NCBI GenBank assembly: GCA_947331495.1
Contig: CAMZOI010000001.1
Span: 1,302,001-1,366,000, forward strand
DNA from: Erythrobacteraceae bacterium Alg239-R51
Lineage (GTDB): Bacteria > Pseudomonadota > Alphaproteobacteria > Sphingomonadales > Sphingomonadaceae
Length of the DNA stretch: 64,000 nucleotides
Direction: 5' to 3'
How positions within the stretch are numbered: the stretch's first letter is position 1; each line of letters starts with the position of its first letter. The position numbers were made by a program, and so were the translations under genes. The notes beneath the pieces are model-generated. The model did no database searches. It saw only the letters and a list, made by a program, of their open reading frames with translations, and had not been told where the DNA came from. Below, piece after piece: positions 1 through 64,000 of this stretch.

Positions 1-2
1 CT

Positions 3-692
3 CCGGAAGATTTCCTCGCCTTTGCCCAGGCCGCGATACCCCGCCCGGTCGAACCGCCTCGCCCATGGCGCAAAATCGCCGACATGTTGCGGCTGTTTCC
101 GCCGCTTCCCGATCCCTACCCTGGCCAGAGGACCAGTTCGGTTGGCGGTTCGATGGCTTATTCCGGCCTGCACAGCGCATCGCAACTCGCGGCCTTCGAT
201 GCGAGTTTCCTCGGCGCGCCGGTCAGCTACGCCCGCGCGACATACAATGCGGTGCACACCTTCATTGTCACCGCGCCTGATGGCACCGAGCGCTACGTCC
301 GGTTTTTCTGGCAGCCGGCCGCCGGGGTCGAGATGGTAAATCCCGACCTGCCGCCGATCGACAATTACCTGCAAGCCGAACTTCGCGACCGGATTGCGAA
401 CTGGCCGGTGGAATTTCTTCTGCTCATGACTGTGGGCGAGATGGGCGACCCGCTCACCGATCCGACCAAGGCATGGCCGCTTCATAGAATGCGGATAAAC
501 ATGGGAACGCTGTGCCTGACCGAGGTGCCGGATGACCAGCAGGCGCACTGTGAACAGCTTGCCTTCAATCCGGGCCGACTGACTGACGGTATTGCCATGT
601 CCGACGATCCCGTCCTCATCGCGCGCAAGGCTGCCTACGAGCTGTCGCGGGAATTGCGTGGAGGGGCGGCATGTCCGTTCGACGCCGTATGA
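3..692 (+). CDS. Catalase-like heme protein (SrpA-like), 5'-truncated by window edge
   Basis: The reading frame is open from the first bases of the window, so only the last 229 residues are present and the start lies to the left. The segment YNAVHTF followed by RYVRFFWQP resembles the heme-pocket core of small catalases. The tail carries FNPGRLTDGIAMSDDPVL and then R-K-A-A-Y, which fits the RxxxY proximal-tyrosine motif (Tyr about residue 212 of the visible part). Family members act as catalases or organic-hydroperoxide-dependent peroxidases; the substrate here is unknown. Its last 22 bases overlap the next gene, and a DyP peroxidase follows, so the three are probably one operon. Family assignment is fairly secure; exact function is inference. 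Confidence 0.75.
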   Translation, partial: PEDFLAFAQAAIPRPVEPPRPWRKIADMLRLFPPLPDPYPGQRTSSVGGSMAYSGLHSASQLAAFDASFLGAPVSYARATYNAVHTFIVTAPDGTERYVRFFWQPAAGVEMVNPDLPPIDNYLQAELRDRIANWPVEFLLLMTVGEMGDPLTDPTKAWPLHRMRINMGTLCLTEVPDDQQAHCEQLAFNPGRLTDGIAMSDDPVLIARKAAYELSRELRGGAACPFDAV

Positions 693-1414
693 ACCAATTG
701 GTGCCCAGAAGAGCTTCGTTAAACGACCTCGTAAACTCTATGTCGAAAAGCCGGTTGTTCGGCTGGCTCGCCGGACATGTCCTTGTGCCGTACTGGGCGC
801 GCAAAACGCCGGTGCATAAACAGCCCGGCGGCGCGCGCGCGACGGTACAGCCGGGTGACAACGTCCAGCGCATGATGAACCTCATTCTGCCGCTCAAGGA
901 CAAGACTGCTGTTGGTCGCGCCAAGGCGGCAATGGCGATTGCTTCCAATCTCGACGAAATTTATGCCGGGCTCGATAACGTCGGTACCGTGCACTTCGCG
1001 CGGTTCGTCATCATCGAAAACAACATGTGCATGATCTCCTGCTATGATGGGGATTTTTCGAACTACATCCGCGACTTCGTGGCGCAGCTGGGTACCGTGT
1101 TCGATAGCGTGATTGCGCTGATCGAGGATGGCGAGGCGATGATCCCGACGCGCGACAACATCGATACATTTATCAACTGGGTTCACGATCGTGACGTTTA
1201 CCAGATACCCGATACTGCGACCGAGCTTCTGCACTACGGCACGATCGGGCAGCCGGCGGTCAAGTCGGGCGAAGTGGCGGACTTGCGGTTGATCGCTCGC
1301 GCGCTGATCCTGCAACTGCACGCCAACCCCAACGCGCTGCTCGGCAGCGGTTATCGCGGCTACCCCGGCATTTCCGCTGCCCGGATACGTGACAAGATGG
1401 GGTTCGGCTGGTGA
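671..1414 (+). CDS. Unknown protein between catalase-like and DyP peroxidase genes
   Basis: Codes for 247 residues with no signal peptide or clear membrane segment. The centre (about residues 95-140) has a pattern of the form HFARFVII then CYDGDFSNYIRDF, which looks like the ferredoxin-like half-domain often seen beside or fused to DyP peroxidases and other heme enzymes; this is by eye only. It starts inside the catalase-like gene and its TGA overlaps the GTG of the DyP gene (GTGA), so translation is likely coupled through all three. The job is unknown; a partner, assembly or substrate-delivery subunit for the flanking peroxidases is the simplest guess. Confidence 0.7.
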   Translation: MSVRRRMNQLVPRRASLNDLVNSMSKSRLFGWLAGHVLVPYWARKTPVHKQPGGARATVQPGDNVQRMMNLILPLKDKTAVGRAKAAMAIASNLDEIYAGLDNVGTVHFARFVIIENNMCMISCYDGDFSNYIRDFVAQLGTVFDSVIALIEDGEAMIPTRDNIDTFINWVHDRDVYQIPDTATELLHYGTIGQPAVKSGEVADLRLIARALILQLHANPNALLGSGYRGYPGISAARIRDKMGFGW

Positions 1415-2835
1415 TCGAAACCGATCGCGACAATTCCTTCGACCCCAAGTGCGTACAGGGCAATATTCTTCGCGGCTATCACTATGCCCGCGTACGGCAT
1501 CTGGTGCTCGAGGTCGTCAATGCTGCACTTGCGCGACGCTGGCTCAGCCAAGCTACGGACGGCAGCGGCGCCGCGCCGGCGATTACGACCGAAGAGGAAT
1601 GGCTCATCAAGCCGGCCAGCTGCTTTAATCTGGGTTTTACTTATGACGGGCTGAAGGCGCTCGGCGTGCCAAACGCCTCGCTCGCCTCGTTTGCCCCAGA
1701 ATTCAAGGCTGGGATTGCGCGCCGTGCGGTCAAGATCAACGATGTGGGCGAAAGCGCCCCGGAAAACTGGGCTTCACCGTTCGATACACCAGACCGCGTA
1801 CACATCATCGCATCTGTCTATGCCGAAGAACTCGAAGAGCTCGACCGAGTGGAGCGGCAGGTGGCCGATGGCCTTGGCGGAGATGGGTTCGCGATCCTCG
1901 GCAGGCATGACGGCTGGAACTTCGATACCGATCATGTCCATTTCGGGTACCGCGACAGTATGTCGCAGCCGCGATTCGTCGGCGTGCACGATTCCGACAG
2001 CTACCCTGACAAGCAGCCATTGGTGCCGATCGGATCGATGCTGATCGGCTATCCCACCGAATATCAGAACATTCGTTACGCCGTGCCTCAGCCCGACGCT
2101 CTCGGGCGTGACGGGGCGTTCAACGCCTTCCGCATCCTCAAGCAGGATTGTGCCGCTTTCGAACGCTATCTCGACATGGCAGCCGACAGCCTGCTCGACG
2201 ACCAGCTGGGTGAAGAACTGCTGCCGGTAGGTGACGAGGCGAAGTTTGGCCCGGACACCAGCCGCCATGCTGCATTGCGCGAAATCATCGCGGCCAAGAT
2301 GTGCGGGCGATGGCGCAACGGCGTGCCCCTGGAGTTGTCGCCCGACACGCCTTGTCCGCCTGAACCGGTTTCGCCCACCGACTACGATTACGGCGACGAC
2401 GTGCGCTGCCCTTTCGGATCGCATATGCGGCGATGCAATCCCCGCGGGTCGACGATTGTCCAGCGTGCGGCCCGTCACACTCGCCGACTGGTCCGCCGCG
2501 GTTATCCCTACGGCGGGCGTTACGATCCCGGCAAACCCGATGACGAGGAACGTGGACTGCTCGGCAACTTCATCTGCGCCAGTCTGGCCGGCCAGTTCGA
2601 GGCGATGATGTGCGACTGGCTCAACCTGGGCCTGCAGGACCCGCGGATAACTGGATCGAACGATCCGCTGTTGGGCGCGAACGAGGCCGAGACAAGCTGG
2701 TTTGCAATCCCCTTGAAGTCGGGCCGCGTGATCAAGCTGCGCGGTTTCCCCCGGTTCGTGACCGTGCGAGGTGGCGCCTATACTTTCCTGGCCAGCATCC
2801 CGGCTATCCGTTACATCGCGAACCTCGAGCGCTAG
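1411..2835 (+). CDS. DyP-type heme peroxidase family protein
   Basis: A 474-residue protein starting with GTG that overlaps the previous stop by four bases. DyP landmarks are visible: GYRDS with the distal Asp at residue 182 (canonical GxxDG, so the last Gly is Ser), CPFGSHMRRCNPR with the likely proximal heme His at 338, and RRGYPYG with the likely distal Arg at about 363. No Tat or Sec signal is seen, so it is probably cytoplasmic. DyPs use H2O2 to oxidise diverse substrates; the substrate here is not known. The stop shares a CTAG with the stop of the convergent TIR gene. Family call is strong; the altered motif may affect activity. Confidence 0.85.
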   Translation: MIETDRDNSFDPKCVQGNILRGYHYARVRHLVLEVVNAALARRWLSQATDGSGAAPAITTEEEWLIKPASCFNLGFTYDGLKALGVPNASLASFAPEFKAGIARRAVKINDVGESAPENWASPFDTPDRVHIIASVYAEELEELDRVERQVADGLGGDGFAILGRHDGWNFDTDHVHFGYRDSMSQPRFVGVHDSDSYPDKQPLVPIGSMLIGYPTEYQNIRYAVPQPDALGRDGAFNAFRILKQDCAAFERYLDMAADSLLDDQLGEELLPVGDEAKFGPDTSRHAALREIIAAKMCGRWRNGVPLELSPDTPCPPEPVSPTDYDYGDDVRCPFGSHMRRCNPRGSTIVQRAARHTRRLVRRGYPYGGRYDPGKPDDEERGLLGNFICASLAGQFEAMMCDWLNLGLQDPRITGSNDPLLGANEAETSWFAIPLKSGRVIKLRGFPRFVTVRGGAYTFLASIPAIRYIANLER

Positions 2836-4784
2836 CTTGGGAGTACTTGGTTCGACCGCGACGGATCGTATCTCTCAAGAGTGCCGGCCAATTGCTCGCA
2901 AGACTCGCGAAAATCATAATGGGACGAAAGTTCTGCCGTGCAATCGGGCCATCGGCCGATCTCCTGCCAGCTTTCGACCAGGCCCAGCCGAACGCAGACC
3001 TCGGCAAAACGCGGATCGCGGCGCAGTTCTTCGCAATTGGGCATGAACAACCCGCTGCAGGTGGCCGCGCGGACGACCGAACGGCCTTCGTTCTCGAAGG
3101 CGAATTCGAGCGGCCGGTTGTTTCTCAACGTGTCGAGCAAGCGATCCATTGCCAGCTCGACCTCGCCCATCGCTGCTGCGAGCCCGATGTCGACGATCGA
3201 ACTTGAAGGGTCGTTTCGGCCGAGGAACTGTCCCACGGTCTGCGCCCTTCCTGCCGGCTCCAAGGACGCGACGCCCTGCATGAACGTCTGGAGCGGCAGG
3301 AGGGGGTTGGGCGAACCGTCCGCCGTGGGCAGGCATGCCATCCGGGCGAGGCATTCGAGATCGCCATCATATACCGCGATGACACCGCGGATGAATTTGG
3401 CGTAGGCGGCATCGGGGAAGGCGCGGAGTGCGTCTTCGGCCTGCTCTATCGCTCTCTCGGGCATTCCGCTGGATCTGTACGCCATGGCCAGGTCGCTTGC
3501 GACGGTCGGGCTCAACGGCTCTTGCGCCAATCGTTCTTCCGAAAGCGCGCGCGCTACGGTCATGTAGCCAAGCGACATCAGAATTACGTTGTGGATGCCA
3601 GCGACCATCTGATCATTCGGGTCGAGCGCATAAGCGCGCGATGACCATTCGTATTTCTTGCGGTGAAGTGCAAAGGGCGGTTTCGCTACGGCCATCGCGG
3701 TCATCGAAACCGCGTTCTGCGGATCGATCGTCAGCCCGCGCTCGGCCATTGCTTCCCCTGCCTCCCCTTGGGTACAGACCGCAAGCAAACCCCAGCCAGG
3801 AGCGAAATCGGGCGCCAGGGCTACGACCTGCTTTAACAGGCTGCGGCATTCCGACTGGTTCGCCCAGATCACGTCTTCGAGGAAAATCGCACGGGCGCGC
3901 AGATAAAGATCGTAGGCCATCGGATCGATCTTGGATTGGGGGTCGGGAAAGAATGTCGATTTCAATTCGGTCGCGATCGCTTCCGAGATTTCGTCCTGGA
4001 CGGCAAAAATGTCTTCAAGATCGCGATCGAACCGTTCGGACCACAGGGTAATACGCTTGGTCGTTTCGGTCAGATGTGCTGCGATCCGTACCCGGCTTCC
4101 TGCTCGCCGGATCGACCCTTCGAGAATGTGAGTGGCCCCCAGCGCCGCCGCTGCTTTCGGCTTTTGGTCCCCGCGGAACTGAAAGCTGGAGACGCGCCCG
4201 ATAACGGGAATTTTCGATCCCCGGCTGATCCGGGCGAGAATATCCTCGGAGACGCCGTCCGAAAAAAACTCCATCTCTGCGTCGCTGGACAAATTGTCGA
4301 AAGGCAACACGGCCAGCAGTGTCTGCGGGCGGGCAGAAGCGGGCGCGGACACGGTAGCAGCCGTGGCGACCGTGGCATCCGGGACGGCAAGATCGCGGGC
4401 AACGAATTCACGCGCATGACTTACGAACTGCCGCCACGCAGGGTCGCCAATATCGCCGGCCCAATGCGATAGTTCGGCGGTCTGTGTCAGTTCGAACATG
4501 ACCGGCCGTTCGCAGGGCTCAATCATTACCGGAAGCAGAGTGTTGCACCGCTTGGCGAGCGTAGCTTCCGCCCGAACCCATCCGGATGCGACCGAACGCG
4601 GCGACCACAGCACCACAACAGCCTTTGCAGACCGGAGCGCTGCTTCCGTCACCTCGTCATATGTCTCGCCGACGCGCAACTCCGTGTCCCACCACACCGA
4701 GAGGCCTTCGTCCGACAAGGCTTCGACGAACAGAGCGGCCGCGCTCTGGTCCTCGCGATTGTAGGAAAGAAACACTTCTGCCAC
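2832..4784 (-). CDS. TIR domain / TolB-like / TPR protein
   Basis: A 650-residue protein with a GTG start behind AGGGGG. Residues 1-130 form a TIR domain beginning AEVFLSYNRED; SGWVRAEA holds the WxxxE pattern with Glu73 at the place of the catalytic glutamate of NAD-cleaving TIRs. Residues about 155-275 match the TolB-like domain found beside adenylate cyclase and TPR regions (LAVLPFDNLSSDAEMEFFSDG, IPVIGRVSSFQF). The rest is helical and TPR-like. No signal peptide. It is divergent from a SLOG-like membrane protein 97 bp away. Enzymatic TIRs in bacteria usually act in defence or signalling; that role here is inference. A non-enzymatic regulatory sensor is the alternative. Confidence 0.85.
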   Translation of the reverse strand: MAEVFLSYNREDQSAAALFVEALSDEGLSVWWDTELRVGETYDEVTEAALRSAKAVVVLWSPRSVASGWVRAEATLAKRCNTLLPVMIEPCERPVMFELTQTAELSHWAGDIGDPAWRQFVSHAREFVARDLAVPDATVATAATVSAPASARPQTLLAVLPFDNLSSDAEMEFFSDGVSEDILARISRGSKIPVIGRVSSFQFRGDQKPKAAAALGATHILEGSIRRAGSRVRIAAHLTETTKRITLWSERFDRDLEDIFAVQDEISEAIATELKSTFFPDPQSKIDPMAYDLYLRARAIFLEDVIWANQSECRSLLKQVVALAPDFAPGWGLLAVCTQGEAGEAMAERGLTIDPQNAVSMTAMAVAKPPFALHRKKYEWSSRAYALDPNDQMVAGIHNVILMSLGYMTVARALSEERLAQEPLSPTVASDLAMAYRSSGMPERAIEQAEDALRAFPDAAYAKFIRGVIAVYDGDLECLARMACLPTADGSPNPLLPLQTFMQGVASLEPAGRAQTVGQFLGRNDPSSSIVDIGLAAAMGEVELAMDRLLDTLRNNRPLEFAFENEGRSVVRAATCSGLFMPNCEELRRDPRFAEVCVRLGLVESWQEIGRWPDCTAELSSHYDFRESCEQLAGTLERYDPSRSNQVLPS

Positions 4785-4881
4785 GAGCGCGCCCCCTGGT
4801 CGGTCGCCGCTACCCTGCTTGGACTATACAACAGACGGGACCTAGTTCAAAACAGTTCCACCAGTATGGGGGGACGGACCA
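4785..4881. promoter_or_regulatory. Divergent intergenic region of the TIR/SLOG pair
   Basis: A 97-bp gap separates the GTG start of the TIR gene (minus) from the GTG start of the SLOG-like gene (plus). Both promoters must lie here or within the genes. G-rich stretches sit 7-8 bases before each start and could serve as ribosome-binding sites. I see no clear operator repeat. Confidence 0.4.
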
Positions 4882-6918
4882 GTGGGAGAGGCAGGCCGAA
4901 CTCCGGATAAATCAGAAGGTCACGTCCGTGCGGAGTCGGGCCGTCTGGCGCCCGAACCGCCCCCTCGACGCTTGCACGTAGGAATAACCGGCCACCGTGC
5001 CGAACATCCAGGTTTTGCCTACCAGTCCGCCACGATCACCGCCGTGCTTGCATCGCTGTTCGATGTCATCGACGAAGCCGTACTGGCTACGCCGACAGTC
5101 CCTGGTGCGGGTCCGATCGCATCCACGCGATTACATTCATTGTTGGCCGATGGGACAGACACGATCGCCGCAGAACTGGCACTGGCGCGAGGATACGAGC
5201 TCGTCGCTCCGCTTCCGTTTGGCCGAAGGCTCAACAAGACAATCAACGCATTGCCTATCGATGCCGACGATGCGCGTTCCTTGCTAAGTGGCGGGGAGGC
5301 TCGGGACGCGCGCAGCCAGGCGAGGGCTGAAGATATCCGCCGCATCAGCGACCGTGCGCGTATTCTCAGCCTGGCAGACCAGGACGACGCCGTCGCTGCC
5401 CTGTTTCTCGACAAACTTGACCATCCGGAAGACAAGTCCAAGGCGCAGCGTTTTGTCGCGGAAGCTTCGCGCCGCGTCGCTACCGCCGGGCGCATTTTGA
5501 TTGAACAAAGCGACGTGTTGCTGGCAGTGTGGGATGGCGTATCGACAGCGCATGTCGGCGGCACCGGGCACACCATCGCAGCGGCACTGAATTTGGGGTG
5601 CCCGGTTGTCTGGATCGATATTCGCGACCCTGGTGGGTGGCGTCTACTCGATGGTCCCGAGGCTCTGGTCGACAGGGCAACGAATGATGGCCAGGCACGG
5701 CCAGCCGCGCTCGCTGTGCTCATCCAATCGTTTCTGTCACCCACTAGCAGGCCCGGCCACCCCGGGCTCGCAACGTTGGCGCACGAACGTTGGCGCTCGC
5801 GGAGCAACCGCTTGATGCACGCCTACCGCCGGGTCGAGGTGCTGTTCGGCGGGCGGTCCGACCGGTCGCGGCTACGCAGCCTGGTCCAGCGGTATGCACC
5901 GTTCGGCGAAGCGGTCCCGATCGAAAGCGAAGCGCCGATCGCGGCCGCTAGTATATTGCCCTTGGGAGATCCGAAGTTGCAAGCGGCGATCCAAGGCCAG
6001 GTAACGACCCGGTTTCGCTGGAGCGACGCCGTGTCCGCCTATCTTTCCGACGCCTATCGGAGCGGTATGATCGTCAACTTCATCCTTTCCAGCCTCGCAA
6101 TCATTGTCGGAATTGCGTACCTCCCGCTCGTCTCGCCAGACCATAAATGGAAATTCGCGTTGGTCGAACTGGTCCTGCTGAGCGCGATCCTCGTCATCAC
6201 CGCGATTGGCCAGCGAAGGCGGCTTCACGGCAGGTGGTTCGAGACGCGGCGACTGGCGGAATATCTGCGCCACAGCCCCATCCTACTTACCCTCGGCGCG
6301 GCGCGCGCACCGGGTCGTTGGCCGGTCGGGACGCAAACGAGCTGGCCCGAATTCTATGCACGCCAGACACTGCGGTCGGTGGGCCTGCCACAGACGGTGA
6401 TGACCGGTACCTATCTGCGCGCGGTGCTGACGGATCTGCTCGATCCCCACGTCACCGGCCAGCGCGATTATCACTTCGAAAAGGCACGCCGTCTGACCAC
6501 GGTTCACTACAGTCTCGACCGCCTATCCAAACGGCTGTTCCAGGCGGCGGTCGTATCAGTATGCCTTTATTTGCTGTTGTTCGCCGGCACTACGATGGGT
6601 TCTCTTCCCGATGAACCGGTGGCTCAACTCTCAAAGACGTTTACCGTTCTCGGCGTTCTCTTTCCAACCTTCGGCGCTGGCATCGCCGGTATCCGCTATT
6701 TCGGCGATTTCGAACGCTTCGCGGCAATATCGGAAGTGACGGCCGAAAAACTCGACCGGGTTCACAAACGGATTTTAGATCTGCTGAGAGCCGCTGATTC
6801 CGCCCTCCATTATGACAGTGTGGCAGCGATTGCCCACGCTGCAGATGACATCGTCTTTGCCGAGATCGAGAACTGGCAGGCTGTATTCGGCAGCAAGCAG
6901 ATCGCGGTTCCGGTGTAA
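4882..6918 (+). CDS. SLOG-like nucleotide-binding protein with four C-terminal membrane segments
   Basis: A 678-residue protein, GTG start after GGGGGGAC. The N-terminal half looks like a SLOG/LOG-type Rossmann domain: GITGHR near residue 34, then DGTDTIAAELALARGYE, and later LLAVWDGVS followed by GGTG, where LOG proteins have their PGGxGT loop. Hydrophobic helices lie at about 396-418, 425-447, 552-574 and 585-607, giving two membrane hairpins, and the region resembles SLATT-like effector modules. SLOG domains are predicted to sense or process nucleotides, and SLATT proteins to permeabilise membranes; applying this here is inference. Divergent from the TIR gene. Confidence 0.75.
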   Translation: MGEAGRTPDKSEGHVRAESGRLAPEPPPRRLHVGITGHRAEHPGFAYQSATITAVLASLFDVIDEAVLATPTVPGAGPIASTRLHSLLADGTDTIAAELALARGYELVAPLPFGRRLNKTINALPIDADDARSLLSGGEARDARSQARAEDIRRISDRARILSLADQDDAVAALFLDKLDHPEDKSKAQRFVAEASRRVATAGRILIEQSDVLLAVWDGVSTAHVGGTGHTIAAALNLGCPVVWIDIRDPGGWRLLDGPEALVDRATNDGQARPAALAVLIQSFLSPTSRPGHPGLATLAHERWRSRSNRLMHAYRRVEVLFGGRSDRSRLRSLVQRYAPFGEAVPIESEAPIAAASILPLGDPKLQAAIQGQVTTRFRWSDAVSAYLSDAYRSGMIVNFILSSLAIIVGIAYLPLVSPDHKWKFALVELVLLSAILVITAIGQRRRLHGRWFETRRLAEYLRHSPILLTLGAARAPGRWPVGTQTSWPEFYARQTLRSVGLPQTVMTGTYLRAVLTDLLDPHVTGQRDYHFEKARRLTTVHYSLDRLSKRLFQAAVVSVCLYLLLFAGTTMGSLPDEPVAQLSKTFTVLGVLFPTFGAGIAGIRYFGDFERFAAISEVTAEKLDRVHKRILDLLRAADSALHYDSVAAIAHAADDIVFAEIENWQAVFGSKQIAVPV

Positions 6919-6944
6919 GAAAATCATAGACCACAAGGATTTTC
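6919..6944. repeat. Inverted repeat just after the SLOG-like gene
   Basis: GAAAATC and GATTTTC form perfect 7-base arms separated by 12 bases, starting one base after the TAA stop. It could be a weak terminator or a chance dyad; it lacks a GC-rich stem. The rest of 6945-7083 is AT-richer than its surroundings and holds no gene I can support. Confidence 0.35.
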
Positions 6945-7083
6945 CAAAGCTAAGCTTTCAAGAAAAGAGCCAAGCAGAGAAGGGTCATTTCCTGCAGGAT
7001 TGGTTCGCGCGATCCCTTACAGATTTGCTCAGGGTGGAGAAAACGGCGGAATTCTGCGACTTAACGCCGGAAACGACGAAAAT

Positions 7084-7160
7084 TGGTCGGGGAGAGAGGA
7101 TTCGAACCTCCGGCCCCTGCCTCCCGAAGACAGTGCTCTACCAGGCTGAGCTACTCCCCG
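7084..7160 (-). tRNA. tRNA-Pro (anticodon CGG)
   Basis: The minus strand folds as a complete cloverleaf of 77 nt. The acceptor stem is CGGGGAG/CTCCCCG, the anticodon stem CTGTC/GGCAG with loop TTCGGGA (anticodon CGG, reading CCG), the T-loop is TTCGAAT, and CCA is encoded. Its 3' end faces the SLOG/TIR genes. Confidence 0.97.
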
Positions 7161-7210
7161 ACCAGATCGGTCCGCTGCCAATACGGCGGCGGAATGCGAG
7201 GCAGGCGCGG

Positions 7211-7239
7211 CCTATAAGTGTGGATTGGTGTGGGCGCAA
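7211..7239 (-). promoter_or_regulatory. Putative sigma-70-type promoter of tRNA-Pro
   Basis: Read on the minus strand, TTGCGC and TATAGG are separated by 17 bases, and the -10 is about 50 bases before the mature tRNA 5' end. It overlaps sequence that would be coding only if thyA began at its most upstream possible start, which argues for a downstream thyA start. Confidence 0.5.
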
Positions 7240-7298
7240 GCAGGCAATTTACGGATCCACCCGTTATGGCTGCGCTATCGACAGCGAGTACCGAGCGG

Positions 7299-8225
7299 AT
7301 GCCTGAAAACCATTACGAGCAGCAATATCTCGAACTGATGCGTCGTGTATGGCGCGAGGGAGATGAACGACAGGATCGCACCGGTGTAGGTACGCGCTCG
7401 ATTTTCGGGGCGGTGCTGCGGTTCGAGCTTTCCGACTGCGCGATGCCGTTGATTACCACCAAGCGGGTCTACTGGAAGACGGCCACGCGTGAACTGCTTT
7501 GGTTTCTAACGGGCGCTACCAATATTCGCCCTTTGGTACTGCAGGGGGTCAAAATCTGGAACGAGTGGCCCCACGCGCGCTATGTCGCCGAAACTGGCGA
7601 GCAAGTAACTCTTGAAAAGTTTGTCGAGCGGATTGCCGAAGATGCGGAGTTCGCCGAGCGGTGGGGCGATCTGGGTCCGGTCTACGGCAAACAATGGGTC
7701 GACTGGCCGACGTACCAACCAATCGAGGGCGGCGTGTATCGCAAGGGTAAGGGCGTCAATCAGGTCGCCGAAGTTGTGGCATCGTTGCGCGAGAATCCGG
7801 GCAGCAGGCGGCATATCATCGAAGGCTGGAACGTCGCCGAACTCGACCGGATGGCATTGCCTCCGTGTCACAAGACCTACCAGTTTCATGTTGCCGAAAA
7901 CCGGCTCAATTGCGCGCTTTACCAGCGCAGTTGCGACGTTGCGCTCGGTCTTCCGTTCAACCTATGGTCGGCGGCGCTTCTGACGCGGATGATGGCGCAG
8001 CAAGCCGATCTGGAGCTCGGTGAACTGGTGTGGATGGGCGGTGACACGCACCTTTATCTCAACCACGAAGAGCTCATCCGCGAACAGCTGTCGCGGGAAC
8101 CTCAGGGCCATCCACGCCTTGAGATCATGCGGCGTCCGTCGACGATCTTCGACTATCGCATTGAGGATTTCGAGGTCAGCGACTACACGCCGCACGGGCC
8201 GATCAAGGCGCCCGTCGCGGTGTGA
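7299..8225 (+). CDS. thyA: Thymidylate synthase
   Basis: Folate-dependent enzyme that methylates dUMP to dTMP with 5,10-methylene-tetrahydrofolate; cytoplasmic dimer. From the chosen ATG it is 308 residues. It shows DRTGVGTRS near the N-terminus, TTKRVYWKTATREL, the active-site segment LPPCHKTYQFHV with the nucleophilic Cys, QRSCDVALGLPFN and GDTHLYLNH. The start at 7299 (MPENHYEQQYLELM) matches the usual family N-terminus; in-frame ATG at 7266 is possible. Monocistronic between tRNA-Pro and the bkd operon. Call is certain; only the start is open. Confidence 0.97.
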   Translation: MPENHYEQQYLELMRRVWREGDERQDRTGVGTRSIFGAVLRFELSDCAMPLITTKRVYWKTATRELLWFLTGATNIRPLVLQGVKIWNEWPHARYVAETGEQVTLEKFVERIAEDAEFAERWGDLGPVYGKQWVDWPTYQPIEGGVYRKGKGVNQVAEVVASLRENPGSRRHIIEGWNVAELDRMALPPCHKTYQFHVAENRLNCALYQRSCDVALGLPFNLWSAALLTRMMAQQADLELGELVWMGGDTHLYLNHEELIREQLSREPQGHPRLEIMRRPSTIFDYRIEDFEVSDYTPHGPIKAPVAV

Positions 8226-8236
8226 ACGGGTCGAGC

Positions 8237-8265
8237 TTGACCCATTCCCTTCCGTGAAATAAAAT
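8237..8265 (+). promoter_or_regulatory. Promoter of the branched-chain 2-oxoacid dehydrogenase operon
   Basis: TTGACC and TAAAAT are separated by exactly 17 bases, ending 37 bases before the E1 alpha start. The -35 lies inside an imperfect dyad GGGTCGAGCTTGACCC (8228-8243), and a TACGCGTA palindrome lies downstream (about 8272-8279); either may be a regulator site. Confidence 0.6.
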
Positions 8266-8302
8266 AACGCCTACGCGTAAGATTGCGTCTGGGAGAATAT
8301 TT

Positions 8303-9601
8303 ATGGCCGACAGGCCCGATGCGAACGGTGGGTTGAACAAGCCAGCGCTTTCGCTGCACGTTCCAGAACCGAAGTTTCGTCCCGGAGACACGGTCGATTT
8401 CTCTCACATCGACGTGCCCGAAGCCGGTGCGCAGCCGCGACCTGACGAAGCGTGCGATCCTGCAGAAATGAAGGACCTCGCTTACGGTCTCGTGCGGGTT
8501 CTGGGTGACGACAACAAGGCGCATGGGCCATGGGATCCCAAGCTCGATCCCGAAATGCTTCGCAAGATGCTCGGGCATATGGCGATGACTCGTGCCTTCG
8601 ACGAACGGATGTTTCGCGGGCAGCGCCAAGGCAAGACCAGCTTCTATATGAAATGCACCGGCGAGGAGGCGACCAGCGTCTGCGCATCGATGGCTCTGGC
8701 CGGCGACGACATGGTCTTTCCCAGCTATCGACAGCAGGGGATACTGATCCAGCGCGGCTATCCGCTGATCGAGATGATCAACCAGATCTATTCGAACAAG
8801 GGTGACAAGCTGAAAGGTCGCCAACTTCCGATCATGTACTCCAGCAAGGAGCACAGCTTTTTCACGATCAGCGGAAACCTTGCCACGCAGACCCCCCAAG
8901 CTGTGGGCTGGGCAATGGCCAGCGCGATCAAGGGTGACAGCCGGATCGCCGCGACCTGGGTGGGCGAGGGCAGCACTGCGGAAGGCGATTTCCATTCGGC
9001 CTGTACTTTCGCGACCGTGTATAATGCACCGGTTATCCTCAATGTTATCAACAACCAGTGGGCGATCAGCAGCTTTAGCGGTTTTGCCGGGGCAGAGCGC
9101 ACGACCTTTGCGGCGCGCGCGCTGGGTTATGGCCTCGCCGGGCTTCGTGTTGACGGGAATGATCCGCTTGCCTGCTACGCTGCCGAGCAATGGGCAGCCA
9201 ATCGCGCTCGGGCCAATGCCGGACCCACGTTGATCGAGTTCTTCACCTACCGCGCCGAGGGCCATTCCACCTCCGACGATCCGAGCGGCTATCGCAGCGC
9301 GCAGGAGCGCGAGGAATGGCCACTCGGCGATCCGGTAATGCGCCTCAAGAACCATCTCATCGAACTTTGCGAATGGGACGAAGATCGCCAGGAAAAAATG
9401 GATCTCGATGCAGCCGAACATGTGAAGAAAGTGACCAAGGAAGCGGAGGCCAACGGAATTCTTGGCCACGGTTTGCATCACCCGTTCCGGACCATGTTCG
9501 AGGACGTCTTCGAGAATCTGCCTTGGCACCTGAAGGAACAGGCCGAGCAGGCGGTACACGAACGCAAGACCAAATTTCCCGAAGGATTGCCCGAGGCATG
9601 A
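8303..9601 (+). CDS. bkdA1: 2-oxoisovalerate dehydrogenase E1 alpha subunit
   Basis: Thiamine-diphosphate-dependent decarboxylase subunit of the branched-chain 2-oxoacid dehydrogenase complex, which oxidises the keto acids of Val, Leu and Ile to acyl-CoA. At 432 residues it fits this type of E1 alpha. Visible are MTRAFDERMFRGQRQGK, FPSYRQQG, the ThDP/Mg region VGEGSTAEGDFHSACTFA with VINNQWAIS, and EGHSTSDDPSGYR with the phosphorylation-loop-like histidine. The N-terminal extension of about 70 residues is typical of branched-chain rather than pyruvate E1. Its ATG-containing end overlaps the E1 beta start (ATGA), so they are co-translated. Confidence 0.95.
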   Translation: MADRPDANGGLNKPALSLHVPEPKFRPGDTVDFSHIDVPEAGAQPRPDEACDPAEMKDLAYGLVRVLGDDNKAHGPWDPKLDPEMLRKMLGHMAMTRAFDERMFRGQRQGKTSFYMKCTGEEATSVCASMALAGDDMVFPSYRQQGILIQRGYPLIEMINQIYSNKGDKLKGRQLPIMYSSKEHSFFTISGNLATQTPQAVGWAMASAIKGDSRIAATWVGEGSTAEGDFHSACTFATVYNAPVILNVINNQWAISSFSGFAGAERTTFAARALGYGLAGLRVDGNDPLACYAAEQWAANRARANAGPTLIEFFTYRAEGHSTSDDPSGYRSAQEREEWPLGDPVMRLKNHLIELCEWDEDRQEKMDLDAAEHVKKVTKEAEANGILGHGLHHPFRTMFEDVFENLPWHLKEQAEQAVHERKTKFPEGLPEA

Positions 9602-10659
9602 GCCAAGCCGATACCAAAGAAGCGCCAGTCGCCGAAGCGAACACGGAACGCCGCCTCAACATGATCGAGGCTATCAACGACGCACTCGATATCTCGATGA
9701 GCCGCAACGACAACGTGGTCGTTATGGGCGAGGACGTTGGGTATTTTGGCGGCGTGTTCCGCTGCACCGCTGGTCTGCAAGACAAATACGGCAAAACCCG
9801 GGTGTTCGATACGCCGATCAACGAATGCGGAATTATCGCTGTGGCGGTAGGCATGGGCGCGTACGGCTTGCGCCCGGTCCCCGAGATCCAGTTTGCCGAT
9901 TACATATACCCCGGTCTCGATCAGCTGATCTCTGAAGCTGCGCGTCTGCGCTATCGCTCCGCGGCGGAATATACCGCGCCAATTACCGTGCGCAGCCCGT
10001 TCGGCGGGGGAATTTTCGGCGGACAGACGCACAGCCAGAGCCCCGAGGCGATCTTTGCCCATGTGTCGGGCCTGAAGACAGTCATCCCGGCCACACCGTA
10101 CGATGCGAAAGGCCTGTTGATCTCTGCAATCGAGGACAATGATCCGGTCATCTTCTTCGAGCCCAAGCGGATTTATAACGGGCCGTTCTCCGGCTATTAC
10201 GACAAGCCGGTGGAACCATGGAAGAAACACGACGCGAGCGTGGTGCCGGAAGGTTATTACAAAGTTCCACTCGGCGAAGCGCGGCTGGTGAGCGAGGGCG
10301 AGCAGGTCACGGTCCTCGCCTATGGCACGATGGTCTATGTCGCCGAGGCGGTCTGCCGCGAAAAGGGCGTCGAGGCAGATATCCTCGACCTGCGTACGAT
10401 CGTCCCGCTCGATATCGAAGCAATCGAGAAATCGGTGAAGAAGACCGGTCGCTGCCTGATCGTGCATGAAGCAACCCGTACCGCCGGTTTTGGCGCGGAA
10501 TTGTCCGCATTGGTCACCGAACGCTGTTTTTACCATCTCGAAGCGCCGGTCGAACGCGTGACAGGTTTCGACACACCTTATCCCCACAGCCTCGAATGGG
10601 CCTATTTCCCTGGCCCGATCCGCATCGGCGAGGCCCTCGACAAGATCCTGAGCGAGTAA
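9598..10659 (+). CDS. bkdA2: 2-oxoisovalerate dehydrogenase E1 beta subunit
   Basis: A 353-residue partner of E1 alpha; together they form the alpha2beta2 decarboxylase. The ATG overlaps the E1 alpha stop by four bases. Family marks include MIEAINDALD, VVMGEDVGYFGGVFRCT, FDTPINECGI, FADYIYPGLDQL and the E2-contacting C-terminal domain with LDLRTIVPLD and HEATRTAGFGAE. Longer in-frame readings upstream lie inside E1 alpha and are not the start. E2 follows after five bases, so the order is alpha, beta, E2 with no dihydrolipoamide dehydrogenase gene beside it. Confidence 0.95.
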   Translation: MSQADTKEAPVAEANTERRLNMIEAINDALDISMSRNDNVVVMGEDVGYFGGVFRCTAGLQDKYGKTRVFDTPINECGIIAVAVGMGAYGLRPVPEIQFADYIYPGLDQLISEAARLRYRSAAEYTAPITVRSPFGGGIFGGQTHSQSPEAIFAHVSGLKTVIPATPYDAKGLLISAIEDNDPVIFFEPKRIYNGPFSGYYDKPVEPWKKHDASVVPEGYYKVPLGEARLVSEGEQVTVLAYGTMVYVAEAVCREKGVEADILDLRTIVPLDIEAIEKSVKKTGRCLIVHEATRTAGFGAELSALVTERCFYHLEAPVERVTGFDTPYPHSLEWAYFPGPIRIGEALDKILSE

Positions 10660-10664
10660 GCGAC

Positions 10665-11978
10665 ATGGCCAAATTCATATTCAATATGCCCGATATCGGG
10701 GAAGGCATTGCCGAAGCCGAAATCGTGCAGTGGCACAAACAGGTCGGCGACACGATCAGCGAAGACGAAGAGTTCGTCGACATGATGACCGACAAGGCCA
10801 CTGTGCCGATGGAAAGCCCGGTCGACGGAAAGATCCTCGAGATCGCCGGCGGCGAGGGGGACATGGTCTCGATCGGCTCGATGCTGGTGGTGATCGAAGT
10901 CGAAGGCTCGGTACCCGACGACGTTGCCGAAGAGAACGAGACGGTTAGCGAGACCGCGCCTGCCCCTGCACCCAAGGATGAAGCGGTCGAGGAACGGATC
11001 GAGGTTGAAAATTCGGATCCGGGCGATGCGGATGACGCAATGGCCGCGGATCCTTCGCTGCCGCCCGCACCGGTTCCGGCACCTGCCCCCGAACCGACAG
11101 CTGGATCGACCGCTAAAGTGCTGGCCAGTCCTGCCGTGCGCAAGCGAGCCAAGGAACTGGGCGTCGATCTGGGACAGGTGAGACCGGCTGACGATGGACG
11201 TGTCCGTCATGGCGATCTCGACCAGTTCCTGTCTTACAATTCGGGCTACGGTGCAGCCTCAGAGACCCGCGAGGACGAGGAAAAGAAGGTCATCGGCATG
11301 CGTCGTCGTATCGCCGAAAACATGGCTGCCTCGAAGCGAAACATCCCCCATTTCTCGTATGTCGAGGAATGCGATGTCACCGACCTCGAGGTCTTGCGCG
11401 CGCAGTTGAATACCAATCGTGGCGACAGGCCCAAGCTGACTATCCTGCCGCTTCTGATCACGGCAATCTGCAAGACCTTGCCCGATTTCCCGATGATCAA
11501 TGCGCGATATGACGACGATGCGGGTGTGGTAACTCGCCACGGGGCAGTTCACATGGGCATGGCGGCGCAAACCGATGCCGGGCTGATGGTGCCCGTCCTC
11601 AAGAACGCTCAGGCCAAGAATCCATGGCAGCTTGCCAACGAGATTACGCGCCTTGCCGAGGCAGCGCGCAACGGCACGGCCAAGAGCGAAGAAATGCAGG
11701 GTGGTACGCTGACAGTGACCTCTCTCGGACCGCTGGGCGGGGTGGCTACCACACCGGTCATCAACCGTCCCGAAGTCGCGATCATCGGACCCAACCGGAT
11801 TATCGAGCGCCCCATGTATGTCACGGACGGCAATGGTGGTGAACGGATCGAGAAGCGCAAGCTGATGAATATATCGATCAGCTGTGACCACCGCGTTGTC
11901 GATGGCTGGGATGCGGCGAGCTTTGTTCAAGCCCTCAAGAAGCTCCTCGAGACACCAGCGCTGATCCTTGTCAACTAG
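10665..11978 (+). CDS. bkdB: Dihydrolipoamide acyltransferase E2 of branched-chain 2-oxoacid dehydrogenase
   Basis: Core of the complex: transfers the acyl group from lipoyl to CoA. The 437 residues comprise one lipoyl domain (1-80, lipoylated Lys44 in DKATV), an acidic Pro/Ala linker (about 85-150), a peripheral-subunit-binding domain (about 152-190, ASPAVRKRAKELG) and the catalytic domain with HRVVDGWD (His409, Asp413). A single lipoyl domain is common in alphaproteobacterial versions. Last gene of the operon; no E3 gene follows, so E3 must be shared from elsewhere. An E2 of another 2-oxoacid complex is unlikely given the E1 type. Confidence 0.93.
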   Translation: MAKFIFNMPDIGEGIAEAEIVQWHKQVGDTISEDEEFVDMMTDKATVPMESPVDGKILEIAGGEGDMVSIGSMLVVIEVEGSVPDDVAEENETVSETAPAPAPKDEAVEERIEVENSDPGDADDAMAADPSLPPAPVPAPAPEPTAGSTAKVLASPAVRKRAKELGVDLGQVRPADDGRVRHGDLDQFLSYNSGYGAASETREDEEKKVIGMRRRIAENMAASKRNIPHFSYVEECDVTDLEVLRAQLNTNRGDRPKLTILPLLITAICKTLPDFPMINARYDDDAGVVTRHGAVHMGMAAQTDAGLMVPVLKNAQAKNPWQLANEITRLAEAARNGTAKSEEMQGGTLTVTSLGPLGGVATTPVINRPEVAIIGPNRIIERPMYVTDGNGGERIEKRKLMNISISCDHRVVDGWDAASFVQALKKLLETPALILVN

Positions 11979-12038
11979 GCCGAAAAATAGGTCGCTTCGT
12001 GGTCCGAGCGGTTCGCTGAAAAAAGGCTTCAAACGGCG

Positions 12039-12067
12039 TTGACAGGAATCGGGTAGCGGCCTAGATG
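12039..12067 (+). promoter_or_regulatory. Promoter of tRNA-Asp
   Basis: A consensus TTGACA and TAGATG sit 17 bases apart, with the -10 ending 33 bases before the mature tRNA 5' end. Position and sequence fit a strong housekeeping promoter. Confidence 0.7.
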
Positions 12068-12100
12068 CGCGGCTCCCAAGAGGCGCTGACGCGTATTTGC

Positions 12101-12177
12101 GCGGGTGTAGCTCAGTTGGTTAGAGTATCGGCCTGTCACGCCGAGGGTCGCGGGTTCGAGTCCCGTCACTCGCGCCA
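12101..12177 (+). tRNA. tRNA-Asp (anticodon GTC)
   Basis: Complete 77-nt cloverleaf: acceptor GCGGGTG/CACTCGC, D-arm with GTTGGTTAGAG, anticodon loop CTGTCAC (GTC), T-loop TTCGAGT, discriminator G and encoded CCA. Ends 14 bases before the stop of the convergent Fpg-like gene. Confidence 0.97.
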
Positions 12178-12191
12178 CTTGGGACATTCTA

Positions 12192-12974
12192 CTATTTCTG
12201 ATGCTGATTGCAGAAATAGGCGGTGCGCCCGCCGACTTTCGCATGGTCGATACGCCCTTCACAACGGCGACACTCCTCCCCCTTCTTGCGATGACGAATG
12301 AGCCAGTTATTGGGTAACGCCTTATAATCGGCCTTGGTGTCGATCACCGTGCGGAGAATTCTCTGCATCGTTTCGTGCGATGCCCCCAAGGTTTTCTCGT
12401 CGAGCTTGTCGGCACGGGTTTCCGGACGAATACCGCACTGGAACAGCATTTCGTCCGACCAGATGTTTCCGATACCGGCCATTTTATCTTGCTTCAGCAG
12501 TGCAGCCTTGACTGCGCTACGGGTCGTACCGATGATCTCTACGAAGTCCGACTTCTCGATCTCCAAAGCATCGGGTCCGAGTTTCTGGTCCCCGATGTAT
12601 TCGTCGGGATCGTCGATGATACGGATATGGCCGAGTTTGCGCGGGCAGCGGAAGGCGAGACGGCGGTTGCCCTCGAAGGCAATCAGCAGCTTTGTATGGT
12701 CTGGCGTCTCGTCAGGCGCATCGAAGGGAATCAGTTTGCCGGTCATCCCGAGATGTACGGTCATCCAGGGACCGGTCTTCGAGCCTGCGAAAATGTTCTT
12801 TCCGTGTCGGCGGGTCTCGGTAAATTGGCGACCTATCAGTCGTGCGCGTTCATTGCCCCCGGGCAACTCGATATAGCTCACGTTATCACCGAGTTCGACC
12901 GCCTCGATAGTTCGATTGAGACATTCACGTTCAAGGGTCAGGCGTTGAGCTTCGTTCTCGGGAAGTTCGGGCAT
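12192..12974 (-). CDS. Fpg/Nei-family DNA glycosylase with altered zinc finger
   Basis: A bifunctional base-excision DNA glycosylase/AP-lyase family member of 260 residues. After Met it reads PELPENEAQR, keeping the catalytic Pro and Glu of Fpg (usual form PELPEVE). Also present are VHLGMTGKL, the conserved RHGKN lysine region, and the helix-turn-helix GIGNIWSDEMLF. The zinc finger reads CRRC, 16 residues, then CNQHQ, so the fourth ligand is His where Fpg normally has Cys. It could be a Nei-like or specialised paralogue rather than the main 8-oxoguanine enzyme, so no symbol is given. Follows the MFS transporter on the same strand after 36 bases. Confidence 0.85.
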   Translation of the reverse strand: MPELPENEAQRLTLERECLNRTIEAVELGDNVSYIELPGGNERARLIGRQFTETRRHGKNIFAGSKTGPWMTVHLGMTGKLIPFDAPDETPDHTKLLIAFEGNRRLAFRCPRKLGHIRIIDDPDEYIGDQKLGPDALEIEKSDFVEIIGTTRSAVKAALLKQDKMAGIGNIWSDEMLFQCGIRPETRADKLDEKTLGASHETMQRILRTVIDTKADYKALPNNWLIRHRKKGEECRRCEGRIDHAKVGGRTAYFCNQHQK

Positions 12975-13010
12975 GCCGGGGAAACGGCGACAGAAGCACG
13001 CCGGTTCCGC

Positions 13011-14450
13011 TCATGCACCCGCCTCGTGCAACCGCCGGAGATTTTCTTCATGTTCGGCCTTGTCGATCTTGTAACGAGCAATGAAGAACAACGCGCTCAT
13101 CCACAGGATCAGCAGCGAGGGTGCATAGAGCGCACCGAGCCACCACAGGGTCTCTTCTGGCACGGTCTCGGGCGGCGCGCCTTGCGGGAAAGCGATCGCG
13201 GAAAGGATCAATCCGGCAGCCAACACGCCAAGCCCTTGCGTGGTCTTCCGGGTAAACGTGATGGCTGCGTAATATACACCTTCCGAACGACGACCGGTCT
13301 TTACCTGGTTGGATTCGACCAGATCAGCGATCATGGAATAAGCTACTGCGGATACAGCGATAATCAACGCCAGATCGAAGACATTGATAGCGAGAACCAG
13401 GGGGAACAGCAGCGGATCGCCATTGGCTGGCATGAGGTCGAACAATCGCAGGAGAACTGGAAGGGGCTGGATCGTGAATGCGAGAAGCCCCAGCGCCATG
13501 GTCGCTCGCTTCTTGCCGAGCTTACGCGTCGTCCACGGTGCCAGCACAAACCCTGCAAGCGCGGACAGTATGACCGAACAGGTCCAGATGAAGATCTGGT
13601 ACTCACTGAACTGCCAGAAATAATTGAGAATGAGGAAATTTAGCGAAGCGGCAAGCCCCGTCGCAACGGAAAAGAGTACCATCGACATGAACAGCGCCAA
13701 GAAACTTCTTTCGCTCAGCGTTTCGATCATCTCTCGGAAAATCCGCTTCACGCTATAGCGTTGTCCAGTTTCGACGGGACGATGAAGATACGGAATACGA
13801 TGATGCGTTCCCATCGCGGAAATCATGATCGCCGCAAAAATAAGGAGCGAAGCGATAATGCCGTAGGTCGCGTAGGCTTCCTGATTGCGCATTCCCTCCG
13901 GCCCGGTAAGCAATATGCCGAACATGACGATGCTCATCACGCTGCCGCCGGACCAGCCGAAGAACAAACGGTAGCTTTGGAGGCTGGTGCGTTCTTCGTA
14001 ATCGCGGGTCAACTCTGGAATGAGCGCCGAACTGGGCGTTTCATAGAAGGTGATGAATGTGCGGATCAGTACTGCCAGCCCGGTAAGATAAAGAAACAGC
14101 CCGGTCTGCCCCCAGTCGGGTGGGTTCCACAGCAGAAAATAGCTTAGCGCTACCGGTATCGCAGCAGCATACATGAATGGATGACGTCGGCCCCAGCGGC
14201 TACGCAAATTGTCCGACCAGTATCCGACCAGCGGATCGCTTAGCGCATCGAAAACCAGGGCGATCAGGATGGCCAGACCGACGAGTCCGGGTTCCAGTCC
14301 GACCACTGTTCCATAAAACAGCAGCAGAAAGTAGTCGAACCCGTTGTTCTTGATGCCGAAGGCCGCCGCACCAAAACCATGGGCCAGTTTAAGCCCGGTT
14401 GACGGGATGTCGCGCACCGGCTGCGTCGCTCCACTGCGCTGACTATCCAT
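13011..14450 (-). CDS. GPH-family (MelB-like) MFS symporter
   Basis: A 479-residue inner-membrane transporter with about twelve hydrophobic segments. The N-terminal signature FDALSDPLVGYWSDNLRSRWGRRHPFM is the MelB/GPH motif region between helices 2 and 3, which co-ordinates the driving cation in sodium or proton/sugar symporters. The middle loop (HRIPYLHRP) and the C-terminal MIADLVESNQVKTGRRSEG repeat of the motif support the same family. The substrate is unknown: neighbours are a DNA glycosylase and DUF2842, which give no hint of a sugar pathway. Probably transcribed with the downstream glycosylase. Confidence 0.85.
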   Translation of the reverse strand: MDSQRSGATQPVRDIPSTGLKLAHGFGAAAFGIKNNGFDYFLLLFYGTVVGLEPGLVGLAILIALVFDALSDPLVGYWSDNLRSRWGRRHPFMYAAAIPVALSYFLLWNPPDWGQTGLFLYLTGLAVLIRTFITFYETPSSALIPELTRDYEERTSLQSYRLFFGWSGGSVMSIVMFGILLTGPEGMRNQEAYATYGIIASLLIFAAIMISAMGTHHRIPYLHRPVETGQRYSVKRIFREMIETLSERSFLALFMSMVLFSVATGLAASLNFLILNYFWQFSEYQIFIWTCSVILSALAGFVLAPWTTRKLGKKRATMALGLLAFTIQPLPVLLRLFDLMPANGDPLLFPLVLAINVFDLALIIAVSAVAYSMIADLVESNQVKTGRRSEGVYYAAITFTRKTTQGLGVLAAGLILSAIAFPQGAPPETVPEETLWWLGALYAPSLLILWMSALFFIARYKIDKAEHEENLRRLHEAGA

Positions 14451-14502
14451 AAGCGACCTCTCCCTCGCCTCGCAGGTTATGTAAGAGTGACCGACTTGGC
14501 AA

Positions 14503-14730
14503 TCAGTCCGTGCGCGGACTCCATCGTCCGGTTTCCATCCACGTCAGGAAACGCCCGAGCGGCAGGAGCCAGACCAGGCCCAGGATTAGATAGACCATGG
14601 CCTGCGTCAAAGCAGGCCAGTTCCCGATCAGTCCGGGCACGTATCGCGCGACCACCAGACCGTACATTGCCAGGCCTAGCAACAGTCCCAGCAGTCCGAC
14701 AGGGATGCGCCAGGTCGGTTCTTTTCTCAC
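14503..14730 (-). CDS. DUF2842 family small membrane protein
   Basis: A 75-residue protein beginning MRKEPTWRIPVGLLGLL, with two hydrophobic helices (about 9-30 and 42-60) and a hydrophilic tail. This matches the alphaproteobacterial DUF2842 pattern; function is unknown. The GTG start overlaps the TGA of the cyclo-ligase gene upstream as GTGA, so it is likely translationally coupled to fau. It is the last gene of the zapA-6S-fau-DUF2842 leftward run. Confidence 0.85.
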   Translation of the reverse strand: MRKEPTWRIPVGLLGLLLGLAMYGLVVARYVPGLIGNWPALTQAMVYLILGLVWLLPLGRFLTWMETGRWSPRTD

Positions 14731-15311
14731 GCGAGGGGTCCATACATGCGGGTTGGAGTGACCACGGCTTTCAAGGGCACGTCGTGCGGTTCGGTCGGCA
14801 ATTCATCCACCAATTGGCAGTCCCAGGCAAGGCCGATCGGAATGGCATCGCTATGGTCGGCAAGCCAACGGTCGTAGTGTCCGCCGCCCTGGCCCAGACG
14901 CGCGCCGCTTTGCGTAAAACCGACAACCGGCACGAACAGTACAAGCGGTTTCAAGACAGGAGCGCTGGCGAATGGTTGAAGCAAGCCGAATGGTCCGACT
15001 TCGAGGTCTTCTTCGTCGAACGGATCTGCAAAGCGGGCAAATTCCATTGCACTTCCGCGATTGGCGAAGCGAGGCAGGGCGAGGTCGTGCCCCCGCTCGT
15101 GAAAGAACTTGGCATACGATCCAGCGGGCGCTTCATGCGGATTGGCCCGGTAGAGACCGATCGCCGCACCTTCCGACACCTGTTCCAGCAAGGCAGTAGG
15201 CGGACGATGGAACACCAGCGCTCGCATGCTCTCGGGCAGGGCAGCCACGTGGTCTCGGCGCTCGATGCGAAGGCGCTGTCGCAATTCGTTCTTGGTCAAT
15301 ACCGGTACCAT
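14727..15311 (-). CDS. fau: 5-formyltetrahydrofolate cyclo-ligase
   Basis: Converts 5-formyl-THF to 5,10-methenyl-THF with ATP, recovering a storage or inhibitory folate. The 194-residue product has the family size. Key marks are the N-terminal KNELRQRLRIERR basic stretch, YRANPHEAP, LPRFANRG, and the nucleotide-binding GARLGQGGGHYDRWL. It lies downstream of zapA with an RNA gene between, the same arrangement as E. coli zapA-ssrS-fau. No good Shine-Dalgarno precedes the ATG. Identification is secure. Confidence 0.95.
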   Translation of the reverse strand: MVPVLTKNELRQRLRIERRDHVAALPESMRALVFHRPPTALLEQVSEGAAIGLYRANPHEAPAGSYAKFFHERGHDLALPRFANRGSAMEFARFADPFDEEDLEVGPFGLLQPFASAPVLKPLVLFVPVVGFTQSGARLGQGGGHYDRWLADHSDAIPIGLAWDCQLVDELPTEPHDVPLKAVVTPTRMYGPLA

Positions 15312-15367
15312 GCTGGAAGAAAGGGGTGTGGCGGAACCACCATGGGTCGTTGCCTTGAAATCCTCTG

Positions 15368-15512
15368 ACGCCTAAAACGTCAGGTGGGTGCCGTATACCC
15401 CGATCGCCAGGACGAACCCGCCAACCGGGGAAGGGACAGCTCCCTAGGATTGCTTATAGCCTCAGGGATATTCATACGGCTCGTGCCGGGCAGTCCCGCC
15501 ACCTGTCTATCT
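15368..15512 (-). ncRNA. ssrS: 6S RNA (putative, ssrS)
   Basis: The gap between zapA and fau, read on the minus strand, forms a long bulged hairpin as expected of 6S RNA. The two ends pair as CGCCTA with TAGGCG and CAGGTGG with CCACCTG, and further in GCCGTAT pairs with ATACGGC, leaving an unpaired centre. 6S RNA mimics an open promoter and sequesters housekeeping RNA polymerase in stationary phase. The zapA-ssrS-fau synteny is conserved in proteobacteria. The 5' end overlaps or abuts the zapA stop, so exact ends are uncertain. Confidence 0.75.
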
Positions 15513-15834
15513 AGGCGTTGCCCCGGTTGCTCTCAAGGGTGCTCGCGGCATTTTCGAGCGCGATAGCCATACGTTCGAGTTGGGCTCCCAGGCGTTCAGT
15601 ATCGATCGTCGATACCGCAGTGACTTCGGATGTGCGCCTCGCCTCATCAAGTTCATCTGCAATCAGCAGACCTGCAAACAGAAGATTTTTCGCCTCGTGG
15701 TTCGACAGGTTCGGGCCCATGCCCACGATCTTGTCGTCGATAACGGCCGCCAATCGCCGGACGTGTTCTTCCTGCCCGTCGGCGCAGGACACGGTGTAAT
15801 TGCGTCCGCCGACCACAAGCGTGACGTTGCTCAT
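15511..15834 (-). CDS. zapA: Cell division protein ZapA
   Basis: A 107-residue cytoplasmic FtsZ-ring stabiliser. The N-terminal globular part has the ZapA pattern (VTLVVGGRNYTVSCADGQEEHVRRLA), followed by a long helix with LLFAGLLIADELDEA and a C-terminal coiled coil. Family length and neighbours (6S RNA, fau) agree. Its ATG overlaps the TGA of the 68-residue gene upstream (ATGA), so the two are co-translated. Confidence 0.92.
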   Translation of the reverse strand: MSNVTLVVGGRNYTVSCADGQEEHVRRLAAVIDDKIVGMGPNLSNHEAKNLLFAGLLIADELDEARRTSEVTAVSTIDTERLGAQLERMAIALENAASTLESNRGNA

Positions 15835-16037
15835 CGTTCCAACGTTTCGATCAAAGCATCGAGTTCGGCAAGACTGGCGGAAACACGGTTCCGCAAGGCC
15901 TCATGCTTCGGAGATATACTCGTACCATCGTCTTCCCCGGACGGGGCCGACAGACCGGACATCCCCGCCTGCGTTTCAATCCGCGCCAAGGCGCGATCAA
16001 TCCGATCCATCGCTTGTGAAATGCGGTCTGCAGTCAT
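15831..16037 (-). CDS. Small coiled-coil protein upstream of zapA
   Basis: A 68-residue, predominantly helical protein (MTADRISQAMDRIDRALARIE ... LRNRVSASLAELDALIETLER) with heptad-like spacing at both ends and a Gly/Ser-rich polar middle. No membrane segment. Stop overlaps the zapA start as ATGA, and it is probably first in the zapA transcript. I do not recognise a named family with certainty; a ZapB-like or ZapA-partner role is inferred from position and coiled-coil character only. Confidence 0.7.
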   Translation of the reverse strand: MTADRISQAMDRIDRALARIETQAGMSGLSAPSGEDDGTSISPKHEALRNRVSASLAELDALIETLER

Positions 16038-16216
16038 CTTCAGGCCCTGTTATCAGGATTTGCGCGTACTGGTAAAGGGTTGGGCCTTTCTGTTGATAAC
16101 TTGGTTCAGGCTTTCATGCGCCGGCCTTGCGCCACAGTGCGGGTTGACCTCGCGCGCGTGCTCCGCGAAGGCTCGCCCGGCGTCGAATCGTCCCTGCTTT
16201 CCGGAGAATTTCACCC

Positions 16217-18208
16217 ATGAGTCTCGACACTGCGCGCATGGTCCAGATGGCCAATGCCATCAGGGCCCTATCGATGGATGCGGTGCAGGCGGCAAATTCG
16301 GGCCATCCGGGCATGCCGATGGGGATGGCCGATGTGGCGACTGTCCTGTGGCGGGAATATCTGAAGCACGATCCGGCAGCGCCAGGCTGGGCCGACCGGG
16401 ACCGCTTCGTGCTGAGTGCCGGCCATGGCTCGATGCTGATCTACAGCCTGCTGCATCTGTCGGGCTATGCTCATCCCACGATGAACGACATCCGCAACTT
16501 CCGGCAGCTCGGCAGTCCATGTGCGGGTCATCCGGAGAATTTTCTTCTCGACGGCGTGGAATGCACCACCGGTCCTCTGGGCCAGGGTCTCGCGATGGCG
16601 GTGGGCATGGCAATTGCCGAGCGGCACCTGAATACAGTGTACGGTGACGAGTTGGTCGATCACCGAACCTGGGTCGTAGCGGGCGACGGTTGTCTGATGG
16701 AGGGCATCAACCACGAGGCGATCGGCCTGGCGGGCCACCTCAAGCTCGGCCGGATGAACGTTCTGTGGGACGACAACCACATAACGATTGACGGCGGGAC
16801 CGAACTCTCGACGAGCGAGAATATCAAGGCGCGCTACGAAGCGACCGGATGGCATGTCGTTTCATGCGATGGTCACGATTTCGACGATATTCGTAAAGCG
16901 CTCGACGAAGCTGTGGCCAGCGACCGGCCGTCTCTGATCGCGTGCCGCACGGTCATCGGCAAGGGTGCCCCCAACAAGCAAGGAACCAGCGCCACGCACG
17001 GCGCGCCGCTCGGCGATGACGAAATTGCAGCTGCGCGCGAACTCATCGGTTGGGAGGCGGAACCGTTCGAGATTCCCGAACAGGTTCGCTCCGACTGGCG
17101 CGACAGCGCCGAAAACGGGTTGCGGGCGCACCGGGACTGGCAGAACCGGCTTTCGGATCATGGTCAGAGGCAGGATTTCGAGCGGCGCATGGCGGGAGAT
17201 CTGCCCGAAACCTTCAGCCTCGACGACTACATCCGGTCTTTGATCGAGGAACCGCAGAAGGTCGCGACCCGCAAGGCTTCGGAGATGGCGCTGGCTCAGA
17301 TCAACGGTCAGCTTGACGAGACAATTGGCGGCAGTGCGGATCTTACCGGCTCGAACAATACGAAGGCTGGAAATATAACTGCGTTCACGGCGGACGATTA
17401 TGCCGGCCGGTATATCTACTACGGCATCCGCGAATTCGGCATGGCTTCCGCGATGAACGGCATGGCCCTGCATGGCGGGGTGATCCCATATGGCGGCACG
17501 TTCCTGGTCTTCACCGATTACTGCCGCGCAGCCATCCGGCTGTCCGCGCTCCAGGAAGCCCGGGTGATCTACGTGATGACCCATGACAGCATCGGCCTCG
17601 GCGAAGACGGGCCGACGCATCAGCCGATCGAGCATGTCCAGTCGCTGCGGATGATTCCGAACCTGCTGGTCATGCGCCCCGCCGACGCCGTCGAGACTGC
17701 CGAATGCTGGGATATTGCCTTGCGAGAACAGGATCGACCAACGGTTCTCGCTCTAAGCAGGCAGAACTTGCCGCAAGTCCGCACGGATTCCGGCGGAGTT
17801 GGCATGTCGTCGAAAGGTGCCTATCGCCTGAAACAGGCTAGCGAACAGCGGCGCGTTATCCTGATCGCGACGGGTTCGGAAGTGCACCTGGCGCTGGAAT
17901 GTGCCCAGCGGCTCGAAGAGGACGGCATCGGCGCGGACGTGGTTTCGATGGTCTGCACCCAACTGTTCGACGAGCAGGACGAAGGGTACCGGCAAGAGCT
18001 GCTACCAGATGTCGATCCCGACGAAATTCTCCGGGTCAGTATCGAGGCGGGTACGACTTTCGGGTGGGACCGTTACACCATGACCAACGGTCTGCGCATC
18101 GGCATCGATCGCTTCGGCGCCAGCGCACCCGCAGGCGATCTTTTCGAAAAATTCGGTTTCACGGCGGACGCAATCGTTCCACAGATAATCAACAAGTTAA
18201 ACGGTTAA
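16217..18208 (+). CDS. tkt: Transketolase
   Basis: A ThDP enzyme moving two-carbon ketol units in the pentose phosphate pathway. The 663 residues are full length. It begins with MANAIRALSMDAVQAANSGHPG, has the ThDP motif GDGCLMEGINHEA, the substrate histidines in GHGSMLIYSLLH and AGHPEN, and the pyrimidine domain with YYGIREFGMASAMNG. A C-terminal domain starts near residue 530. It is first in a rightward run with gap and pgk (15-25 base gaps), tying pentose phosphates to triose metabolism. No phosphoribulokinase or RuBisCO is present, so this is not visibly a Calvin operon. Confidence 0.97.
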   Translation: MSLDTARMVQMANAIRALSMDAVQAANSGHPGMPMGMADVATVLWREYLKHDPAAPGWADRDRFVLSAGHGSMLIYSLLHLSGYAHPTMNDIRNFRQLGSPCAGHPENFLLDGVECTTGPLGQGLAMAVGMAIAERHLNTVYGDELVDHRTWVVAGDGCLMEGINHEAIGLAGHLKLGRMNVLWDDNHITIDGGTELSTSENIKARYEATGWHVVSCDGHDFDDIRKALDEAVASDRPSLIACRTVIGKGAPNKQGTSATHGAPLGDDEIAAARELIGWEAEPFEIPEQVRSDWRDSAENGLRAHRDWQNRLSDHGQRQDFERRMAGDLPETFSLDDYIRSLIEEPQKVATRKASEMALAQINGQLDETIGGSADLTGSNNTKAGNITAFTADDYAGRYIYYGIREFGMASAMNGMALHGGVIPYGGTFLVFTDYCRAAIRLSALQEARVIYVMTHDSIGLGEDGPTHQPIEHVQSLRMIPNLLVMRPADAVETAECWDIALREQDRPTVLALSRQNLPQVRTDSGGVGMSSKGAYRLKQASEQRRVILIATGSEVHLALECAQRLEEDGIGADVVSMVCTQLFDEQDEGYRQELLPDVDPDEILRVSIEAGTTFGWDRYTMTNGLRIGIDRFGASAPAGDLFEKFGFTADAIVPQIINKLNG

Positions 18209-18223
18209 GCAGGAGTTCTTCGC

Positions 18224-19231
18224 ATGGCGACCAAGGTTGCAATCAACGGTTTCGGACGCATCGGGCGCCTTGTCGCGCGCGCTATTCTCGAGCGCGACGA
18301 CCATGATCTCGATCTCGTGAGCATCAACGATCTCGCCGATACGAAATCCAACGCGCTGCTGTTCCAGTATGACAGCTCGCATGGCCGCTTCCCGGGCAAG
18401 GTCGAAACGGGCGACAAGTCGATTGTCGTCAATGGCAAGGAAATCAAGGTCACCAGCGAACGCGACCCCGGCAACCTTCCGCATGCCAGTCAGGGTATCG
18501 ACATAGTTCTGGAATGCACCGGTTTCTTCCAGAGCCATGAAGCGGCCGAACCGCATCTGAAAGCCGGGGCCAAACGGGTGCTGATTTCCGCCCCGGCAAA
18601 GAACGTCACGGCGACGATCGTCTATGGCGTGAACCACGATACACTGACCAAGGACGACGTGATCGTATCGAACGCAAGCTGCACCACCAACTGCCTTTCT
18701 CCGATGGCCAAGGTTCTGCACGATACCGTGGGTATCGAGCGCGGCTTCATGACCACGATTCACAGCTACACCAACGACCAGCGCATGCTGGACCAGATGC
18801 ATTCCGACATGCGCCGTGCGCGCGGCGGGGCGCAGAACATGATTCCTACCACCACCGGGGCAGCGCGTGCGGTTGGCCTGGTCCTGCCTGAACTCAACGG
18901 CAAACTCGACGGCAGCTCGGTTCGCGTTCCGACGGCCAATGTCAGCCTTGTCGATCTGGTGTTCACTCCCAATCGCGATACGTCGGTCGAGGAATTGAAC
19001 GGTGCGCTCAAGGCTGCTGCCGAAGGCCCGATGAAGGGTGTGCTCGATTATACCGACCAGCCGCTTGTTTCGAGCGATTTCAACCATCATCCGGCCAGCT
19101 CGACGATCGACAGTCTCGAAACCAGCGTCATGGAAGGCAAGCTTGCCCGCGTCGTGAGCTGGTACGACAATGAGTGGGGCTTTTCGAACCGCATGATCGA
19201 CACCGCCGGTGTCATGGCGAAGTTCCTCTAG
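18224..19231 (+). CDS. gap: Glyceraldehyde-3-phosphate dehydrogenase, type I
   Basis: Oxidises glyceraldehyde 3-phosphate to 1,3-bisphosphoglycerate with NAD(P)+. The 335 residues show the Rossmann start VAINGFGRIGRLVAR, the catalytic ASCTTNCL (Cys153), the catalytic-base region HSYTNDQRMLD, and the C-terminal WYDNEWGFSNRM. The Shine-Dalgarno GCAGGAG lies eight bases before ATG. It sits between tkt and pgk in one operon, consistent with substrate channelling to PGK. The residue deciding NAD versus NADP was not resolved by eye. Confidence 0.97.
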   Translation: MATKVAINGFGRIGRLVARAILERDDHDLDLVSINDLADTKSNALLFQYDSSHGRFPGKVETGDKSIVVNGKEIKVTSERDPGNLPHASQGIDIVLECTGFFQSHEAAEPHLKAGAKRVLISAPAKNVTATIVYGVNHDTLTKDDVIVSNASCTTNCLSPMAKVLHDTVGIERGFMTTIHSYTNDQRMLDQMHSDMRRARGGAQNMIPTTTGAARAVGLVLPELNGKLDGSSVRVPTANVSLVDLVFTPNRDTSVEELNGALKAAAEGPMKGVLDYTDQPLVSSDFNHHPASSTIDSLETSVMEGKLARVVSWYDNEWGFSNRMIDTAGVMAKFL

Positions 19232-19256
19232 GCGGAGATTGCCAGCGGAGTAGATT

Positions 19257-20459
19257 GTGGCGAATTTCAAGACCCTTGACGACCTGCCCGCGGACCTCAC
19301 CGGAAAGGTCGCGCTTGTCCGCGTCGATCTGAATCTGCCGATGAAGGATGGATCGGCTACCGATGTCACCCGCGTCGAGGCGGTCAAGCCGACCATTCTG
19401 GAATTGTCCGGCAAGGGTGCCAAGGTCTTGCTCCTTGCCCATTACGGGCGGCCCAAGGGTCAGCGTCATTCGACCTTGTCGACCAGTTTCGTGCAAGGTG
19501 ACGTGGACAAGGTTCTCGGCAAGGAGATCATGTTCATTCCCGAAGTCACGGGTCCGGTCGTGGAACAGTCGATCGGCATTCTCGGCGCTGGCGATGTCGG
19601 CTTGCTCGACAATGTCCGCTTCTGGCCGGGAGAAGAGGGCAACGATCCTGCCTTTGCCCAAGGCATCGCGGCCAATGGCGATTTCTACGTCAATGATGCA
19701 TTTTCCGCCGCACACCGTGCACATGCAAGCACCGAAGGCCTGGCGCACTATCTGCCAGCCTATGCAGGCCGCGCCATGGAAGCCGAACTCAAGGCTTTGG
19801 AAGCTGCGCTGGGCAATCCCGAAACACCTGTTGCCGCGGTTGTGGGGGGGGCCAAGGTATCCACCAAGCTGGACGTTCTTGCCAACCTTGTCGGCAAGGT
19901 CCAGCATCTGATCATCGGCGGGGGGATGGCCAACACCTTCCTCGCTGCAAAGGGCGTCGATGTCGGCAAGTCCCTGTGCGAGCACGATCTTGCCGACACA
20001 GCGCGCCGGATCATGGACGAGGCCAGCCACGCGGGATGCACCGTGCACCTTCCCTACGACGTGGTCGTGGCACAGGAGTTCGCGGCTCATCCGTCGAGCC
20101 TACGCACCTGCAACGTTCACGAAGTCGCAAGGGGCGAGATGATTCTCGATGTCGGCCCATTGGCGGTCGAAGCGTTGGGCGATGTGCTCAAGACCTGCCG
20201 CACGCTGGTGTGGAACGGGCCGCTCGGTGCGTTCGAGACCGAGCCGTTCGATGCAGCCACGGTTGCGTTGGCAAAAACTGCCGCTGCCCTCACCCAGGAT
20301 GGTTCGCTCATCTCGGTCGCGGGAGGAGGCGATACCGTGGCCGCATTGGCCCATGCGGGCGTGAAGGACGATTTCACTTTCGTCTCGACTGCGGGCGGGG
20401 CCTTCCTTGAATGGATGGAAGGAAAGCAATTGCCGGGTGTCGCAGCTTTGAAGGCCTAA
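19257..20459 (+). CDS. pgk: Phosphoglycerate kinase
   Basis: Transfers phosphate between 1,3-bisphosphoglycerate and ADP. The 400 residues begin with GTG. Motifs are [13 protein letters not shown] (substrate arginine and Asp region), [37 protein letters not shown], and the nucleotide-binding [21 protein letters not shown] in place of the more common SHLGRP is seen in sphingomonads. The stop overlaps the convergent flavodoxin gene's stop by a few bases. Third gene of tkt-gap-pgk. Confidence 0.96.
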
Positions 20460-21214
20460 CGGTATTCAGGGTTCGGCGCATCGAAGCGGTGGCCTTCCTT
20501 CCACGAGTCGACCGAATTGCCGTGACATGGAATGCCGCCAGCGTCCTTCAGCATACGTGCCATGTGCATCAGGTTCCAGGCCATGAATGTCGTATTGCGG
20601 CGGGTGAAATCATTGTCGAACCCGACATAGCCTTCGCCATCTTCCCTGGCATCGCCATAGCTCGGACCCGGTCCAGCTTCGCCGATCCAGCCGGCGTCGG
20701 CCTGCGGAGGGATGGTGTACCCGATATGCTGAAGGGAATAGAGTACGCTCATCCCGACATGCTTGATGCCGTCTTCATTCCCGGTGACGATGCATCCGCC
20801 AACTTTGCCGTAGAATACGTATTGACCCTTGTCGTTCGTCTGGCCCGAATGCGCGTAAAGTCTCTCGATCAAGCGGCTGCAAACGCTGGACTTCTGGCCA
20901 AGCCAGATCGGCGTTCCTAAAATGAGAATGTCGGCTGCCCGGACCTTTTCCCAGACCCGGGGCCAATCGTCGCTCTCGGCACCGTGCTCGGTCATGTCCG
21001 GATAAACGCCCGGGGCAATCTCGTGATCGACCAGCCGTACCGTGTCGAGAGAGATATCGTTCTTGACCAGAATGGCTTCGGCGACGCCCAGCAGTTTGTC
21101 GGTATGCGAACCTTCGGGCGAACGCTTGAGCGTACAGTTGATTGCGAGCGCTTTGAGGTCCGAGAAGTCGGTATGATTTTCATCGCAGAGCTTCTGCTGG
21201 GTCTCGTCGAGCAT
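20456..21214 (-). CDS. Flavodoxin/NADPH-dependent FMN reductase-like protein
   Basis: A 252-residue protein, starting at the ATG six bases after AAGGAG; a longer in-frame version exists upstream but lacks such a site. The fold pattern is flavodoxin-like: [18 protein letters not shown] for FMN-phosphate binding, then [17 protein letters not shown] for the isoalloxazine side, and [12 protein letters not shown]. The family covers multimeric flavodoxin WrbA-like reductases. The substrate is unknown. It lies inside the glycolytic cluster but in the opposite direction, convergent with pgk and divergent from fba. Confidence 0.85.
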
Positions 21215-21337
21215 GTCTTCTCCTTGCCGCCCAACTGATACGAACCAGCGCAATATAAGTTCAACGGCCCGGTTGCCGGTGTGAAATCACAGCGTTATGG
21301 CCGATCGCGCAAGATTGCAGACAGTTAGGGATTCTCA

Positions 21338-22225
21338 ATGACTTTCGACGAAATGAAGGCCCGCATCGCCACCGGTGAGGGTTTTGTCGCGGCTCTGGAC
21401 CAGTCGGGCGGATCGACGCCCAAGGCACTGCGCGGATACGGCGTGGAAGACGATACCTGGGGGGACGAGGACGAGATGTTCGCGATGATCCACGAGATGC
21501 GCGAACGGATCATCGAGAGTCCGTGTTTCGGCAACGGGAAGGTCATCGGCGCGATCCTGTTCGAGAAGACCATGGACGGCAAAAGCGGCGGAAAGGATGT
21601 TCCTACGCGTTTGCAGGAGCGCGGCATCGTGCCGTTTCTCAAGGTCGACAAGGGTCTCGAGGACGAACGCGACGGTGCGCAATTGATGAAACCCAACCCG
21701 AACCTTGAACGCATGTGCGAACGTGCTCGGGAACTGGGCGTGTTCGGCACCAAGATGCGTTCGGTGATCAAGTCGAACAACCCTGTGGGTATCAAGGAAA
21801 CGGTTCGTCAGCAATTCGCCGAGGGGGCCCGTATCCTGTCCTGCGGCCTGATGCCGATCCTCGAGCCCGAATACGACATTACTGCCTCCGATCGGGCAGA
21901 AGGCGAAAAGACCATGCTCACGGCAATCGAGGAAGGTCTCGAAGCATTGCCGGATGGCCAGCAAGTGATGCTCAAGCTCTCGCTTCCCAAGGAAGCTGGG
22001 CTTTATGGCGGTTTGACGAACCACCCCAAGGTCTTGCGCGTCGTCGCGCTGTCGGGTGGGTATTCGACCGACGAGGCCTGCCGCGAGCTGGCGAAGAACC
22101 CGGGCATGATCGCCAGCTTCAGTCGCGGCCTTCTGCAGGACCTGCGCCGCGAACAGAGCGACGAGGAGTTCGACCGCACGCTGTCCGGGGCGATCGATCA
22201 GATCCACGCCGCTAGCATGAGCTGA
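21338..22225 (+). CDS. fba: Fructose-bisphosphate aldolase, class I
   Basis: Cleaves fructose 1,6-bisphosphate by Schiff-base chemistry without a metal. At 295 residues it belongs to the shorter bacterial class I aldolases. Typical segments are ALDQSGGSTPKAL, ILFEKTMDG, PFLKVDKGL, LEPEYDI and the probable Schiff-base MLKLSLPKEAG (Lys213), then VVALSGGYSTDEAC. It follows the tkt-gap-pgk block with a reversed flavodoxin gene between, and probably has its own promoter in 21215-21337. Convergent with a lipoprotein gene two bases away. Confidence 0.95.
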   Translation: MTFDEMKARIATGEGFVAALDQSGGSTPKALRGYGVEDDTWGDEDEMFAMIHEMRERIIESPCFGNGKVIGAILFEKTMDGKSGGKDVPTRLQERGIVPFLKVDKGLEDERDGAQLMKPNPNLERMCERARELGVFGTKMRSVIKSNNPVGIKETVRQQFAEGARILSCGLMPILEPEYDITASDRAEGEKTMLTAIEEGLEALPDGQQVMLKLSLPKEAGLYGGLTNHPKVLRVVALSGGYSTDEACRELAKNPGMIASFSRGLLQDLRREQSDEEFDRTLSGAIDQIHAASMS

Positions 22226-22227
22226 AC

Positions 22228-22617
22228 TCAGCCGGCTTCGTAAACGAAGCGATATTCACTAGGCAGGGTCGGACGGTCGGCGCTCTTCTCGGGAGTTGCC
22301 GAAACCAGTACGATCGTCCGGCCCGGCGCATCGTAAGGCTTGCCCAGAGTCATGGAGACGTTCTGTTTCCAGTGGGTCGCGGTAATTCGGGTGGATACGG
22401 TCAGTTCGCCTGCCTGAACGCATTGCACGTTCGCTGGACAGCGACTGTCTTCGACGACGGTCATGGGGGTGAGAACGATGTCGCCCAACCATACCGGTTC
22501 GCCCAAGGCTACAGCCGTACCTTGCGCCGCCGCTTCCCGGCCTACCATCGGCGTGTCGGGAATAATCGCACAAGCGGCAAGAACGAAGAACAGGGATAGG
22601 CTGAATAGTTGTTTCAT
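22228..22617 (-). CDS. Small putative lipoprotein
   Basis: A 129-residue protein with a lipoprotein signal (MKQLFSLSLFFVLAAC; lipobox Cys16), so probably anchored in the envelope. The mature part is a beta-rich domain of about 110 residues containing a Cys pair in SRCPANVQCVQAG. I do not recognise the domain with confidence. It is monocistronic, convergent with fba and divergent from thiE. Function unknown. Confidence 0.8.
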   Translation of the reverse strand: MKQLFSLSLFFVLAACAIIPDTPMVGREAAAQGTAVALGEPVWLGDIVLTPMTVVEDSRCPANVQCVQAGELTVSTRITATHWKQNVSMTLGKPYDAPGRTIVLVSATPEKSADRPTLPSEYRFVYEAG

Positions 22618-22696
22618 TCATGCGATGTAGAGCCTGATCGGCTTTCGCAAATCTGAATGTCGACGAACGCCGGACATGCGGATACACACCGCGCCG

Positions 22697-23320
22697 ATGA
22701 CCGATTGCCAGCTATATCTTATCTCGCCGCTCGACGTTTCGGGCGACTTTCCCGGGCGGCTGGAACGCGCGATCGAGGCCCAAGCCGGGCTCGTGACTGC
22801 GTTTCAGTTTCGCGTGAAGAATGTGGACCAGCATGAAGCGACGGCGCTCGCCGAGCCGTTGCAGGCCATTTGCGCCGCGCGGGATGTCGCCTTCATCGTT
22901 AACGACGATGTCGCGCTGGCGAAGCGTTTGAAAGCCGACGGCGTCCATCTCGGGCAGGGGGATGGGGACCCCGAGGATGCCCGGGACGAGCTTGGCCGCG
23001 GAGCGCAGATCGGCGTAACCTGTCACGCGTCGAAACATCTCGCCATGGAAGCCGGTGAAGCCGGTGCCGATTACGTCGCTTTCGGCAGCTTCTTCGACAG
23101 TGACACCAAGCCTAGCACCCACCGGCCCGAGACGGACCTTCTTGAATGGTGGAGCAAACTGTTCGAGATACCGTGCGTTGCGATCGGTGGAATAACGCCG
23201 GAAAACTGCCTGCCTCTTGTGCGTGCAGGAGCTGATTTTCTCGCGGTATCGGGGGCGATATGGGCAAACGACGAGGCCGCCGCGGTAAAAGCCTTCGCAA
23301 GGGAAATTCGCGCCGCCTAA
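22697..23320 (+). CDS. thiE: Thiamine phosphate synthase
   Basis: Joins HMP-PP and thiazole phosphate to make thiamine phosphate. The 207-residue TIM barrel shows QFRVKN, IVNDDVALAKRLKADGVHLGQ, GVTCHAS, DYVAFGSFFDSDTK and VAIGGITPENC, matching the family's phosphate- and pyrimidine-binding loops (the usual QLRxK is QFRVK). An in-frame ATG at 22676 would add seven residues. No TPP riboswitch fits in the short spacer upstream, and no other thi gene is adjacent. Confidence 0.9.
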   Translation: MTDCQLYLISPLDVSGDFPGRLERAIEAQAGLVTAFQFRVKNVDQHEATALAEPLQAICAARDVAFIVNDDVALAKRLKADGVHLGQGDGDPEDARDELGRGAQIGVTCHASKHLAMEAGEAGADYVAFGSFFDSDTKPSTHRPETDLLEWWSKLFEIPCVAIGGITPENCLPLVRAGADFLAVSGAIWANDEAAAVKAFAREIRAA

Positions 23321-23394
23321 GCCGATCGCCAAGGCTTCCTGAACGCAAAATTGAGGCAGGTGATTTTCCAGGCGCATGAGGCTAGGGTTGGCGA

Positions 23395-24084
23395 ATGAAC
23401 ATCGTCGACCGCCTCCTTACGATCATTATAACCGCTACGCTAACCAGCGCCGTCTGGATCGTGGTTGGCGGCAGCCTGATCGAAAATGCCACCAGTGACA
23501 GCCAACGCGAGGCGACGCGGCCGGCCGAGGCGGCACCGAGCCCCAGCCCGCCGCCAATAGGCTCCGCTCCGGATCTGCGCGAGACCGATGCGCCGGATGC
23601 CGGCGCGCTCGATACGAGGGTTGCGTCCGCGCCTCCGGTGGGCGCCACGCGCGAACTCATGGTCCCGGTCCTTAACGTCCGGCCATCGGACCTGACGGAT
23701 ACTTTCAGCGATTCCCGCGCAGGCGGACTGCGCCTGCACGAGGCAATCGACATCATGGCGCCGACCGGTACCAGCGTGGTCGCTGCCGCGTCCGGCACGA
23801 TCGAGAGACTGTTTCGGTCGGATGCCGGCGGCAACACCATCTATGTGCGATCGAGCGACGGCGAAACGATCTACTATTATGCCCATCTCGATGAGTACGC
23901 GAAAGGGTTGAGAGAAGGGCAGCGAATTCGTCGCGGGCAGCGGCTGGGAACCGTGGGCAGCACTGGCAACGCATCCGTGGATGCCCCGCATTTGCACTTC
24001 GCGATCCTTCAGACGACCAAGGATGCCGAATGGTGGGAGCCCGCCAACGCGATCAATCCCTATCCGATGCTCACCGGCGAATGA
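23395..24084 (+). CDS. M23-family (LytM) peptidase-like protein
   Basis: A 229-residue envelope protein: an N-terminal membrane anchor or signal (about residues 8-30), a Pro/Ala/Ser-rich linker (30-85) and a C-terminal LytM domain. The domain has HEAIDIMAPTGT, matching the zinc-binding HxxxD, and APHLHFAI for the HxH pair, so the metal site looks intact. Such enzymes cut peptidoglycan cross-links or activate amidases. It ends one base before the stop of a convergent gene. Specificity is unknown. Confidence 0.88.
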   Translation: MNIVDRLLTIIITATLTSAVWIVVGGSLIENATSDSQREATRPAEAAPSPSPPPIGSAPDLRETDAPDAGALDTRVASAPPVGATRELMVPVLNVRPSDLTDTFSDSRAGGLRLHEAIDIMAPTGTSVVAAASGTIERLFRSDAGGNTIYVRSSDGETIYYYAHLDEYAKGLREGQRIRRGQRLGTVGSTGNASVDAPHLHFAILQTTKDAEWWEPANAINPYPMLTGE

Positions 24085-24462
24085 TCATCTCTTCAGTGGC
24101 CCCGTGCGGTGGCAGCGCAACCGGCCGAGCCTTCCTTCCCGGTCAACCTGCTGCAGCATCCCGGATCCCAGGCGCATGAGCTGCATGTTCTTCATGGGTC
24201 CTCTGGTGAAAGTGACAAGCTTTCCTTTCATCAGGTAAGTTCCGCCACCATTGGCGGTGCGATAGGTCGAACCGCCGGTAACGGAAAAGCCCTTGCCGGT
24301 CTGTTCTATCCATGCGCCGCCCGCCGCATCGCCGGGAAGAGCGCAGACATATTCGCCCGGCGGCAGAAGTTCGAGCCGACCCTGCGTATGGGCAGGGGTC
24401 GATAAAACAGCGGTCACCGCAGCGCCAAGGGCCAGTATGGAATTGAGGTATTTCATAGGCAT
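24085..24462 (-). CDS. Small secreted protein of unknown function
   Basis: A 125-residue protein (123 if the second ATG is used) with a signal peptide MKYLNSILALGAAVTAVLS and likely cleavage after THA/HTQ. The mature portion is small and basic with glycine-rich turns (TGGSTYRTANGGGTYLMKG), suggesting a beta-barrel-like periplasmic domain. A much longer reading frame continues upstream through efp on the other strand and is not real. No family recognised. Divergent from efp by 138 bases. Confidence 0.7.
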   Translation of the reverse strand: MPMKYLNSILALGAAVTAVLSTPAHTQGRLELLPPGEYVCALPGDAAGGAWIEQTGKGFSVTGGSTYRTANGGGTYLMKGKLVTFTRGPMKNMQLMRLGSGMLQQVDREGRLGRLRCHRTGPLKR

Positions 24463-24552
24463 CACCGAACTTCGATATAACATCAGAGCCTGCAAATTTC
24501 CACTCTCCTTGCCCCGGCCACCTTGCTCGTCTAAGGCGCGCCGCACGATGTC

Positions 24553-24578
24553 CTGCGCCCTGCGCAGACCAGCTTTTT
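24553..24578 (+). terminator. Hairpin plus T-run in the efp leader
   Basis: CTGCGC-CCT-GCGCAG is a perfect six-base stem with a three-base loop, followed after six bases by TTTTT, 23 bases before the efp start. It could end upstream transcription, act as an attenuator, or be incidental. The rest of 24463-24600 shows nothing else I can support. Confidence 0.35.
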
Positions 24579-24600
24579 GAAAGTCGAAGGGTTCTTTCCC

Positions 24601-25164
24601 ATGAAAATCAGTGGCGTGGACATTCGTCCGGGCAATATCATCGAATATGAAGGCGGCATCTGGAAGGTCGCGAAGATTCAGCACACCCAGCCTGGAAAAG
24701 GCGGGGCCTACATGCAGGTCGAGATGAAGAACCTGCAGGATGGCCGCAAGACGAATGTTCGCTTCCGTAGTGCCGATACGGTCGAAAAAGTCCGGCTCGA
24801 CACGCAGGACTATCAGTTCCTTTACGAAGATGGCGAGATGCTGGTGTTCATGGACCAGGATACGTTCGAACAGATCACCCTGCCATCCGACCTGCTGGGC
24901 GATGCGCGTCCGTTTCTTCAGGACGGCATGCTGGTGAAACTGGAACTGTGGGAAGAAAAACCGATCTCGGTCGAACTTCCGCCACAGATCGAAGCGGAAA
25001 TCGTTGAAGCCGATGCGGTTGTGAAGGGCCAGACAGCTTCTTCGAGCTACAAGCCCGCCGTGCTGGACAATGGCGTGCGCATCATGGTCCCCCCGCATAT
25101 CGAAAGCGGCACGCGGATCGTGGTCGATGTCTACGATCAGTCCTATGTCGGGAAGGCCGGATAA
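24601..25164 (+). CDS. efp: Elongation factor P
   Basis: Ribosome-bound factor that relieves stalling at polyproline stretches. From the ATG at 24601 it is 187 residues; a TTG eight codons earlier is open but gives a non-family N-terminus. Domain I carries [12 protein letters not shown], with the loop lysine at about 33 that is lysylated by EpmA in many proteobacteria. Domains II and III follow ([34 protein letters not shown]). The tail ends in VGKAG. A 116-residue unknown gene follows five bases later, then suhB, forming a likely operon. Confidence 0.96.
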
Positions 25165-25169
25165 GGATT

Positions 25170-25520
25170 GTGGGCAGGTCAATCGCCAGCCGGTTCGAGA
25201 ATGTCGACATCGAGAAAAGCGTGCTGCGCGCGGTTATTATCAACGATGACGAGCTGACGCTGGAGATGGATTTCTGCCTCAATGAGGCACATTCCGAATA
25301 CGAGGCTCCGGGCGAGGATGACGATCGCTGCTTTCACCCGGGATTGATCAAGTTCGCCGGGATTTCAAAACTGGCCCTCGACCGGGCCGAGCATCCCACT
25401 GGTTCCAGTCGCAGGTTCGCGATCCAGTCCTTCAGCATCGACGGCACGAAGTTCGCCATGTCGTGCGACTGGGGTACCATCAATTTGCAGGCTCGCTCGA
25501 TCCGCGTCCTGACCGAATAA
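25170..25520 (+). CDS. Unknown protein between efp and suhB
   Basis: A 116-residue acidic cytoplasmic protein starting with GTG behind AAGGA. It has alternating beta-type segments (VLRAVIINDDELTLEMDFCL, FAIQSFSIDGTKFAMSCDW) and no signal or membrane helix. I do not recognise a family. The spacing of 5 bases from efp and 10 to suhB suggests co-transcription. Later in-frame ATG codons exist, so the N-terminus is uncertain. Confidence 0.65.
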   Translation: MGRSIASRFENVDIEKSVLRAVIINDDELTLEMDFCLNEAHSEYEAPGEDDDRCFHPGLIKFAGISKLALDRAEHPTGSSRRFAIQSFSIDGTKFAMSCDWGTINLQARSIRVLTE

Positions 25521-25530
25521 GAGAGTTCTG

Positions 25531-26349
25531 ATGGCCGTTTTGTCCGGTATCATTCGCGTAATGGAAAAAGCTGCTCGCAAGGCAGGCGGGCGTCTGCGCC
25601 GCGATTTCGGCGAGGTCGAGCATCTCCAGGTAAGTCGCAAGGGCCCCGCCGACTTCGTATCGAAGGCAGACATGCGGTCCGAGCGCACGCTCTATGACGA
25701 GTTGCTGGCTGCCCGTCCCGGCTGGGGCTTCGTCATGGAAGAAGCCGGCACCATCGAAGGCGATGATGGCAAGCCGCGCTGGATTGTCGATCCGCTCGAC
25801 GGTACGAGCAACTTTCTCCACGGCATCCCCCATTTTGCGATCAGCATCGCGGCGCAGGAACCCAAGCTCGACGGATCGGGCTGGGGTGATGTGACAGCTG
25901 CGGTCGTCTATAATCCGATTACCGACGAGACCTTCTGGGCCGAAAAAACGCGGGGTGCGTGGCTGCATGACGGACGTCTACGCGTATCGGGGCGCCGCAG
26001 CCTGCCCGAAGCGCTGATTGCGACTGGCATCCCCTTCCAGGGCCACGGCGACTTCGGCGAATGGACGAAAATCTTTGCCGCGATTGGCCCGCAAGTGGCC
26101 GGTATCAGGCGGTATGGAGCTGCATCGCTGGACCTGGCATGGCTCGCAGCCGGCCGGTTCGACGGCTTCTGGGAGAGCGGCCTGAACGATTGGGATACTG
26201 CCGCGGGCGGGTTGATCGTGCGGGAAGCGGGCGGCTTTGTGTCGGATTTCCGCGGCCGTTCGATGCCCATCCATTCGGCCCAGGTTCTCGCCGCGAACGA
26301 CGCTCTGCATACCAAGCTGCACAAGCTGCTTGTGAATGCGCTCAAGTAG
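25531..26349 (+). CDS. suhB: Inositol monophosphatase family protein
   Basis: Mg-dependent phosphatase of 272 residues. The metal sites are visible: FVMEEAG (Glu), WIVDPLDGTSNFLHG (DxxDGT), and WDTAAGGLIVREAGG near the C-terminus. SuhB both dephosphorylates inositol phosphates and, in enterobacteria, joins the rRNA antitermination complex; which role applies here is not shown. It follows efp and a small unknown gene. GAGAG lies seven bases before the ATG. Confidence 0.92.
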   Translation: MAVLSGIIRVMEKAARKAGGRLRRDFGEVEHLQVSRKGPADFVSKADMRSERTLYDELLAARPGWGFVMEEAGTIEGDDGKPRWIVDPLDGTSNFLHGIPHFAISIAAQEPKLDGSGWGDVTAAVVYNPITDETFWAEKTRGAWLHDGRLRVSGRRSLPEALIATGIPFQGHGDFGEWTKIFAAIGPQVAGIRRYGAASLDLAWLAAGRFDGFWESGLNDWDTAAGGLIVREAGGFVSDFRGRSMPIHSAQVLAANDALHTKLHKLLVNALK

Positions 26350-26376
26350 CAAAACAACTCGGCTACCAAAGACGCC

Positions 26377-26405
26377 TTGAAAGCTGCCACGGGCGAGGCT
26401 ATCCG
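26377..26405 (+). promoter_or_regulatory. Putative promoter of tRNA-Leu
   Basis: TTGAAA and TATCCG are separated by 17 bases and end 17 bases before the mature tRNA start. The -10 is imperfect. Confidence 0.45.
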
Positions 26406-26422
26406 CCGCCCTCTTGCCCAGT

Positions 26423-26507
26423 GCCCCTGTGGCGGAATTGGTAGACGCGCTCGACTCAAAATCGAGTTTCTTCTGAAGTGCCGGTTCGAGTCCGGCCAGG
26501 GGTACCA
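26423..26507 (+). tRNA. tRNA-Leu (anticodon CAA)
   Basis: An 85-nt class II tRNA with a long variable arm: acceptor GCCCCTG/CAGGGGT, anticodon stem CTCGA/TCGAG around loop CTCAAAA (CAA, reading TTG), variable arm, T-loop TTCGAGT and encoded CCA. Confidence 0.97.
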
Positions 26508-26555
26508 AATCATCGCTTGCGCTATTTCGCCTAGTTTGGGATTTAGGCAGCCTTG

Positions 26556-28355
26556 ATGGTCGGGGTTCCTTCATATCACGCCATGGCGGCGATTGCCGTC
26601 ACGATCTGGATGTTCGTCGCTTTCGCGCGTGGGCGGATGTCGGTCGAGATCATCTCGCTGCTGACCATCGCGGTCATCGCGGTCGGCCTGTACTTTTTTC
26701 CGCTGCCTGACACCGCGCCGACCGACGGGCTGGCGCTCGCATTTTCGGGTTTCGGGCATTACGCGCTGATCACGATCTGCGCGCTCATGATCATGGGGCG
26801 CGGGCTGGTGGTCACCGGCGCATTGGAACCGGCCGCCCGTTTTCTGGAACGCCTGTTCAAGATCAACTTGCAGCTTGGCCTGCTGTTTTCGCTGATCGTG
26901 ACTTTCCTCCTGTCGATGGCGGTCAACAACACGCCGGTTCTGGTGTTGCTGATGCCGATTTTCGTCCAGCTTGCGATGCGCGGCGCGATGGCAGCGTCCA
27001 AAACGCTGATACCGCTCAACGCCGCGTCGCTGATGGGCGGTATGGCGACGACGATCGGAACGTCGACGAACATCCTTGTCGTCGCAATTGCTGTCGATCT
27101 CGGCATGCCGGAAATGGGGGTGTTCCACTTTACTCCGATAGTCCTGATCGCGTCCGTCGTCGCCTTGCCGTTCGTGTGGATCGTCATGCCGCGAATGCTC
27201 GGCGACAATCGCGTCGAGACCGTCCACGCAGAACGCTTGTTCGAAACCCGCTTGCGAGTGACCGAGGATTCGGTCCTGAACGGACGGGAGTTGTCGGAAT
27301 TGTCCTCGCGTCTGCCCAACGGGATCGAATTTCACGATGTGCCTCCGGGTCTTCTGCGTCCCCAGCATCGCCTGCGGATGACGGGGACGCACGAGGCTAT
27401 CGAGGACGCGATGGCGACATTGCGCGGCGATGCAGCACCGACCTGGGTCATCGACCGTATAAAACGTCAATCGGACGAAACCCGGACGGATATCGGGGTG
27501 GTCGAGATGATCGTCACTGCGGATTCGCGTCTGATCGGTCGGACCCTGCCAAGCTCCGGTATCGCCGATCTGTACGGGGTGGCGGTAATCGGAACGCACC
27601 GCCCAAAACGCATTGTCGGTGAGAAGGAACAGTTTTCTCAAGGCGGCGATCACCGGTTTGCCGAAGGCGATGTGCTTCTGGTCATCGGCTTGCCAGACGA
27701 CCTCCAGCAATTCGCCCGGGCCGACAGCCTGTTGCAGCTCGAAGGCATGCGCGAGCTGCCCCGCAGGTCCAAAGCGGTTCTTTCCGCCAGCATCATGGGT
27801 GGATCGATAGGGCTCGCCTCGATTGGACTGTTGCCTATCGCCATTGCTGCGCTGGCCGGTGCCATTCTCATGTTCGTGACCGGTTGCGTGAAATTCGATC
27901 GCGTCGGACGCGGCCTGTCCGCAAGTGTCATTGTGCTCGTTGCGGCAAGTATCGCTCTTGGCCGGATCATTCTCGATAGCGGGGCGGCTGACTGGATCGG
28001 TGCCGTGATGGCTGTCGGCCTGGATTACCTGTCTCCGGCCGCCGCACTCGCAGCAATCATGCTGGCGATGACTTTTCTCACCAATTTTGCGTCCAACGCC
28101 ACCGCGGCAACCGTCGGCACGCCTATCGCCTTTGCGATTGCCCTCAAGCTTGGCCTGCCAGCCGAGCCGCTCGTGTTAGCGGTGCTGTTCGGTTGCAACC
28201 TGTGTTACGCCACCCCGATCGCCTATCAGACCAACATGCTGATAATGGCGGAAGGATCGTACAAGTTCGCCGATTATGTCCGCACCGGTGTTCCGCTCGT
28301 ACTGATCATGGTCACCCTGCTGTCGGTAGCTCTCGTCGTAACTTACGGTTTGTAG
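26556..28355 (+). CDS. SLC13/DASS-type transporter with TrkA-C domains
   Basis: A 599-residue inner-membrane protein: a first membrane half (about 1-210), a soluble loop (about 215-385) holding two TrkA-C-like domains (ESRVTEDSVLNGRELSEL type pattern and LPSSGIADLYGVAVIG), then a second membrane half. Paired substrate/sodium-site motifs are MAVNNTPVLVLLMP and TNFASNATAATVGTP. The family carries dicarboxylates, sulfate or other anions with sodium; the substrate is not predictable here. ATG at 26556 follows an AGGCAG. Upstream is tRNA-Leu; downstream is an M20 hydrolase with its own leader. Confidence 0.88.
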   Translation: MVGVPSYHAMAAIAVTIWMFVAFARGRMSVEIISLLTIAVIAVGLYFFPLPDTAPTDGLALAFSGFGHYALITICALMIMGRGLVVTGALEPAARFLERLFKINLQLGLLFSLIVTFLLSMAVNNTPVLVLLMPIFVQLAMRGAMAASKTLIPLNAASLMGGMATTIGTSTNILVVAIAVDLGMPEMGVFHFTPIVLIASVVALPFVWIVMPRMLGDNRVETVHAERLFETRLRVTEDSVLNGRELSELSSRLPNGIEFHDVPPGLLRPQHRLRMTGTHEAIEDAMATLRGDAAPTWVIDRIKRQSDETRTDIGVVEMIVTADSRLIGRTLPSSGIADLYGVAVIGTHRPKRIVGEKEQFSQGGDHRFAEGDVLLVIGLPDDLQQFARADSLLQLEGMRELPRRSKAVLSASIMGGSIGLASIGLLPIAIAALAGAILMFVTGCVKFDRVGRGLSASVIVLVAASIALGRIILDSGAADWIGAVMAVGLDYLSPAAALAAIMLAMTFLTNFASNATAATVGTPIAFAIALKLGLPAEPLVLAVLFGCNLCYATPIAYQTNMLIMAEGSYKFADYVRTGVPLVLIMVTLLSVALVVTYGL

Positions 28356-28431
28356 GCTTTCCTCCTGCGCGGCATTCTGCAACTATCTGTTCGGTAATTT
28401 TATCGCGTGAAGGCCGGGAGGGATTTCCCCC

Positions 28432-28454
28432 TGGACCCTGTTCCACGTGGTCCA
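28432..28454. promoter_or_regulatory. Inverted repeat upstream of the M20 amidohydrolase
   Basis: TGGACC and GGTCCA are separated by 11 bases, ending 22 bases before the start codon. It resembles a regulator dyad by shape only, and no regulator gene is adjacent. Confidence 0.25.
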
Positions 28455-28476
28455 TGTCTCAGGAGACCCCAAGCCC

Positions 28477-29808
28477 ATGCCCAAGATCACCTTCACCTCG
28501 CTACTGGCTTTGACCTGCCTTGCGACAACCCCCGTTCAGGCGAATGAATTGCGGGACGATCTGATGGCCGACATGCCGGACCTGATGGAATTGTACCGCG
28601 ATCTGCACGCTCACCCCGAACTCAGTTTCGAGGAACACGAAACCGCTGCCAAGCTGGCCCGGCGGATGCGGGACCTGGGCTTCGAAGTGACCGAAGGCGT
28701 CGGGCAGACGGGCGTGGTCTCGGTCATGCGCAATGGCGAAGGCCCTACCGTCATGCTGCGTGCGGACATGGACGGGCTGCCAGTGGTCGAGCAGACCGGG
28801 CTTCCCTATGCCAGCGAAGAAACCGCCACGCCTGCGAGCGGGGTCACCACGGGCGTGATGCATGCGTGTGGACACGATACGCACATGGCAGGGTTCATCG
28901 GCGCCGCGCAACTTCTCGCCGAGCGCAAGGATGAATGGCAGGGTACGCTGGTAATGATCCTGCAGCCTGCCGAAGAGCTTGGGCTGGGTGCGCTCGCAAT
29001 GCTGGAAGACGGTCTGTATACGCGGTTCCCGAAACCGGATTACGCGATCGCCTTTCATGACGCGGCCGCGCCGGCACCTGCGGGAACCATCGGGTTCACG
29101 CCCGGCTATGCGCTGGCCAATGTCGACAGCGTGGACATCACCGTGAAGGGCGTGGGTGGCCATGGCGCCTATCCGCACACCACCCGTGACCCGATCGTTC
29201 TGGCAAGCGCGATCGTGATGAAACTGCAAACCGTTGTCAGTCGCGAAAGCAATCCGCTCGATCCGGCGGTGATTACCGTTGGCAGTTTCCATTCGGGCGC
29301 CAAGCACAACATCATCTCGGATGAGGCGAAGTTGCAGTTGACCGTACGCAGCTATTCTGACGAAAGCCGAGAGCTGCTGCTCGAGGGGATCGAGCGAGTA
29401 GCGCGCGGCGAGGCAATAGCGGCCGGTCTTCCCGACGAATTGATGCCGGTGGTAACGATAGAGGATCCCTACACACCCTCGACTTTCAACGACCCGGCTT
29501 TCACGCAGGAGATGGCGGATGTATTTCGTCAACGGTTCGGCGATGCGCGCGTGGTGGAATGGCCGGCTGTCATGGGCGGCGAAGACTTCAGCCAGTTTCG
29601 GCGCGCGGCGCCAGAGCATGTGAAGTCCATGATTTTCTGGATCAGCGGAACACCGCAACCCATGCTCGAAGCATTGCAGGAGAACGGCACGCCTCTGCCG
29701 TCGCTTCACTCGCCATTCTGGGCGCCCGATGCGGAAAAGGTTGTCGCGACCGGGGCAGAAGCCCTCGCAGGGGCGGCGCTGGACTTGATGCCGCGACAGG
29801 GCGGTTGA
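28477..29808 (+). CDS. M20D-type amidohydrolase, exported
   Basis: A 443-residue metal-dependent hydrolase starting at the ATG 11 bases after AGGAGA. The signal peptide MPKITFTSLLALTCLATTPVQA indicates export to the periplasm. Metal-binding and catalytic segments are visible: LRADMDGLP, MHACGHDTHMA, PAEELGLGA, KHNIISDEA and MGGEDFSQF. The group includes hippurate hydrolases and N-acyl-amino-acid amidohydrolases; exported forms are often called amidohydrolases without known substrate. A terminator follows. Confidence 0.9.
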   Translation: MPKITFTSLLALTCLATTPVQANELRDDLMADMPDLMELYRDLHAHPELSFEEHETAAKLARRMRDLGFEVTEGVGQTGVVSVMRNGEGPTVMLRADMDGLPVVEQTGLPYASEETATPASGVTTGVMHACGHDTHMAGFIGAAQLLAERKDEWQGTLVMILQPAEELGLGALAMLEDGLYTRFPKPDYAIAFHDAAAPAPAGTIGFTPGYALANVDSVDITVKGVGGHGAYPHTTRDPIVLASAIVMKLQTVVSRESNPLDPAVITVGSFHSGAKHNIISDEAKLQLTVRSYSDESRELLLEGIERVARGEAIAAGLPDELMPVVTIEDPYTPSTFNDPAFTQEMADVFRQRFGDARVVEWPAVMGGEDFSQFRRAAPEHVKSMIFWISGTPQPMLEALQENGTPLPSLHSPFWAPDAEKVVATGAEALAGAALDLMPRQGG

Positions 29809-29822
29809 CCGGGCAAAAAAGT

Positions 29823-29859
29823 GGCCGCCGGAGCATTGGGGTGCCCCGACGGCCGTTTT
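29823..29859 (+). terminator. Rho-independent terminator (probably bidirectional)
   Basis: GGCCGcCGG pairs with CCGaCGGCC (one mismatch), flanked by AAAAAA before and TTTT after. It lies between the ends of the M20 gene (plus) and the small gene behind aceA (minus) and probably serves both. Confidence 0.7.
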
Positions 29860-29890
29860 CTCCTCCCCAGGAGAAACTGAATTGATCGAA

Positions 29891-30094
29891 CTACCCCTCC
29901 GACGGGACGTATGTACCCAGCCGGTGATGAAGCGCATTGATACGGGCCAGTTCATCGCGATCGTCGGTCTGGCGCGCATAATGCATGAGCGCGGTACGCA
30001 GCAGTCGGAAATCCGCAGTTGAGAAGAGGGCGCGGGCGCGACCCGGCTCCTTGATCGGCTCGGTTTTCGGGGTGTCTTCGCTCATCGTCGTCAT
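29891..30094 (-). CDS. Small conserved-looking protein downstream of aceA
   Basis: A 67-residue soluble protein: a charged, proline-containing N-terminus followed by a helical region (FSTADFRLLRTALMHYARQTDDRDELARINALHHRLG). GGAG lies seven bases before the first ATG; a second ATG three codons later is also usable. It starts 12 bases after the aceA stop on the same strand and ends before a terminator, so it is the last gene of the aceA transcript. Function unknown. Confidence 0.75.
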   Translation of the reverse strand: MTTMSEDTPKTEPIKEPGRARALFSTADFRLLRTALMHYARQTDDRDELARINALHHRLGTYVPSEG

Positions 30095-30106
30095 CCTTTC
30101 TCTCCG

Positions 30107-31705
30107 TCAGGCCGCTTCAAACTGGTTCATGGTGTTGTCCTCGCCGCCAGCCTTCAGCGCAGCTTCGCCGGCAAAGTATTCCTTGTGGTCGTCGCCCATG
30201 TCGGAACCGGCCATGTTCTGGTGCTTCACACAGGCAATGCCCTGACGAATTTCTTCGCGCTGGACGGGCTTCACGTAACCCAGCATTCCCTCGTCGCCGA
30301 AATAGCGCTTGGCAAGGTTGTCGGTGCTGAGGGCAGCCGTGTGGTAAGTCGGCAACGTGATGAGATGGTGGAAAATCCCGGCGCGCTTGCTGGCATCCGC
30401 CTGGAAGGTCCGGATCCTTTCGTCAGCTTCCTGAGCGAGCGCCGTCTCGTCATAATTGACACTCATCAACTGGTCCCGGTCGTAACTGGAGACGTCCTTT
30501 CCAGATTCTTCCCAAGCGTCATAAACTTGCTGGCGGAAGTTAAGCGTCCAGTTGAAGCTGGGAGAGTTATTGTAAACCAGTTTCGCGTTCGGCACGACTT
30601 CGCGGATGCGGTCGACCATGCCAGCGATCTGTTCGACATGCGGTTTTTCGGTTTCGATCCACAATAGGTCGGCGCCGTTTTCGAGCGCGGTTATGCAATC
30701 GAGCACGCAGCGGTCTTCACCCGTTCCCGAACGGAACTGGTACAGGTTGGATGGCAGGCGCTTGGGCGTCATCAGTTTGCCGTCGCGGCTGATGAAAACC
30801 TGACCATTGGAGATGTTCGCGGGATCGACTTCCTCTGCGTCGAGGAAGGCATTGTACTGGTCACCAAGGTCACCAGGTTTTTCGCTGTATGCGATCTGCT
30901 TGGTGAGACCGGCACCCAGTGAATCGGTGCGCGCGACAATGATGCCGTCGGGCACCCCCAGTTCGAGAAAAGCATACCGGATCGCGCGAATTTTCTGAAG
31001 AAAATCTTCATGCGGAACGGTGACCTTGCCATCTTGGTGACCACACTGCTTTTCATCCGAAACCTGATTTTCGATCTGCAATGCACAGGCGCCCGCCTCG
31101 ATCATCTTCTTTGCGAGAAGATAGGTCGCCTCGGCATTTCCGAAACCGGCATCGATGTCGGCGATGATGGGTACGACATGTGTTTCGTGGTTGTCGATAG
31201 CGGTCTGTATGCGCTTCGCCTCGACTTCTTCTCCACGGTCGCGCGCGGCATCGAGGTCACGGAACATCATGCCAAGCTCGCGGGCGTCCGCCTGCTTGAG
31301 AAAGGTATAGAGTTCGCCGATCAGGCTGGGCACCGAGGTTTTCTCGTGCATCGACTGGTCGGGCAGGGGACCAAAATCGCTGCGCAGGGCGGCTACCATC
31401 CAGCCGGACAGGTATAGGTAGCGGCGCTTCGTGCTACCGAAATGCTTCTTGATCGAGATCATTTTCTGCTGCGCGATAAATCCATGCCACGTACCGAGCG
31501 ACTGCGTGTACTTGGTTGGGTCAGCGTCGTAGGCTTCCATGTCCTCACGCATGATCTTCGCAGTGTATTTCGCGATGTCGAGACCGGTCGGGAAGCGGTT
31601 CTGGACAACCATGCGCGCTGCGCTCTCGGCGTCGATCGCGTTCCAGGGTGTACCATTCGCTTCGATGGTCTTGGTCAGTTCTTCGATCCGGGCCTGATAG
31701 GTCAC
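30107..31705 (-). CDS. aceA: Isocitrate lyase
   Basis: First enzyme of the glyoxylate bypass: cleaves isocitrate to glyoxylate and succinate, allowing growth on acetate or fatty acids. The 532-residue size marks the longer isocitrate lyase class. The GTG start follows AAAAGGAG by seven bases. The catalytic KQCGHQ is present, with ADIDAGFGNAEATYLLAKKMIEAGA and WIETEKPH. A regulator of the ScfR/RamB type is divergent, and a RamB-like operator lies between the genes. No malate synthase gene is in the window. Confidence 0.96.
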   Translation of the reverse strand: MTYQARIEELTKTIEANGTPWNAIDAESAARMVVQNRFPTGLDIAKYTAKIMREDMEAYDADPTKYTQSLGTWHGFIAQQKMISIKKHFGSTKRRYLYLSGWMVAALRSDFGPLPDQSMHEKTSVPSLIGELYTFLKQADARELGMMFRDLDAARDRGEEVEAKRIQTAIDNHETHVVPIIADIDAGFGNAEATYLLAKKMIEAGACALQIENQVSDEKQCGHQDGKVTVPHEDFLQKIRAIRYAFLELGVPDGIIVARTDSLGAGLTKQIAYSEKPGDLGDQYNAFLDAEEVDPANISNGQVFISRDGKLMTPKRLPSNLYQFRSGTGEDRCVLDCITALENGADLLWIETEKPHVEQIAGMVDRIREVVPNAKLVYNNSPSFNWTLNFRQQVYDAWEESGKDVSSYDRDQLMSVNYDETALAQEADERIRTFQADASKRAGIFHHLITLPTYHTAALSTDNLAKRYFGDEGMLGYVKPVQREEIRQGIACVKHQNMAGSDMGDDHKEYFAGEAALKAGGEDNTMNQFEAA

Positions 31706-31778
31706 GGCAATACTCCTTTTACATCCTTGCGTAATCGCTTCGGACAGGTTTTGACGGAGGCGCACCCGAAATCATAGT

Positions 31779-31794
31779 AAAGTTTACAAACTTT
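31779..31794. promoter_or_regulatory. RamB-like operator between aceA and its regulator
   Basis: AAAGTTT-AC-AAACTTT is an inverted repeat with perfect 7-base arms, 74 bases before the aceA start. It closely resembles the AAAGTTTGCAAA-type site bound by RamB of Corynebacterium. TAAAGT-like half sites recur at about 31831-31846, close to the regulator's own start, suggesting autoregulation. Confidence 0.65.
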
Positions 31795-31855
31795 CTTGTC
31801 TTTTATGGCTAATTCGTGCTAGAAATCCTGTAAAGTAGTAAAGAAAGTCACAAGA

Positions 31856-33238
31856 ATGGCGGAAGAGGCTGTTTTCGCGGGGGCAGCGGTTCGTAGGTTG
31901 CGCAAGCGCGAAGGCTTGACCCAGGCAGCGATCGCCGGGCGCCTCGGGATTTCTTCGAGTTATCTCAACCTGATCGAACGCAATCAGCGGCCGCTAAGCG
32001 CGCGCGTCCTGATGCAGTTGGTAGAGAGGTTCAATTTCGATCCAGGTGCCTTGCAACCCGACGAGGCGATTGGTGGACTTGACGGGTTGGCACGGCGGTT
32101 CGCCGATGAGCGGTTTGCTGACCTGGATATCGACCGTGACGAGATGCAGGAATTTCTCGCCGCGGCCCCGCAGGCCGCCACCGCTTTTGCACGTCTTTAC
32201 GACAATGCGGCACAAGGCAGTCGCTCGACAGCCGATCCGCTCAAATCTTCTCGTGAGGAGATTGAGCGGTGGAGCAATCACTTCGCAGATCTCGACCACG
32301 CGGCCGAAGCGATGGCAGATGAAATGCGATTGTCACGCGGTGAGACAGGCGTTGCCTTGACCGATCGATTGCTAGAACGTCACCGCCTCTCGGTCAGAAC
32401 CCTGCCGAAAGAAATCATGCCAGACAGCTTGCGACGACTCGATCTGCATGCCCGGCAGATACAGCTATCGGAAATGCTCAGTCCGGCATCGTGCAATTTC
32501 CATCTTGCGGTTCAACTCGCGCAAATCGAACAAGGCGAGAGGATCGATGAATTCGTCAAGGGCGCTCATCTGGCAGACGATGCGTCGCGATCCTTGTTCC
32601 GCCGTCATCTTACAGGATATTTTGCCGCTGCACTGGTTATGCCTTATGGACGCTTTCTAAGAGCATGCGAAGCGACCGGATACGACTTGCCTGTTCTCGA
32701 ACGGCGCTTCGGCGTCAGCTTCGAACAACTTGCACACCGCCTCACCACCTTGCAGCGGGTGGGACAGCGAGGCCTGCCGTTCTTCATGGCCCGGATCGAC
32801 CGCGCCGGTCAGTTTTCCAAGACCTTCATCGGAGCAAGCACGGCGAAGTTCGTGGGCTCTGAAGCCAGCTGCCCCTTGTGGCACGCGCACCGGGCGTTCG
32901 ACAGAGGCAGCGAATTGCAAGTTCAGTTCGTTGCGCTCGAAGACGACATCAATCGCGAAGGCGGATGGCTTACCTTGGCCAAGGCAGTCGAAGGGAGTGG
33001 TGCACCAGGCAACGCCCAGTTCGTGATCATTCTTGGTATAGAGGCCGTGCTGGCATCCGGTCTGGAGCAGTCGAAGCGTGTTTCGCTGCGGCCGGCAGAT
33101 GCGCAACCGATCGGCCCTGGATGCGAGCGATGCTTGCGCACCAATTGCGCTCAGCGATCATTGCCCCCTCTAAGCAGAAAGCTCGAATTTGACCGAACGC
33201 GCCGCGGGATCACACCCTTCGAATTTTCACCAGGTTAG
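31856..33238 (+). CDS. XRE-family regulator with ScfR/RamB-type sensor domain
   Basis: A 460-residue transcription factor. Residues about 10-63 form a Cro/C1 helix-turn-helix (LTQAAIAGRLGISSSYLNLIE). The middle is the conserved ScfR region (IQLSEMLSPASCNFHLAVQLA, FAAALVMPYGRFLRACEATGY), and the C-terminus has a Cys-rich stretch (CERCLRTNC). ScfR regulators sense short-chain acyl-CoA and control acetate, propionate and glyoxylate genes; RamB controls aceA in actinobacteria. Divergence from aceA across a RamB-like operator makes local control of the glyoxylate bypass likely. Effector is not shown. Confidence 0.88.
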   Translation: MAEEAVFAGAAVRRLRKREGLTQAAIAGRLGISSSYLNLIERNQRPLSARVLMQLVERFNFDPGALQPDEAIGGLDGLARRFADERFADLDIDRDEMQEFLAAAPQAATAFARLYDNAAQGSRSTADPLKSSREEIERWSNHFADLDHAAEAMADEMRLSRGETGVALTDRLLERHRLSVRTLPKEIMPDSLRRLDLHARQIQLSEMLSPASCNFHLAVQLAQIEQGERIDEFVKGAHLADDASRSLFRRHLTGYFAAALVMPYGRFLRACEATGYDLPVLERRFGVSFEQLAHRLTTLQRVGQRGLPFFMARIDRAGQFSKTFIGASTAKFVGSEASCPLWHAHRAFDRGSELQVQFVALEDDINREGGWLTLAKAVEGSGAPGNAQFVIILGIEAVLASGLEQSKRVSLRPADAQPIGPGCERCLRTNCAQRSLPPLSRKLEFDRTRRGITPFEFSPG

Positions 33239-33315
33239 CTATAATTCTGCAGCGGGTGAGGAACTGGTTCATGGCGCTGGGGATTGTGACGCCGATATAC
33301 CAAGGGGAGCATTTC

Positions 33316-33612
33316 ATGGCCGAAGAACGGATCACTGAACATACTGACAGAGCTGGCAACACGCACACCACTCACACTATCGTTCACGACAAGGAGCCGG
33401 CCAACAACGGTAACAGCGGCTGGTTGATCCTGCTGCTCGTACTCGTGGTCGCTGTGGTTGGCGTTTGGTTCCTGACCCAAATGAGCGACTCGGAGATCGC
33501 CAAGGACAATGCGGTAGCTGGAGCAGCCGATGAAGTAGGGCAAGCGGCCGGTCAGGTCGGAGATGCAGCGCAAACTGCAGGAGAAGCTGTCGAGAACGCT
33601 ACTAACCAGTGA
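33316..33612 (+). CDS. Small single-pass membrane protein with Ala/Gln-rich tail
   Basis: A 98-residue protein starting at the ATG that follows AAGGGGAG. The N-terminus is hydrophilic and His/Thr-rich (THTTHTIVHDKEP), then one membrane helix (about 35-56), then a low-complexity helical tail rich in Ala, Gly, Gln and Glu with an approximate AADEVGQAAGQVGDAAQ repeat, reminiscent of YtxH- or LEA-like proteins. Topology and function are unknown. Lies between the aceA regulator and the Prs locus. Confidence 0.7.
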   Translation: MAEERITEHTDRAGNTHTTHTIVHDKEPANNGNSGWLILLLVLVVAVVGVWFLTQMSDSEIAKDNAVAGAADEVGQAAGQVGDAAQTAGEAVENATNQ

Positions 33613-33753
33613 CTTCGACGAAGAGATGAGGGGGCTCGAAGGTCCGAGAGCGTCTGGAAACACTTTTCCGGATCCGTGTGTAAAATTTACCGACAATTCA
33701 TTCCCTTCTGTTAGTCAGGCATCCCGACACCAGATATTCGTGAGCCGGACCTA

Positions 33754-35139
33754 ATGATCCGCTTGTTCAAGCACTATATTCCGCACAATGTGGTGCTACT
33801 CAGCCTCGTAGATCTCGTTCTGCTAGGATTCGCAGGCGAAATAGCCTGGCGAGTGCGCGTTGGTCAGATCGGATCGAATATCGGCGCCTTTTCCGAGCGA
33901 GGATCGGAAATAGCCGGTTTTGCGGTTTTCATCTGGCTTTCGATGATTGCGGTCGGCAGCTATAGCCCTGAAGCTCTTCGCTCTCTTCGTTTCGCGACGG
34001 CGCGGCTTTTCGTGGCGGTAGGCCTCGGCATAATCGCGATTTCATTCATCAATTTTCTCGTTCCCGGGACAGCATTGTGGCGCTCCGTGCTGCTGATCGC
34101 GATGGTGGTTGCAACCGGTCTGCTCTTGGGCAATCGCCTCTTTGCCGCTCGAACGATGGGTGTGCAAACGTTCAGGCGCCGGATACTGGTTCTTGGAGCG
34201 GGCGCACGAGCGGAACGTCTCAGGCTTCTATCGCAAAGCCCGGACAGCGGATTCGTCGTCGCCGCTTTTGTCGATACGGGCGACACCCGGACAGTTGTCG
34301 CAGATGCGGTCGAGCGTTCGAATATTGCTGATCTCGGCAAATACGTGGAGCGAGTAGGCGCCACCGAAGTCGTCCTGGCGCTTCAGGAGCGGCGAAACTC
34401 CCTACCATTAAAAGATCTATTGAGGGTGAAGACCAAGGGTGTTCACGTGAACGATTTTTCGAGCTTTCTGGAGCGAGAGACAGGAAGAGTCGATCTGGAC
34501 ACGCTTAATCCGAGCTGGCTGATCTTCTCCGATGGGTTTTCAGCCGGGCGCCGTTTGTCGAGTATGGGCAAACGCACTTTCGATGTCCTTGTCAGCCTGT
34601 TGATACTGATAGTCGGTCTTCCGCTGATTGCCATTTTCGCTGTGCTCGTGAAGCTCGAAAGCGAGGGGCCAGCTTTCTTCCGGCAAATCCGAGTAGGCCT
34701 GTACGGTCAGAACTTCGAAGTGATCAAATTGCGATCCATGCGAACGGACGCCGAAAAGAACGGTGCACAGTGGGCGGAAAAGGATGACCCGAGAATCACG
34801 CGGGTAGGGCGTTTGATCCGCAAGCTTCGCATCGACGAACTGCCGCAGGTGTGGAGCGTGCTGAAGGGCGAGATGAGTTTCGTGGGCCCGCGTCCCGAGC
34901 GCCCGAATTTCGTGTCCGAACTCGAACAGGAACTGCCGTTCTATGCCGAACGTCACGTGGTGAAACCCGGTATAACCGGATGGGCCCAGATCAACTATCC
35001 TTATGGAGCGAGCACGGAAGACGCGCGCCACAAGCTTGAATACGACCTCTATTACGCCAAGAACTACACCCCGTTCCTCGACCTTTTGATATTGCTGCAG
35101 ACTGCCAGAGTAATTCTGTGGCCTGACGGGGCGCGCTGA
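33754..35139 (+). CDS. XrtA/PEP-CTERM-type polyprenyl-phosphate sugar transferase
   Basis: A 461-residue membrane enzyme that starts exopolysaccharide repeat assembly by placing a sugar phosphate on undecaprenyl phosphate. Membrane helices occupy about 12-120, a CoA-binding-like domain about 145-250 ([13 protein letters not shown]), and a bacterial sugar transferase domain about 268-461 with [46 protein letters not shown] and FVGPRPERP. The TIGR03013 subfamily accompanies exosortase XrtA loci, and the next three genes are Prs components. Its TGA overlaps the kinase ATG (TGATG). Confidence 0.9.
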
Positions 35140-37247
35140 TGGTCTGGGCCAGTTCGCTGTCATACATCAGCTACGGCATTGGTGCGCTCACGTGCTTGTT
35201 GGCAGCGGGGTGGATCGCCAGGAGCGGAGACAAGACCCGAAAGGATCGTTTGGCCGGGGTGATCGCGCTCGCCCTTACAGCGAACTGGTGCTTCGCAGCG
35301 GCCAGCTTCAACGCCAATACCCAACTTGTGCAGTTAATGGAGATTGCGCGCAATCTGGCCTGGATCCACATGCTTTTGCGTCTCTTTGCCAATGATGGAC
35401 GTGACGAAACATTCCGTCTTGTCCGGCCCGCGGTGATCGCGCTTGCGTTTGTTGAACTCCTGCAATTGGCTCTGATCGTCGTTCTGGCGCGCAATATGGT
35501 TACTTCGGCAGTCGAGTTGCTGGTGTTCGAGCTCTCGGTCCTGTTCCGAATGATGGTCGCAGTCGGCGCGCTAGTCCTGCTCCATAACCTTTATCTTGGG
35601 GCGGCGACGTCCTCGCGTCGGATCCTGCGCTGGAGCGCGGCAGCAATGGCCGGACTGTATGCGTTCGACCTCAATTATTTCACTCTCGCGTACTTGACCG
35701 GATCAAATTCGGTCGAACTGGTGGCAATTCGTGGTATCGCCGCTAGCGTTGTCGCAATCCCGTTCGCCATGGGATTCAGTCCAAATTCGAAAGGCATCGA
35801 GTTCAGACCGTCGCGCGTCCTGACCTTTCGATCGCTATCGCTATTCGTCATCGGCACGTATCTGGTGCTGATGCTCGCTCTTGCACGCTGGCTGGACCTT
35901 CAGAATGGCGATCTGGGCCGCCTGACGCAGGTTGGGCTTATAATTGCAGCGGGCGCGCTGGCGCTCATCTGGCTTCCTTCGGAAAGATTGCGTGGGTGGT
36001 TGAGGGTCACGGCCGTGAAGCACCTTTTCAAGCACCGATACGATTATCGTAACGAATGGATTCGCTTCACCGGAACATTGGGGAGCGCGGGCTCCTGTCA
36101 ATCCAGTCTGCAGGAACGCGCGATCAAGTCGTTGGCTGACATCACCGATAGTCAATCAGGGATACTTTTGATGCCCGATGACGAGGGGGCCCTTTGCGTC
36201 GCAGCGAAGTGGCAGTGGAGTACGGCAGACGTTCCTTCTCCCGCAGTATCACCGGCCCTGGCTGCAATGATCGAACGGGAAAACCTTATTCTCGACCTGA
36301 ACGAAATTCGCGCCGGTGCCGAATACCGGGGTGAAAAAGTAATGGTCCCCGAATGGCTCCGAGAAGAACCGCGGGCATGGGCAGGGGTGCCGCTCATGCA
36401 TTTCGACCGGCTTGTTGGCCTCATAATATTATCGCGTCCCAAGTTTGAACGAAAGCTCGACTGGGAGGATCGTGACCTACTTTCTGTCGTAGGACGACAA
36501 TTGGCCAGCTATCTTGCCGAACAAGCCGGACAGACGGCCTTGCTAGAAGCCGGACAGTTCGACGAGTTCAACCGCCGGATGGCTTTCGTGATGCACGATA
36601 TCAAAAACCTGTCGAGCCAGATGACCCTGTTGTTGCACAATGCCGAAAAACATGCCGAAAAACCCGAATTCCGGAAGGATATGCTGGTTACGCTCCGCGC
36701 TAGCGCGGAGAAATTGAACGCGTTGCTCGCGCGTTTGGGCGTTCACGGACCAAAGATCGGCAACCGCAACGAAAGCTTTCAGCTAAGCGATGTAGCCATG
36801 GGTGTCGTCGAACGTTTTCGGCATCTGCACCCACTGACCTTGCTTCGTACCAGCCCGGCGAGGGTCACTGGCGACCCGGAGAGTCTGGAGCAGGCAGTTG
36901 CTCACCTTGTCCAGAATGCAATCGATGCCAGTGACGACACTTCTGCTGTAATTGTAGAAGTCTTCAGTGATGGCGTTTCAGGCACGTTGCGCGTGCTCGA
37001 CAATGGGGCGGGGATGACACCGCAATTCTTGCGGAATGGGCTCTTCAAGCCGTTCGTCTCCATGAAACAGGGCGGTTTTGGTATCGGTGCTTTCGAGGCG
37101 CGCGAAATTGTCCGTTCGATGGGCGGGCGGCTCGATGTTGATTCAAGGGAGGGTTTGGGCACGCGTTTCACAGTAAGCCTGCCTTTACAGGCGACCACAC
37201 GATTGGCGACCCGGCAGATCAGGACCATCGAACCGGAGCCTGCGTGA
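35139..37247 (+). CDS. prsK: Histidine kinase PrsK (XrtA/PEP-CTERM system)
   Basis: A 702-residue sensor kinase. About eight membrane helices fill residues 1-290, followed by a GAF-like domain (about 330-470) and a kinase core with MHDIKNLSSQM (phospho-accepting His), HLVQNAIDASDD, LDNGAGM and FGIGAFEAREIV. This layout and the adjacent PrsR match PrsK. It phosphorylates PrsR in families that control PEP-CTERM protein and polysaccharide genes. Overlaps both neighbours by one to four bases, so it is translationally coupled. The stimulus is unknown. Confidence 0.9.
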   Translation: MVWASSLSYISYGIGALTCLLAAGWIARSGDKTRKDRLAGVIALALTANWCFAAASFNANTQLVQLMEIARNLAWIHMLLRLFANDGRDETFRLVRPAVIALAFVELLQLALIVVLARNMVTSAVELLVFELSVLFRMMVAVGALVLLHNLYLGAATSSRRILRWSAAAMAGLYAFDLNYFTLAYLTGSNSVELVAIRGIAASVVAIPFAMGFSPNSKGIEFRPSRVLTFRSLSLFVIGTYLVLMLALARWLDLQNGDLGRLTQVGLIIAAGALALIWLPSERLRGWLRVTAVKHLFKHRYDYRNEWIRFTGTLGSAGSCQSSLQERAIKSLADITDSQSGILLMPDDEGALCVAAKWQWSTADVPSPAVSPALAAMIERENLILDLNEIRAGAEYRGEKVMVPEWLREEPRAWAGVPLMHFDRLVGLIILSRPKFERKLDWEDRDLLSVVGRQLASYLAEQAGQTALLEAGQFDEFNRRMAFVMHDIKNLSSQMTLLLHNAEKHAEKPEFRKDMLVTLRASAEKLNALLARLGVHGPKIGNRNESFQLSDVAMGVVERFRHLHPLTLLRTSPARVTGDPESLEQAVAHLVQNAIDASDDTSAVIVEVFSDGVSGTLRVLDNGAGMTPQFLRNGLFKPFVSMKQGGFGIGAFEAREIVRSMGGRLDVDSREGLGTRFTVSLPLQATTRLATRQIRTIEPEPA

Positions 37248-38617
37248 TGTCGAGCGGCAAACCGAAATTGCTCGTGATAGAAGATGACGAGGGGCTGCAG
37301 GCACAGCTCAAGTGGGCGTATGAGGATTATGACGTCGTCATCGCCGGCACGCGCGAAACCGCGCTTTCTGTTGTTCGCGCCGAAGAACCAGCGGTTATAA
37401 CGCTCGACCTTGGCCTTCCGCCGGATCCAGATGGAACAAGCGAGGGCTTTGCCGTACTAGAAGCGGTCATGGCGATGAAGCCCGACGCGAAGATCATCGT
37501 GGCCTCGGGACACGGCGCACGTGAAAGCGCGCTCAGAGCAATCGAACAGGGCGCTTACGATTTTTACCAGAAGCCGGTGGATATCGACACTCTCGGCCAT
37601 ATTGTGGACCGAGCCTTTCGTTTGCATCAGATCGAAGTGGAAAACCGGCGATTGTCGGCGAAGGTCGGGGAAGACCGGACCGTTCTGGGAGGTATGATTA
37701 CCGCCGCTCCGGAAATGGCTAAGGTCGCGCGTACGGTAGAGCGCGTTGCGCCCACGAACGTATCGGTCATGTTGCTGGGCGCGAGCGGTACCGGCAAGGA
37801 GCTGCTTGCCAAAGGCGTGCACGAGGCGAGTGACAGGCACAAGGGATCGTTCGTCGCGATAAATTGCGCAGCCATTCCGGAAAACCTGCTCGAGAGCGAA
37901 CTATTCGGCCATGAAAAGGGCGCTTTCACTGGCGCGGTCAGCACCACGCCCGGCAAGATCGAACTCGCCCACGGGGGTACGCTGTTCCTCGATGAGGTCG
38001 GCGACATTCCGCAAGCCCTCCAGGTCAAGCTGCTCCGGTTCCTGCAGGAACGAACGATCGAGCGGGTGGGCGGACGAAAACCGATCGCGGTCGATACGCG
38101 GATTGTCTGCGCGACGCATCAAAACCTGGAGAGCATGTTGGAACAAGGCACGTTCCGTGAAGACCTGTTCTATCGGCTTGCCGAACTCGTCATCAAAGTG
38201 CCTAAACTGTCCGAAAGACCAGGAGACGCGGTGTTGTTAGCAAAGCATTTCCTGTTGCGCTTTGCCGACGAGATGAACCCTCGCGTAAAAGGATTCGCGC
38301 CTGACGCACTTGCCGCAATCGATTCCTGGGGTTGGCCCGGAAACGTTCGCGAGCTGGAAAATCGCGTCAAGCGTGCCGTCATCATGACCGACGGGAAAAC
38401 GATAACGTCCGAGGATCTTGATTTGGACGGCTCCGGCGAGGCCGGCGAACACATTCTGGCACTAAATCTGAAGGCTGCGCGCGAACAGGCTGACCGGCGA
38501 ATGATCCGTCAAGCGCTTGCGCGTAGCGAAGGTAACATCTCGAATACGGCGAAGTTGCTCGGCATAAGCCGACCGACACTTTACGATCTGCTAAAGCAGT
38601 ATGACCTACAGCCCTGA
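37247..38617 (+). CDS. prsR: Sigma-54-dependent response regulator PrsR
   Basis: A 456-residue NtrC-type activator. The ATG used here overlaps the kinase TGA (TGATG) and follows GGAG; a GTG one codon earlier is possible. The receiver domain (1-120) has an unusual longer phosphorylation loop (TLDLGLPPDPDGTSEG). The AAA+ domain has Walker A GASGTGKELLA and the sigma-54 contact GAFTGA followed by LFLDEVGD. A Fis-type helix-turn-helix ends the protein (GNISNTAKLLGISRPTLYDLL). Pairs with PrsK. It overlaps the next gene by 17 bases. Confidence 0.93.
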   Translation: MSSGKPKLLVIEDDEGLQAQLKWAYEDYDVVIAGTRETALSVVRAEEPAVITLDLGLPPDPDGTSEGFAVLEAVMAMKPDAKIIVASGHGARESALRAIEQGAYDFYQKPVDIDTLGHIVDRAFRLHQIEVENRRLSAKVGEDRTVLGGMITAAPEMAKVARTVERVAPTNVSVMLLGASGTGKELLAKGVHEASDRHKGSFVAINCAAIPENLLESELFGHEKGAFTGAVSTTPGKIELAHGGTLFLDEVGDIPQALQVKLLRFLQERTIERVGGRKPIAVDTRIVCATHQNLESMLEQGTFREDLFYRLAELVIKVPKLSERPGDAVLLAKHFLLRFADEMNPRVKGFAPDALAAIDSWGWPGNVRELENRVKRAVIMTDGKTITSEDLDLDGSGEAGEHILALNLKAAREQADRRMIRQALARSEGNISNTAKLLGISRPTLYDLLKQYDLQP

Positions 38618-40364
38618 CCAGTTGAGAAAAGCCTCCCTGATATTCGCAATCGGCCTCGGGATGGCCAGTTGCGACAGTCAGCCCGTCATTGCCGATCCGA
38701 TCGAGAAGGCTCGTGCCGAACTTAGGCAGGGAGATGCAATTCAGGCAGAGTATTTGCTCACGCGCCAACTCGAGAGGGGGGCATCGCGTGAATCCGTCGC
38801 CGCCCTTCTTGGCGAGGCTGCGCTCGCTCGGGGAAATTTCGAAGAGGCGCGGGAATGGCTGGCTCCCGGCCTTTTTTCGCAAGACTCCATCGGGCGTGGC
38901 TATCATATGCTGGGCCGGCTCGAACTGGTCGAAGGCAATCTCGCAGCAGCCGGGACCGCGTTCGATCGCGCAATGGCAACAGGCATGCAAGAAGCCGAAC
39001 TGTGGGTGGATATCGCACGTTTGCGGTATCGTGGAGGCGAACATACCCAGGCTGTCGATGCGGTCGAACGTGCGATGGCGCTTGATAGGAATAACGCTTC
39101 CGCGCTCAAGTTCCGAGGGCAACTCATACGCGACGCGCAAGGGCTGGTATCGGCAATCGAGTGGTTCGGACGCGCGCTCGAAGCGCAGCCGGACGATCTC
39201 GATTTGCGCACCGAGTATGCGGCAACTCTTGGTGATGCTGGACGGGCTCGGGAGGCGCTTGAGGTGCTGAGATACGGAGATGGCAAGGCCGCAAGCTCGC
39301 CGAAAGGATTGTTTTTGCAGGCGGTGATCGCAGCGCGAGGTGACAACCTCCGGCTGGCTCGCAATCTCTTAGAGCGTTTGGGTGACGTCCAGGAGGATGT
39401 GCCTGCTGCCAAACTGCTGACGGCCATTACAGATCTGCAGTTGGAAAACTTCTCGTCTGCCGTTCGTCATCTGAATGACATGTATGCCCGGCAACCCGAT
39501 AACAACCGTATTGCAGAACTTTTCGCCTTTGCGCTGTTGCGAAGCGGGATGGAGCAGCAGGTGATCGACCACTTCGATGCGCAGGCTTCCCTTCCGACCG
39601 CTTCGAACTACCTCAGGACCGTCGTTGCTCGCGCGCATGAAGCGACCGGCCAACGGGATCGGGCCGCGATGTTGCTGGACAGCAGTAGTAACAATACCTC
39701 AGCGCTTGGTGCCCTCCCGCCGACGGAACTTTCGGACGAAGCACTCCCTTCCGATCAACGATCCGGTCTCCTTGCCCGCAACGAAATTCGGACGCTCATT
39801 AGCAACGGCAGGGCATCCGGAGCCGCCCGTCGGGCCCGAGATTTTGCAATTCAAAACCCGGGATCCGGCGATGCGCAGGCCATCCTCGGCGATGCGGAGT
39901 ATGCAGCCGGCGATATAGCTAAAGCGCAGCAGGCTTACCGGCGTGCGATCGACATTCGGCAATCTTGGCCCTTGTTGGTGCGAATGATGCGTTCGCAGAC
40001 CGATACCGCTGATGTACAAATGCTGCTGGAATCATATCTGTTTGAACATCCGATGAGTGCAGATGCAGCTGTATGGTTGGCCGACAGTTATGCTTCTTCC
40101 GGAGACTGGCGACGGGCGGCAACACTGCTCGATCGCGCGATGCGTTTGGGATATGCCCGCGTTCCAGACATTCTGGCAGCGCGTAGTCTGGCGGCGGCCA
40201 ACCTGGGAAATCCTCGATCGGCGCTGGATTTCGCTATCACCGCGCACGAACTGCAACCAACCAATCCTGTTGCAATACGCGCATTAATCTCCGCGCTTCC
40301 GGGATCCGAGAACGAGGTCCGCGAAGAACTGAAAGCGAAATTGCGTAGTATCAGTTCCGGCTGA
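38601..40364 (+). CDS. TPR-repeat lipoprotein of the Prs locus (PrsT-like)
   Basis: A 587-residue protein with a lipoprotein-like signal (FAIGLGMASC, Cys24) followed by tandem TPR-like helices to the C-terminus (for example ELRQGDAIQAEYLL, GNFEEAREWL, AVERAMALDRNNASAL). Probably anchored in the outer membrane facing the periplasm, where such scaffolds aid polysaccharide assembly or export. Position after PrsK-PrsR suggests PrsT, though classic PrsT is longer. Starts inside prsR; a TTG at 38622 is an alternative. No exosortase gene is in this window. Confidence 0.75.
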   Translation: MTYSPDQLRKASLIFAIGLGMASCDSQPVIADPIEKARAELRQGDAIQAEYLLTRQLERGASRESVAALLGEAALARGNFEEAREWLAPGLFSQDSIGRGYHMLGRLELVEGNLAAAGTAFDRAMATGMQEAELWVDIARLRYRGGEHTQAVDAVERAMALDRNNASALKFRGQLIRDAQGLVSAIEWFGRALEAQPDDLDLRTEYAATLGDAGRAREALEVLRYGDGKAASSPKGLFLQAVIAARGDNLRLARNLLERLGDVQEDVPAAKLLTAITDLQLENFSSAVRHLNDMYARQPDNNRIAELFAFALLRSGMEQQVIDHFDAQASLPTASNYLRTVVARAHEATGQRDRAAMLLDSSSNNTSALGALPPTELSDEALPSDQRSGLLARNEIRTLISNGRASGAARRARDFAIQNPGSGDAQAILGDAEYAAGDIAKAQQAYRRAIDIRQSWPLLVRMMRSQTDTADVQMLLESYLFEHPMSADAAVWLADSYASSGDWRRAATLLDRAMRLGYARVPDILAARSLAAANLGNPRSALDFAITAHELQPTNPVAIRALISALPGSENEVREELKAKLRSISSG

Positions 40365-40412
40365 AGCTCAACAGCACCATCCGGGCGGGTTTTCGTCAGG
40401 CGGCGTGAATCT

Positions 40413-41483
40413 CTATTCGGCAAGCGGGACCGTCGCATCGTCCGGATTGCGGCGATTGTGTCGTACCGACCACCAGAAACTGATCCCGATCAATGTCGCT
40501 CCGATCAACCCGGTTATAGTTTCGGGAACGTGCCAGCGAGCGGAAAGCAACATGATCGTACCCAAAGCGATGATCGCCCAGAAGGCACCATGTTCCAGAT
40601 AACGATATTGCGAGAGCGTTCCTTGTCGCACCAAATGAACGGTCATCGAACGCACGAACATGGCACCGACCGACAGGCCCAGCGCGATGATGATCATGTT
40701 GTTCGAGAGCGCGAAGGCTCCGATGACCCCGTCGAAGCTGAAACTGGCATCGAGCACCTCGAGGTAAAGGAACCCGCCGAGACCCGATCGAACAATCTCG
40801 CCAGCGGCCTTCTTCCGTGCCTCGTTCTGTTCGATGATCGCGCCCAGCGCGTGAACGCCGATAAAGGTTATCAGACCCAGAACCGCAGCGGTAAGGAAGG
40901 TGAACGCGTCGTCCGGATCGAGCGCTGTCGATATCGCATAGACAAAAGTCAGGACGAGACCGATTTCGACCGCCGGGACACTGGAAAACCGCGCGATGCG
41001 TTTCTCCAATGTTGCAATCCAGTGAATGTCCTTGTCGGAATCGAAGAAGAAGCTGAGCCCGACCATTGCAAGGAACGCCCCGCCGAAACCGGCGATGGAA
41101 ATGTGCGCACCTTCGACGATCCGTTCGTATTCCTGCGGATCATTGAGCGACAGGCGGACTGCATCGACAGGTCCGAGATCGGCTGCGATCGCGACAATCG
41201 CGACCGGGAATATAATTCGCATCGCAAACACCGCGATAAGGATGCCCCAAGTAAGGAAGCGGCGTTGCCAGACCGGATCCATCTCGCGCAGGACCGTGGC
41301 GTTGACGACGGCATTGTCGAAGCTGAGCGACACTTCGAGTATCGACAGGACGACAATGATCCACAGAATGGAAAGCATGCCGGCGATGGAACCGGTACTG
41401 GCGTAACCATACCATGCCCCCAAAACGAGGCAGACGGCCGTAAAGCCCAGCGAAAAGGCGTAGAAACGCCACAGCGTACCCAT
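40413..41483 (-). CDS. DUF475 (TerC-like) integral membrane protein
   Basis: A 356-residue multi-pass membrane protein. SLSFDNAVVNATVLREMD near residue 50 and FSFDGVIGAFALSNNM near 245 are the twin acidic FDN/FDG motifs of the TerC/DUF475 family, whose members export divalent metals such as manganese in some bacteria. The metal and role are unproven here. The ATG at 41483 is used; a TTG two codons earlier is open. Convergent with the TPR gene and upstream of nothing on its strand. Confidence 0.85.
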   Translation of the reverse strand: MGTLWRFYAFSLGFTAVCLVLGAWYGYASTGSIAGMLSILWIIVVLSILEVSLSFDNAVVNATVLREMDPVWQRRFLTWGILIAVFAMRIIFPVAIVAIAADLGPVDAVRLSLNDPQEYERIVEGAHISIAGFGGAFLAMVGLSFFFDSDKDIHWIATLEKRIARFSSVPAVEIGLVLTFVYAISTALDPDDAFTFLTAAVLGLITFIGVHALGAIIEQNEARKKAAGEIVRSGLGGFLYLEVLDASFSFDGVIGAFALSNNMIIIALGLSVGAMFVRSMTVHLVRQGTLSQYRYLEHGAFWAIIALGTIMLLSARWHVPETITGLIGATLIGISFWWSVRHNRRNPDDATVPLAE

Positions 41484-41501
41484 TTCCAAGCTTTCCCCGG
41501 T

Positions 41502-42374
41502 TCAGCGCTTTTGTTGGTAGGTCTGGTCTTGCGTGGGAAAAGTGCGCGCGCGCACTTCCTCTGCGTAACGTGCAACGGTTTTTTCGATCGTTTCCGCGAT
41601 GTTCTCGTATTTCTTCACGAACCGCGGAACACGTTCGAACATTCCAAGCATGTCGTCGGTAACGAGTACTTGGCCATCGCACTGGGCAGAGGCGCCTATT
41701 CCAATCGTCGGACAGGAGACAGCGCCGGTCGTCTTTATAGCGATCGGTTCGAGCACCCCTTCTAGGACTATGGCAAATGCCCCTGCCTCATCGAGCGACT
41801 TTGCGTCGTTGAAGATCTTTTCAGCTTCGGCGTCGCTCCGTCCTCTGGCGGCATAGCCGCCCAGCACATTGACTGCCTGCGGTGTCAAGCCGACATGACC
41901 CATCACCGGAATGCCGCGCTGGTTCAGAAACGCAATCGTGTCTGCCATTTGCGCACCGCCCTCCAGTTTCACCGCAGCCGCTCCACTTTCTTTCAGCAAT
42001 TTCGCAGCGCTTTCGAAGGCTTGCTGTGGCGACTGTTCGTATGATCCGAAGGGCATGTCGACAACGACTACCGAATGATAGCTGCCGCGCACAACTGCAG
42101 CGGCATGGTTGGACATCATTTCAAGGGTCACGGGAATGGTCGACGGAAGTCCGTAAATGACCTGGCCCAGGGAATCGCCAACCAGCAAAAGGTCGCAGTG
42201 AGCGTCGAGCAACTGCGCCTGCCGGGCGGTGTAAGCCGTCAGCATCACCAGGGGTTCTCGCGTCTTGCCATCGCTCTTGTGCGATCGGATCATCGGCACT
42301 GTAAGCCGCTTCATTGGCTGCGGCGTGGGATTGGCGCGGCTGGTGCTCGTATCCAGTTTGAACGTCGTCGACAT
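41502..42374 (-). CDS. panB: 3-methyl-2-oxobutanoate hydroxymethyltransferase
   Basis: First committed step of pantothenate and CoA synthesis: adds a hydroxymethyl group to 2-oxoisovalerate. At 290 residues it is full length. It shows [13 protein letters not shown] (metal ligand Asp), [28 protein letters not shown] and [10 protein letters not shown], with [19 protein letters not shown]. No panC or panD is next to it. It lies 18 bases upstream of DUF475 and may share that transcript. Identification is secure. Confidence 0.96.
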
Positions 42375-42496
42375 GCCGGGGCTCTAGCAAGGGTGCGGGG
42401 GCAAAGCGAGGCTTGGATTTGCAGACGATAACGTGTTTAAGAGCGCACTTGGATTGGCGCGGCATCGTGCTGCGCTTGGAGAGGGACAGAACGAAA

Positions 42497-43924
42497 ATGG
42501 TCGCTACGACGCAAACCACGGGCGAGGGCTGGTCCTCGCGCAGCGCCTTCATCCTGGCTGCCGTCGGCGCGGCGGTTGGCCTCGGCAATATCTGGCGCTT
42601 CCCCACACTTGCCGGTGAAAGCGGTGGAGGCGCCTTCGTCATCGTCTACATAGCTTGCGTGTTCCTGCTTGGTCTACCGCTCGTGCTGTCGGAAATCTTT
42701 ATCGGCAGGGTCGGCCAGACAGATGCCGTTGGATCAATCCGCCGGGTTGCAGCCCAGTCGCACGCATCGCCGGGATGGTCGATATTCGGGGCGATAGGAG
42801 CGGTGGCAGCCTTCCTGATCCTTTCCTTCTATTCCGTCGTCGCCGGGTGGGTCCTCTATTACGCCGGCATTTTCGGCGGAGACTTCGTGCAGGCCATCAC
42901 GGCCGGAGAGCCATTTCGTGGAGCCTTGGCGGGTGAAAACCAAGAGCAGATCCAGCAACGGTTGAGCGACATGTTCGCAAGCCCCGGCCTGCTCTTGACC
43001 ATGCATCTGTTCTTTATGGGGCTGACCCTGTTTATCGTGGCGCGCGGCGTGCATTCGGGGATCGAGAAGGCTGCCACATACCTAATGCCCGCATTTTTCG
43101 TCCTTCTGGTGGGCCTCGTTCTCTACGGGGCCATCGAAGGGGACATGGGCGATGCCATTGCATTTCTTTTCACGCCCGATTGGTCCAAACTGACGCCCGA
43201 AGTCATGAACTCCGCTCTCGGACAGGCGCTATTTTCCCTGTCGCTGGGGGTGGCCGGCCTGATAACCTACGGCTCGTACATCAAGGAGGGCAGCGGACTG
43301 GGATCAACGTCGGCGATGATCGCCGTTGCCGATACATGCGTTGCATTGTTGGCGGGTCTCATGATTTTTCCAATCGTCTTTGCCGTCGGTCTCGACCCTG
43401 CCGCCGGTCCGACGCTGGTGTTTCAGACCCTGCCGTTCGCCTTTCAGGCCATGCCTGGAGGCGCCTTGTTCGGGTTCCTGTTCTTCGTGTTAATCCTGGT
43501 CGCCGCGGTGACGAGCTCGATCTCGCTTCTCGAGGTTCCGACCGCTTACGGCATTGGCGAGCGAGGGTGGAGCCGTCCCAAATCAACCCTGATTTTCGGC
43601 GGGGGAGCATTCGTCATCGGCATCTTCTGCCTGCTTGGATACAATCTGTGGGCCGATGTACGGCCGCTCGGCTTCTGGTCGCTGTTCGCAGAAACAGACA
43701 TTCTCGACACGATCGACGGTTTCACTGGTAAGGTCATGCTTCCGCTCGTGGCATTGCTGACGGCTGTTTTCATCGGGTGGAAAGCAGACAGGAACCTGCT
43801 GCGGGCCACGACGGGCCTCTCGCCATGGGCCTTCGGCTTGTGGCGGTTTCTCATTGCATGGCTTTGCCCGATTGCCGTCACGATTATTCTGGTCACGGGA
43901 CTGTTTCCGTCAATCCTGACGTAG
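42497..43924 (+). CDS. Sodium:neurotransmitter symporter-family transporter
   Basis: A 475-residue LeuT-fold transporter with about eleven membrane helices. The opening WSSRSAFILAAVGAAVGLGNIWRFP is the diagnostic sodium- and substrate-site helix of the family, and SLSLGVAGLITYGSYI fits helix 6. Bacterial members import amino acids with sodium; the substrate is unknown. The ATG at 42497 lies after a GAGG-containing leader; upstream in-frame codons belong to the panB spacer. A strong terminator follows ten bases after the stop. Confidence 0.92.
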   Translation: MVATTQTTGEGWSSRSAFILAAVGAAVGLGNIWRFPTLAGESGGGAFVIVYIACVFLLGLPLVLSEIFIGRVGQTDAVGSIRRVAAQSHASPGWSIFGAIGAVAAFLILSFYSVVAGWVLYYAGIFGGDFVQAITAGEPFRGALAGENQEQIQQRLSDMFASPGLLLTMHLFFMGLTLFIVARGVHSGIEKAATYLMPAFFVLLVGLVLYGAIEGDMGDAIAFLFTPDWSKLTPEVMNSALGQALFSLSLGVAGLITYGSYIKEGSGLGSTSAMIAVADTCVALLAGLMIFPIVFAVGLDPAAGPTLVFQTLPFAFQAMPGGALFGFLFFVLILVAAVTSSISLLEVPTAYGIGERGWSRPKSTLIFGGGAFVIGIFCLLGYNLWADVRPLGFWSLFAETDILDTIDGFTGKVMLPLVALLTAVFIGWKADRNLLRATTGLSPWAFGLWRFLIAWLCPIAVTIILVTGLFPSILT

Positions 43925-43934
43925 GGTTGCAAGA

Positions 43935-43965
43935 AAAAGGCCGCTTCTTAGCGAAGCGGCCTTTT
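43935..43965. terminator. Bidirectional Rho-independent terminator
   Basis: AAAAGGCCGCTTC and GAAGCGGCCTTTT form a perfect 13-base stem with loop TTAGC. It separates the symporter gene (plus) from the convergent general-stress-protein gene (minus); A and T runs on both sides let it work in both directions. Confidence 0.93.
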
Positions 43966-43989
43966 CCATGTTTAAGAAAGCGGGACAGG

Positions 43990-44475
43990 TCAGATATCGA
44001 CCTTGTTGACGTGCTGTTCCTGAGCATCGTCGATGACCGTCTTTCCCAATGCCATCTTGGCGGTGGTTAGCAGTCCCAGGTCGCCATCCCAGATTTCTGC
44101 GTTGCCCAAATCCATGCGCAGGAAGACGATGTGCGGATCGTTCTTCCCGCCTTCATACCACGCTTCGACAAAGTTGCTCCAGAATTGGTCGAACCGTTCG
44201 CGACTGTGTTCCTTCACGAGTGTTCCGTTGAACCGCGCGAAAATATCGTGCCCCTTGCTCTCGAAGGTTGCAGTCGCCGAACCGAGCTTGGCAAAATCGC
44301 TGTGATCATGCGTGAAGAACCAGATCGAGCTGTTGGCATCCTTGTCAAGCTGCGGGCTCATCGGCACGGCGGTTGAGCTATCCCCATCGAGCTGAAGGAA
44401 AAGAAAAGGAGAATCGGCAAGCGCCTTCCAGAACTTCGTTTTCAGTTGGTCGGGATCGCCTTCGGCATGTTTCAT
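43990..44475 (-). CDS. Pyridoxamine 5'-phosphate oxidase-related (general stress protein 26-like) protein
   Basis: A 161-residue split-barrel flavin-binding-type protein, starting at ATG with AAAGGA upstream. Segments such as FLFLQLDGDSSTAVPMSP, WFFTHDHSDFAKLG and HDIFARFNGTL fit the PPOX-like fold, and FWSNFVEAWYEGGKND matches the C-terminal part of general stress protein 26. These proteins bind FMN or FAD and have no settled reaction. Divergent from the DNA-repair pair by 112 bases. Confidence 0.87.
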   Translation of the reverse strand: MKHAEGDPDQLKTKFWKALADSPFLFLQLDGDSSTAVPMSPQLDKDANSSIWFFTHDHSDFAKLGSATATFESKGHDIFARFNGTLVKEHSRERFDQFWSNFVEAWYEGGKNDPHIVFLRMDLGNAEIWDGDLGLLTTAKMALGKTVIDDAQEQHVNKVDI

Positions 44476-44587
44476 CGTAAATTCCTTTCGTTGAGGATCT
44501 GATCGAACAATGGTCGAAAGCCGCCATCGGTCCCGGTCTCGGACTTTTGCGCTTGGAAGGATACCCAAAAGAACATATAAAGAACAC

Positions 44588-45832
44588 ATGGCGTCGCATT
44601 CGATTCTTCAAAAACTGGAAATCTTGGCCGATGCGGCGAAATACGATGCATCCTGCGCCTCTTCAGGAACTGCGAAGAAAAACAGTCTGGGGGGGAAAGG
44701 TCTCGGATCTACGGAGGGGATGGGGATATGCCATGCGTACGCGCCCGACGGGCGATGCATTTCGTTGCTCAAAATCCTTCTGACCAATCACTGTGTTTTT
44801 GATTGCCATTACTGTGTCAATCGCAAGAGCTCGAACGTGGCGCGAGCTCGATTTACGCCTCAGGAAGTGGTCGATCTGACCCTCGGTTTTTATCGACGCA
44901 ACTATATCGAAGGGCTTTTTCTGTCGTCGGGGATCGTGAAGAATTCCAACCATACGATGGAGCAGATCGTCGAAGTTGCTCGTATTCTGCGCGAAGAGCA
45001 TGACTTTCGCGGCTACATACATTTGAAGACCATCCCCGAGGCTGACAGCGAGATTGTCCACCGCGCAGGTCTTTACGCCGACCGTATTTCCATCAATGTC
45101 GAACTTCCGACCGACAGCGGGTTGTCCCGTTTGGCTCCCGACAAGAATGCTCGTCAGATAGAGCGTACGATGGGCGATGTTAAAGAAGATCTGATAGAAG
45201 CAGGAGATGCCAAGAAGAAATTTCGGCATGCTCCACAATTTGCTCCAGCGGGACAATCAACTCAGATGATTGTGGGCGCAGATGCAGCGACAGATGCCGA
45301 CATTGTAGGAAAAGCCAGTCGACTTTATGACGATTTTCGTCTGCGCCGGGTTTATTATTCCGCGTTCTCGCCAATCCCGGACGCGAGTGCGGTGCTACCA
45401 TTGAAGCGCCCGCCGCTCATTCGTGAGCATCGGTTATATCAATCCGACTGGCTGATGCGCTTTTATGGCTTCAAGCCGGGAGACGTTAAGCAAGCGACCG
45501 AAGCCGATGGAAATCTTCCCCTCGATATAGACCCCAAACTGGCTTGGGCACTGAAATTTCGCGATCAGTTCCCTGTCGATGTGAACCGCGCCTCACGAGA
45601 GCAATTGCTTCGCGTTCCCGGATTGGGTGTAAAGGCGGTCTCGAAAATTATCGCTAGTCGTCGCCACCGCACTTTGCGGCTCGATGATGTGGCACGCCTG
45701 ACACTTTCGGTCAGAAAGGTTCGACCCTTCATTTGCACTGTCGACTGGCGTCCTGTTACCTTGATCGACCGCGCCGATCTGCGAACCTTGCTATCCCCAA
45801 ACAAGGAACAGTTCGAACTGTTCGCCGCATGA
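44588..45832 (+). CDS. Radical SAM protein of the putative DNA modification/repair family
   Basis: A 414-residue protein. Cys69, Cys73 and Cys76 (CVFDCHYC) form the CxxxCxxC iron-sulfur site of radical SAM enzymes, and YHLKTIPEADSE-type pattern IHLKTIPEAD lies in the barrel. The C-terminus is a helix-hairpin-helix DNA-binding region (VNRASREQLLRVPGLGVKAVSKI). This is the family paired with UdgX-type proteins; the reaction is not established. The ATG at 44588 gives the family N-terminus KLEILADAAKYDASCASSG. Its TGA overlaps the next ATG (ATGA). Confidence 0.92.
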   Translation: MASHSILQKLEILADAAKYDASCASSGTAKKNSLGGKGLGSTEGMGICHAYAPDGRCISLLKILLTNHCVFDCHYCVNRKSSNVARARFTPQEVVDLTLGFYRRNYIEGLFLSSGIVKNSNHTMEQIVEVARILREEHDFRGYIHLKTIPEADSEIVHRAGLYADRISINVELPTDSGLSRLAPDKNARQIERTMGDVKEDLIEAGDAKKKFRHAPQFAPAGQSTQMIVGADAATDADIVGKASRLYDDFRLRRVYYSAFSPIPDASAVLPLKRPPLIREHRLYQSDWLMRFYGFKPGDVKQATEADGNLPLDIDPKLAWALKFRDQFPVDVNRASREQLLRVPGLGVKAVSKIIASRRHRTLRLDDVARLTLSVRKVRPFICTVDWRPVTLIDRADLRTLLSPNKEQFELFAA

Positions 45833-47259
45833 ACGATCACCCCGGCTCGTACACGATCCGTATGCCGAGATCGGACGATTTCGATTTCTGGCGCGAAATG
45901 GCCCGATCGCTGATCCAGCACGAAGCGGCTCCGGACAGGGTTTTCTGGAGTGAGCCGGGCGGAGAGGGCGATCTGTTCGCGGACGATGAACTCGCCTTGC
46001 CGGACACCCATGCGAATTCGCCGGCGGTACGGGCGAACCGCCGCTTCGTGAACCTGGCGCGGAACGCCATTCTGCATTCCGATCCCGAGCGGTTCGCGTT
46101 GCTCTACCGTGTTTTATGGCGATTACAGAACAATCCGCGGATCCTGGAGGACAAGGCTGATCCCGAGGTTCGTCGGTTGGAAGAACTGGACAAGAACGTT
46201 CGCCGCGACAGTCACAAGATGCATGCTTTTGTGCGCTTCCGTCTCGTGGAAAATACTCATGGTGGGGTCGAGGCCGAAGAACGATATGTCGCTTGGTTCG
46301 AACCGGACCATCACATCTTGCGGGCAAACGCAGGGTTTTTCATGCGCCGTTTTGCGAACATGCGGTGGTCGATCCTGACACCCCAAGGGTCGCTTCACTG
46401 GGATGGCCACACGATGTGCGAAGGGCCTCCCGCAGAACGGTCCGATGCTCCTGGCGACGATTCGATGGAAGATCTCTGGCGCAGCTATTATGCATCTATC
46501 TTCAATCCCGCGCGTTTGAAGGTTGGGGCAATGCTCAAGGAAATGCCCCGCAAGTACTGGAAGAACATGCCTGAGGCTGCTCTCATTCCCGAGTTGGTCG
46601 CGGGTGCGCAGAAGCGGGAGAGCAAAATGGTCGAGGCAGGGACGCTGGAATTCGAAGATCGCCCGGAAACTTTGGAAGCGATCGACAAGGCTATCCACGC
46701 ATGTCGCAAATGCCCGATCGGTGAACTCGACAATCATGCCGTGATGGGGGAGGGGCCGAGTGATGCGGCTCTGATGATCGTTGGAGAGCAGCCCGGCGAC
46801 CAGGAGGATCAGATTGGCCGGCCCTTCGTCGGGCCGGCAGGTCAATTGCTCGACAGTCATCTTGAGAAGATCGGAATTGAACGCAAGGCAAGTTACGTCA
46901 CAAATACGGTCAAACATTTCAAGTATGTGCGACGCGGGAAGCGAAGGTTGCATCAATCACCGGGTGCGAAGGAAATCGATACTTGTCGCTGGTGGATCGA
47001 AAGCGAGCGCGCGATCGTGAAGCCGAAACTGATACTTGCAATGGGAGCCAGTGCTGCGCGCGGAATGCTCGGCAAGACGGTCAGTATCTCGAAAGTTCGC
47101 GGTTCACCAATTCCGCTTGAAGACGGTAGCGAGCTCTGGGTGACGGCCCACCCTTCTTATCTCCTGCGATTGGACGGGCCGGCCCGAGAGGAACAGGCTA
47201 GATTGTTCGATGCAGACCTCGCAGCTGTGAAAGAACGTCTGCACGAATTGAGCGGTTGA
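45829..47259 (+). CDS. udgX: UdgX-type uracil-DNA-binding protein with N-terminal TIGR03915-like domain
   Basis: A 476-residue fusion. Residues 1-260 are the partner domain often encoded separately (FDFWREMARSLI, RRFANMRWSILTPQGSLHWDG). Residues about 285-476 are a family-4-like uracil-DNA glycosylase with GEQPGDQED (319-327), a Cys pair HACRKCPIG for an iron-sulfur cluster, and the UdgX insertion KRRLHQ whose His375 corresponds to the residue that binds the abasic sugar covalently in UdgX. So it likely removes uracil and stays bound. Coupled by ATGA to the radical SAM gene. Confidence 0.92.
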   Translation: MNDHPGSYTIRMPRSDDFDFWREMARSLIQHEAAPDRVFWSEPGGEGDLFADDELALPDTHANSPAVRANRRFVNLARNAILHSDPERFALLYRVLWRLQNNPRILEDKADPEVRRLEELDKNVRRDSHKMHAFVRFRLVENTHGGVEAEERYVAWFEPDHHILRANAGFFMRRFANMRWSILTPQGSLHWDGHTMCEGPPAERSDAPGDDSMEDLWRSYYASIFNPARLKVGAMLKEMPRKYWKNMPEAALIPELVAGAQKRESKMVEAGTLEFEDRPETLEAIDKAIHACRKCPIGELDNHAVMGEGPSDAALMIVGEQPGDQEDQIGRPFVGPAGQLLDSHLEKIGIERKASYVTNTVKHFKYVRRGKRRLHQSPGAKEIDTCRWWIESERAIVKPKLILAMGASAARGMLGKTVSISKVRGSPIPLEDGSELWVTAHPSYLLRLDGPAREEQARLFDADLAAVKERLHELSG

Positions 47260-47271
47260 AAGACCGATAGA

Positions 47272-47997
47272 TTGAAACGGCGAATATCCCGAGGCGTTGG
47301 TACGTTCGGTGGCGATCGAAAGATGATCGTGTTGCTGATCGGGATTGGTATTGTACTGTCCGGGCGAACCTGGTTGGCATCTCACCCCGAACACAATCCC
47401 TGGGCTCCGCTCGACCTGCGCGATCCTGTCGGTTGGACGACGAGTTCTAAGATGCGGGCACTCCGGGAAAACGTTCAAATTTGTCGGGACGTACTTGAAC
47501 GGAGTGAGGTAGATTTCGTGTTACTCGGTCCGGCGGGCGAAGGACCTTGCCGACGTCCGGACCGCACGCGACTTCAGGACTTTCCGGCAACGCCCGATAC
47601 CCCTGCTGTTACCTGCGAGCTGACAGCCGCCTTGCATTTATGGCAAGTAAACACGCTCAATCCTCTGGCGAGTTCGATTTTCGGCAGCGAGATCGAAAGG
47701 GTCGAGCATCTCGGTGCTTATTCATGTCGTCGGCTTTACGGACGCAGTTCAGGTCGATGGAGCGAACATGCGACCGCCAATGCCCTCGACATTTCCGGAT
47801 TTTCCCTCGAAAACGGTACCCGGATTAGCGTTGAGGACGACTGGTCGGGCGAAGGTGGCAAAACGCGTTTCTTGCGCGAAGTGCGCAACGGAGGATGCGA
47901 CGTATTCTCCACGGTACTTTCGCCGGATTACAATGCAGCTCATTCCGATCACTTCCACGTCGATATGAGCTCTCGCTGGACGGGGGTTTGCCGGTAA
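47272..47997 (+). CDS. Extensin-like family protein
   Basis: A 241-residue protein if the TTG start is used; ATG at 47323 would give 224. An N-terminal hydrophobic stretch (about 18-32) is a signal or anchor. The C-terminal domain shows the bacterial extensin-like pattern: CELTAALHLWQ, YSCRRLYG, SEHATANALDISGF and HSDHFHVDM, whose His/Asp residues resemble the zinc site of D-Ala-D-Ala peptidases. A cell-wall hydrolase role is possible but unproven. Its stop is four bases from the convergent phoB stop. Confidence 0.82.
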   Translation: MKRRISRGVGTFGGDRKMIVLLIGIGIVLSGRTWLASHPEHNPWAPLDLRDPVGWTTSSKMRALRENVQICRDVLERSEVDFVLLGPAGEGPCRRPDRTRLQDFPATPDTPAVTCELTAALHLWQVNTLNPLASSIFGSEIERVEHLGAYSCRRLYGRSSGRWSEHATANALDISGFSLENGTRISVEDDWSGEGGKTRFLREVRNGGCDVFSTVLSPDYNAAHSDHFHVDMSSRWTGVCR

Positions 47998-48001
47998 TCG
48001 T

Positions 48002-48688
48002 TCAAGGTTCGAGCGAATACCCGGCGCTTCGCACCGTGCGGATCGGATCCTTCGCTCCGTCAAATTCGATTGCCTTGCGCAGTCGGCGGATATGAACGTC
48101 GACAGTTCGAAGTTCGATATCGCTGCCGGTGCCCCATACGCCGTCTAGAAGCTGGTTGCGACTGAACACGCGGCCCGGACTTTCCATGAAGAATTTCAGC
48201 AAGCGGAACTCGGTCGGGCCGAGTTGAAGAATTTTCCCACGACGCATGACCTTGTGGGCAACCGGATCAAGTGAAATGTCGCCGACATCCAACATCTCAC
48301 CTGCGAGAGCGGGACGTATGCGCCGCATCACGGCTGCCACGCGGGCAAGCAGTTCGCGCGGACTAAAGGGCTTGGTCAGATAGTCGTCTGCCCCGGTATC
48401 GAGCCCACGCACCCGGTCGTCCTCCGCCTCGCGCGCAGTCAGCATGATGATCGGCACGTGCGCCGTCGTCTTGTCTCTACGCAAGCGGCGGCAAACCTCG
48501 ATGCCGCTGGTTCCGTCAATCATCCAGTCGAGAATAACAAGATCGGGCACTTCTTCGCTGGCGAGGATCAGTGCTTCATCGCCGTCGCCGGTCGCGCGGA
48601 CATCGTACCCTTCATTGGCGAACCGATATTCAAGCAGTTCCGACAGAGCCGGATCGTCTTCCACGAGCAGTAGTTTTGCGGCGTTCAC
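48002..48688 (-). CDS. phoB: Phosphate regulon response regulator PhoB
   Basis: A 228-residue OmpR-type activator. The receiver domain has acidic EDDP near residue 10, phospho-Asp54 in LVILDWMIDG, and Lys in TKPFSPREL. The winged helix has GPTEFRLLKFFMESPGRVFSR and DVHIRRLRKAI. Phosphorylated by PhoR when phosphate is low, it binds Pho boxes such as those before pstS and the porin. It is the last gene of the leftward phosphate run, 69 bases after phoU, and may also have an internal promoter. Confidence 0.96.
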   Translation of the reverse strand: MNAAKLLLVEDDPALSELLEYRFANEGYDVRATGDGDEALILASEEVPDLVILDWMIDGTSGIEVCRRLRRDKTTAHVPIIMLTAREAEDDRVRGLDTGADDYLTKPFSPRELLARVAAVMRRIRPALAGEMLDVGDISLDPVAHKVMRRGKILQLGPTEFRLLKFFMESPGRVFSRNQLLDGVWGTGSDIELRTVDVHIRRLRKAIEFDGAKDPIRTVRSAGYSLEP

Positions 48689-48757
48689 GGGCAGGCCTTC
48701 CCACTGGGTGCTGTCTGGTCGACCCTGTCTCTATGACCTTACGGCTACAGTTTTGTG

Positions 48758-49438
48758 TCAACGGTCCTCGTCAACGGGATAGGATCCGGTCGCCGCGAAA
48801 TGCACCATTTCCGCAACATTTGTCGCATGGTCGCCAACTCGTTCAAGATTGCGAGCGATGAAGAGCATCTGAGCGGCACTCGAAATCGTTGAAGGTTGTT
48901 CAACCATATGGCTGACAAGGTTACGGAAGATCGCGTTGTAAAAGGCATCGACCTTGTCGTCAGCGGCGATGACTTCCTTGGCCAGTTCGGCATCGCGTGC
49001 AGCATAGGCCGTCAAAACGTCGTGCACCATTTCGGCAGCCACTTCGGCCATGGCCGGCAAGAGAGTCAGGGGTTCAAATTGCTTGCGGTTCGACCCGATT
49101 TCCTTGCTCGCCTTTGCTATATTCTTCGAATAGTCGCCGATCCGCTCCACCACCCCGGCGATCTTCAGAGCTGCAATGACTTCGCGCAGATCGCCCGCCA
49201 TCGGAGCCCGCAAGGCAATGATCCGTACGGCAAGCTTGTCGACCTCGCTTTCGAGTGCGTCGATCTTCTTGTCACCGGCCACGACTCGATCGGCCAGTTC
49301 GTCGTCTCCCCGCACCAAGGCTTCGAGCGCCTGCTGGACCGCGGCTTCCGCAAGACCACCCATCTCCGCGATCAGACCGCGCAGTTTGGTAATGTCGTCG
49401 TCGAATGCCTTGACCGTATGTTCCTGCATGAGTTCCAT
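48758..49438 (-). CDS. phoU: Phosphate transport regulator PhoU
   Basis: A 226-residue helical protein made of two PhoU repeats. MQEHTVKAFDDDITKL starts the first, and each has the metal-cluster acidic pattern (ELADRVVAGDKKIDALE and ELAKEVIAADDKVDAFYN). PhoU links the Pst transporter to PhoR so that signalling stops when phosphate is high. It lies five bases after pstB and before phoB. A second ATG three codons in is equally possible as start. Confidence 0.95.
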   Translation of the reverse strand: MELMQEHTVKAFDDDITKLRGLIAEMGGLAEAAVQQALEALVRGDDELADRVVAGDKKIDALESEVDKLAVRIIALRAPMAGDLREVIAALKIAGVVERIGDYSKNIAKASKEIGSNRKQFEPLTLLPAMAEVAAEMVHDVLTAYAARDAELAKEVIAADDKVDAFYNAIFRNLVSHMVEQPSTISSAAQMLFIARNLERVGDHATNVAEMVHFAATGSYPVDEDR

Positions 49439-49442
49439 TGCC

Positions 49443-50234
49443 TTAACCGTAGCGTCCCGTGATGTAGTCTTGGGTGCGCTTTTCGTGCGGATTGGTGAAT
49501 ATGTCAGAAGTCCGACCGTATTCCACCATCTTTCCCAAGTGGAAGAACGCCGTTCGTTGGCTGACCCGGGCGGCTTGCTGCATCGAATGGGTGACGATCA
49601 CTATGGCAAACCGGCCGCTCAGTTCTGCGATGAGCTCCTCGATCTTCGCAGTGGCGATCGGATCCAGCGCCGAACACGGTTCGTCCATCAGGATGACCTC
49701 CGGGTCGACTGCGATGGCCCGCGCGATGCAAAGACGCTGTTGCTGACCGCCCGATAACGCGGTCCCGCTGTCCTGAAGGCGATCCTTGACTTCTTCCCAG
49801 AGGCCGGCGCGCTTCAGCGATTTCTCCACGATGTCGTCGAGCTGGTCCTTGCCTTCCGCCAGGCCGTGGATCTTCGGCCCATAGGCGATGTTGTCGTATA
49901 TCGATTTGGGGAAGGGGTTGGGCTTCTGGAAAACCATCCCGACCCGTGCGCGCAACTGCACCACGTCGAGCTTGGGGCTGTAGATATCCTGGCCATCGAG
50001 GGTGATATCGCCTTCGACGCGAGCGGAAGGGATCGTGTCGTTCATACGGTTCAAGGTCCGCAGGAACGTCGACTTTCCGCATCCCGACGGGCCGATGAAT
50101 GCCGTCACATATTCGGTCGGAATATCGATCGAAACTTCGTCGATTGCCTTTTTCGATCCGTAGAAGACGGAAACATCCCTAGCGCTCATCTTGGCTTCGG
50201 TTTGTTCGATGTTGTCGTGGACTACGGTCACCAT
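49443..50234 (-). CDS. pstB: Phosphate ABC transporter ATP-binding protein PstB
   Basis: The 263-residue ATPase that powers high-affinity phosphate import. Walker [11 protein letters not shown]-loop region [11 protein letters not shown] (typical of PstB), signature LSGGQQQRL, Walker [14 protein letters not shown] and the switch His in VTHSMQQAA are all present. It overlaps the pstA end by seven bases. Cytoplasmic, docked on PstA and PstC. Confidence 0.97.
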
Positions 50235-51478
50235 TTCTTCTCGAATTTGTTACGCAGGTAGATTGCAAGCCCGTTCATGACGAGCAGGAACAGCAAAAGC
50301 ACGATGATCGCGGCGCTGGTACGTTCCACGAAGCCGCGATCGATTTCGTCCGACCAGAGAAAGATCTGAACCGGCAGGACCGTCGCCGGCGACGTGAATC
50401 CATCGGGCGGCGTGGCGACGAACGCGCGCATCCCGATCAGCAGCAAAGGCGCAGTTTCGCCAAGCGCACGAGCCATTCCGATAATCGTACCGGTCAGTAT
50501 GCCGGGTAGGGCCAGCGGGAGAACATGATGAAATGCGACCTGCACTGGAGAGGCGCCAACGGCTAGTGCGCCATCGCGAATGCTTGGAGGAACTGCCTTG
50601 ATAGCGTTTCGGCCCGATATCACGATGACCGGCATCGTCATCAAAGCCAAGGTCATGCCGCCGATCAATGGGGCGGAGCGATAGCTGGGAAAGAGCCACA
50701 GAAATACCGCAAGGCCGAGCAGGCCGAAAATTATCGAAGGCACCGCAGCAAGGTTGTTGATCGAGACTTCTATAAGATCGGTCCACCGGTTCTTCGGTGC
50801 GTATTCTTCCAGATATATCGCGGCCAGGACCCCGATGGGGAAGGCTAGCAGAAGCGTTACCACCATTGTCAGGATCGACCCCTTGAGTGCACCCCAAATG
50901 CCGACCTGCTGGGGATTGGTGGCGTCCGCCCTGCTCAGGAATCCCGGATCGAAGTTCTTCGATATCAGGCCTGCCTCGTAAAGCCTGTTCGCCAGGACTT
51001 GCGATTCGGCCGATCCCTCGCCCTCGTAACCCGATGCGAGATCGGCCGAGGCGGGAAGAGAAAACGTAACGTCCTGGCGTAGGATGTCCGGATCAGCCAC
51101 GATCGCTCGCGCAACGTCGCGCCAGGCCTGGCGACCTAGTTCCGCAGCCGCTTCCTCGCCCAGAGCCTCCTGCGCGAAATAGTCGACAACCGAGGGCAGA
51201 CCCTGCGCTTCTAGCGTCTGCAAGGCCCCGGGCTGTTCCAAAGCGTTGCGGTCGACGGAAAGACCGGCCTGGGTGAAATCGATCGGTATGCGTAGTTCGA
51301 CGCGCTGAAACCCGCCTATTCCGTTCAGCGTCATGGTGACCAGCAGGAACAGCAGGACAGCGATCGAGAATGCAACAGCGCCAAGTCCGAGCATCTTGAA
51401 CCGCTTTTCGGCTGCATAGCGCTTTTTTAGCCGCGCCTCGAAGATCTCGGTGCGCGTGGGGGCGATACGGTTACTCAT
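50228..51478 (-). CDS. pstA: Phosphate ABC transporter permease PstA (long form)
   Basis: A 416-residue inner-membrane subunit, about 120 longer than E. coli PstA (296). After a first helix (about 30-52) an extra soluble, probably periplasmic, region of about 130 residues precedes the permease domain, which has six helices and [22 protein letters not shown] plus the coupling region [13 protein letters not shown]. Long PstA proteins occur in alphaproteobacteria; the role of the extra domain is unknown. Overlaps pstC by eight bases and pstB by seven. Confidence 0.94.
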
Positions 51479-52856
51479 AAGCCTCCCGGAACCTTTTCAC
51501 GACGCGTAGGGCAATAAAGTTGAGGGCCAGGGTTACCATGAACAGGACAAAGCCGAGTGCGAAGGCGCTGAGCGTTGCGGGATGATCGAAGCTGCCTTCG
51601 CCGGTCAACATGGCGACGATCTGGACGGTTACGGTTGTCATGGCTTCCAGGGGGTTTGCCGAAAGGTTGGCGGCGGTCGAGGCGGCCATGACGACGATCA
51701 TCGTTTCGCCGATAGCACGGCTCACCGCAAGCATGACCCCCGCCACGATCCCGGGAAGCGCCGCCGGTATCATCACTTTCTTGATGGTTTCGGACTGGGT
51801 TGCTCCCATCGCCAGGCTGCCATCGCGCATGGCACCGGGAACCGCAGCGATGCTGTCATCCGCCATGGATGAAACGAAGGGAATGATCATGACCCCCATG
51901 ACCAGTCCTGCGGCCAGTGCACTCTCACTGGACGGGTTGGAAACTCCGGCCTGCAAGGCGAGGTCGCGAATGGCCGGGGCAATCGTGAGAGCTGCGAAAT
52001 ACCCGTACACCACGGTGGGCACACCGGCGAGTATCTCCAGTGCCGGTTTGACCCATGCGCGCACTTTCGGATCGGCATACTGGGTCAGGTATATGGCGCT
52101 CATCATGCCGAGCGGGATTGCCACGATCATGGCGATGATCGCGCCAATGAAGATGGTCCCCCAGAATAGCGGGATCGCTCCGTAACGGCTGCCATCGGGG
52201 TTATCGGCGCTGCTCATGGGGTCGGGCCCCCAGAAAGTCCCGAACAGAAAATCGATCGGCGAAACCATGCCGAAAAATCGCACCGTCTCGAACACTAGGC
52301 TCGCAAGAATGCCGATAGTCGTAAGGATCGCGACGAGCGACGCCGCGAGCAGAATGGCCATCACGATCCGCTCGACCCGGTTTCGCGCCGCGAAGTCCGG
52401 CTTCAGACGAAGGAAGGCCCAGGTCCCCCCGACGAACGCGATCAGCACGGTGACGGCGATACCGATCAGGTTGAACCGCGAAAGGGCGTCCCGATAGGGT
52501 TCGACCAGTTCCTGAGCTTGTGGATTGAAGACCGCCCGGGCTGCGCCGGTAGCGACCGCCCGGGCCTCGTTCAGTATCGTCTGTCGCTGGAAACCGAAGG
52601 CGGGAAGATCGGCCGCCGCCGGACTGGCAAGCACCGATTGCGTTACCAGCCCGGGTGCGATGGCGCTCCAGACGACGATGAACAACGCCACCGGAATGAC
52701 GATCCAGAGCGCAACATACCACGCGTGATATGTCGGCAGGCTGGAGAGCCTGCCGTCCGGGCTCTCACGCCGAAACGCCCAGGCGCGAGCGCGCGCCGCC
52801 AGCCATCCAGCGAGCCCGAGCCCCAAGGCCAGAAGAAGCAGGATGATTGGCGACAC
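51471..52856 (-). CDS. pstC: Phosphate ABC transporter permease PstC (long form)
   Basis: A 461-residue permease, about 140 longer than E. coli PstC (319), with GTG start. An N-terminal extra region of about 170 residues contains two helices and a soluble segment. The permease core has FGTFWGPDPMSS, ILAGVPTVVYGYFAAL, SSMADDSIAAVPGAMRDGSLAMGATQSETIKK and the coupling motif SRAIGETMIVVMAA. Pairs with PstA to form the channel. Lies 16 bases after pstS. Confidence 0.94.
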   Translation of the reverse strand: MSPIILLLLALGLGLAGWLAARARAWAFRRESPDGRLSSLPTYHAWYVALWIVIPVALFIVVWSAIAPGLVTQSVLASPAAADLPAFGFQRQTILNEARAVATGAARAVFNPQAQELVEPYRDALSRFNLIGIAVTVLIAFVGGTWAFLRLKPDFAARNRVERIVMAILLAASLVAILTTIGILASLVFETVRFFGMVSPIDFLFGTFWGPDPMSSADNPDGSRYGAIPLFWGTIFIGAIIAMIVAIPLGMMSAIYLTQYADPKVRAWVKPALEILAGVPTVVYGYFAALTIAPAIRDLALQAGVSNPSSESALAAGLVMGVMIIPFVSSMADDSIAAVPGAMRDGSLAMGATQSETIKKVMIPAALPGIVAGVMLAVSRAIGETMIVVMAASTAANLSANPLEAMTTVTVQIVAMLTGEGSFDHPATLSAFALGFVLFMVTLALNFIALRVVKRFREAYE

Positions 52857-52872
52857 GGCTTAAGCGAGTTCT

Positions 52873-53919
52873 TCAGTTCAGCGCGGCGGCATCGAGTGTA
52901 GGAAACTCGGTTACTGCCCTGCGGTTGGCCTCTCTCACGTCGTCAGGCGATGCGACCAGACCGATATTCGCCAGTTCGCCATCCCTCGACCACATGTCCG
53001 TCCACTGCATCAGGTATTCGCGCAGGCCCGGTATGGCATCGAGATGCGCTTTCTTGACGTAAACGTACAAAGGCCGTGCCCCCGGATAGTCGAAGCTCGA
53101 GATGTTCTCGTAGGTGGGCTCCACCCCGTTTATCGGCAGACCCTGTACCTTGTCGGCGTTTTCCTCAAGATAGCTGTAACCGAACACGCCAATGGCCTTC
53201 GGATTGCTCTCGATCTTCTGAACGATCAAATTGTCCTGTTCGCCCTGATCGACATACTTGCCGTCGGAACGGACCTCGGTGCAGATCTGGTCGTACCGGT
53301 CTTCGTCGCTTTCTTCTATCGATGCCATTGCGGGGTTCGAGGCGCAGCCGACTTCCAGAACCAGTTCCTTCAGGGCATCGCGCGTTCCCGACGTGCTCGG
53401 CGGTCCGTAAACCAGGATCGGTTCGTTCGGCAGCGACGGATCGACGTCCGCCCAAGTCTGGTTGGTCTGTTCCTCCCCATAGGGATTGGCCGCGAGAGCC
53501 TCATAAACCTGCTGCGGGGTCAGGTTCATGTATATTCCGTTCTGCGCCGATGCGAAGGCAATGCCGTCCAGACCAACCTGGATTTCGGTGATCTCGGTGA
53601 CGCCATTGGCCTGACAATCGGCAAACTCTCCTGGCTTCATGCGGCGCGAGGCGTGCGCCATGTCCGGCGTATCGGCACCCAGGCCGGAGCAGAACAGGTT
53701 CATGCCGCTGCCCGTGCCAGTCGATTCGATGATCGGCGATTTGTATTCGGGGTTGGAACGCACGAATGCTTCGGAAACGGTCTTCGCGAAAGGAAAGACG
53801 GTCGATGAACCAACCGCGCGGATCGAATCGCGCGACGCAGCTTCGCCGCCATTTCCGCCACATGCTGCCAGGGCAAAAGCCGAAACAGCTGCAAAGATAA
53901 ACGATTTTGTCTTGGTCAT
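52873..53919 (-). CDS. pstS: Phosphate-binding periplasmic protein PstS
   Basis: A 348-residue substrate-binding protein starting at ATG (53919); codons upstream overlap the Pho box. The signal SFIFAAVSAFALAACGGNGG has a lipobox (AAC), so it is a lipoprotein. Phosphate-binding features include AVGSSTVFPF, ESTGTGSGMNLFC and GPPSTSGTRDALKEL. It belongs to the longer SphX/PstS type. A three-repeat Pho box lies 47 bases upstream. First gene of pstSCAB-phoU-phoB. Confidence 0.95.
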   Translation of the reverse strand: MTKTKSFIFAAVSAFALAACGGNGGEAASRDSIRAVGSSTVFPFAKTVSEAFVRSNPEYKSPIIESTGTGSGMNLFCSGLGADTPDMAHASRRMKPGEFADCQANGVTEITEIQVGLDGIAFASAQNGIYMNLTPQQVYEALAANPYGEEQTNQTWADVDPSLPNEPILVYGPPSTSGTRDALKELVLEVGCASNPAMASIEESDEDRYDQICTEVRSDGKYVDQGEQDNLIVQKIESNPKAIGVFGYSYLEENADKVQGLPINGVEPTYENISSFDYPGARPLYVYVKKAHLDAIPGLREYLMQWTDMWSRDGELANIGLVASPDDVREANRRAVTEFPTLDAAALN

Positions 53920-53965
53920 GATAAGCCCTTTGATGTGCAAGCTAGCGGCGCAAAAGCGTTTTAGT

Positions 53966-53994
53966 GTTACAGGGTTGCGACAGATATCTGACTT
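53966..53994 (-). promoter_or_regulatory. Pho box upstream of pstS
   Basis: On the minus strand three 7-base units repeat every 11 bases: AAGTCAG, CTGTCGC, CTGTAAC, with 4-base spacers ATAT and AACC. This matches the PhoB-binding consensus of CTGTCAT-type repeats. It ends 47 bases before the pstS ATG, leaving room for a -10 and leader. Confidence 0.8.
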
Positions 53995-54041
53995 TCGAGA
54001 ATCGGCAGGCGATATGTCGACGCGCTCTAACAAGCGAACAG

Positions 54042-55364
54042 TCAGAAATCGACCTGCGCGCGAACACCGAACGCATCAACGCCATATGAAGTATCCCCAC
54101 TGGTGGTCGGGATTACCGCATCGTCATATTCCAGACGTCCGTAATTCACGGCAAACAGGGTGTAATCGGTCGGCTTCCATATAAGCGAAGCGAGATAGCC
54201 ATTCTGCTTTCCGCCCACGACGGTCTTGTCCACAAGGTCGAGATAATCGTACCGCAGGTTGAACTGAATAGCGCCGAAGCCTCCTTCGCCAACCGGGTTC
54301 CTGGGTGTTGTCCGATCGAACTTGCCATCCTTGTACCCACGGCGGTCGTCGGTGAGGAACACGCCAAGTTCCGCATATCCGCCAAAGAAGGTCGGGTCGC
54401 TCAAAGAACCGGGACGATCGACCTCCTGCCAGAACGCTTCCGAGGCAGCGTGGAACCGGCCGGAGATCATTGCTGCCTCCAATCCGTAACCCGTTTCGCT
54501 TTCCGCTTCGAGATTCCCGGTGCTGACAAAACGTTCGGAGGTGAAGTGAACCAGCGGGCGCTGCCGATACCGTATCGTGTCATCGACATCCTGAATATCG
54601 TTGTAGTGTATCGATCCGCCGAAATGCAGTTGTGTTCTGTCGAACTTCGGCATGACAACCAGGCGGCCGTCGAAGCCGTAGTTGCCGTTCGGGGCATCGC
54701 CAAGGTTGTCAGAAAAAACGCCCCCTTGCGCTACAAGCAAATCGTTCGAGAACGTAACCGACGCACCCAGACGCCGTTCGAAACCGAAGGCATCGGTAAA
54801 GGCTGCGCGCTCTATGAACGTCGTGTGCAAGCTGCTCGTCAGCTCTTCCAGCGACTGGAAGTTGTTGTGATGCCCAACGACGACTTCTGCCGGACCATCG
54901 CCATAGGAAAGAATCGCGTCGGCCAGTTCCACTTCGTTGCCGGCAAAATCGATTTCGATCTTGTAGCCAAACCCACCTGGAATATCGCCTGATGCACCCA
55001 ACCGTGCGCGACGTATTTCGCTCGCAAACCCGTCATCGGCTTCGGTCGATGCTGGAGCTTCGGTGAAACCCGCATCGACCATCAGCCTTCCGCGCGGTTT
55101 GAAGCTCCATCCATCGCTTTTGGACAGTGCGGCAACCGGAGCGACGGCCTTTTGCGAATCGACTGTGTTTTTGCCAGTCTCGACAACGGGCGGAGCGACC
55201 GTCAGTTCGGCGGCCAGTTCGTCGATACGCTCAGTCAGCACCCGCACCTGTTCGCGAAGCTCCGCGAGTTCGCTTTCGCCCGAATGATCCTGAGCCTGGA
55301 GCGGAGTGGCGATAAACCCGCCGAACACCGCTACGGCAACCGAGCGGCTTAAAAACCGGTACAT
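54042..55364 (-). CDS. Phosphate/polyphosphate-selective porin (OprO/OprP family)
   Basis: A 440-residue outer-membrane barrel, ATG start eight bases after AAGGGA. A signal peptide ends near TPLQAQ, a coiled-coil (ELAELREQVRVLTERIDELA) follows, then beta strands with alternating aromatic residues (FKPRGRLMVDAGF, IQFNLRYDYLDL) and a terminal phenylalanine (RAQVDF) needed for assembly. OprO/OprP porins admit phosphate or polyphosphate; linkage with the pst genes and a long Pho box support that. Ends 122 bases before pstS. Confidence 0.92.
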   Translation of the reverse strand: MYRFLSRSVAVAVFGGFIATPLQAQDHSGESELAELREQVRVLTERIDELAAELTVAPPVVETGKNTVDSQKAVAPVAALSKSDGWSFKPRGRLMVDAGFTEAPASTEADDGFASEIRRARLGASGDIPGGFGYKIEIDFAGNEVELADAILSYGDGPAEVVVGHHNNFQSLEELTSSLHTTFIERAAFTDAFGFERRLGASVTFSNDLLVAQGGVFSDNLGDAPNGNYGFDGRLVVMPKFDRTQLHFGGSIHYNDIQDVDDTIRYRQRPLVHFTSERFVSTGNLEAESETGYGLEAAMISGRFHAASEAFWQEVDRPGSLSDPTFFGGYAELGVFLTDDRRGYKDGKFDRTTPRNPVGEGGFGAIQFNLRYDYLDLVDKTVVGGKQNGYLASLIWKPTDYTLFAVNYGRLEYDDAVIPTTSGDTSYGVDAFGVRAQVDF

Positions 55365-55387
55365 TTGTTGTTCCCTTGTCACGGAAA

Positions 55388-55435
55388 TGACTATCCGGTG
55401 ACGCCTTTATGACCGGTATATTACGGTTCGATGAC
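55388..55435 (-). promoter_or_regulatory. Extended Pho box upstream of the porin
   Basis: On the plus strand TGAC occurs at 55388, 55399, 55410 and 55432, with TTAC at 55421, all in an exact 11-base register; read on the minus strand these are GTCA units of Pho boxes. Five units in phase suggest two PhoB dimers or more. The unit nearest the gene is 24 bases from the ATG. Confidence 0.75.
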
Positions 55436-55483
55436 ACCATCTTTCGAACGGAATTGCCCCGGCAAAACCACCGCCATGGGCCT

Positions 55484-56665
55484 TCAGTTTTCGGTTTTCG
55501 CGAGGGGAAGCAGCACTTCGACCCGTGTTCCTTCGCCCAGCTTGCTGCTGATATCCAGCCGCCCCCGGTGACGCTCGACAATATGTTTGACGATTGCGAG
55601 ACCAAGACCCGTTCCCCCCGAGGCGCGACTACGACCGGGATCGGTGCGGAAAAACCGCCGGGTCAGTTGGGGTATGTGTTCGGGAGCTATGCCGTCGCCT
55701 CGGTCGGAAACGGTAAGCCGTACCCGGGCCCTTCCCTTGGGATGGAGGCGTACGGTGACAGTTTCATCCGACCGTCCGTATTTGAAAGCATTGTCCACCA
55801 GGTTCCGGACGAGTTGCTCAAGTTGCTGCGCATCGCCGCAGACAAGAAAGGTATCGGAAGCCTCGAAGTCGAGTCGCGAAATCCTGTCAGTTCCCGCTCC
55901 GTCTCGCGCCGCGCTTTCAACGATGGCAGACAGATTGACCTCGTCGTTCGGCAATTCGTGCTTCTCGGCCTCGATACGCGAAAGGGACATCAAATCGCTG
56001 ACAAGAGCTTCCAATCGCTGCGCTTCGCGATGGATGGTCCCGAGAAACTTTTCCCCAACCTTCGGTTCAAGATTGCCGACATCTTCGCGCAGCGTTTCCA
56101 CATAGCCAATGATCGATGCGAGCGGAGTGCGCAGTTCGTGACTGGCATTGGCCACGAAATCGGTATGGGCGCGGCTGATATCGGATTCTGCTGTCTTGTT
56201 GACCAATTCGATAACCGCGACATCATTGTCTAGCTCCTTGCGGTTTATGCGCCAGATATCGCGCCGTCTCGACAGGCCGCGCACGATCGCGCTTCCATCG
56301 CCACCGCTATCCAGCAAGCTGACCGCTTCTGGTTGGCGCAAGGCCATGCGCACATCTTGTCCGACCGCATGGGCACCCAGGAGTTTGCGCGCCATGAGAT
56401 TGGCGATGACCACGCGGTCGCGCTCGGTCACCAGGATGGGGGTTTCCGAATGTTCGATCATCTCGCCCATAGTGTCGCGCGAGAAAGCAGTGTTCTTCGC
56501 TTTCGGCTGAGGTGGGGGTGGCTGGGCACCGACTAGCCACAAGGAACCGCACCACAGGAGAAGGACCGCAACGACCACCATAACGTCGACGCCCGAAACC
56601 AGCAGGGTCGCGCATCCGACCAGAGCCAATATCACTCCGGGAAGAGGCAGGTATCGGCCAAGCAT
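55484..56665 (-). CDS. phoR: Phosphate regulon sensor kinase PhoR
   Basis: A 393-residue membrane histidine kinase: two N-terminal helices (about 8-45), a PAS-like region with ILVTERDRVVIANLMAR, and the kinase core. Phospho-accepting His176 lies in NASHELRTPLAS; then VDNAFKYG, DRGDGIAPEHI and GTGLGLAIVKHIVERHRG. It senses Pst activity through PhoU and phosphorylates PhoB. It is first in the leftward phosphate run and is separated from phoB by six genes, unlike the usual phoBR pair. The gap 56666-56814 shows no gene. Confidence 0.93.
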   Translation of the reverse strand: MLGRYLPLPGVILALVGCATLLVSGVDVMVVVAVLLLWCGSLWLVGAQPPPPQPKAKNTAFSRDTMGEMIEHSETPILVTERDRVVIANLMARKLLGAHAVGQDVRMALRQPEAVSLLDSGGDGSAIVRGLSRRRDIWRINRKELDNDVAVIELVNKTAESDISRAHTDFVANASHELRTPLASIIGYVETLREDVGNLEPKVGEKFLGTIHREAQRLEALVSDLMSLSRIEAEKHELPNDEVNLSAIVESAARDGAGTDRISRLDFEASDTFLVCGDAQQLEQLVRNLVDNAFKYGRSDETVTVRLHPKGRARVRLTVSDRGDGIAPEHIPQLTRRFFRTDPGRSRASGGTGLGLAIVKHIVERHRGRLDISSKLGEGTRVEVLLPLAKTEN

Positions 56666-56814
56666 CGTTGACCGCTTAGCTGCGTCGAAGCGCGCTGGCT
56701 AGCGGCCCGGTAACAGTGATACCTGCCAAAACGACGACGGCGTCCATACAAACACCGGTTCTGCCAACCAGAAGGTATCGCCGGACGGATTGTATTTGAA
56801 GTATGACACCACCG

Positions 56815-56889
56815 TGGTGACCCCTACGGGAATCGAACCCGTGTTTCAGCCGTGAAAGGGCCGCGTCCTAACCGCTAGACGAAGGGGCC
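56815..56889 (-). tRNA. tRNA-Glu (anticodon TTC)
   Basis: A 75-nt cloverleaf on the minus strand: acceptor GGCCCCT paired with AGGGGTC, anticodon loop CTTTCAC (TTC), T-arm ACGGG-TTCGATT-CCCGT and encoded CCA. Confidence 0.97.
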
Positions 56890-56922
56890 AAACCCGTTTG
56901 CGGGTCGGTGGTGTGGCGGGGC

Positions 56923-56950
56923 ACTTAAGGGGCACCGAGCAGGGCGTCAA
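56923..56950 (-). promoter_or_regulatory. Putative promoter of tRNA-Glu
   Basis: On the minus strand TTGACG and TTAAGT are 16 bases apart, with the -10 ending 33 bases before the tRNA. A small hairpin CCCG-TTTG-CGGG (about 56893-56904) lies in the leader. Confidence 0.6.
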
Positions 56951-56972
56951 CCCCAGATCGGACCGGTCCGGC

Positions 56973-58757
56973 CTAGTCGGCCCATGCCGCGTCTTCGAGG
57001 TGAAGTTCAGCCTGTGGACGACTGCCCCAATCATCAATCTTGATCCGTCCGGCAAGCCACAATTTGCGCCCCTGCGAAGCGTGAAGCAATGATTGTCCCA
57101 TTTCGCTTTCGGCGGCACGAAAAGCGATTCCCTTGAAGCTGCGCCCATCATCGCCCGCAGCGATCAACCGGACGTGATCGGTTCCCACGATATCGCACTT
57201 CACCAGCCTTACCGGTCCGACGGCGACCCTTGGTCCGGGCCATCCGACGCCATAAGGTCCGCCGGAATCGAGCGCCTCGACGAGGTCAGGCACAAGTCCG
57301 CCGGGAGCCACGGCGATGTCCAGCAGCATTTCCTGTTTGAGACAGGCCTTGGCAACCTGCGCTTCGAGCGTTTCGTCGAGCCATTCAGAGAAGGCATCGA
57401 GTTTATCGACCGAGACAGTCAGCCCTGCTGCCATTGCATGCCCGCCTCCGGCCAGCAAAAACCCCTCGTCCCGAGCACGGATGATTACGGCCCCGAGATC
57501 GACGCCGGCAATTGAGCGACCGGACCCCTTTCCCTGGCCAGTGGCGCCATCGACCGCGATCACCAAGGCCGGCTTTCCCGTTTTCTCCTTAATGCGACCT
57601 GCAACGATTCCGATCACGCCGGGATGCCAGTTTTCGCCATGAAGGATATGAACGGCCCGGTTGTGCTGGCCTGCAAGCTGATCTTCCGCCGCTGACTGAA
57701 CCTCCGCCTCGATGTCGCGGCGCTCTTCGTTTAGCGTGGAAAGCTGCGCTGCAATGTCGCGAGCCTCGTCTTCGTTCCGCGTGGTGAGAAGCCTCACTCC
57801 CAGCGTAGATTCGCCGACCCGCCCTCCGGCATTGATCCGCGGCCCGAGCGCAAAGCCCAGATCCGAACAACCGGGCGCGCGTTTGAGACGGCTCGCATCG
57901 ATCAGCGCCGACATGCCGATATTGTTGCGCCGGGCCATGACCTTGAGTCCCTGCGCCACGAAGGCGCGGTTCAGTCCATGCAGTGCCGCGACATCGGCGA
58001 CGGTGCCAAGAGCGACCAGATCGAGCAGGCCGAACAGGTCGGGGGCCTGGCGTTTTTCGAAATACCCGCGTTCGCGCAAGGTGCGGACCAGGGCCACTCC
58101 CAACAGAAAAGCCACGCCGACCGCAGCCAGATGCCCGTGGGAGGAGGCCAGGTCATCCTCGTCGAGACGGTTGGGATTGACCAGCGCCACTGCCTTGGGG
58201 AGTTCGGCCGCGCACTTGTGGTGGTCCACCACGATGACATCGATACCCGCATCATGGGCCATTGCGAGCGCTTCATGCGCCATGGCGCCGCAATCCACCG
58301 TTATGACGAGCGTGCTGCCCTGTTCGCCAAGGCGAACCAAGGCCTCGCCCGAGGGTCCGTAACCTTCGAGCAGTCGGTCGGGAATGTAATAGCCTGCCTC
58401 TACGCCGAGATCGCGCAGGAGCCGGATCAGCAAGGCCGAGCTTGTCGCCCCGTCGACATCGTAATCGCCGTAAACGGTGATCCTCTCGTTCGCCAGCACC
58501 GCTTGCGAGATACGCTCGGCGGCGATGTCCATATCCCGGAACGCCGAAGGATCTGGGAGGAAATCACGCAGGGTCGGATTGCGATGCCGGTCGATATCGT
58601 CCCGCTCGACACCGCGCGCGATAAGGAGCTGATCGACAATGTCGGTCCCCGTCCCGATACCGGCACCGAGTTGCATGTTGCCGCCCCGCCAGCGCCACGA
58701 TCGCCCGGTGAGCGAACGGGACACGCCGAAAACATAGTTCAGTGCCTGCGATGCCAT
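56973..58757 (-). CDS. recJ: Single-stranded-DNA exonuclease RecJ
   Basis: A 594-residue 5'-3' exonuclease used in RecF-pathway recombination and repair. DHH-family metal motifs are visible: ITVYGDYDVDGATSSALL, VITVDCG, VIVVDHHKC and NAGGRVGE, and the DHHA1 domain with GSGRSIAGVDLG and GGGHAMAAGLTV. The ATG at 58757 gives the family N-terminus; a longer reading exists upstream. The end abuts the tRNA-Glu promoter region. Identification is secure. Confidence 0.95.
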   Translation of the reverse strand: MASQALNYVFGVSRSLTGRSWRWRGGNMQLGAGIGTGTDIVDQLLIARGVERDDIDRHRNPTLRDFLPDPSAFRDMDIAAERISQAVLANERITVYGDYDVDGATSSALLIRLLRDLGVEAGYYIPDRLLEGYGPSGEALVRLGEQGSTLVITVDCGAMAHEALAMAHDAGIDVIVVDHHKCAAELPKAVALVNPNRLDEDDLASSHGHLAAVGVAFLLGVALVRTLRERGYFEKRQAPDLFGLLDLVALGTVADVAALHGLNRAFVAQGLKVMARRNNIGMSALIDASRLKRAPGCSDLGFALGPRINAGGRVGESTLGVRLLTTRNEDEARDIAAQLSTLNEERRDIEAEVQSAAEDQLAGQHNRAVHILHGENWHPGVIGIVAGRIKEKTGKPALVIAVDGATGQGKGSGRSIAGVDLGAVIIRARDEGFLLAGGGHAMAAGLTVSVDKLDAFSEWLDETLEAQVAKACLKQEMLLDIAVAPGGLVPDLVEALDSGGPYGVGWPGPRVAVGPVRLVKCDIVGTDHVRLIAAGDDGRSFKGIAFRAAESEMGQSLLHASQGRKLWLAGRIKIDDWGSRPQAELHLEDAAWAD

Positions 58758-58837
58758 GTTCGCGTGCCTAGCTGGAACGCGGCCGCTACGAAAGCGCAGG
58801 GCGTTGACAATCGACAGCAAGGCGCGATGTTCTGCTC

Positions 58838-59323
58838 ATGGCAAATGCACTCCTGTTGATTGTCTGGCACAGCCGTACGAGGACGGCCGAAGCGCTTGCC
58901 TCTTCCGCTTTTGAAGGGGCGGGCGACGATGCATGCATGGTTCGCGCACGCGATTGCAATCCGCAAGACATCCTCGAGGCGGAAGGATACCTTTTCGCCT
59001 GCCCGGAAAACCTCGCAACGATGAGCGGGGAGATGAAGGAGATGTTCGACAGGTGTTATTACCCGGTGCTTGGCCGGATCGAAGGGCGGCCTTACGCCAC
59101 GATCATCTCTGCCGGGTCGGACGGTGAAGGCGCTCAGAAACAGCTCGATCGTATCGCCAGGGGTTGGCGACTCAAACGGGTTGCCGAACCGTGGATACAC
59201 AATACCGATGCGCAAACGCCCGAAGAAATACTGGCAGTCAAGCAGGTGACGGAGCGCGAAACCGATCGCGCAAGAGAACTCGGCGAAGGCTTGGCCGAAG
59301 GTTTGCGTTCGGGCATCTTCTGA
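58838..59323 (+). CDS. Flavodoxin-like NAD(P)H-dependent oxidoreductase
   Basis: A 161-residue cytoplasmic flavodoxin-fold protein. LLIVWHSRTRTAEALA fits the FMN-phosphate loop, and GYLFACPENLATMSGEMKEMFDRCYY the flavin-contact region, followed by IISAGSDGEGA. Substrate unknown; small members serve as flavin reductases or electron carriers. Divergent from recJ by 80 bases. It lacks the longer C-terminus of WrbA. Confidence 0.82.
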   Translation: MANALLLIVWHSRTRTAEALASSAFEGAGDDACMVRARDCNPQDILEAEGYLFACPENLATMSGEMKEMFDRCYYPVLGRIEGRPYATIISAGSDGEGAQKQLDRIARGWRLKRVAEPWIHNTDAQTPEEILAVKQVTERETDRARELGEGLAEGLRSGIF

Positions 59324-59350
59324 CATTTGTAGCAAAAAGGCGGGCTTCGG

Positions 59351-60169
59351 TTGATCGTTGCGCCGCCGGGGGGCGGTTCGATTTCGAGCGACACACACAA
59401 GCAGGCGGTCGGGACAAACCAGAACGCGCAACCACGGCTCGTTTTCCTGTTCGGCTCCGGGTCGCGGCCAACTCGCGCGGAAATAGCGGTGGCGTTGGAA
59501 GATGCGTCGGTTGCGGTCGAACATCGCTCGCCAGTAACGTCCAGCAAAAGCAGCGCGTCACCGGACGGATGCGTGGAACTGATCAGTGACGGGTTGGCCT
59601 TCGAGCTCCGGGGAATTCTGCCCGGGGGTCCTGTTGCAACGCCGCCAATTTCTCACCTTTTCAATTGCGACGTGGCGATCGACAGCCAGGGTCACGAGGC
59701 GGTCGCCCTGGTTCCAGGGCCGCATATCGCGGCTGGTGCCGGATCCTTGCCAGTGTTCCGGACCATGATGCGTCTGGGCGCGGTAATCGCGCACTCGCGC
59801 GTCAATATTGCGGCGATATGCTGGACGCCCGCGCGGTCGGCCATAGCGCCGGGCCTGTTCGTGCAAACTATCGATGCATGGCTCTCGGGTGGGCGGTTTC
59901 CATCACTTGGACTGGTTGGTTGTGTCTTCCGGAATGGCGACGGAATGCGGACCGAGGGGCTCGGCTTCTTTACCGGTCGCGAACTGCACGTGTCGGAGGA
60001 ACTGGCGAGCGACAAGGAATTAGCGGCGAGGCTGGTTGCACGGCTCACGCACGAACTGGTTGCGATCGGCCCGCTCGATTCTGCAATCCAGATGCCCGTT
60101 CGCGATGGTGGAACCGTATCGCTCGAACCGCGGTTTTCCAACATCCTCGACGTAAGCCGGGTGACCTAG
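59351..60169 (+). CDS. Unknown protein
   Basis: Reads as 272 residues from TTG at 59351; the first 60 or so residues are low-complexity and the true start may be later. The core (about 100-260) is a compact alpha/beta pattern with VALVPGPHIAAGAGSLPVFR, HSRVNIAAICWTPARS and LGFFTGRELHVSEEL. No signal peptide or membrane helix. It may resemble DUF4261-like proteins, but I do not claim a family. Convergent with the nitronate monooxygenase gene by a 4-base overlap. Confidence 0.65.
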   Translation: MIVAPPGGGSISSDTHKQAVGTNQNAQPRLVFLFGSGSRPTRAEIAVALEDASVAVEHRSPVTSSKSSASPDGCVELISDGLAFELRGILPGGPVATPPISHLFNCDVAIDSQGHEAVALVPGPHIAAGAGSLPVFRTMMRLGAVIAHSRVNIAAICWTPARSAIAPGLFVQTIDAWLSGGRFPSLGLVGCVFRNGDGMRTEGLGFFTGRELHVSEELASDKELAARLVARLTHELVAIGPLDSAIQMPVRDGGTVSLEPRFSNILDVSRVT

Positions 60170-61134
60170 CCAATCGCGTTGGTCAGGGCGCGTTTCGCCT
60201 CTGTATATTCGCGTTCGAGCCGGGCGACGGTCTCTTCCACCGGGGCGCTGCTGGTCACGGTTCCGATTCCCTGTCCCGACCCCCAGATATCCTTCCATGC
60301 CTTGGCCTTGGAATTGCCGCCGCTGCCGAAATTCATCTTGCTCGGATCGCTCTGGGGCAATTCGTCGGGATCGAGGCCCGATGCCTCGATGCTCGAACGA
60401 AGATAGTTGCCGTGAACGCCCGTAAACAGGTTCGTGTAGACTATCCCGTCCGCCCGCCCGTCGACGATGGCATCCTTGTAGCGCTGGTCGGCATTCGCTT
60501 CGCTGCTCGCGATCCAGGGCGATCCGATATACGCGAAATCCGAGCCCATTGCCTGTGCCGCCAGGATCGAGCGTCCATGCGCAATGGAACCGGACAGCGC
60601 CACCAGACCCTCGAACCACCCGCGAATTTCCTGCATCAATGCGAAGGGACTGAGCGTTCCGGCGTGCCCGCCGGCTCCGGCTGCAACGGGGATGAGACCG
60701 GTCGCCCCTTTTTCGATTGCCTTGTGAGCGAAGCGATCATTGATGACATCGTGCAGTGTAATGCCGCCCCAATTCGTCACCGCGTTGAAGACCTCCTCTC
60801 GCGCGCCGAGCGAGGTAATCACCATTGGAACCTGCCATTTGGCGCAGGTCTGCATATCTGCATCGAGGCGATCGTTCGATTTGTGGACGATCTGGTTGAC
60901 CGCGTAAGGGGCCGCCGGACGATCGGGATTGTCGCGGTTGTGGGCGGCGAGTTCTTCGGTAATCTGGTGCAGCCATTCGTCGACCTGCGATTGCGGCCTG
61001 GCATTGAGGGCCGGGAACGCACCGACGATGCCCGCCTTGCATTGCGCGATGACCAACTCCGGCCCCGACACAATGAACAACGGCGATCCGATGACCGGGA
61101 TGCGAAGTTTGTCGAAAGGTGCGGGCAGGCTCAT
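60166..61134 (-). CDS. Nitronate monooxygenase family protein
   Basis: A 322-residue FMN-dependent TIM-barrel enzyme of the 2-nitropropane dioxygenase family, which oxidises alkyl nitronates such as propionate 3-nitronate. Visible are IPVIGSPLFIVSGPELVIAQ near the N-terminus, GATGLIPVAAGAGGHAG for FMN-phosphate binding and AAQAMGSDFAYIGSPWIAS. It may be followed on its transcript by nothing. Some members are enoyl reductases (FabK), but this form fits the monooxygenases better. Confidence 0.87.
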   Translation of the reverse strand: MSLPAPFDKLRIPVIGSPLFIVSGPELVIAQCKAGIVGAFPALNARPQSQVDEWLHQITEELAAHNRDNPDRPAAPYAVNQIVHKSNDRLDADMQTCAKWQVPMVITSLGAREEVFNAVTNWGGITLHDVINDRFAHKAIEKGATGLIPVAAGAGGHAGTLSPFALMQEIRGWFEGLVALSGSIAHGRSILAAQAMGSDFAYIGSPWIASSEANADQRYKDAIVDGRADGIVYTNLFTGVHGNYLRSSIEASGLDPDELPQSDPSKMNFGSGGNSKAKAWKDIWGSGQGIGTVTSSAPVEETVARLEREYTEAKRALTNAIG

Positions 61135-61212
61135 GCAAACGGTCTCCTCGATGCCGAAGAGCGCACGCGTATGGTCAGTCTGTCCATCTGTCGAGGGTGA
61201 CGTTAGGGAAGG

Positions 61213-62274
61213 TCAGGCGGCGGGAAGGACGTGTTCTATATCGTAGATCCGTGCCGCAGTTTCCGCAAACAGGCGGCGTTTTTCATCGTCCGACGCGCCG
61301 CTCGCAAGCCGTTTGAAGGTGTTCCACAGAACAGGATAACTCGCCCCCCAGCGGTCGACCGGATAATTGGATTCGAACATCGCGCGATCCGCCCCGAACG
61401 CCTCGATGCACTCGACAATGTACGGCCCCCACTGTTCGGCGAGCTCCTCGCTGCCACACCCCTTGTCGGGCCCTTCCTCCGGCATTCCGCAGAATGCCAT
61501 CGCCAGACCGCCCAGTTTGACCGAGACGTTGGGACATTCGGCGATCCGGCGGATGTTGCCCTGCCAGCGATTGAAGTTCGCATTCAGCTTTCCGCGGTAG
61601 CTGGCGATATTGAGCGGGGTGCCGCAATGATCGAGGACGATGGTTTGCTCGGGAAATGCCCTGGCAAGCTCGAGAACGTCGTCCAGTTGCGGTTCGAGCA
61701 ACCAGGCATCGAAGGTGAGCCCGTATTGGGAATAGGCGGAGAACCCTTCGCGGAATGATTCTGAAGCATACAGGCCTTCGGGGGCGTGGAAGGGCGGGCC
61801 GAGCACATCCGGATCGGGGTCCCAGGCTGCAGCGTGCCGAATGCCCTTGAAGCGTCCATTGCCTGCGGCAATCAATGCTTCGACGACCGGTTTTACCGCA
61901 TCGCCAAGAGTTAGGTCCGCATGGCCCACGATCGCCGCGCATGGTCGATAGGCACCATACAGGCCGCTGGCGCCTTGCGCCGCGACGCCGTTCACGAACT
62001 CGACTTCGCCGACCGACTTCATGTCGTCATCACGCGAAGCATCGTAGAATGCACCGCATTCCATGAACACGGTACCAACCACATTGTGGCCGCTGTGTGT
62101 ATCGGCGTGCAACTCGTCGAAAGTGTAGTAGGCTGCGCCGGAAATGGCTTCGATGAAGTCGTGCCGCGGCTCCGGGAATGCAGAGACCAAAGGCCGCAGG
62201 TCCCATAAATGGTGGTGGGGATCGACTATGGGCAGGTCCTGTTCGAGGATTTCTTCTTTCAGTTCCTTGTTCAT
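61213..62274 (-). CDS. Amidohydrolase family (TIM-barrel metal-dependent hydrolase)
   Basis: A 353-residue enzyme from the ATG at 62274. The HxH metal motif is in IVDPHHHLWDLRP, with later ligands in LDHCGTPLN and the terminal FESNYPVDRWG. This is the amidohydrolase-2 group that includes lactonases for sugar acids (for example 2-pyrone or L-fuconolactone types). Substrate unknown. A GACCA-CAC-TGGTC dyad 48 bases upstream may be its operator. Confidence 0.87.
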   Translation of the reverse strand: MNKELKEEILEQDLPIVDPHHHLWDLRPLVSAFPEPRHDFIEAISGAAYYTFDELHADTHSGHNVVGTVFMECGAFYDASRDDDMKSVGEVEFVNGVAAQGASGLYGAYRPCAAIVGHADLTLGDAVKPVVEALIAAGNGRFKGIRHAAAWDPDPDVLGPPFHAPEGLYASESFREGFSAYSQYGLTFDAWLLEPQLDDVLELARAFPEQTIVLDHCGTPLNIASYRGKLNANFNRWQGNIRRIAECPNVSVKLGGLAMAFCGMPEEGPDKGCGSEELAEQWGPYIVECIEAFGADRAMFESNYPVDRWGASYPVLWNTFKRLASGASDDEKRRLFAETAARIYDIEHVLPAA

Positions 62275-62321
62275 TTCCGGTGTCTCCCCGTTTGGCCGTC
62301 CAGGTGCAATTTTTATTGGTG

Positions 62322-62334
62322 GACCACACTGGTC
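62322..62334. promoter_or_regulatory. Putative operator before the amidohydrolase gene
   Basis: GACCA-CAC-TGGTC is a 5-base-arm inverted repeat inside a richer TGGT/ACCA context (TTGGTGGACCA just before), the shape of GntR-family sites. The remaining 62275-62488 spacer upstream of pyrH shows nothing else clear. Confidence 0.4.
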
Positions 62335-62488
62335 AACGGTCTGGCAAGTAAAACAAGACAGGTTAAGTGACGGCCGGAAGGTTCCCGTGACGTCGCGCCA
62401 TAGCAAAAAGCCTTTCTCCTTTGCGCAGGTCCTTCATCATCGCTAAGGACGCGCAACCCGTTCCCGCAACATGGATTCTCCTTAGCCG

Positions 62489-63214
62489 ATGGCCGTTCCC
62501 GAAATGAAACGCGTGCTGCTCAAGCTGTCGGGCGAGGTCCTGATGGGAGATCAGCCTTTCGGGATCGATCCCGCGTTCGTCACCGAACTGGCCAGGGAAG
62601 TGAAAGCGGCGAAGGACCAGGGCCTGGAAATCTGTCTTGTGATCGGTGGCGGAAATATCTTCCGAGGAATGGCTGGCGCGGCGCAGGGTATGGACCGGGC
62701 GCAGGCAGATTACATGGGCATGCTGGCGACCGTAAAGAACGCACTGGCAATGCAAAGCGCTCTGGAACAGATCGGTGTGGCGACACGTGTGCAAAGCGCT
62801 ATCCAGATGGATCAGGTGTGCGAACCCGTGATCCGTCGCCGCGCCGAACGGCACCTGGAAAAAGGGCGGATCGTCATATTCGCCGCGGGCGTCGGCGCGC
62901 CTTATTTTACCACCGATACAGGCGCGGCGCTTCGTGCTGCTGAAATGAAGTGCGACGCTTTGCTGAAAGGCACCAGCGTCGATGGCGTGTATGACAGCGA
63001 TCCGAAGAAAAACCCCGATGCGAAACGCTTCGACACGGTAAGTTACGATCGCGTTCTTGCCGACAATCTGAAGGTCATGGACGCCAGTGCCGTGGCCCTG
63101 TGCCGCGACAACAACATTCCGATCGTCGTGTTCTCGATCCGCGAAAAGGGCAATCTGGCCCGCGTTCTCGCGGGCGAAGGAACGCAGACGGTCGTGCAGA
63201 ACGACGCCAATTAA
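62489..63214 (+). CDS. pyrH: UMP kinase
   Basis: Phosphorylates UMP to UDP; hexameric, essential. The 241 residues show [65 protein letters not shown] and [18 protein letters not shown], all conserved in the amino-acid-kinase-fold PyrH. It precedes frr by 11 bases, as in most bacteria. The start ATG at 62489 is used; another Met five codons in is possible. Confidence 0.97.
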
Positions 63215-63225
63215 GAGGAAGTCCC

Positions 63226-63783
63226 ATGGCCAAATACGACAAGACCGACATCGAGCGCCGCATGAAGGGGGCTGTCGAAAGCCTGAAGAGCGATCTTTCG
63301 GGCCTGCGCACGGGCCGTGCGAATACCAGCCTGCTCGATCCGGTGATGGTCGAGGTATATGGCTCGCTCATGCCGCTCAACCAGGTCGCAACGGTGTCCG
63401 CGCCCGAACCGCGCATGTTGAGCGTACAGGTGTGGGACAAGGCGAATGTCAGCGCGGTCGAGAAAGGCATCGCGAAGGCCAATCTCGGTCTCAACCCGAT
63501 GCAGGACGGCCAGACGGTCCGGCTCCCGATGCCCGACTTGACGCAGGACCGCCGCAAGGATCTTGCGAAATTGGCAAACGAGTACGGTGAGAAGGCCAAG
63601 ATCGCGATCCGCAATGTACGGCGCGACGGCATGGAAGCCCTGAAAGAAGACGAGAAGAAGAAGGACATCTCGGAAGACGAGCGCAAGCGTTCCGAGGACG
63701 AGGTCCAGAAACTGACCGACAAATATGTTGCCGAAACCGACGAGGTCGTGGCGAAAAAGGTTCAGGAAATTCTGACGCAGTAA
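63226..63783 (+). CDS. frr: Ribosome recycling factor
   Basis: Splits post-termination ribosomes together with EF-G. The 185 residues match family length. It starts at ATG after AAGAGGAAG and shows the three-helix-bundle pattern: [62 protein letters not shown] and a charged C-terminal helix. It is followed 28 bases later by uppS in the classic pyrH-frr-uppS order. Identification is secure. Confidence 0.97.
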
Positions 63784-63811
63784 GGGTAATCGGGTTGCAG
63801 AAGGACTGACT

Positions 63812-64000
63812 ATGAGCGGGGAGGGGCAATCGGCTCGCCACGTCGCCATCATCATGGATGGCAATGGACGCTGGGCGAAGCGCAAGCACCTGCCGCGGGC
63901 CATGGGGCATCGCAAGGGCGTGGAGGCTGTGCGCGAGCTGGTCCGCAGCCTCCAGGACACTTCGCTCGAATGCCTCACGCTCTATGCGTTCAGTTCCGAA
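63812..64000 (+). CDS. uppS: Isoprenyl (undecaprenyl diphosphate) transferase, cut by window edge
   Basis: Only the first 63 codons are present; the window ends inside the gene. It makes the C55 lipid carrier for peptidoglycan and polysaccharide by cis-prenyl chain growth. [14 protein letters not shown] holds the catalytic Asp and diphosphate-binding residues, and [13 protein letters not shown] and LTLYAFSSE follow as in all UppS. Third gene of the pyrH-frr-uppS operon. Confidence 0.96.

Follow-up and report, generated by a model that had tools for sequence, protein, structure and literature searches.

The locus raises the question of what a radical SAM enzyme acts on when its gene is joined to one for UdgX. 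It lies in a window of 64,000 nucleotides, the whole stretch of DNA analysed, from the Erythrobacteraceae bacterium Alg239-R51, and consists of two genes on the forward strand. The first (44588-45832) encodes a 414-residue radical SAM protein with a helix-hairpin-helix (HhH) domain, which matches TIGR03916 over nearly its full length (profile positions 1-399 of 415; 578 bits, cut-off 343.5). The second (45829-47259) encodes a DUF4130-UdgX fusion protein of 476 residues. The two open reading frames overlap in an ATGA at 45829-45832, stop codon on start codon, as the original prediction had it. The TIGR03915-like domain that it described as fused to UdgX was also recovered: TIGR03915 matches residues 15-250 (45871-46578) with 230 bits for a cut-off of 112.25, and TIGR03914 matches residues 252-467 (46582-47229) with 315 bits. 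The Pfam family of DUF4130, PF13566, was found as well (139 bits, cut-off 27). Overall, the three parts of the locus far exceed their NCBIfam cut-offs.

These families are catalogued, and their LexA control is partly in print. The NCBIfam models TIGR03916, TIGR03915 and TIGR03914 (rSAM_link_UDG, SAM_7_link_chp and UDG_fam_dom) already carry the linkage in their names, and the locus departs from them in nothing. Their descriptions read "putative DNA modification/repair" and "putative DNA repair"; the clamp-type tail, the extra cysteines and the optional nature of UdgX reported below are missing from them. Literature searches returned no report of a substrate or activity for the radical SAM protein or DUF4130, no paper treating UdgX together with a radical SAM protein, and no fitness data for the operon genes.

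The radical SAM protein carries the CxxxCxxC motif of its superfamily (C69, C73 and C76; 44792-44815), with a PF04055 match of 30.5 bits for a cut-off of 29.5, and this motif is invariant in 70 of 70 aligned sequences. Three extra cysteines, C23, C48 and C57 (GICH...DGRC; 44654-44758), are equally constant, in 70/70 and 9/9 sequences of two alignments, and may serve as ligands for an auxiliary Fe-S cluster. Ten-residue blocks across residues 21-60 have mean pLDDT values of 57-68 in the AlphaFold2 model, whose overall pLDDT is 88. The folds nearest to this model in VIA are HydE (Z 16.4) and lipoyl synthase (Z 16.3), with biotin synthase also near; none of these three is known to act on DNA. RlmN, an RNA methylase, is among the structural matches too (Z 13.1). 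Spore photoproduct lyase is not among the matches listed, an absence that does not exclude a relation. At the sequence level, HydG, around the cluster motif, was the only PDB match of a 70-sequence profile in the radical SAM core. Beyond the core, the predicted HhH tail is borne out by two matches: HHH_3 (PF12836) at residues 329-359 (45572-45664), which at 24.0 bits stays under the gathering score of 27, and the ComEA-related HhH protein 2duy at residues 323-368 (E 0.0014), obtained with the 70-sequence profile of the family. The structure alignments took in 69 of the 80 GTDB radical SAM loci; for DUF4130, 44 of 77 loci were included.

The far C-terminus of the radical SAM protein holds a feature absent from the original prediction, a beta-sliding-clamp-type peptide, QFELF (residues 408-412; 45809-45823). 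The clamp peptide consensus in the excerpted text of PMC12309361 served as reference, and a client motif was taken as QL[S/D]LF or QxxLF at a flexible terminus. QFELF fits QxxLF, not QLxLF, and the last block of the model has a pLDDT of 56. In the alignment, Q408 is conserved in 70/70 sequences and F412 in 66/70. The strict form QLxLF occurs within the last 60 residues of 57 of 80 radical SAM relatives, as against 0 of 726 control ORFs, and a relaxed form in 69/80 against 7/726. Either the penta- or the hexapeptide form was found in 75 of the 80 relatives, and neither in five. Eleven of the 80 also have the relaxed motif elsewhere, in the main part of the protein. No report of a clamp-type motif on a radical SAM protein was found in the literature searched for the two terms together. 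Judged by this conserved peptide, the radical SAM protein is apparently tethered to the clamp.

Which protein is the constant companion of the radical enzyme? Among 200 Pseudomonadota genomes, TIGR03916 and TIGR03915 exceed their cut-offs in an identical set of 31, in each case on one contig and one strand, with 27-637 nt between the matches. In Bacillota, DUF4130 is present in 34 of 35 genomes with the radical SAM gene and adjacent to it in 32; in one genome, G381, a radical SAM match close to the cut-off stands without DUF4130. Among the control genomes, that of Caulobacter vibrioides/crescentus matches all three families. Across the 80 GTDB loci, DUF4130 lies downstream on the same strand in 77, and among the 25 largest neighbour clusters the next largest comprise at most 10 loci each, mostly close kin. 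This linkage suggests that the two proteins form a complex, in which DUF4130 would be a dedicated partner of the radical SAM protein, probably serving as a DNA- or substrate-binding subunit.

The fold of DUF4130 (model pLDDT 81) was also searched. Foldseek returned no match at E<=0.001. The top VIA rows are DHH-type by title, with 8a8k at Z 8.5 (rmsd 6.4, 191 aligned residues), and RecJ 1ir6 gives Z 8.0 (rmsd 5.1, 187 aligned), values near 8 that may be due to chance. DHH/DHHA1 is not among the best 25 of the 33 Pfam families matched by 45 DUF4130 members at E<=10, and hhalign to 29 RecJ sequences gave a probability of 0.1. A DHH/RecJ relation is suggested by the VIA list only and has no sequence support from Pfam or hhalign.

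The UdgX domain (46582-47229) matches the Mycobacterium smegmatis enzyme 6ail with an E value of 9.7e-42 and retains the motifs by which UdgX is defined in the excerpted text of PMC10359453: motif A, GEQPG (from residue 319; 46783-46797), the R-loop KRRxH with its nucleophilic His, and motif B, HPS..LR, here HPSYLLR (from residue 441; 47149-47169). The KRRxHQ loop of the original prediction reads KRRLHQ from residue 371 (KRRLH, 46939-46953), aligned to KRRIH of MsmUdgX. Residue 375 (codon 46951-46953) is indeed His and corresponds to mycobacterial His109, which forms the covalent bond according to the same source. This crosslinking His is kept in all 20 genomes in which UdgX behind DUF4130 was read, a set that left out G270, G255, G196 and G161.

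UdgX follows DUF4130 in 22 of the 31 radical SAM-bearing Pseudomonadota genomes (in another frame in G259), or in 23 if G297 is counted, whose UdgX piece sits on another contig. No UdgX over the cut-off was found in eight of the 31, although all have the radical SAM and DUF4130 genes; none was found at any of the 80 other radical SAM loci, nor over the cut-off in any of the 35 genomes behind them. In addition, six of the 200 Pseudomonadota genomes have UdgX but lack the radical SAM gene. Four of these loci were examined (G066 and G258 were left out); in three, a DUF4130 remnant remains beside the solo UdgX, and one of these three lies behind a LexA-type box. UdgX is a dispensable, optional fused add-on to the radical SAM-DUF4130 core.

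The "uracil-trap pair" of the original prediction thus stands in part. The genes are truly coupled, the R-loop His is kept, and the genes do occur together in other genomes, contrary to the outcome that was to refute the pairing. That the radical SAM protein and UdgX form the functional pair, however, is not supported, DUF4130 being the near-invariable partner. Because UdgX is optional, the radical enzyme probably acts on DNA itself and not on the covalent adduct of UdgX. A trap in which the radical SAM protein resolves, by cleavage or repair, the His-DNA adduct that forms when UdgX captures an abasic site could draw on the conserved His and on the frequency of the fusion in Pseudomonadota, but we regard it as very unlikely, since UdgX is missing from many pairs and also outlives them. 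Release or modification of the adduct by radical chemistry was rejected as a general function on the same grounds; it could at most be an extra duty in the fused lineages.

Upstream, a sequence of the form GAAC-N7-GAAC (GAACATATAAAGAAC; 44571-44585, forward strand) stops 2 nt short of the start codon of the radical SAM gene. It does not figure in the original prediction, and we take it to be the alphaproteobacterial type of LexA (SOS) box. Within the 64-kb window alone, four such sequences were found for 2.4 expected, which is not significant. In the whole genome, GAAC-N7-GAACA occurs 36 times, compared with 13 for the reversed control, and its sites precede lexA, uvrA, a PA0069-family radical SAM gene and an ImuA-like ORF whose ImuA match is below the cut-off. 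The same box type precedes the radical SAM gene in 6/6 relatives of the class over the cut-off, and of 17 further Pseudomonadota loci, 15 are preceded by an alpha- or gamma-type box. Compared with mononucleotide shuffles, GAACn4GTTC stands before 6 of the 80 GTDB loci (0.12 expected), CTAAn5TTAG before 15 (0.51 expected) and GGAn5TCC-type boxes before 17 (5.8 expected), the last a moderate enrichment; the stricter boxes were not seen in most of the 80 loci, for which 200 bp each were scanned. From these sequences, we infer that LexA binds at 44571-44585 and places the operon under SOS control. A radical SAM gene, not necessarily of TIGR03916, also figures in a Streptomyces LexA table in the excerpted text of PMC9380542.

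Taken together, we judge it somewhat better than an even chance that the locus is a LexA-controlled operon for a clamp-docked radical enzyme of DNA lesions, with DUF4130 as the other half of the core and UdgX as an optional capture module. DNA damage would induce the two genes. The radical SAM enzyme would bind DNA with its HhH domain and use its C-terminal QxxLF peptide to dock on the replication sliding clamp, while DUF4130 would complete the core unit. With the 5'-deoxyadenosyl radical, and probably with the help of an additional Fe-S cluster bound by C23, C48 and C57, the enzyme would then modify or undo a lesion that is accessible at the fork or in its wake. Here, as in many other Pseudomonadota, DUF4130 also carries UdgX, which would excise uracil and then attach itself covalently, by His375, to the abasic site left behind. 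UdgX would in this case be a lesion-capture module fused to the unit, and not what the radical enzyme acts on. With the clamp-type motif found and UdgX separable, the focus shifts from the UdgX adduct to the radical SAM-DUF4130 pair at forks, under SOS-type damage. If true, replication-coupled repair would come to include radical enzymology.

Other functions were weighed against this clamp-docked repair unit. The radical SAM protein could directly reverse a UV-type pyrimidine lesion in the manner of spore photoproduct lyase, with DUF4130 as an accessory. A figure legend of PMC3765255 was counted in its favour, as was a DNA photolyase gene after the radical SAM gene in Heliobacterium chlorum. 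This is the single photolyase noticed among the 80 loci, however, and makes no pattern; the structures that the protein matches best are those of HydE and lipoyl synthase (Z 16). We consider such direct reversal unlikely. Rather improbable, too, is a role in mutagenesis or lesion bypass, in which the radical enzyme would change damaged bases of the template and so allow them to be copied. Docking on the clamp, together with LexA control, would place the unit with ImuB/DnaE2-type polymerases, the box is common to the operon and the sub-cut-off ImuA-like ORF of the same genome, and a legend in PMC3765255 calls DUF4130 a predicted mutagenesis-related enzyme; but when the sequence starts in the 25 largest neighbour clusters of the 80 loci were inspected by eye, no imuABC or dnaE2 was recognized.

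A further possibility is a substrate other than DNA, namely a small molecule, an RNA or a protein that the enzyme would modify as part of the damage response, the HhH and clamp motifs serving only to localise the enzyme. The proximity of its fold to HydE, LipA and BioB, the presence of RlmN among the matches and the HydG hit around the cluster motif are in line with this. On the other hand, the HhH, the clamp-type peptide, the LexA-type boxes and the fusion to a UDG all point to DNA, which makes a non-DNA substrate highly improbable. A known anti-phage defence system was rejected, as neither protein matched a PADLOC model at E<=0.01. Phage carriage of the operon is likewise not supported. Ten of 50,697 phage records matched, eight "Bacteriophage sp." from faeces and two from Acinetobacter; one Acinetobacter record contains glyS/glyQ and aidB and resembles host DNA, and one faecal record is without annotation.

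The clamp-docked repair unit can be compared with several known systems. The active-site motifs GEQPG, KRRxH and HPS are common to our UdgX and the M. smegmatis enzyme (6ail and others), but the mycobacterial chains were solved alone, with 205-229 residues, whereas the UdgX of this locus follows DUF4130 in one fusion protein, whose gene is coupled to one for a radical SAM protein. Spore photoproduct lyase (SplB) is a radical SAM enzyme acting on DNA. Its plan differs from that of the protein described here, which features an HhH tail, a clamp-type peptide and a DUF4130 partner. COG4277 is presumably the TIGR03916 protein. In the excerpted text of PMC8565304, SplB and COG4277 both belong to LexA networks, and a COG1573-COG4277 "UDG base excision repair" operon, likewise LexA-linked and of two genes including that for COG4277, is predicted in Bacteroidetes and cited for Verrucomicrobia and Alphaproteobacteria. 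Its partner is labelled a uracil-DNA glycosylase there; because the 80 GTDB loci have DUF4130 as the partner and no UdgX-like domain was found in them, this label looks doubtful for Bacteroidetes, and our reading, if true, would call into question the description of that version as a uracil-glycosylase system.

HMCES/SRAP proteins capture abasic sites covalently and have a link to the sliding clamp. A broader proposal, which we hold to be possible but doubtful, is that the locus represents a widespread LexA-induced, clamp-riding radical SAM machine for fork repair, with a DUF4130 that may have a RecJ/Cdc45-like fold. This machine would apply radical chemistry to lesions at stalled forks, where a self-crosslinking UdgX gained by Pseudomonadota would shield uracil-derived abasic sites as an HMCES-like counterpart. 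Radical repair guided by the clamp would then represent a new kind of DNA repair. The likeness to HMCES/SRAP is only one of working principle, namely covalent capture of abasic sites with a sliding-clamp link: the chemistry and the protein family are different, and here the clamp-type motif is located on the partner radical SAM protein and not on UdgX.

The radical SAM gene (44588-45832, + strand; 414 aa) and the gene behind it (45829-47259, + strand; 476 aa) overlap through an ATGA. The first product belongs to TIGR03916, with a score far above the family cut-off; the second is a fusion of DUF4130 (TIGR03915) and UdgX (TIGR03914), whose family scores are also far above cut-off. The ORF coordinates bear out the ATGA coupling stated in the original prediction. 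The flanking genes, a sodium:neurotransmitter symporter-type gene upstream, a divergent pyridoxamine-oxidase-like gene and an extensin-C-like gene downstream, are seemingly unrelated. The recJ gene lies about 10 kb downstream of the operon (56994-58643, - strand).

The conserved unit is the radical SAM gene with DUF4130. In Pseudomonadota, TIGR03916 and TIGR03915 each exceed their cut-off in 31 of 200 genomes, and these are the same 31, with both genes on one contig and one strand and 27-637 nt between matches. The two genes do co-occur elsewhere, as radical SAM plus DUF4130. In a thinner sample limited to the class, 7 of 115 genomes, our own counted, exceeded the TIGR03916 cut-off. Among 149 Bacillota genomes, TIGR03916 is over cut-off in 35 and TIGR03915 in 27; at E<=0.001, TIGR03915 is found in 34 of those 35, and the two genes are adjacent in 32. 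In G425 they share a contig at a large distance from each other, and in G386 they are on separate contigs; G377 has no DUF4130, but its radical SAM match stops at the contig edge. Against the pairing rule stand G426 and G461, where DUF4130 is accompanied by partial radical SAM matches only, and G381, with a radical SAM match just below cut-off and no DUF4130. A scan of genome contigs extended the comparison to the best 80 of 591 confirmed loci, mostly from Bacteroidota and Bacillota. DUF4130 is downstream on the same strand in 77 of these 80 (in L098 at a distance of about 4.7 kb) and was not detected downstream in L130, L138 and L155. Among their 25 largest neighbour clusters, that of DUF4130 covers 65 loci and the next at most 10, mostly close kin.

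A LexA-type box, GAACATATAAAGAAC, ends 2 nt upstream of the radical SAM start codon. As GAAC-N7-GAAC by itself occurs commonly in the window (4 times versus 2.4 expected), the case for LexA rests on the place of the box and its conservation. Genome-wide, GAAC-N7-GAACA occurs 36 times versus 13 for the reversed pattern; sites precede lexA, uvrA, an ImuA-like ORF (below cut-off at E 2e-5) and a PA0069-family radical SAM gene, and numerous others fall within ORFs. A GAAC-N7-GAAC box precedes the radical SAM gene in all six class relatives over cut-off. Among 17 further Pseudomonadota loci (L042-L058), 13 carry an alpha-type box in either direction and 2 a CTGTn8ACAG type, neither being found in L042 and L055. 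Within 200 bp upstream, 6 of the best 80 of 591 loci contain GAACn4GTTC, 15 contain CTAAn5TTAG and 17 contain GGAn5TCC-like sites, versus 0.12, 0.51 and 5.8, respectively, expected from mononucleotide shuffles; several of the GGAn5TCC-like sites form triple arrays. Judged from sequence, LexA would bind the operon's box. Elsewhere in the genome, the same 16-mer as before the operon (GAACATATAAAGAACA; G000:C1:569011-569026) lies beside a small ORF, which we take to encode a DUF3072-like protein. Another LexA-type box (G000:C1:1486185-1486200) is found at the PA0069-family radical SAM gene, so that at least two radical SAM genes of this genome have such boxes.

Most of the radical SAM proteins have a QLSLF-like C-terminal peptide; ours has QFELF. 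Within the last 60 residues, QLxLF is present in 57 of the best 80 of 591 loci versus 0 of 726 further ORFs in these loci, and the relaxed Q[LIMFV]x[LIM][FL] in 69 versus 7, the latter also occurring in the protein body of 11 of the 80. The clamp motif also has a hexapeptide form; adding it, with a search pattern of our own, gives 75 of 80. Thirteen of 18 Pseudomonadota proteins, own included, fit the relaxed motif, the remaining five having QLSLAF, QLQLI, QLGFGF, QGSLF and QASLF; five additional C-termini read QLSLL, QLELF, QLSLF and, twice, QLGFGF. In 78 DUF4130 ORFs, the motif was not found within the final 60 residues. The clamp-binding consensus is given as QL[S/D]LF or QxxLF in PMC12309361, and the tail suggests that the radical SAM protein would bind the clamp.

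UdgX is an optional part of the unit. In 22 of the 31 radical SAM-bearing Pseudomonadota genomes, it is over cut-off behind DUF4130 (in another frame in G259); in one (G297) it is on a different contig, and in 8 none was found over cut-off. A phmmer search with the window's UdgX half gave no match in the best 80 of 591 loci, and TIGR03914 is over cut-off in none of 35 genomes behind such UdgX-less loci; 7 of these genomes have weaker UDG-type matches. Six further genomes of the 200 carry UdgX and lack the radical SAM gene. Of four such loci inspected (L064, L066, L068, L075), the first three retain the DUF4130 C-terminal end just upstream, and no remnant was seen in L075; a LexA-type box begins 21 nt before the open frame in L068 and was not found at the other three. 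UdgX can thus outlive the rest of the unit. The radical SAM-DUF4130 operon with LexA-type boxes, clamp-type tail and optional UdgX is solidly supported.

The window's UdgX half aligns with M. smegmatis UdgX (E 9.7e-42), GKRRLH falling on GKRRIH, and H109 is described as the crosslinking His in PMC10359453. His375 therefore occupies its place in the alignment, in agreement with the predicted KRRxHQ loop poised for covalent capture. The R-loop His is kept in 20 of 20 genomes whose UdgX behind DUF4130 was read, in a loop of variable sequence (KRRLH, KRRIH, KKRLH, KIRLH, KFRLH, RRRLH, KQRLH); the HPS motif was not seen in the L055 UdgX frame. Release of the UdgX adduct by the radical SAM protein, an idea raised in the original prediction, is unlikely as a general function.

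The radical SAM structure model (pLDDT 88) matches, by VIA, HydE 7o1o (Z 16.4, rmsd 2.7, 215 aligned), lipoyl synthase 4u0o (Z 16.3, rmsd 3.4, 222 aligned), biotin synthase 1r30 (Z 14.8, rmsd 3.2, 216 aligned) and the RNA-acting RlmN (Z 13.1, rmsd 3.7, 222 aligned). C23, C48 and C57, with C69/C73/C76, are invariant in 70 of 70 sequences, which suggests that the first three are ligands of an auxiliary cluster, by analogy with that of lipoyl and biotin synthases. DNA would be the substrate, and the radical SAM protein probably forms a complex with DUF4130. For the DUF4130 model (pLDDT 81), Foldseek found no match at E<=0.001. The VIA rows listed are by title DHH/DHHA1-type proteins, including 8a8k (Z 8.5, rmsd 6.4, 191 aligned) and RecJ 1ir6 (Z 8.0, rmsd 5.1, 187 aligned), with Z values near 8 that may be chance; sequence profiles lend no support to this relation.

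In a family relative (L004, G012), the radical SAM gene is separated from DUF4130 by a hemerythrin-domain ORF (PF01814; 2806-3282 of the reverse-complemented locus), possibly an oxygen or iron guard, and in four Hymenobacter loci (L087, L098, L099, L114) by an ORF read as an alpha/beta-hydrolase. In Heliobacterium chlorum (L155), a DNA photolyase gene (6724-8013) follows the radical SAM gene, with no DUF4130 neighbour detected. A Gemmatirosa plasmid (L081) encodes a divergent member, an HhH radical SAM protein that has QLSLW close to the C-terminus and seemingly lacks the three extra cysteines; no DUF4130 was detected at the locus. With genes for tRNA synthetase and acyl-CoA dehydrogenase, the record named Acinetobacter phage MD-2021a (L082) looks to be bacterial chromosomal DNA.

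The family linkage of radical SAM, DUF4130 and UdgX is already in print, and COG4277 is presumably TIGR03916. Among the open-licence literature matches listed, we found no report of a clamp motif or activity of these proteins. DUF4130 is called a 'predicted mutagenesis-related enzyme' in a figure legend of PMC3765255. PMC8565304 includes predicted LexA control and reports, for Bacteroidetes, CTAA-N5-TTAG, GGA-N5-TCC and a COG1573-COG4277 operon, whose partner it names uracil-DNA glycosylase. In contrast, the partner in the best 80 of 591 loci is DUF4130, with no UdgX-like domain found. The published COG1573 'UDG' partner in Bacteroidetes (the Bacteroidota of L084-L163) may therefore belong to DUF4130 and have no UDG domain.
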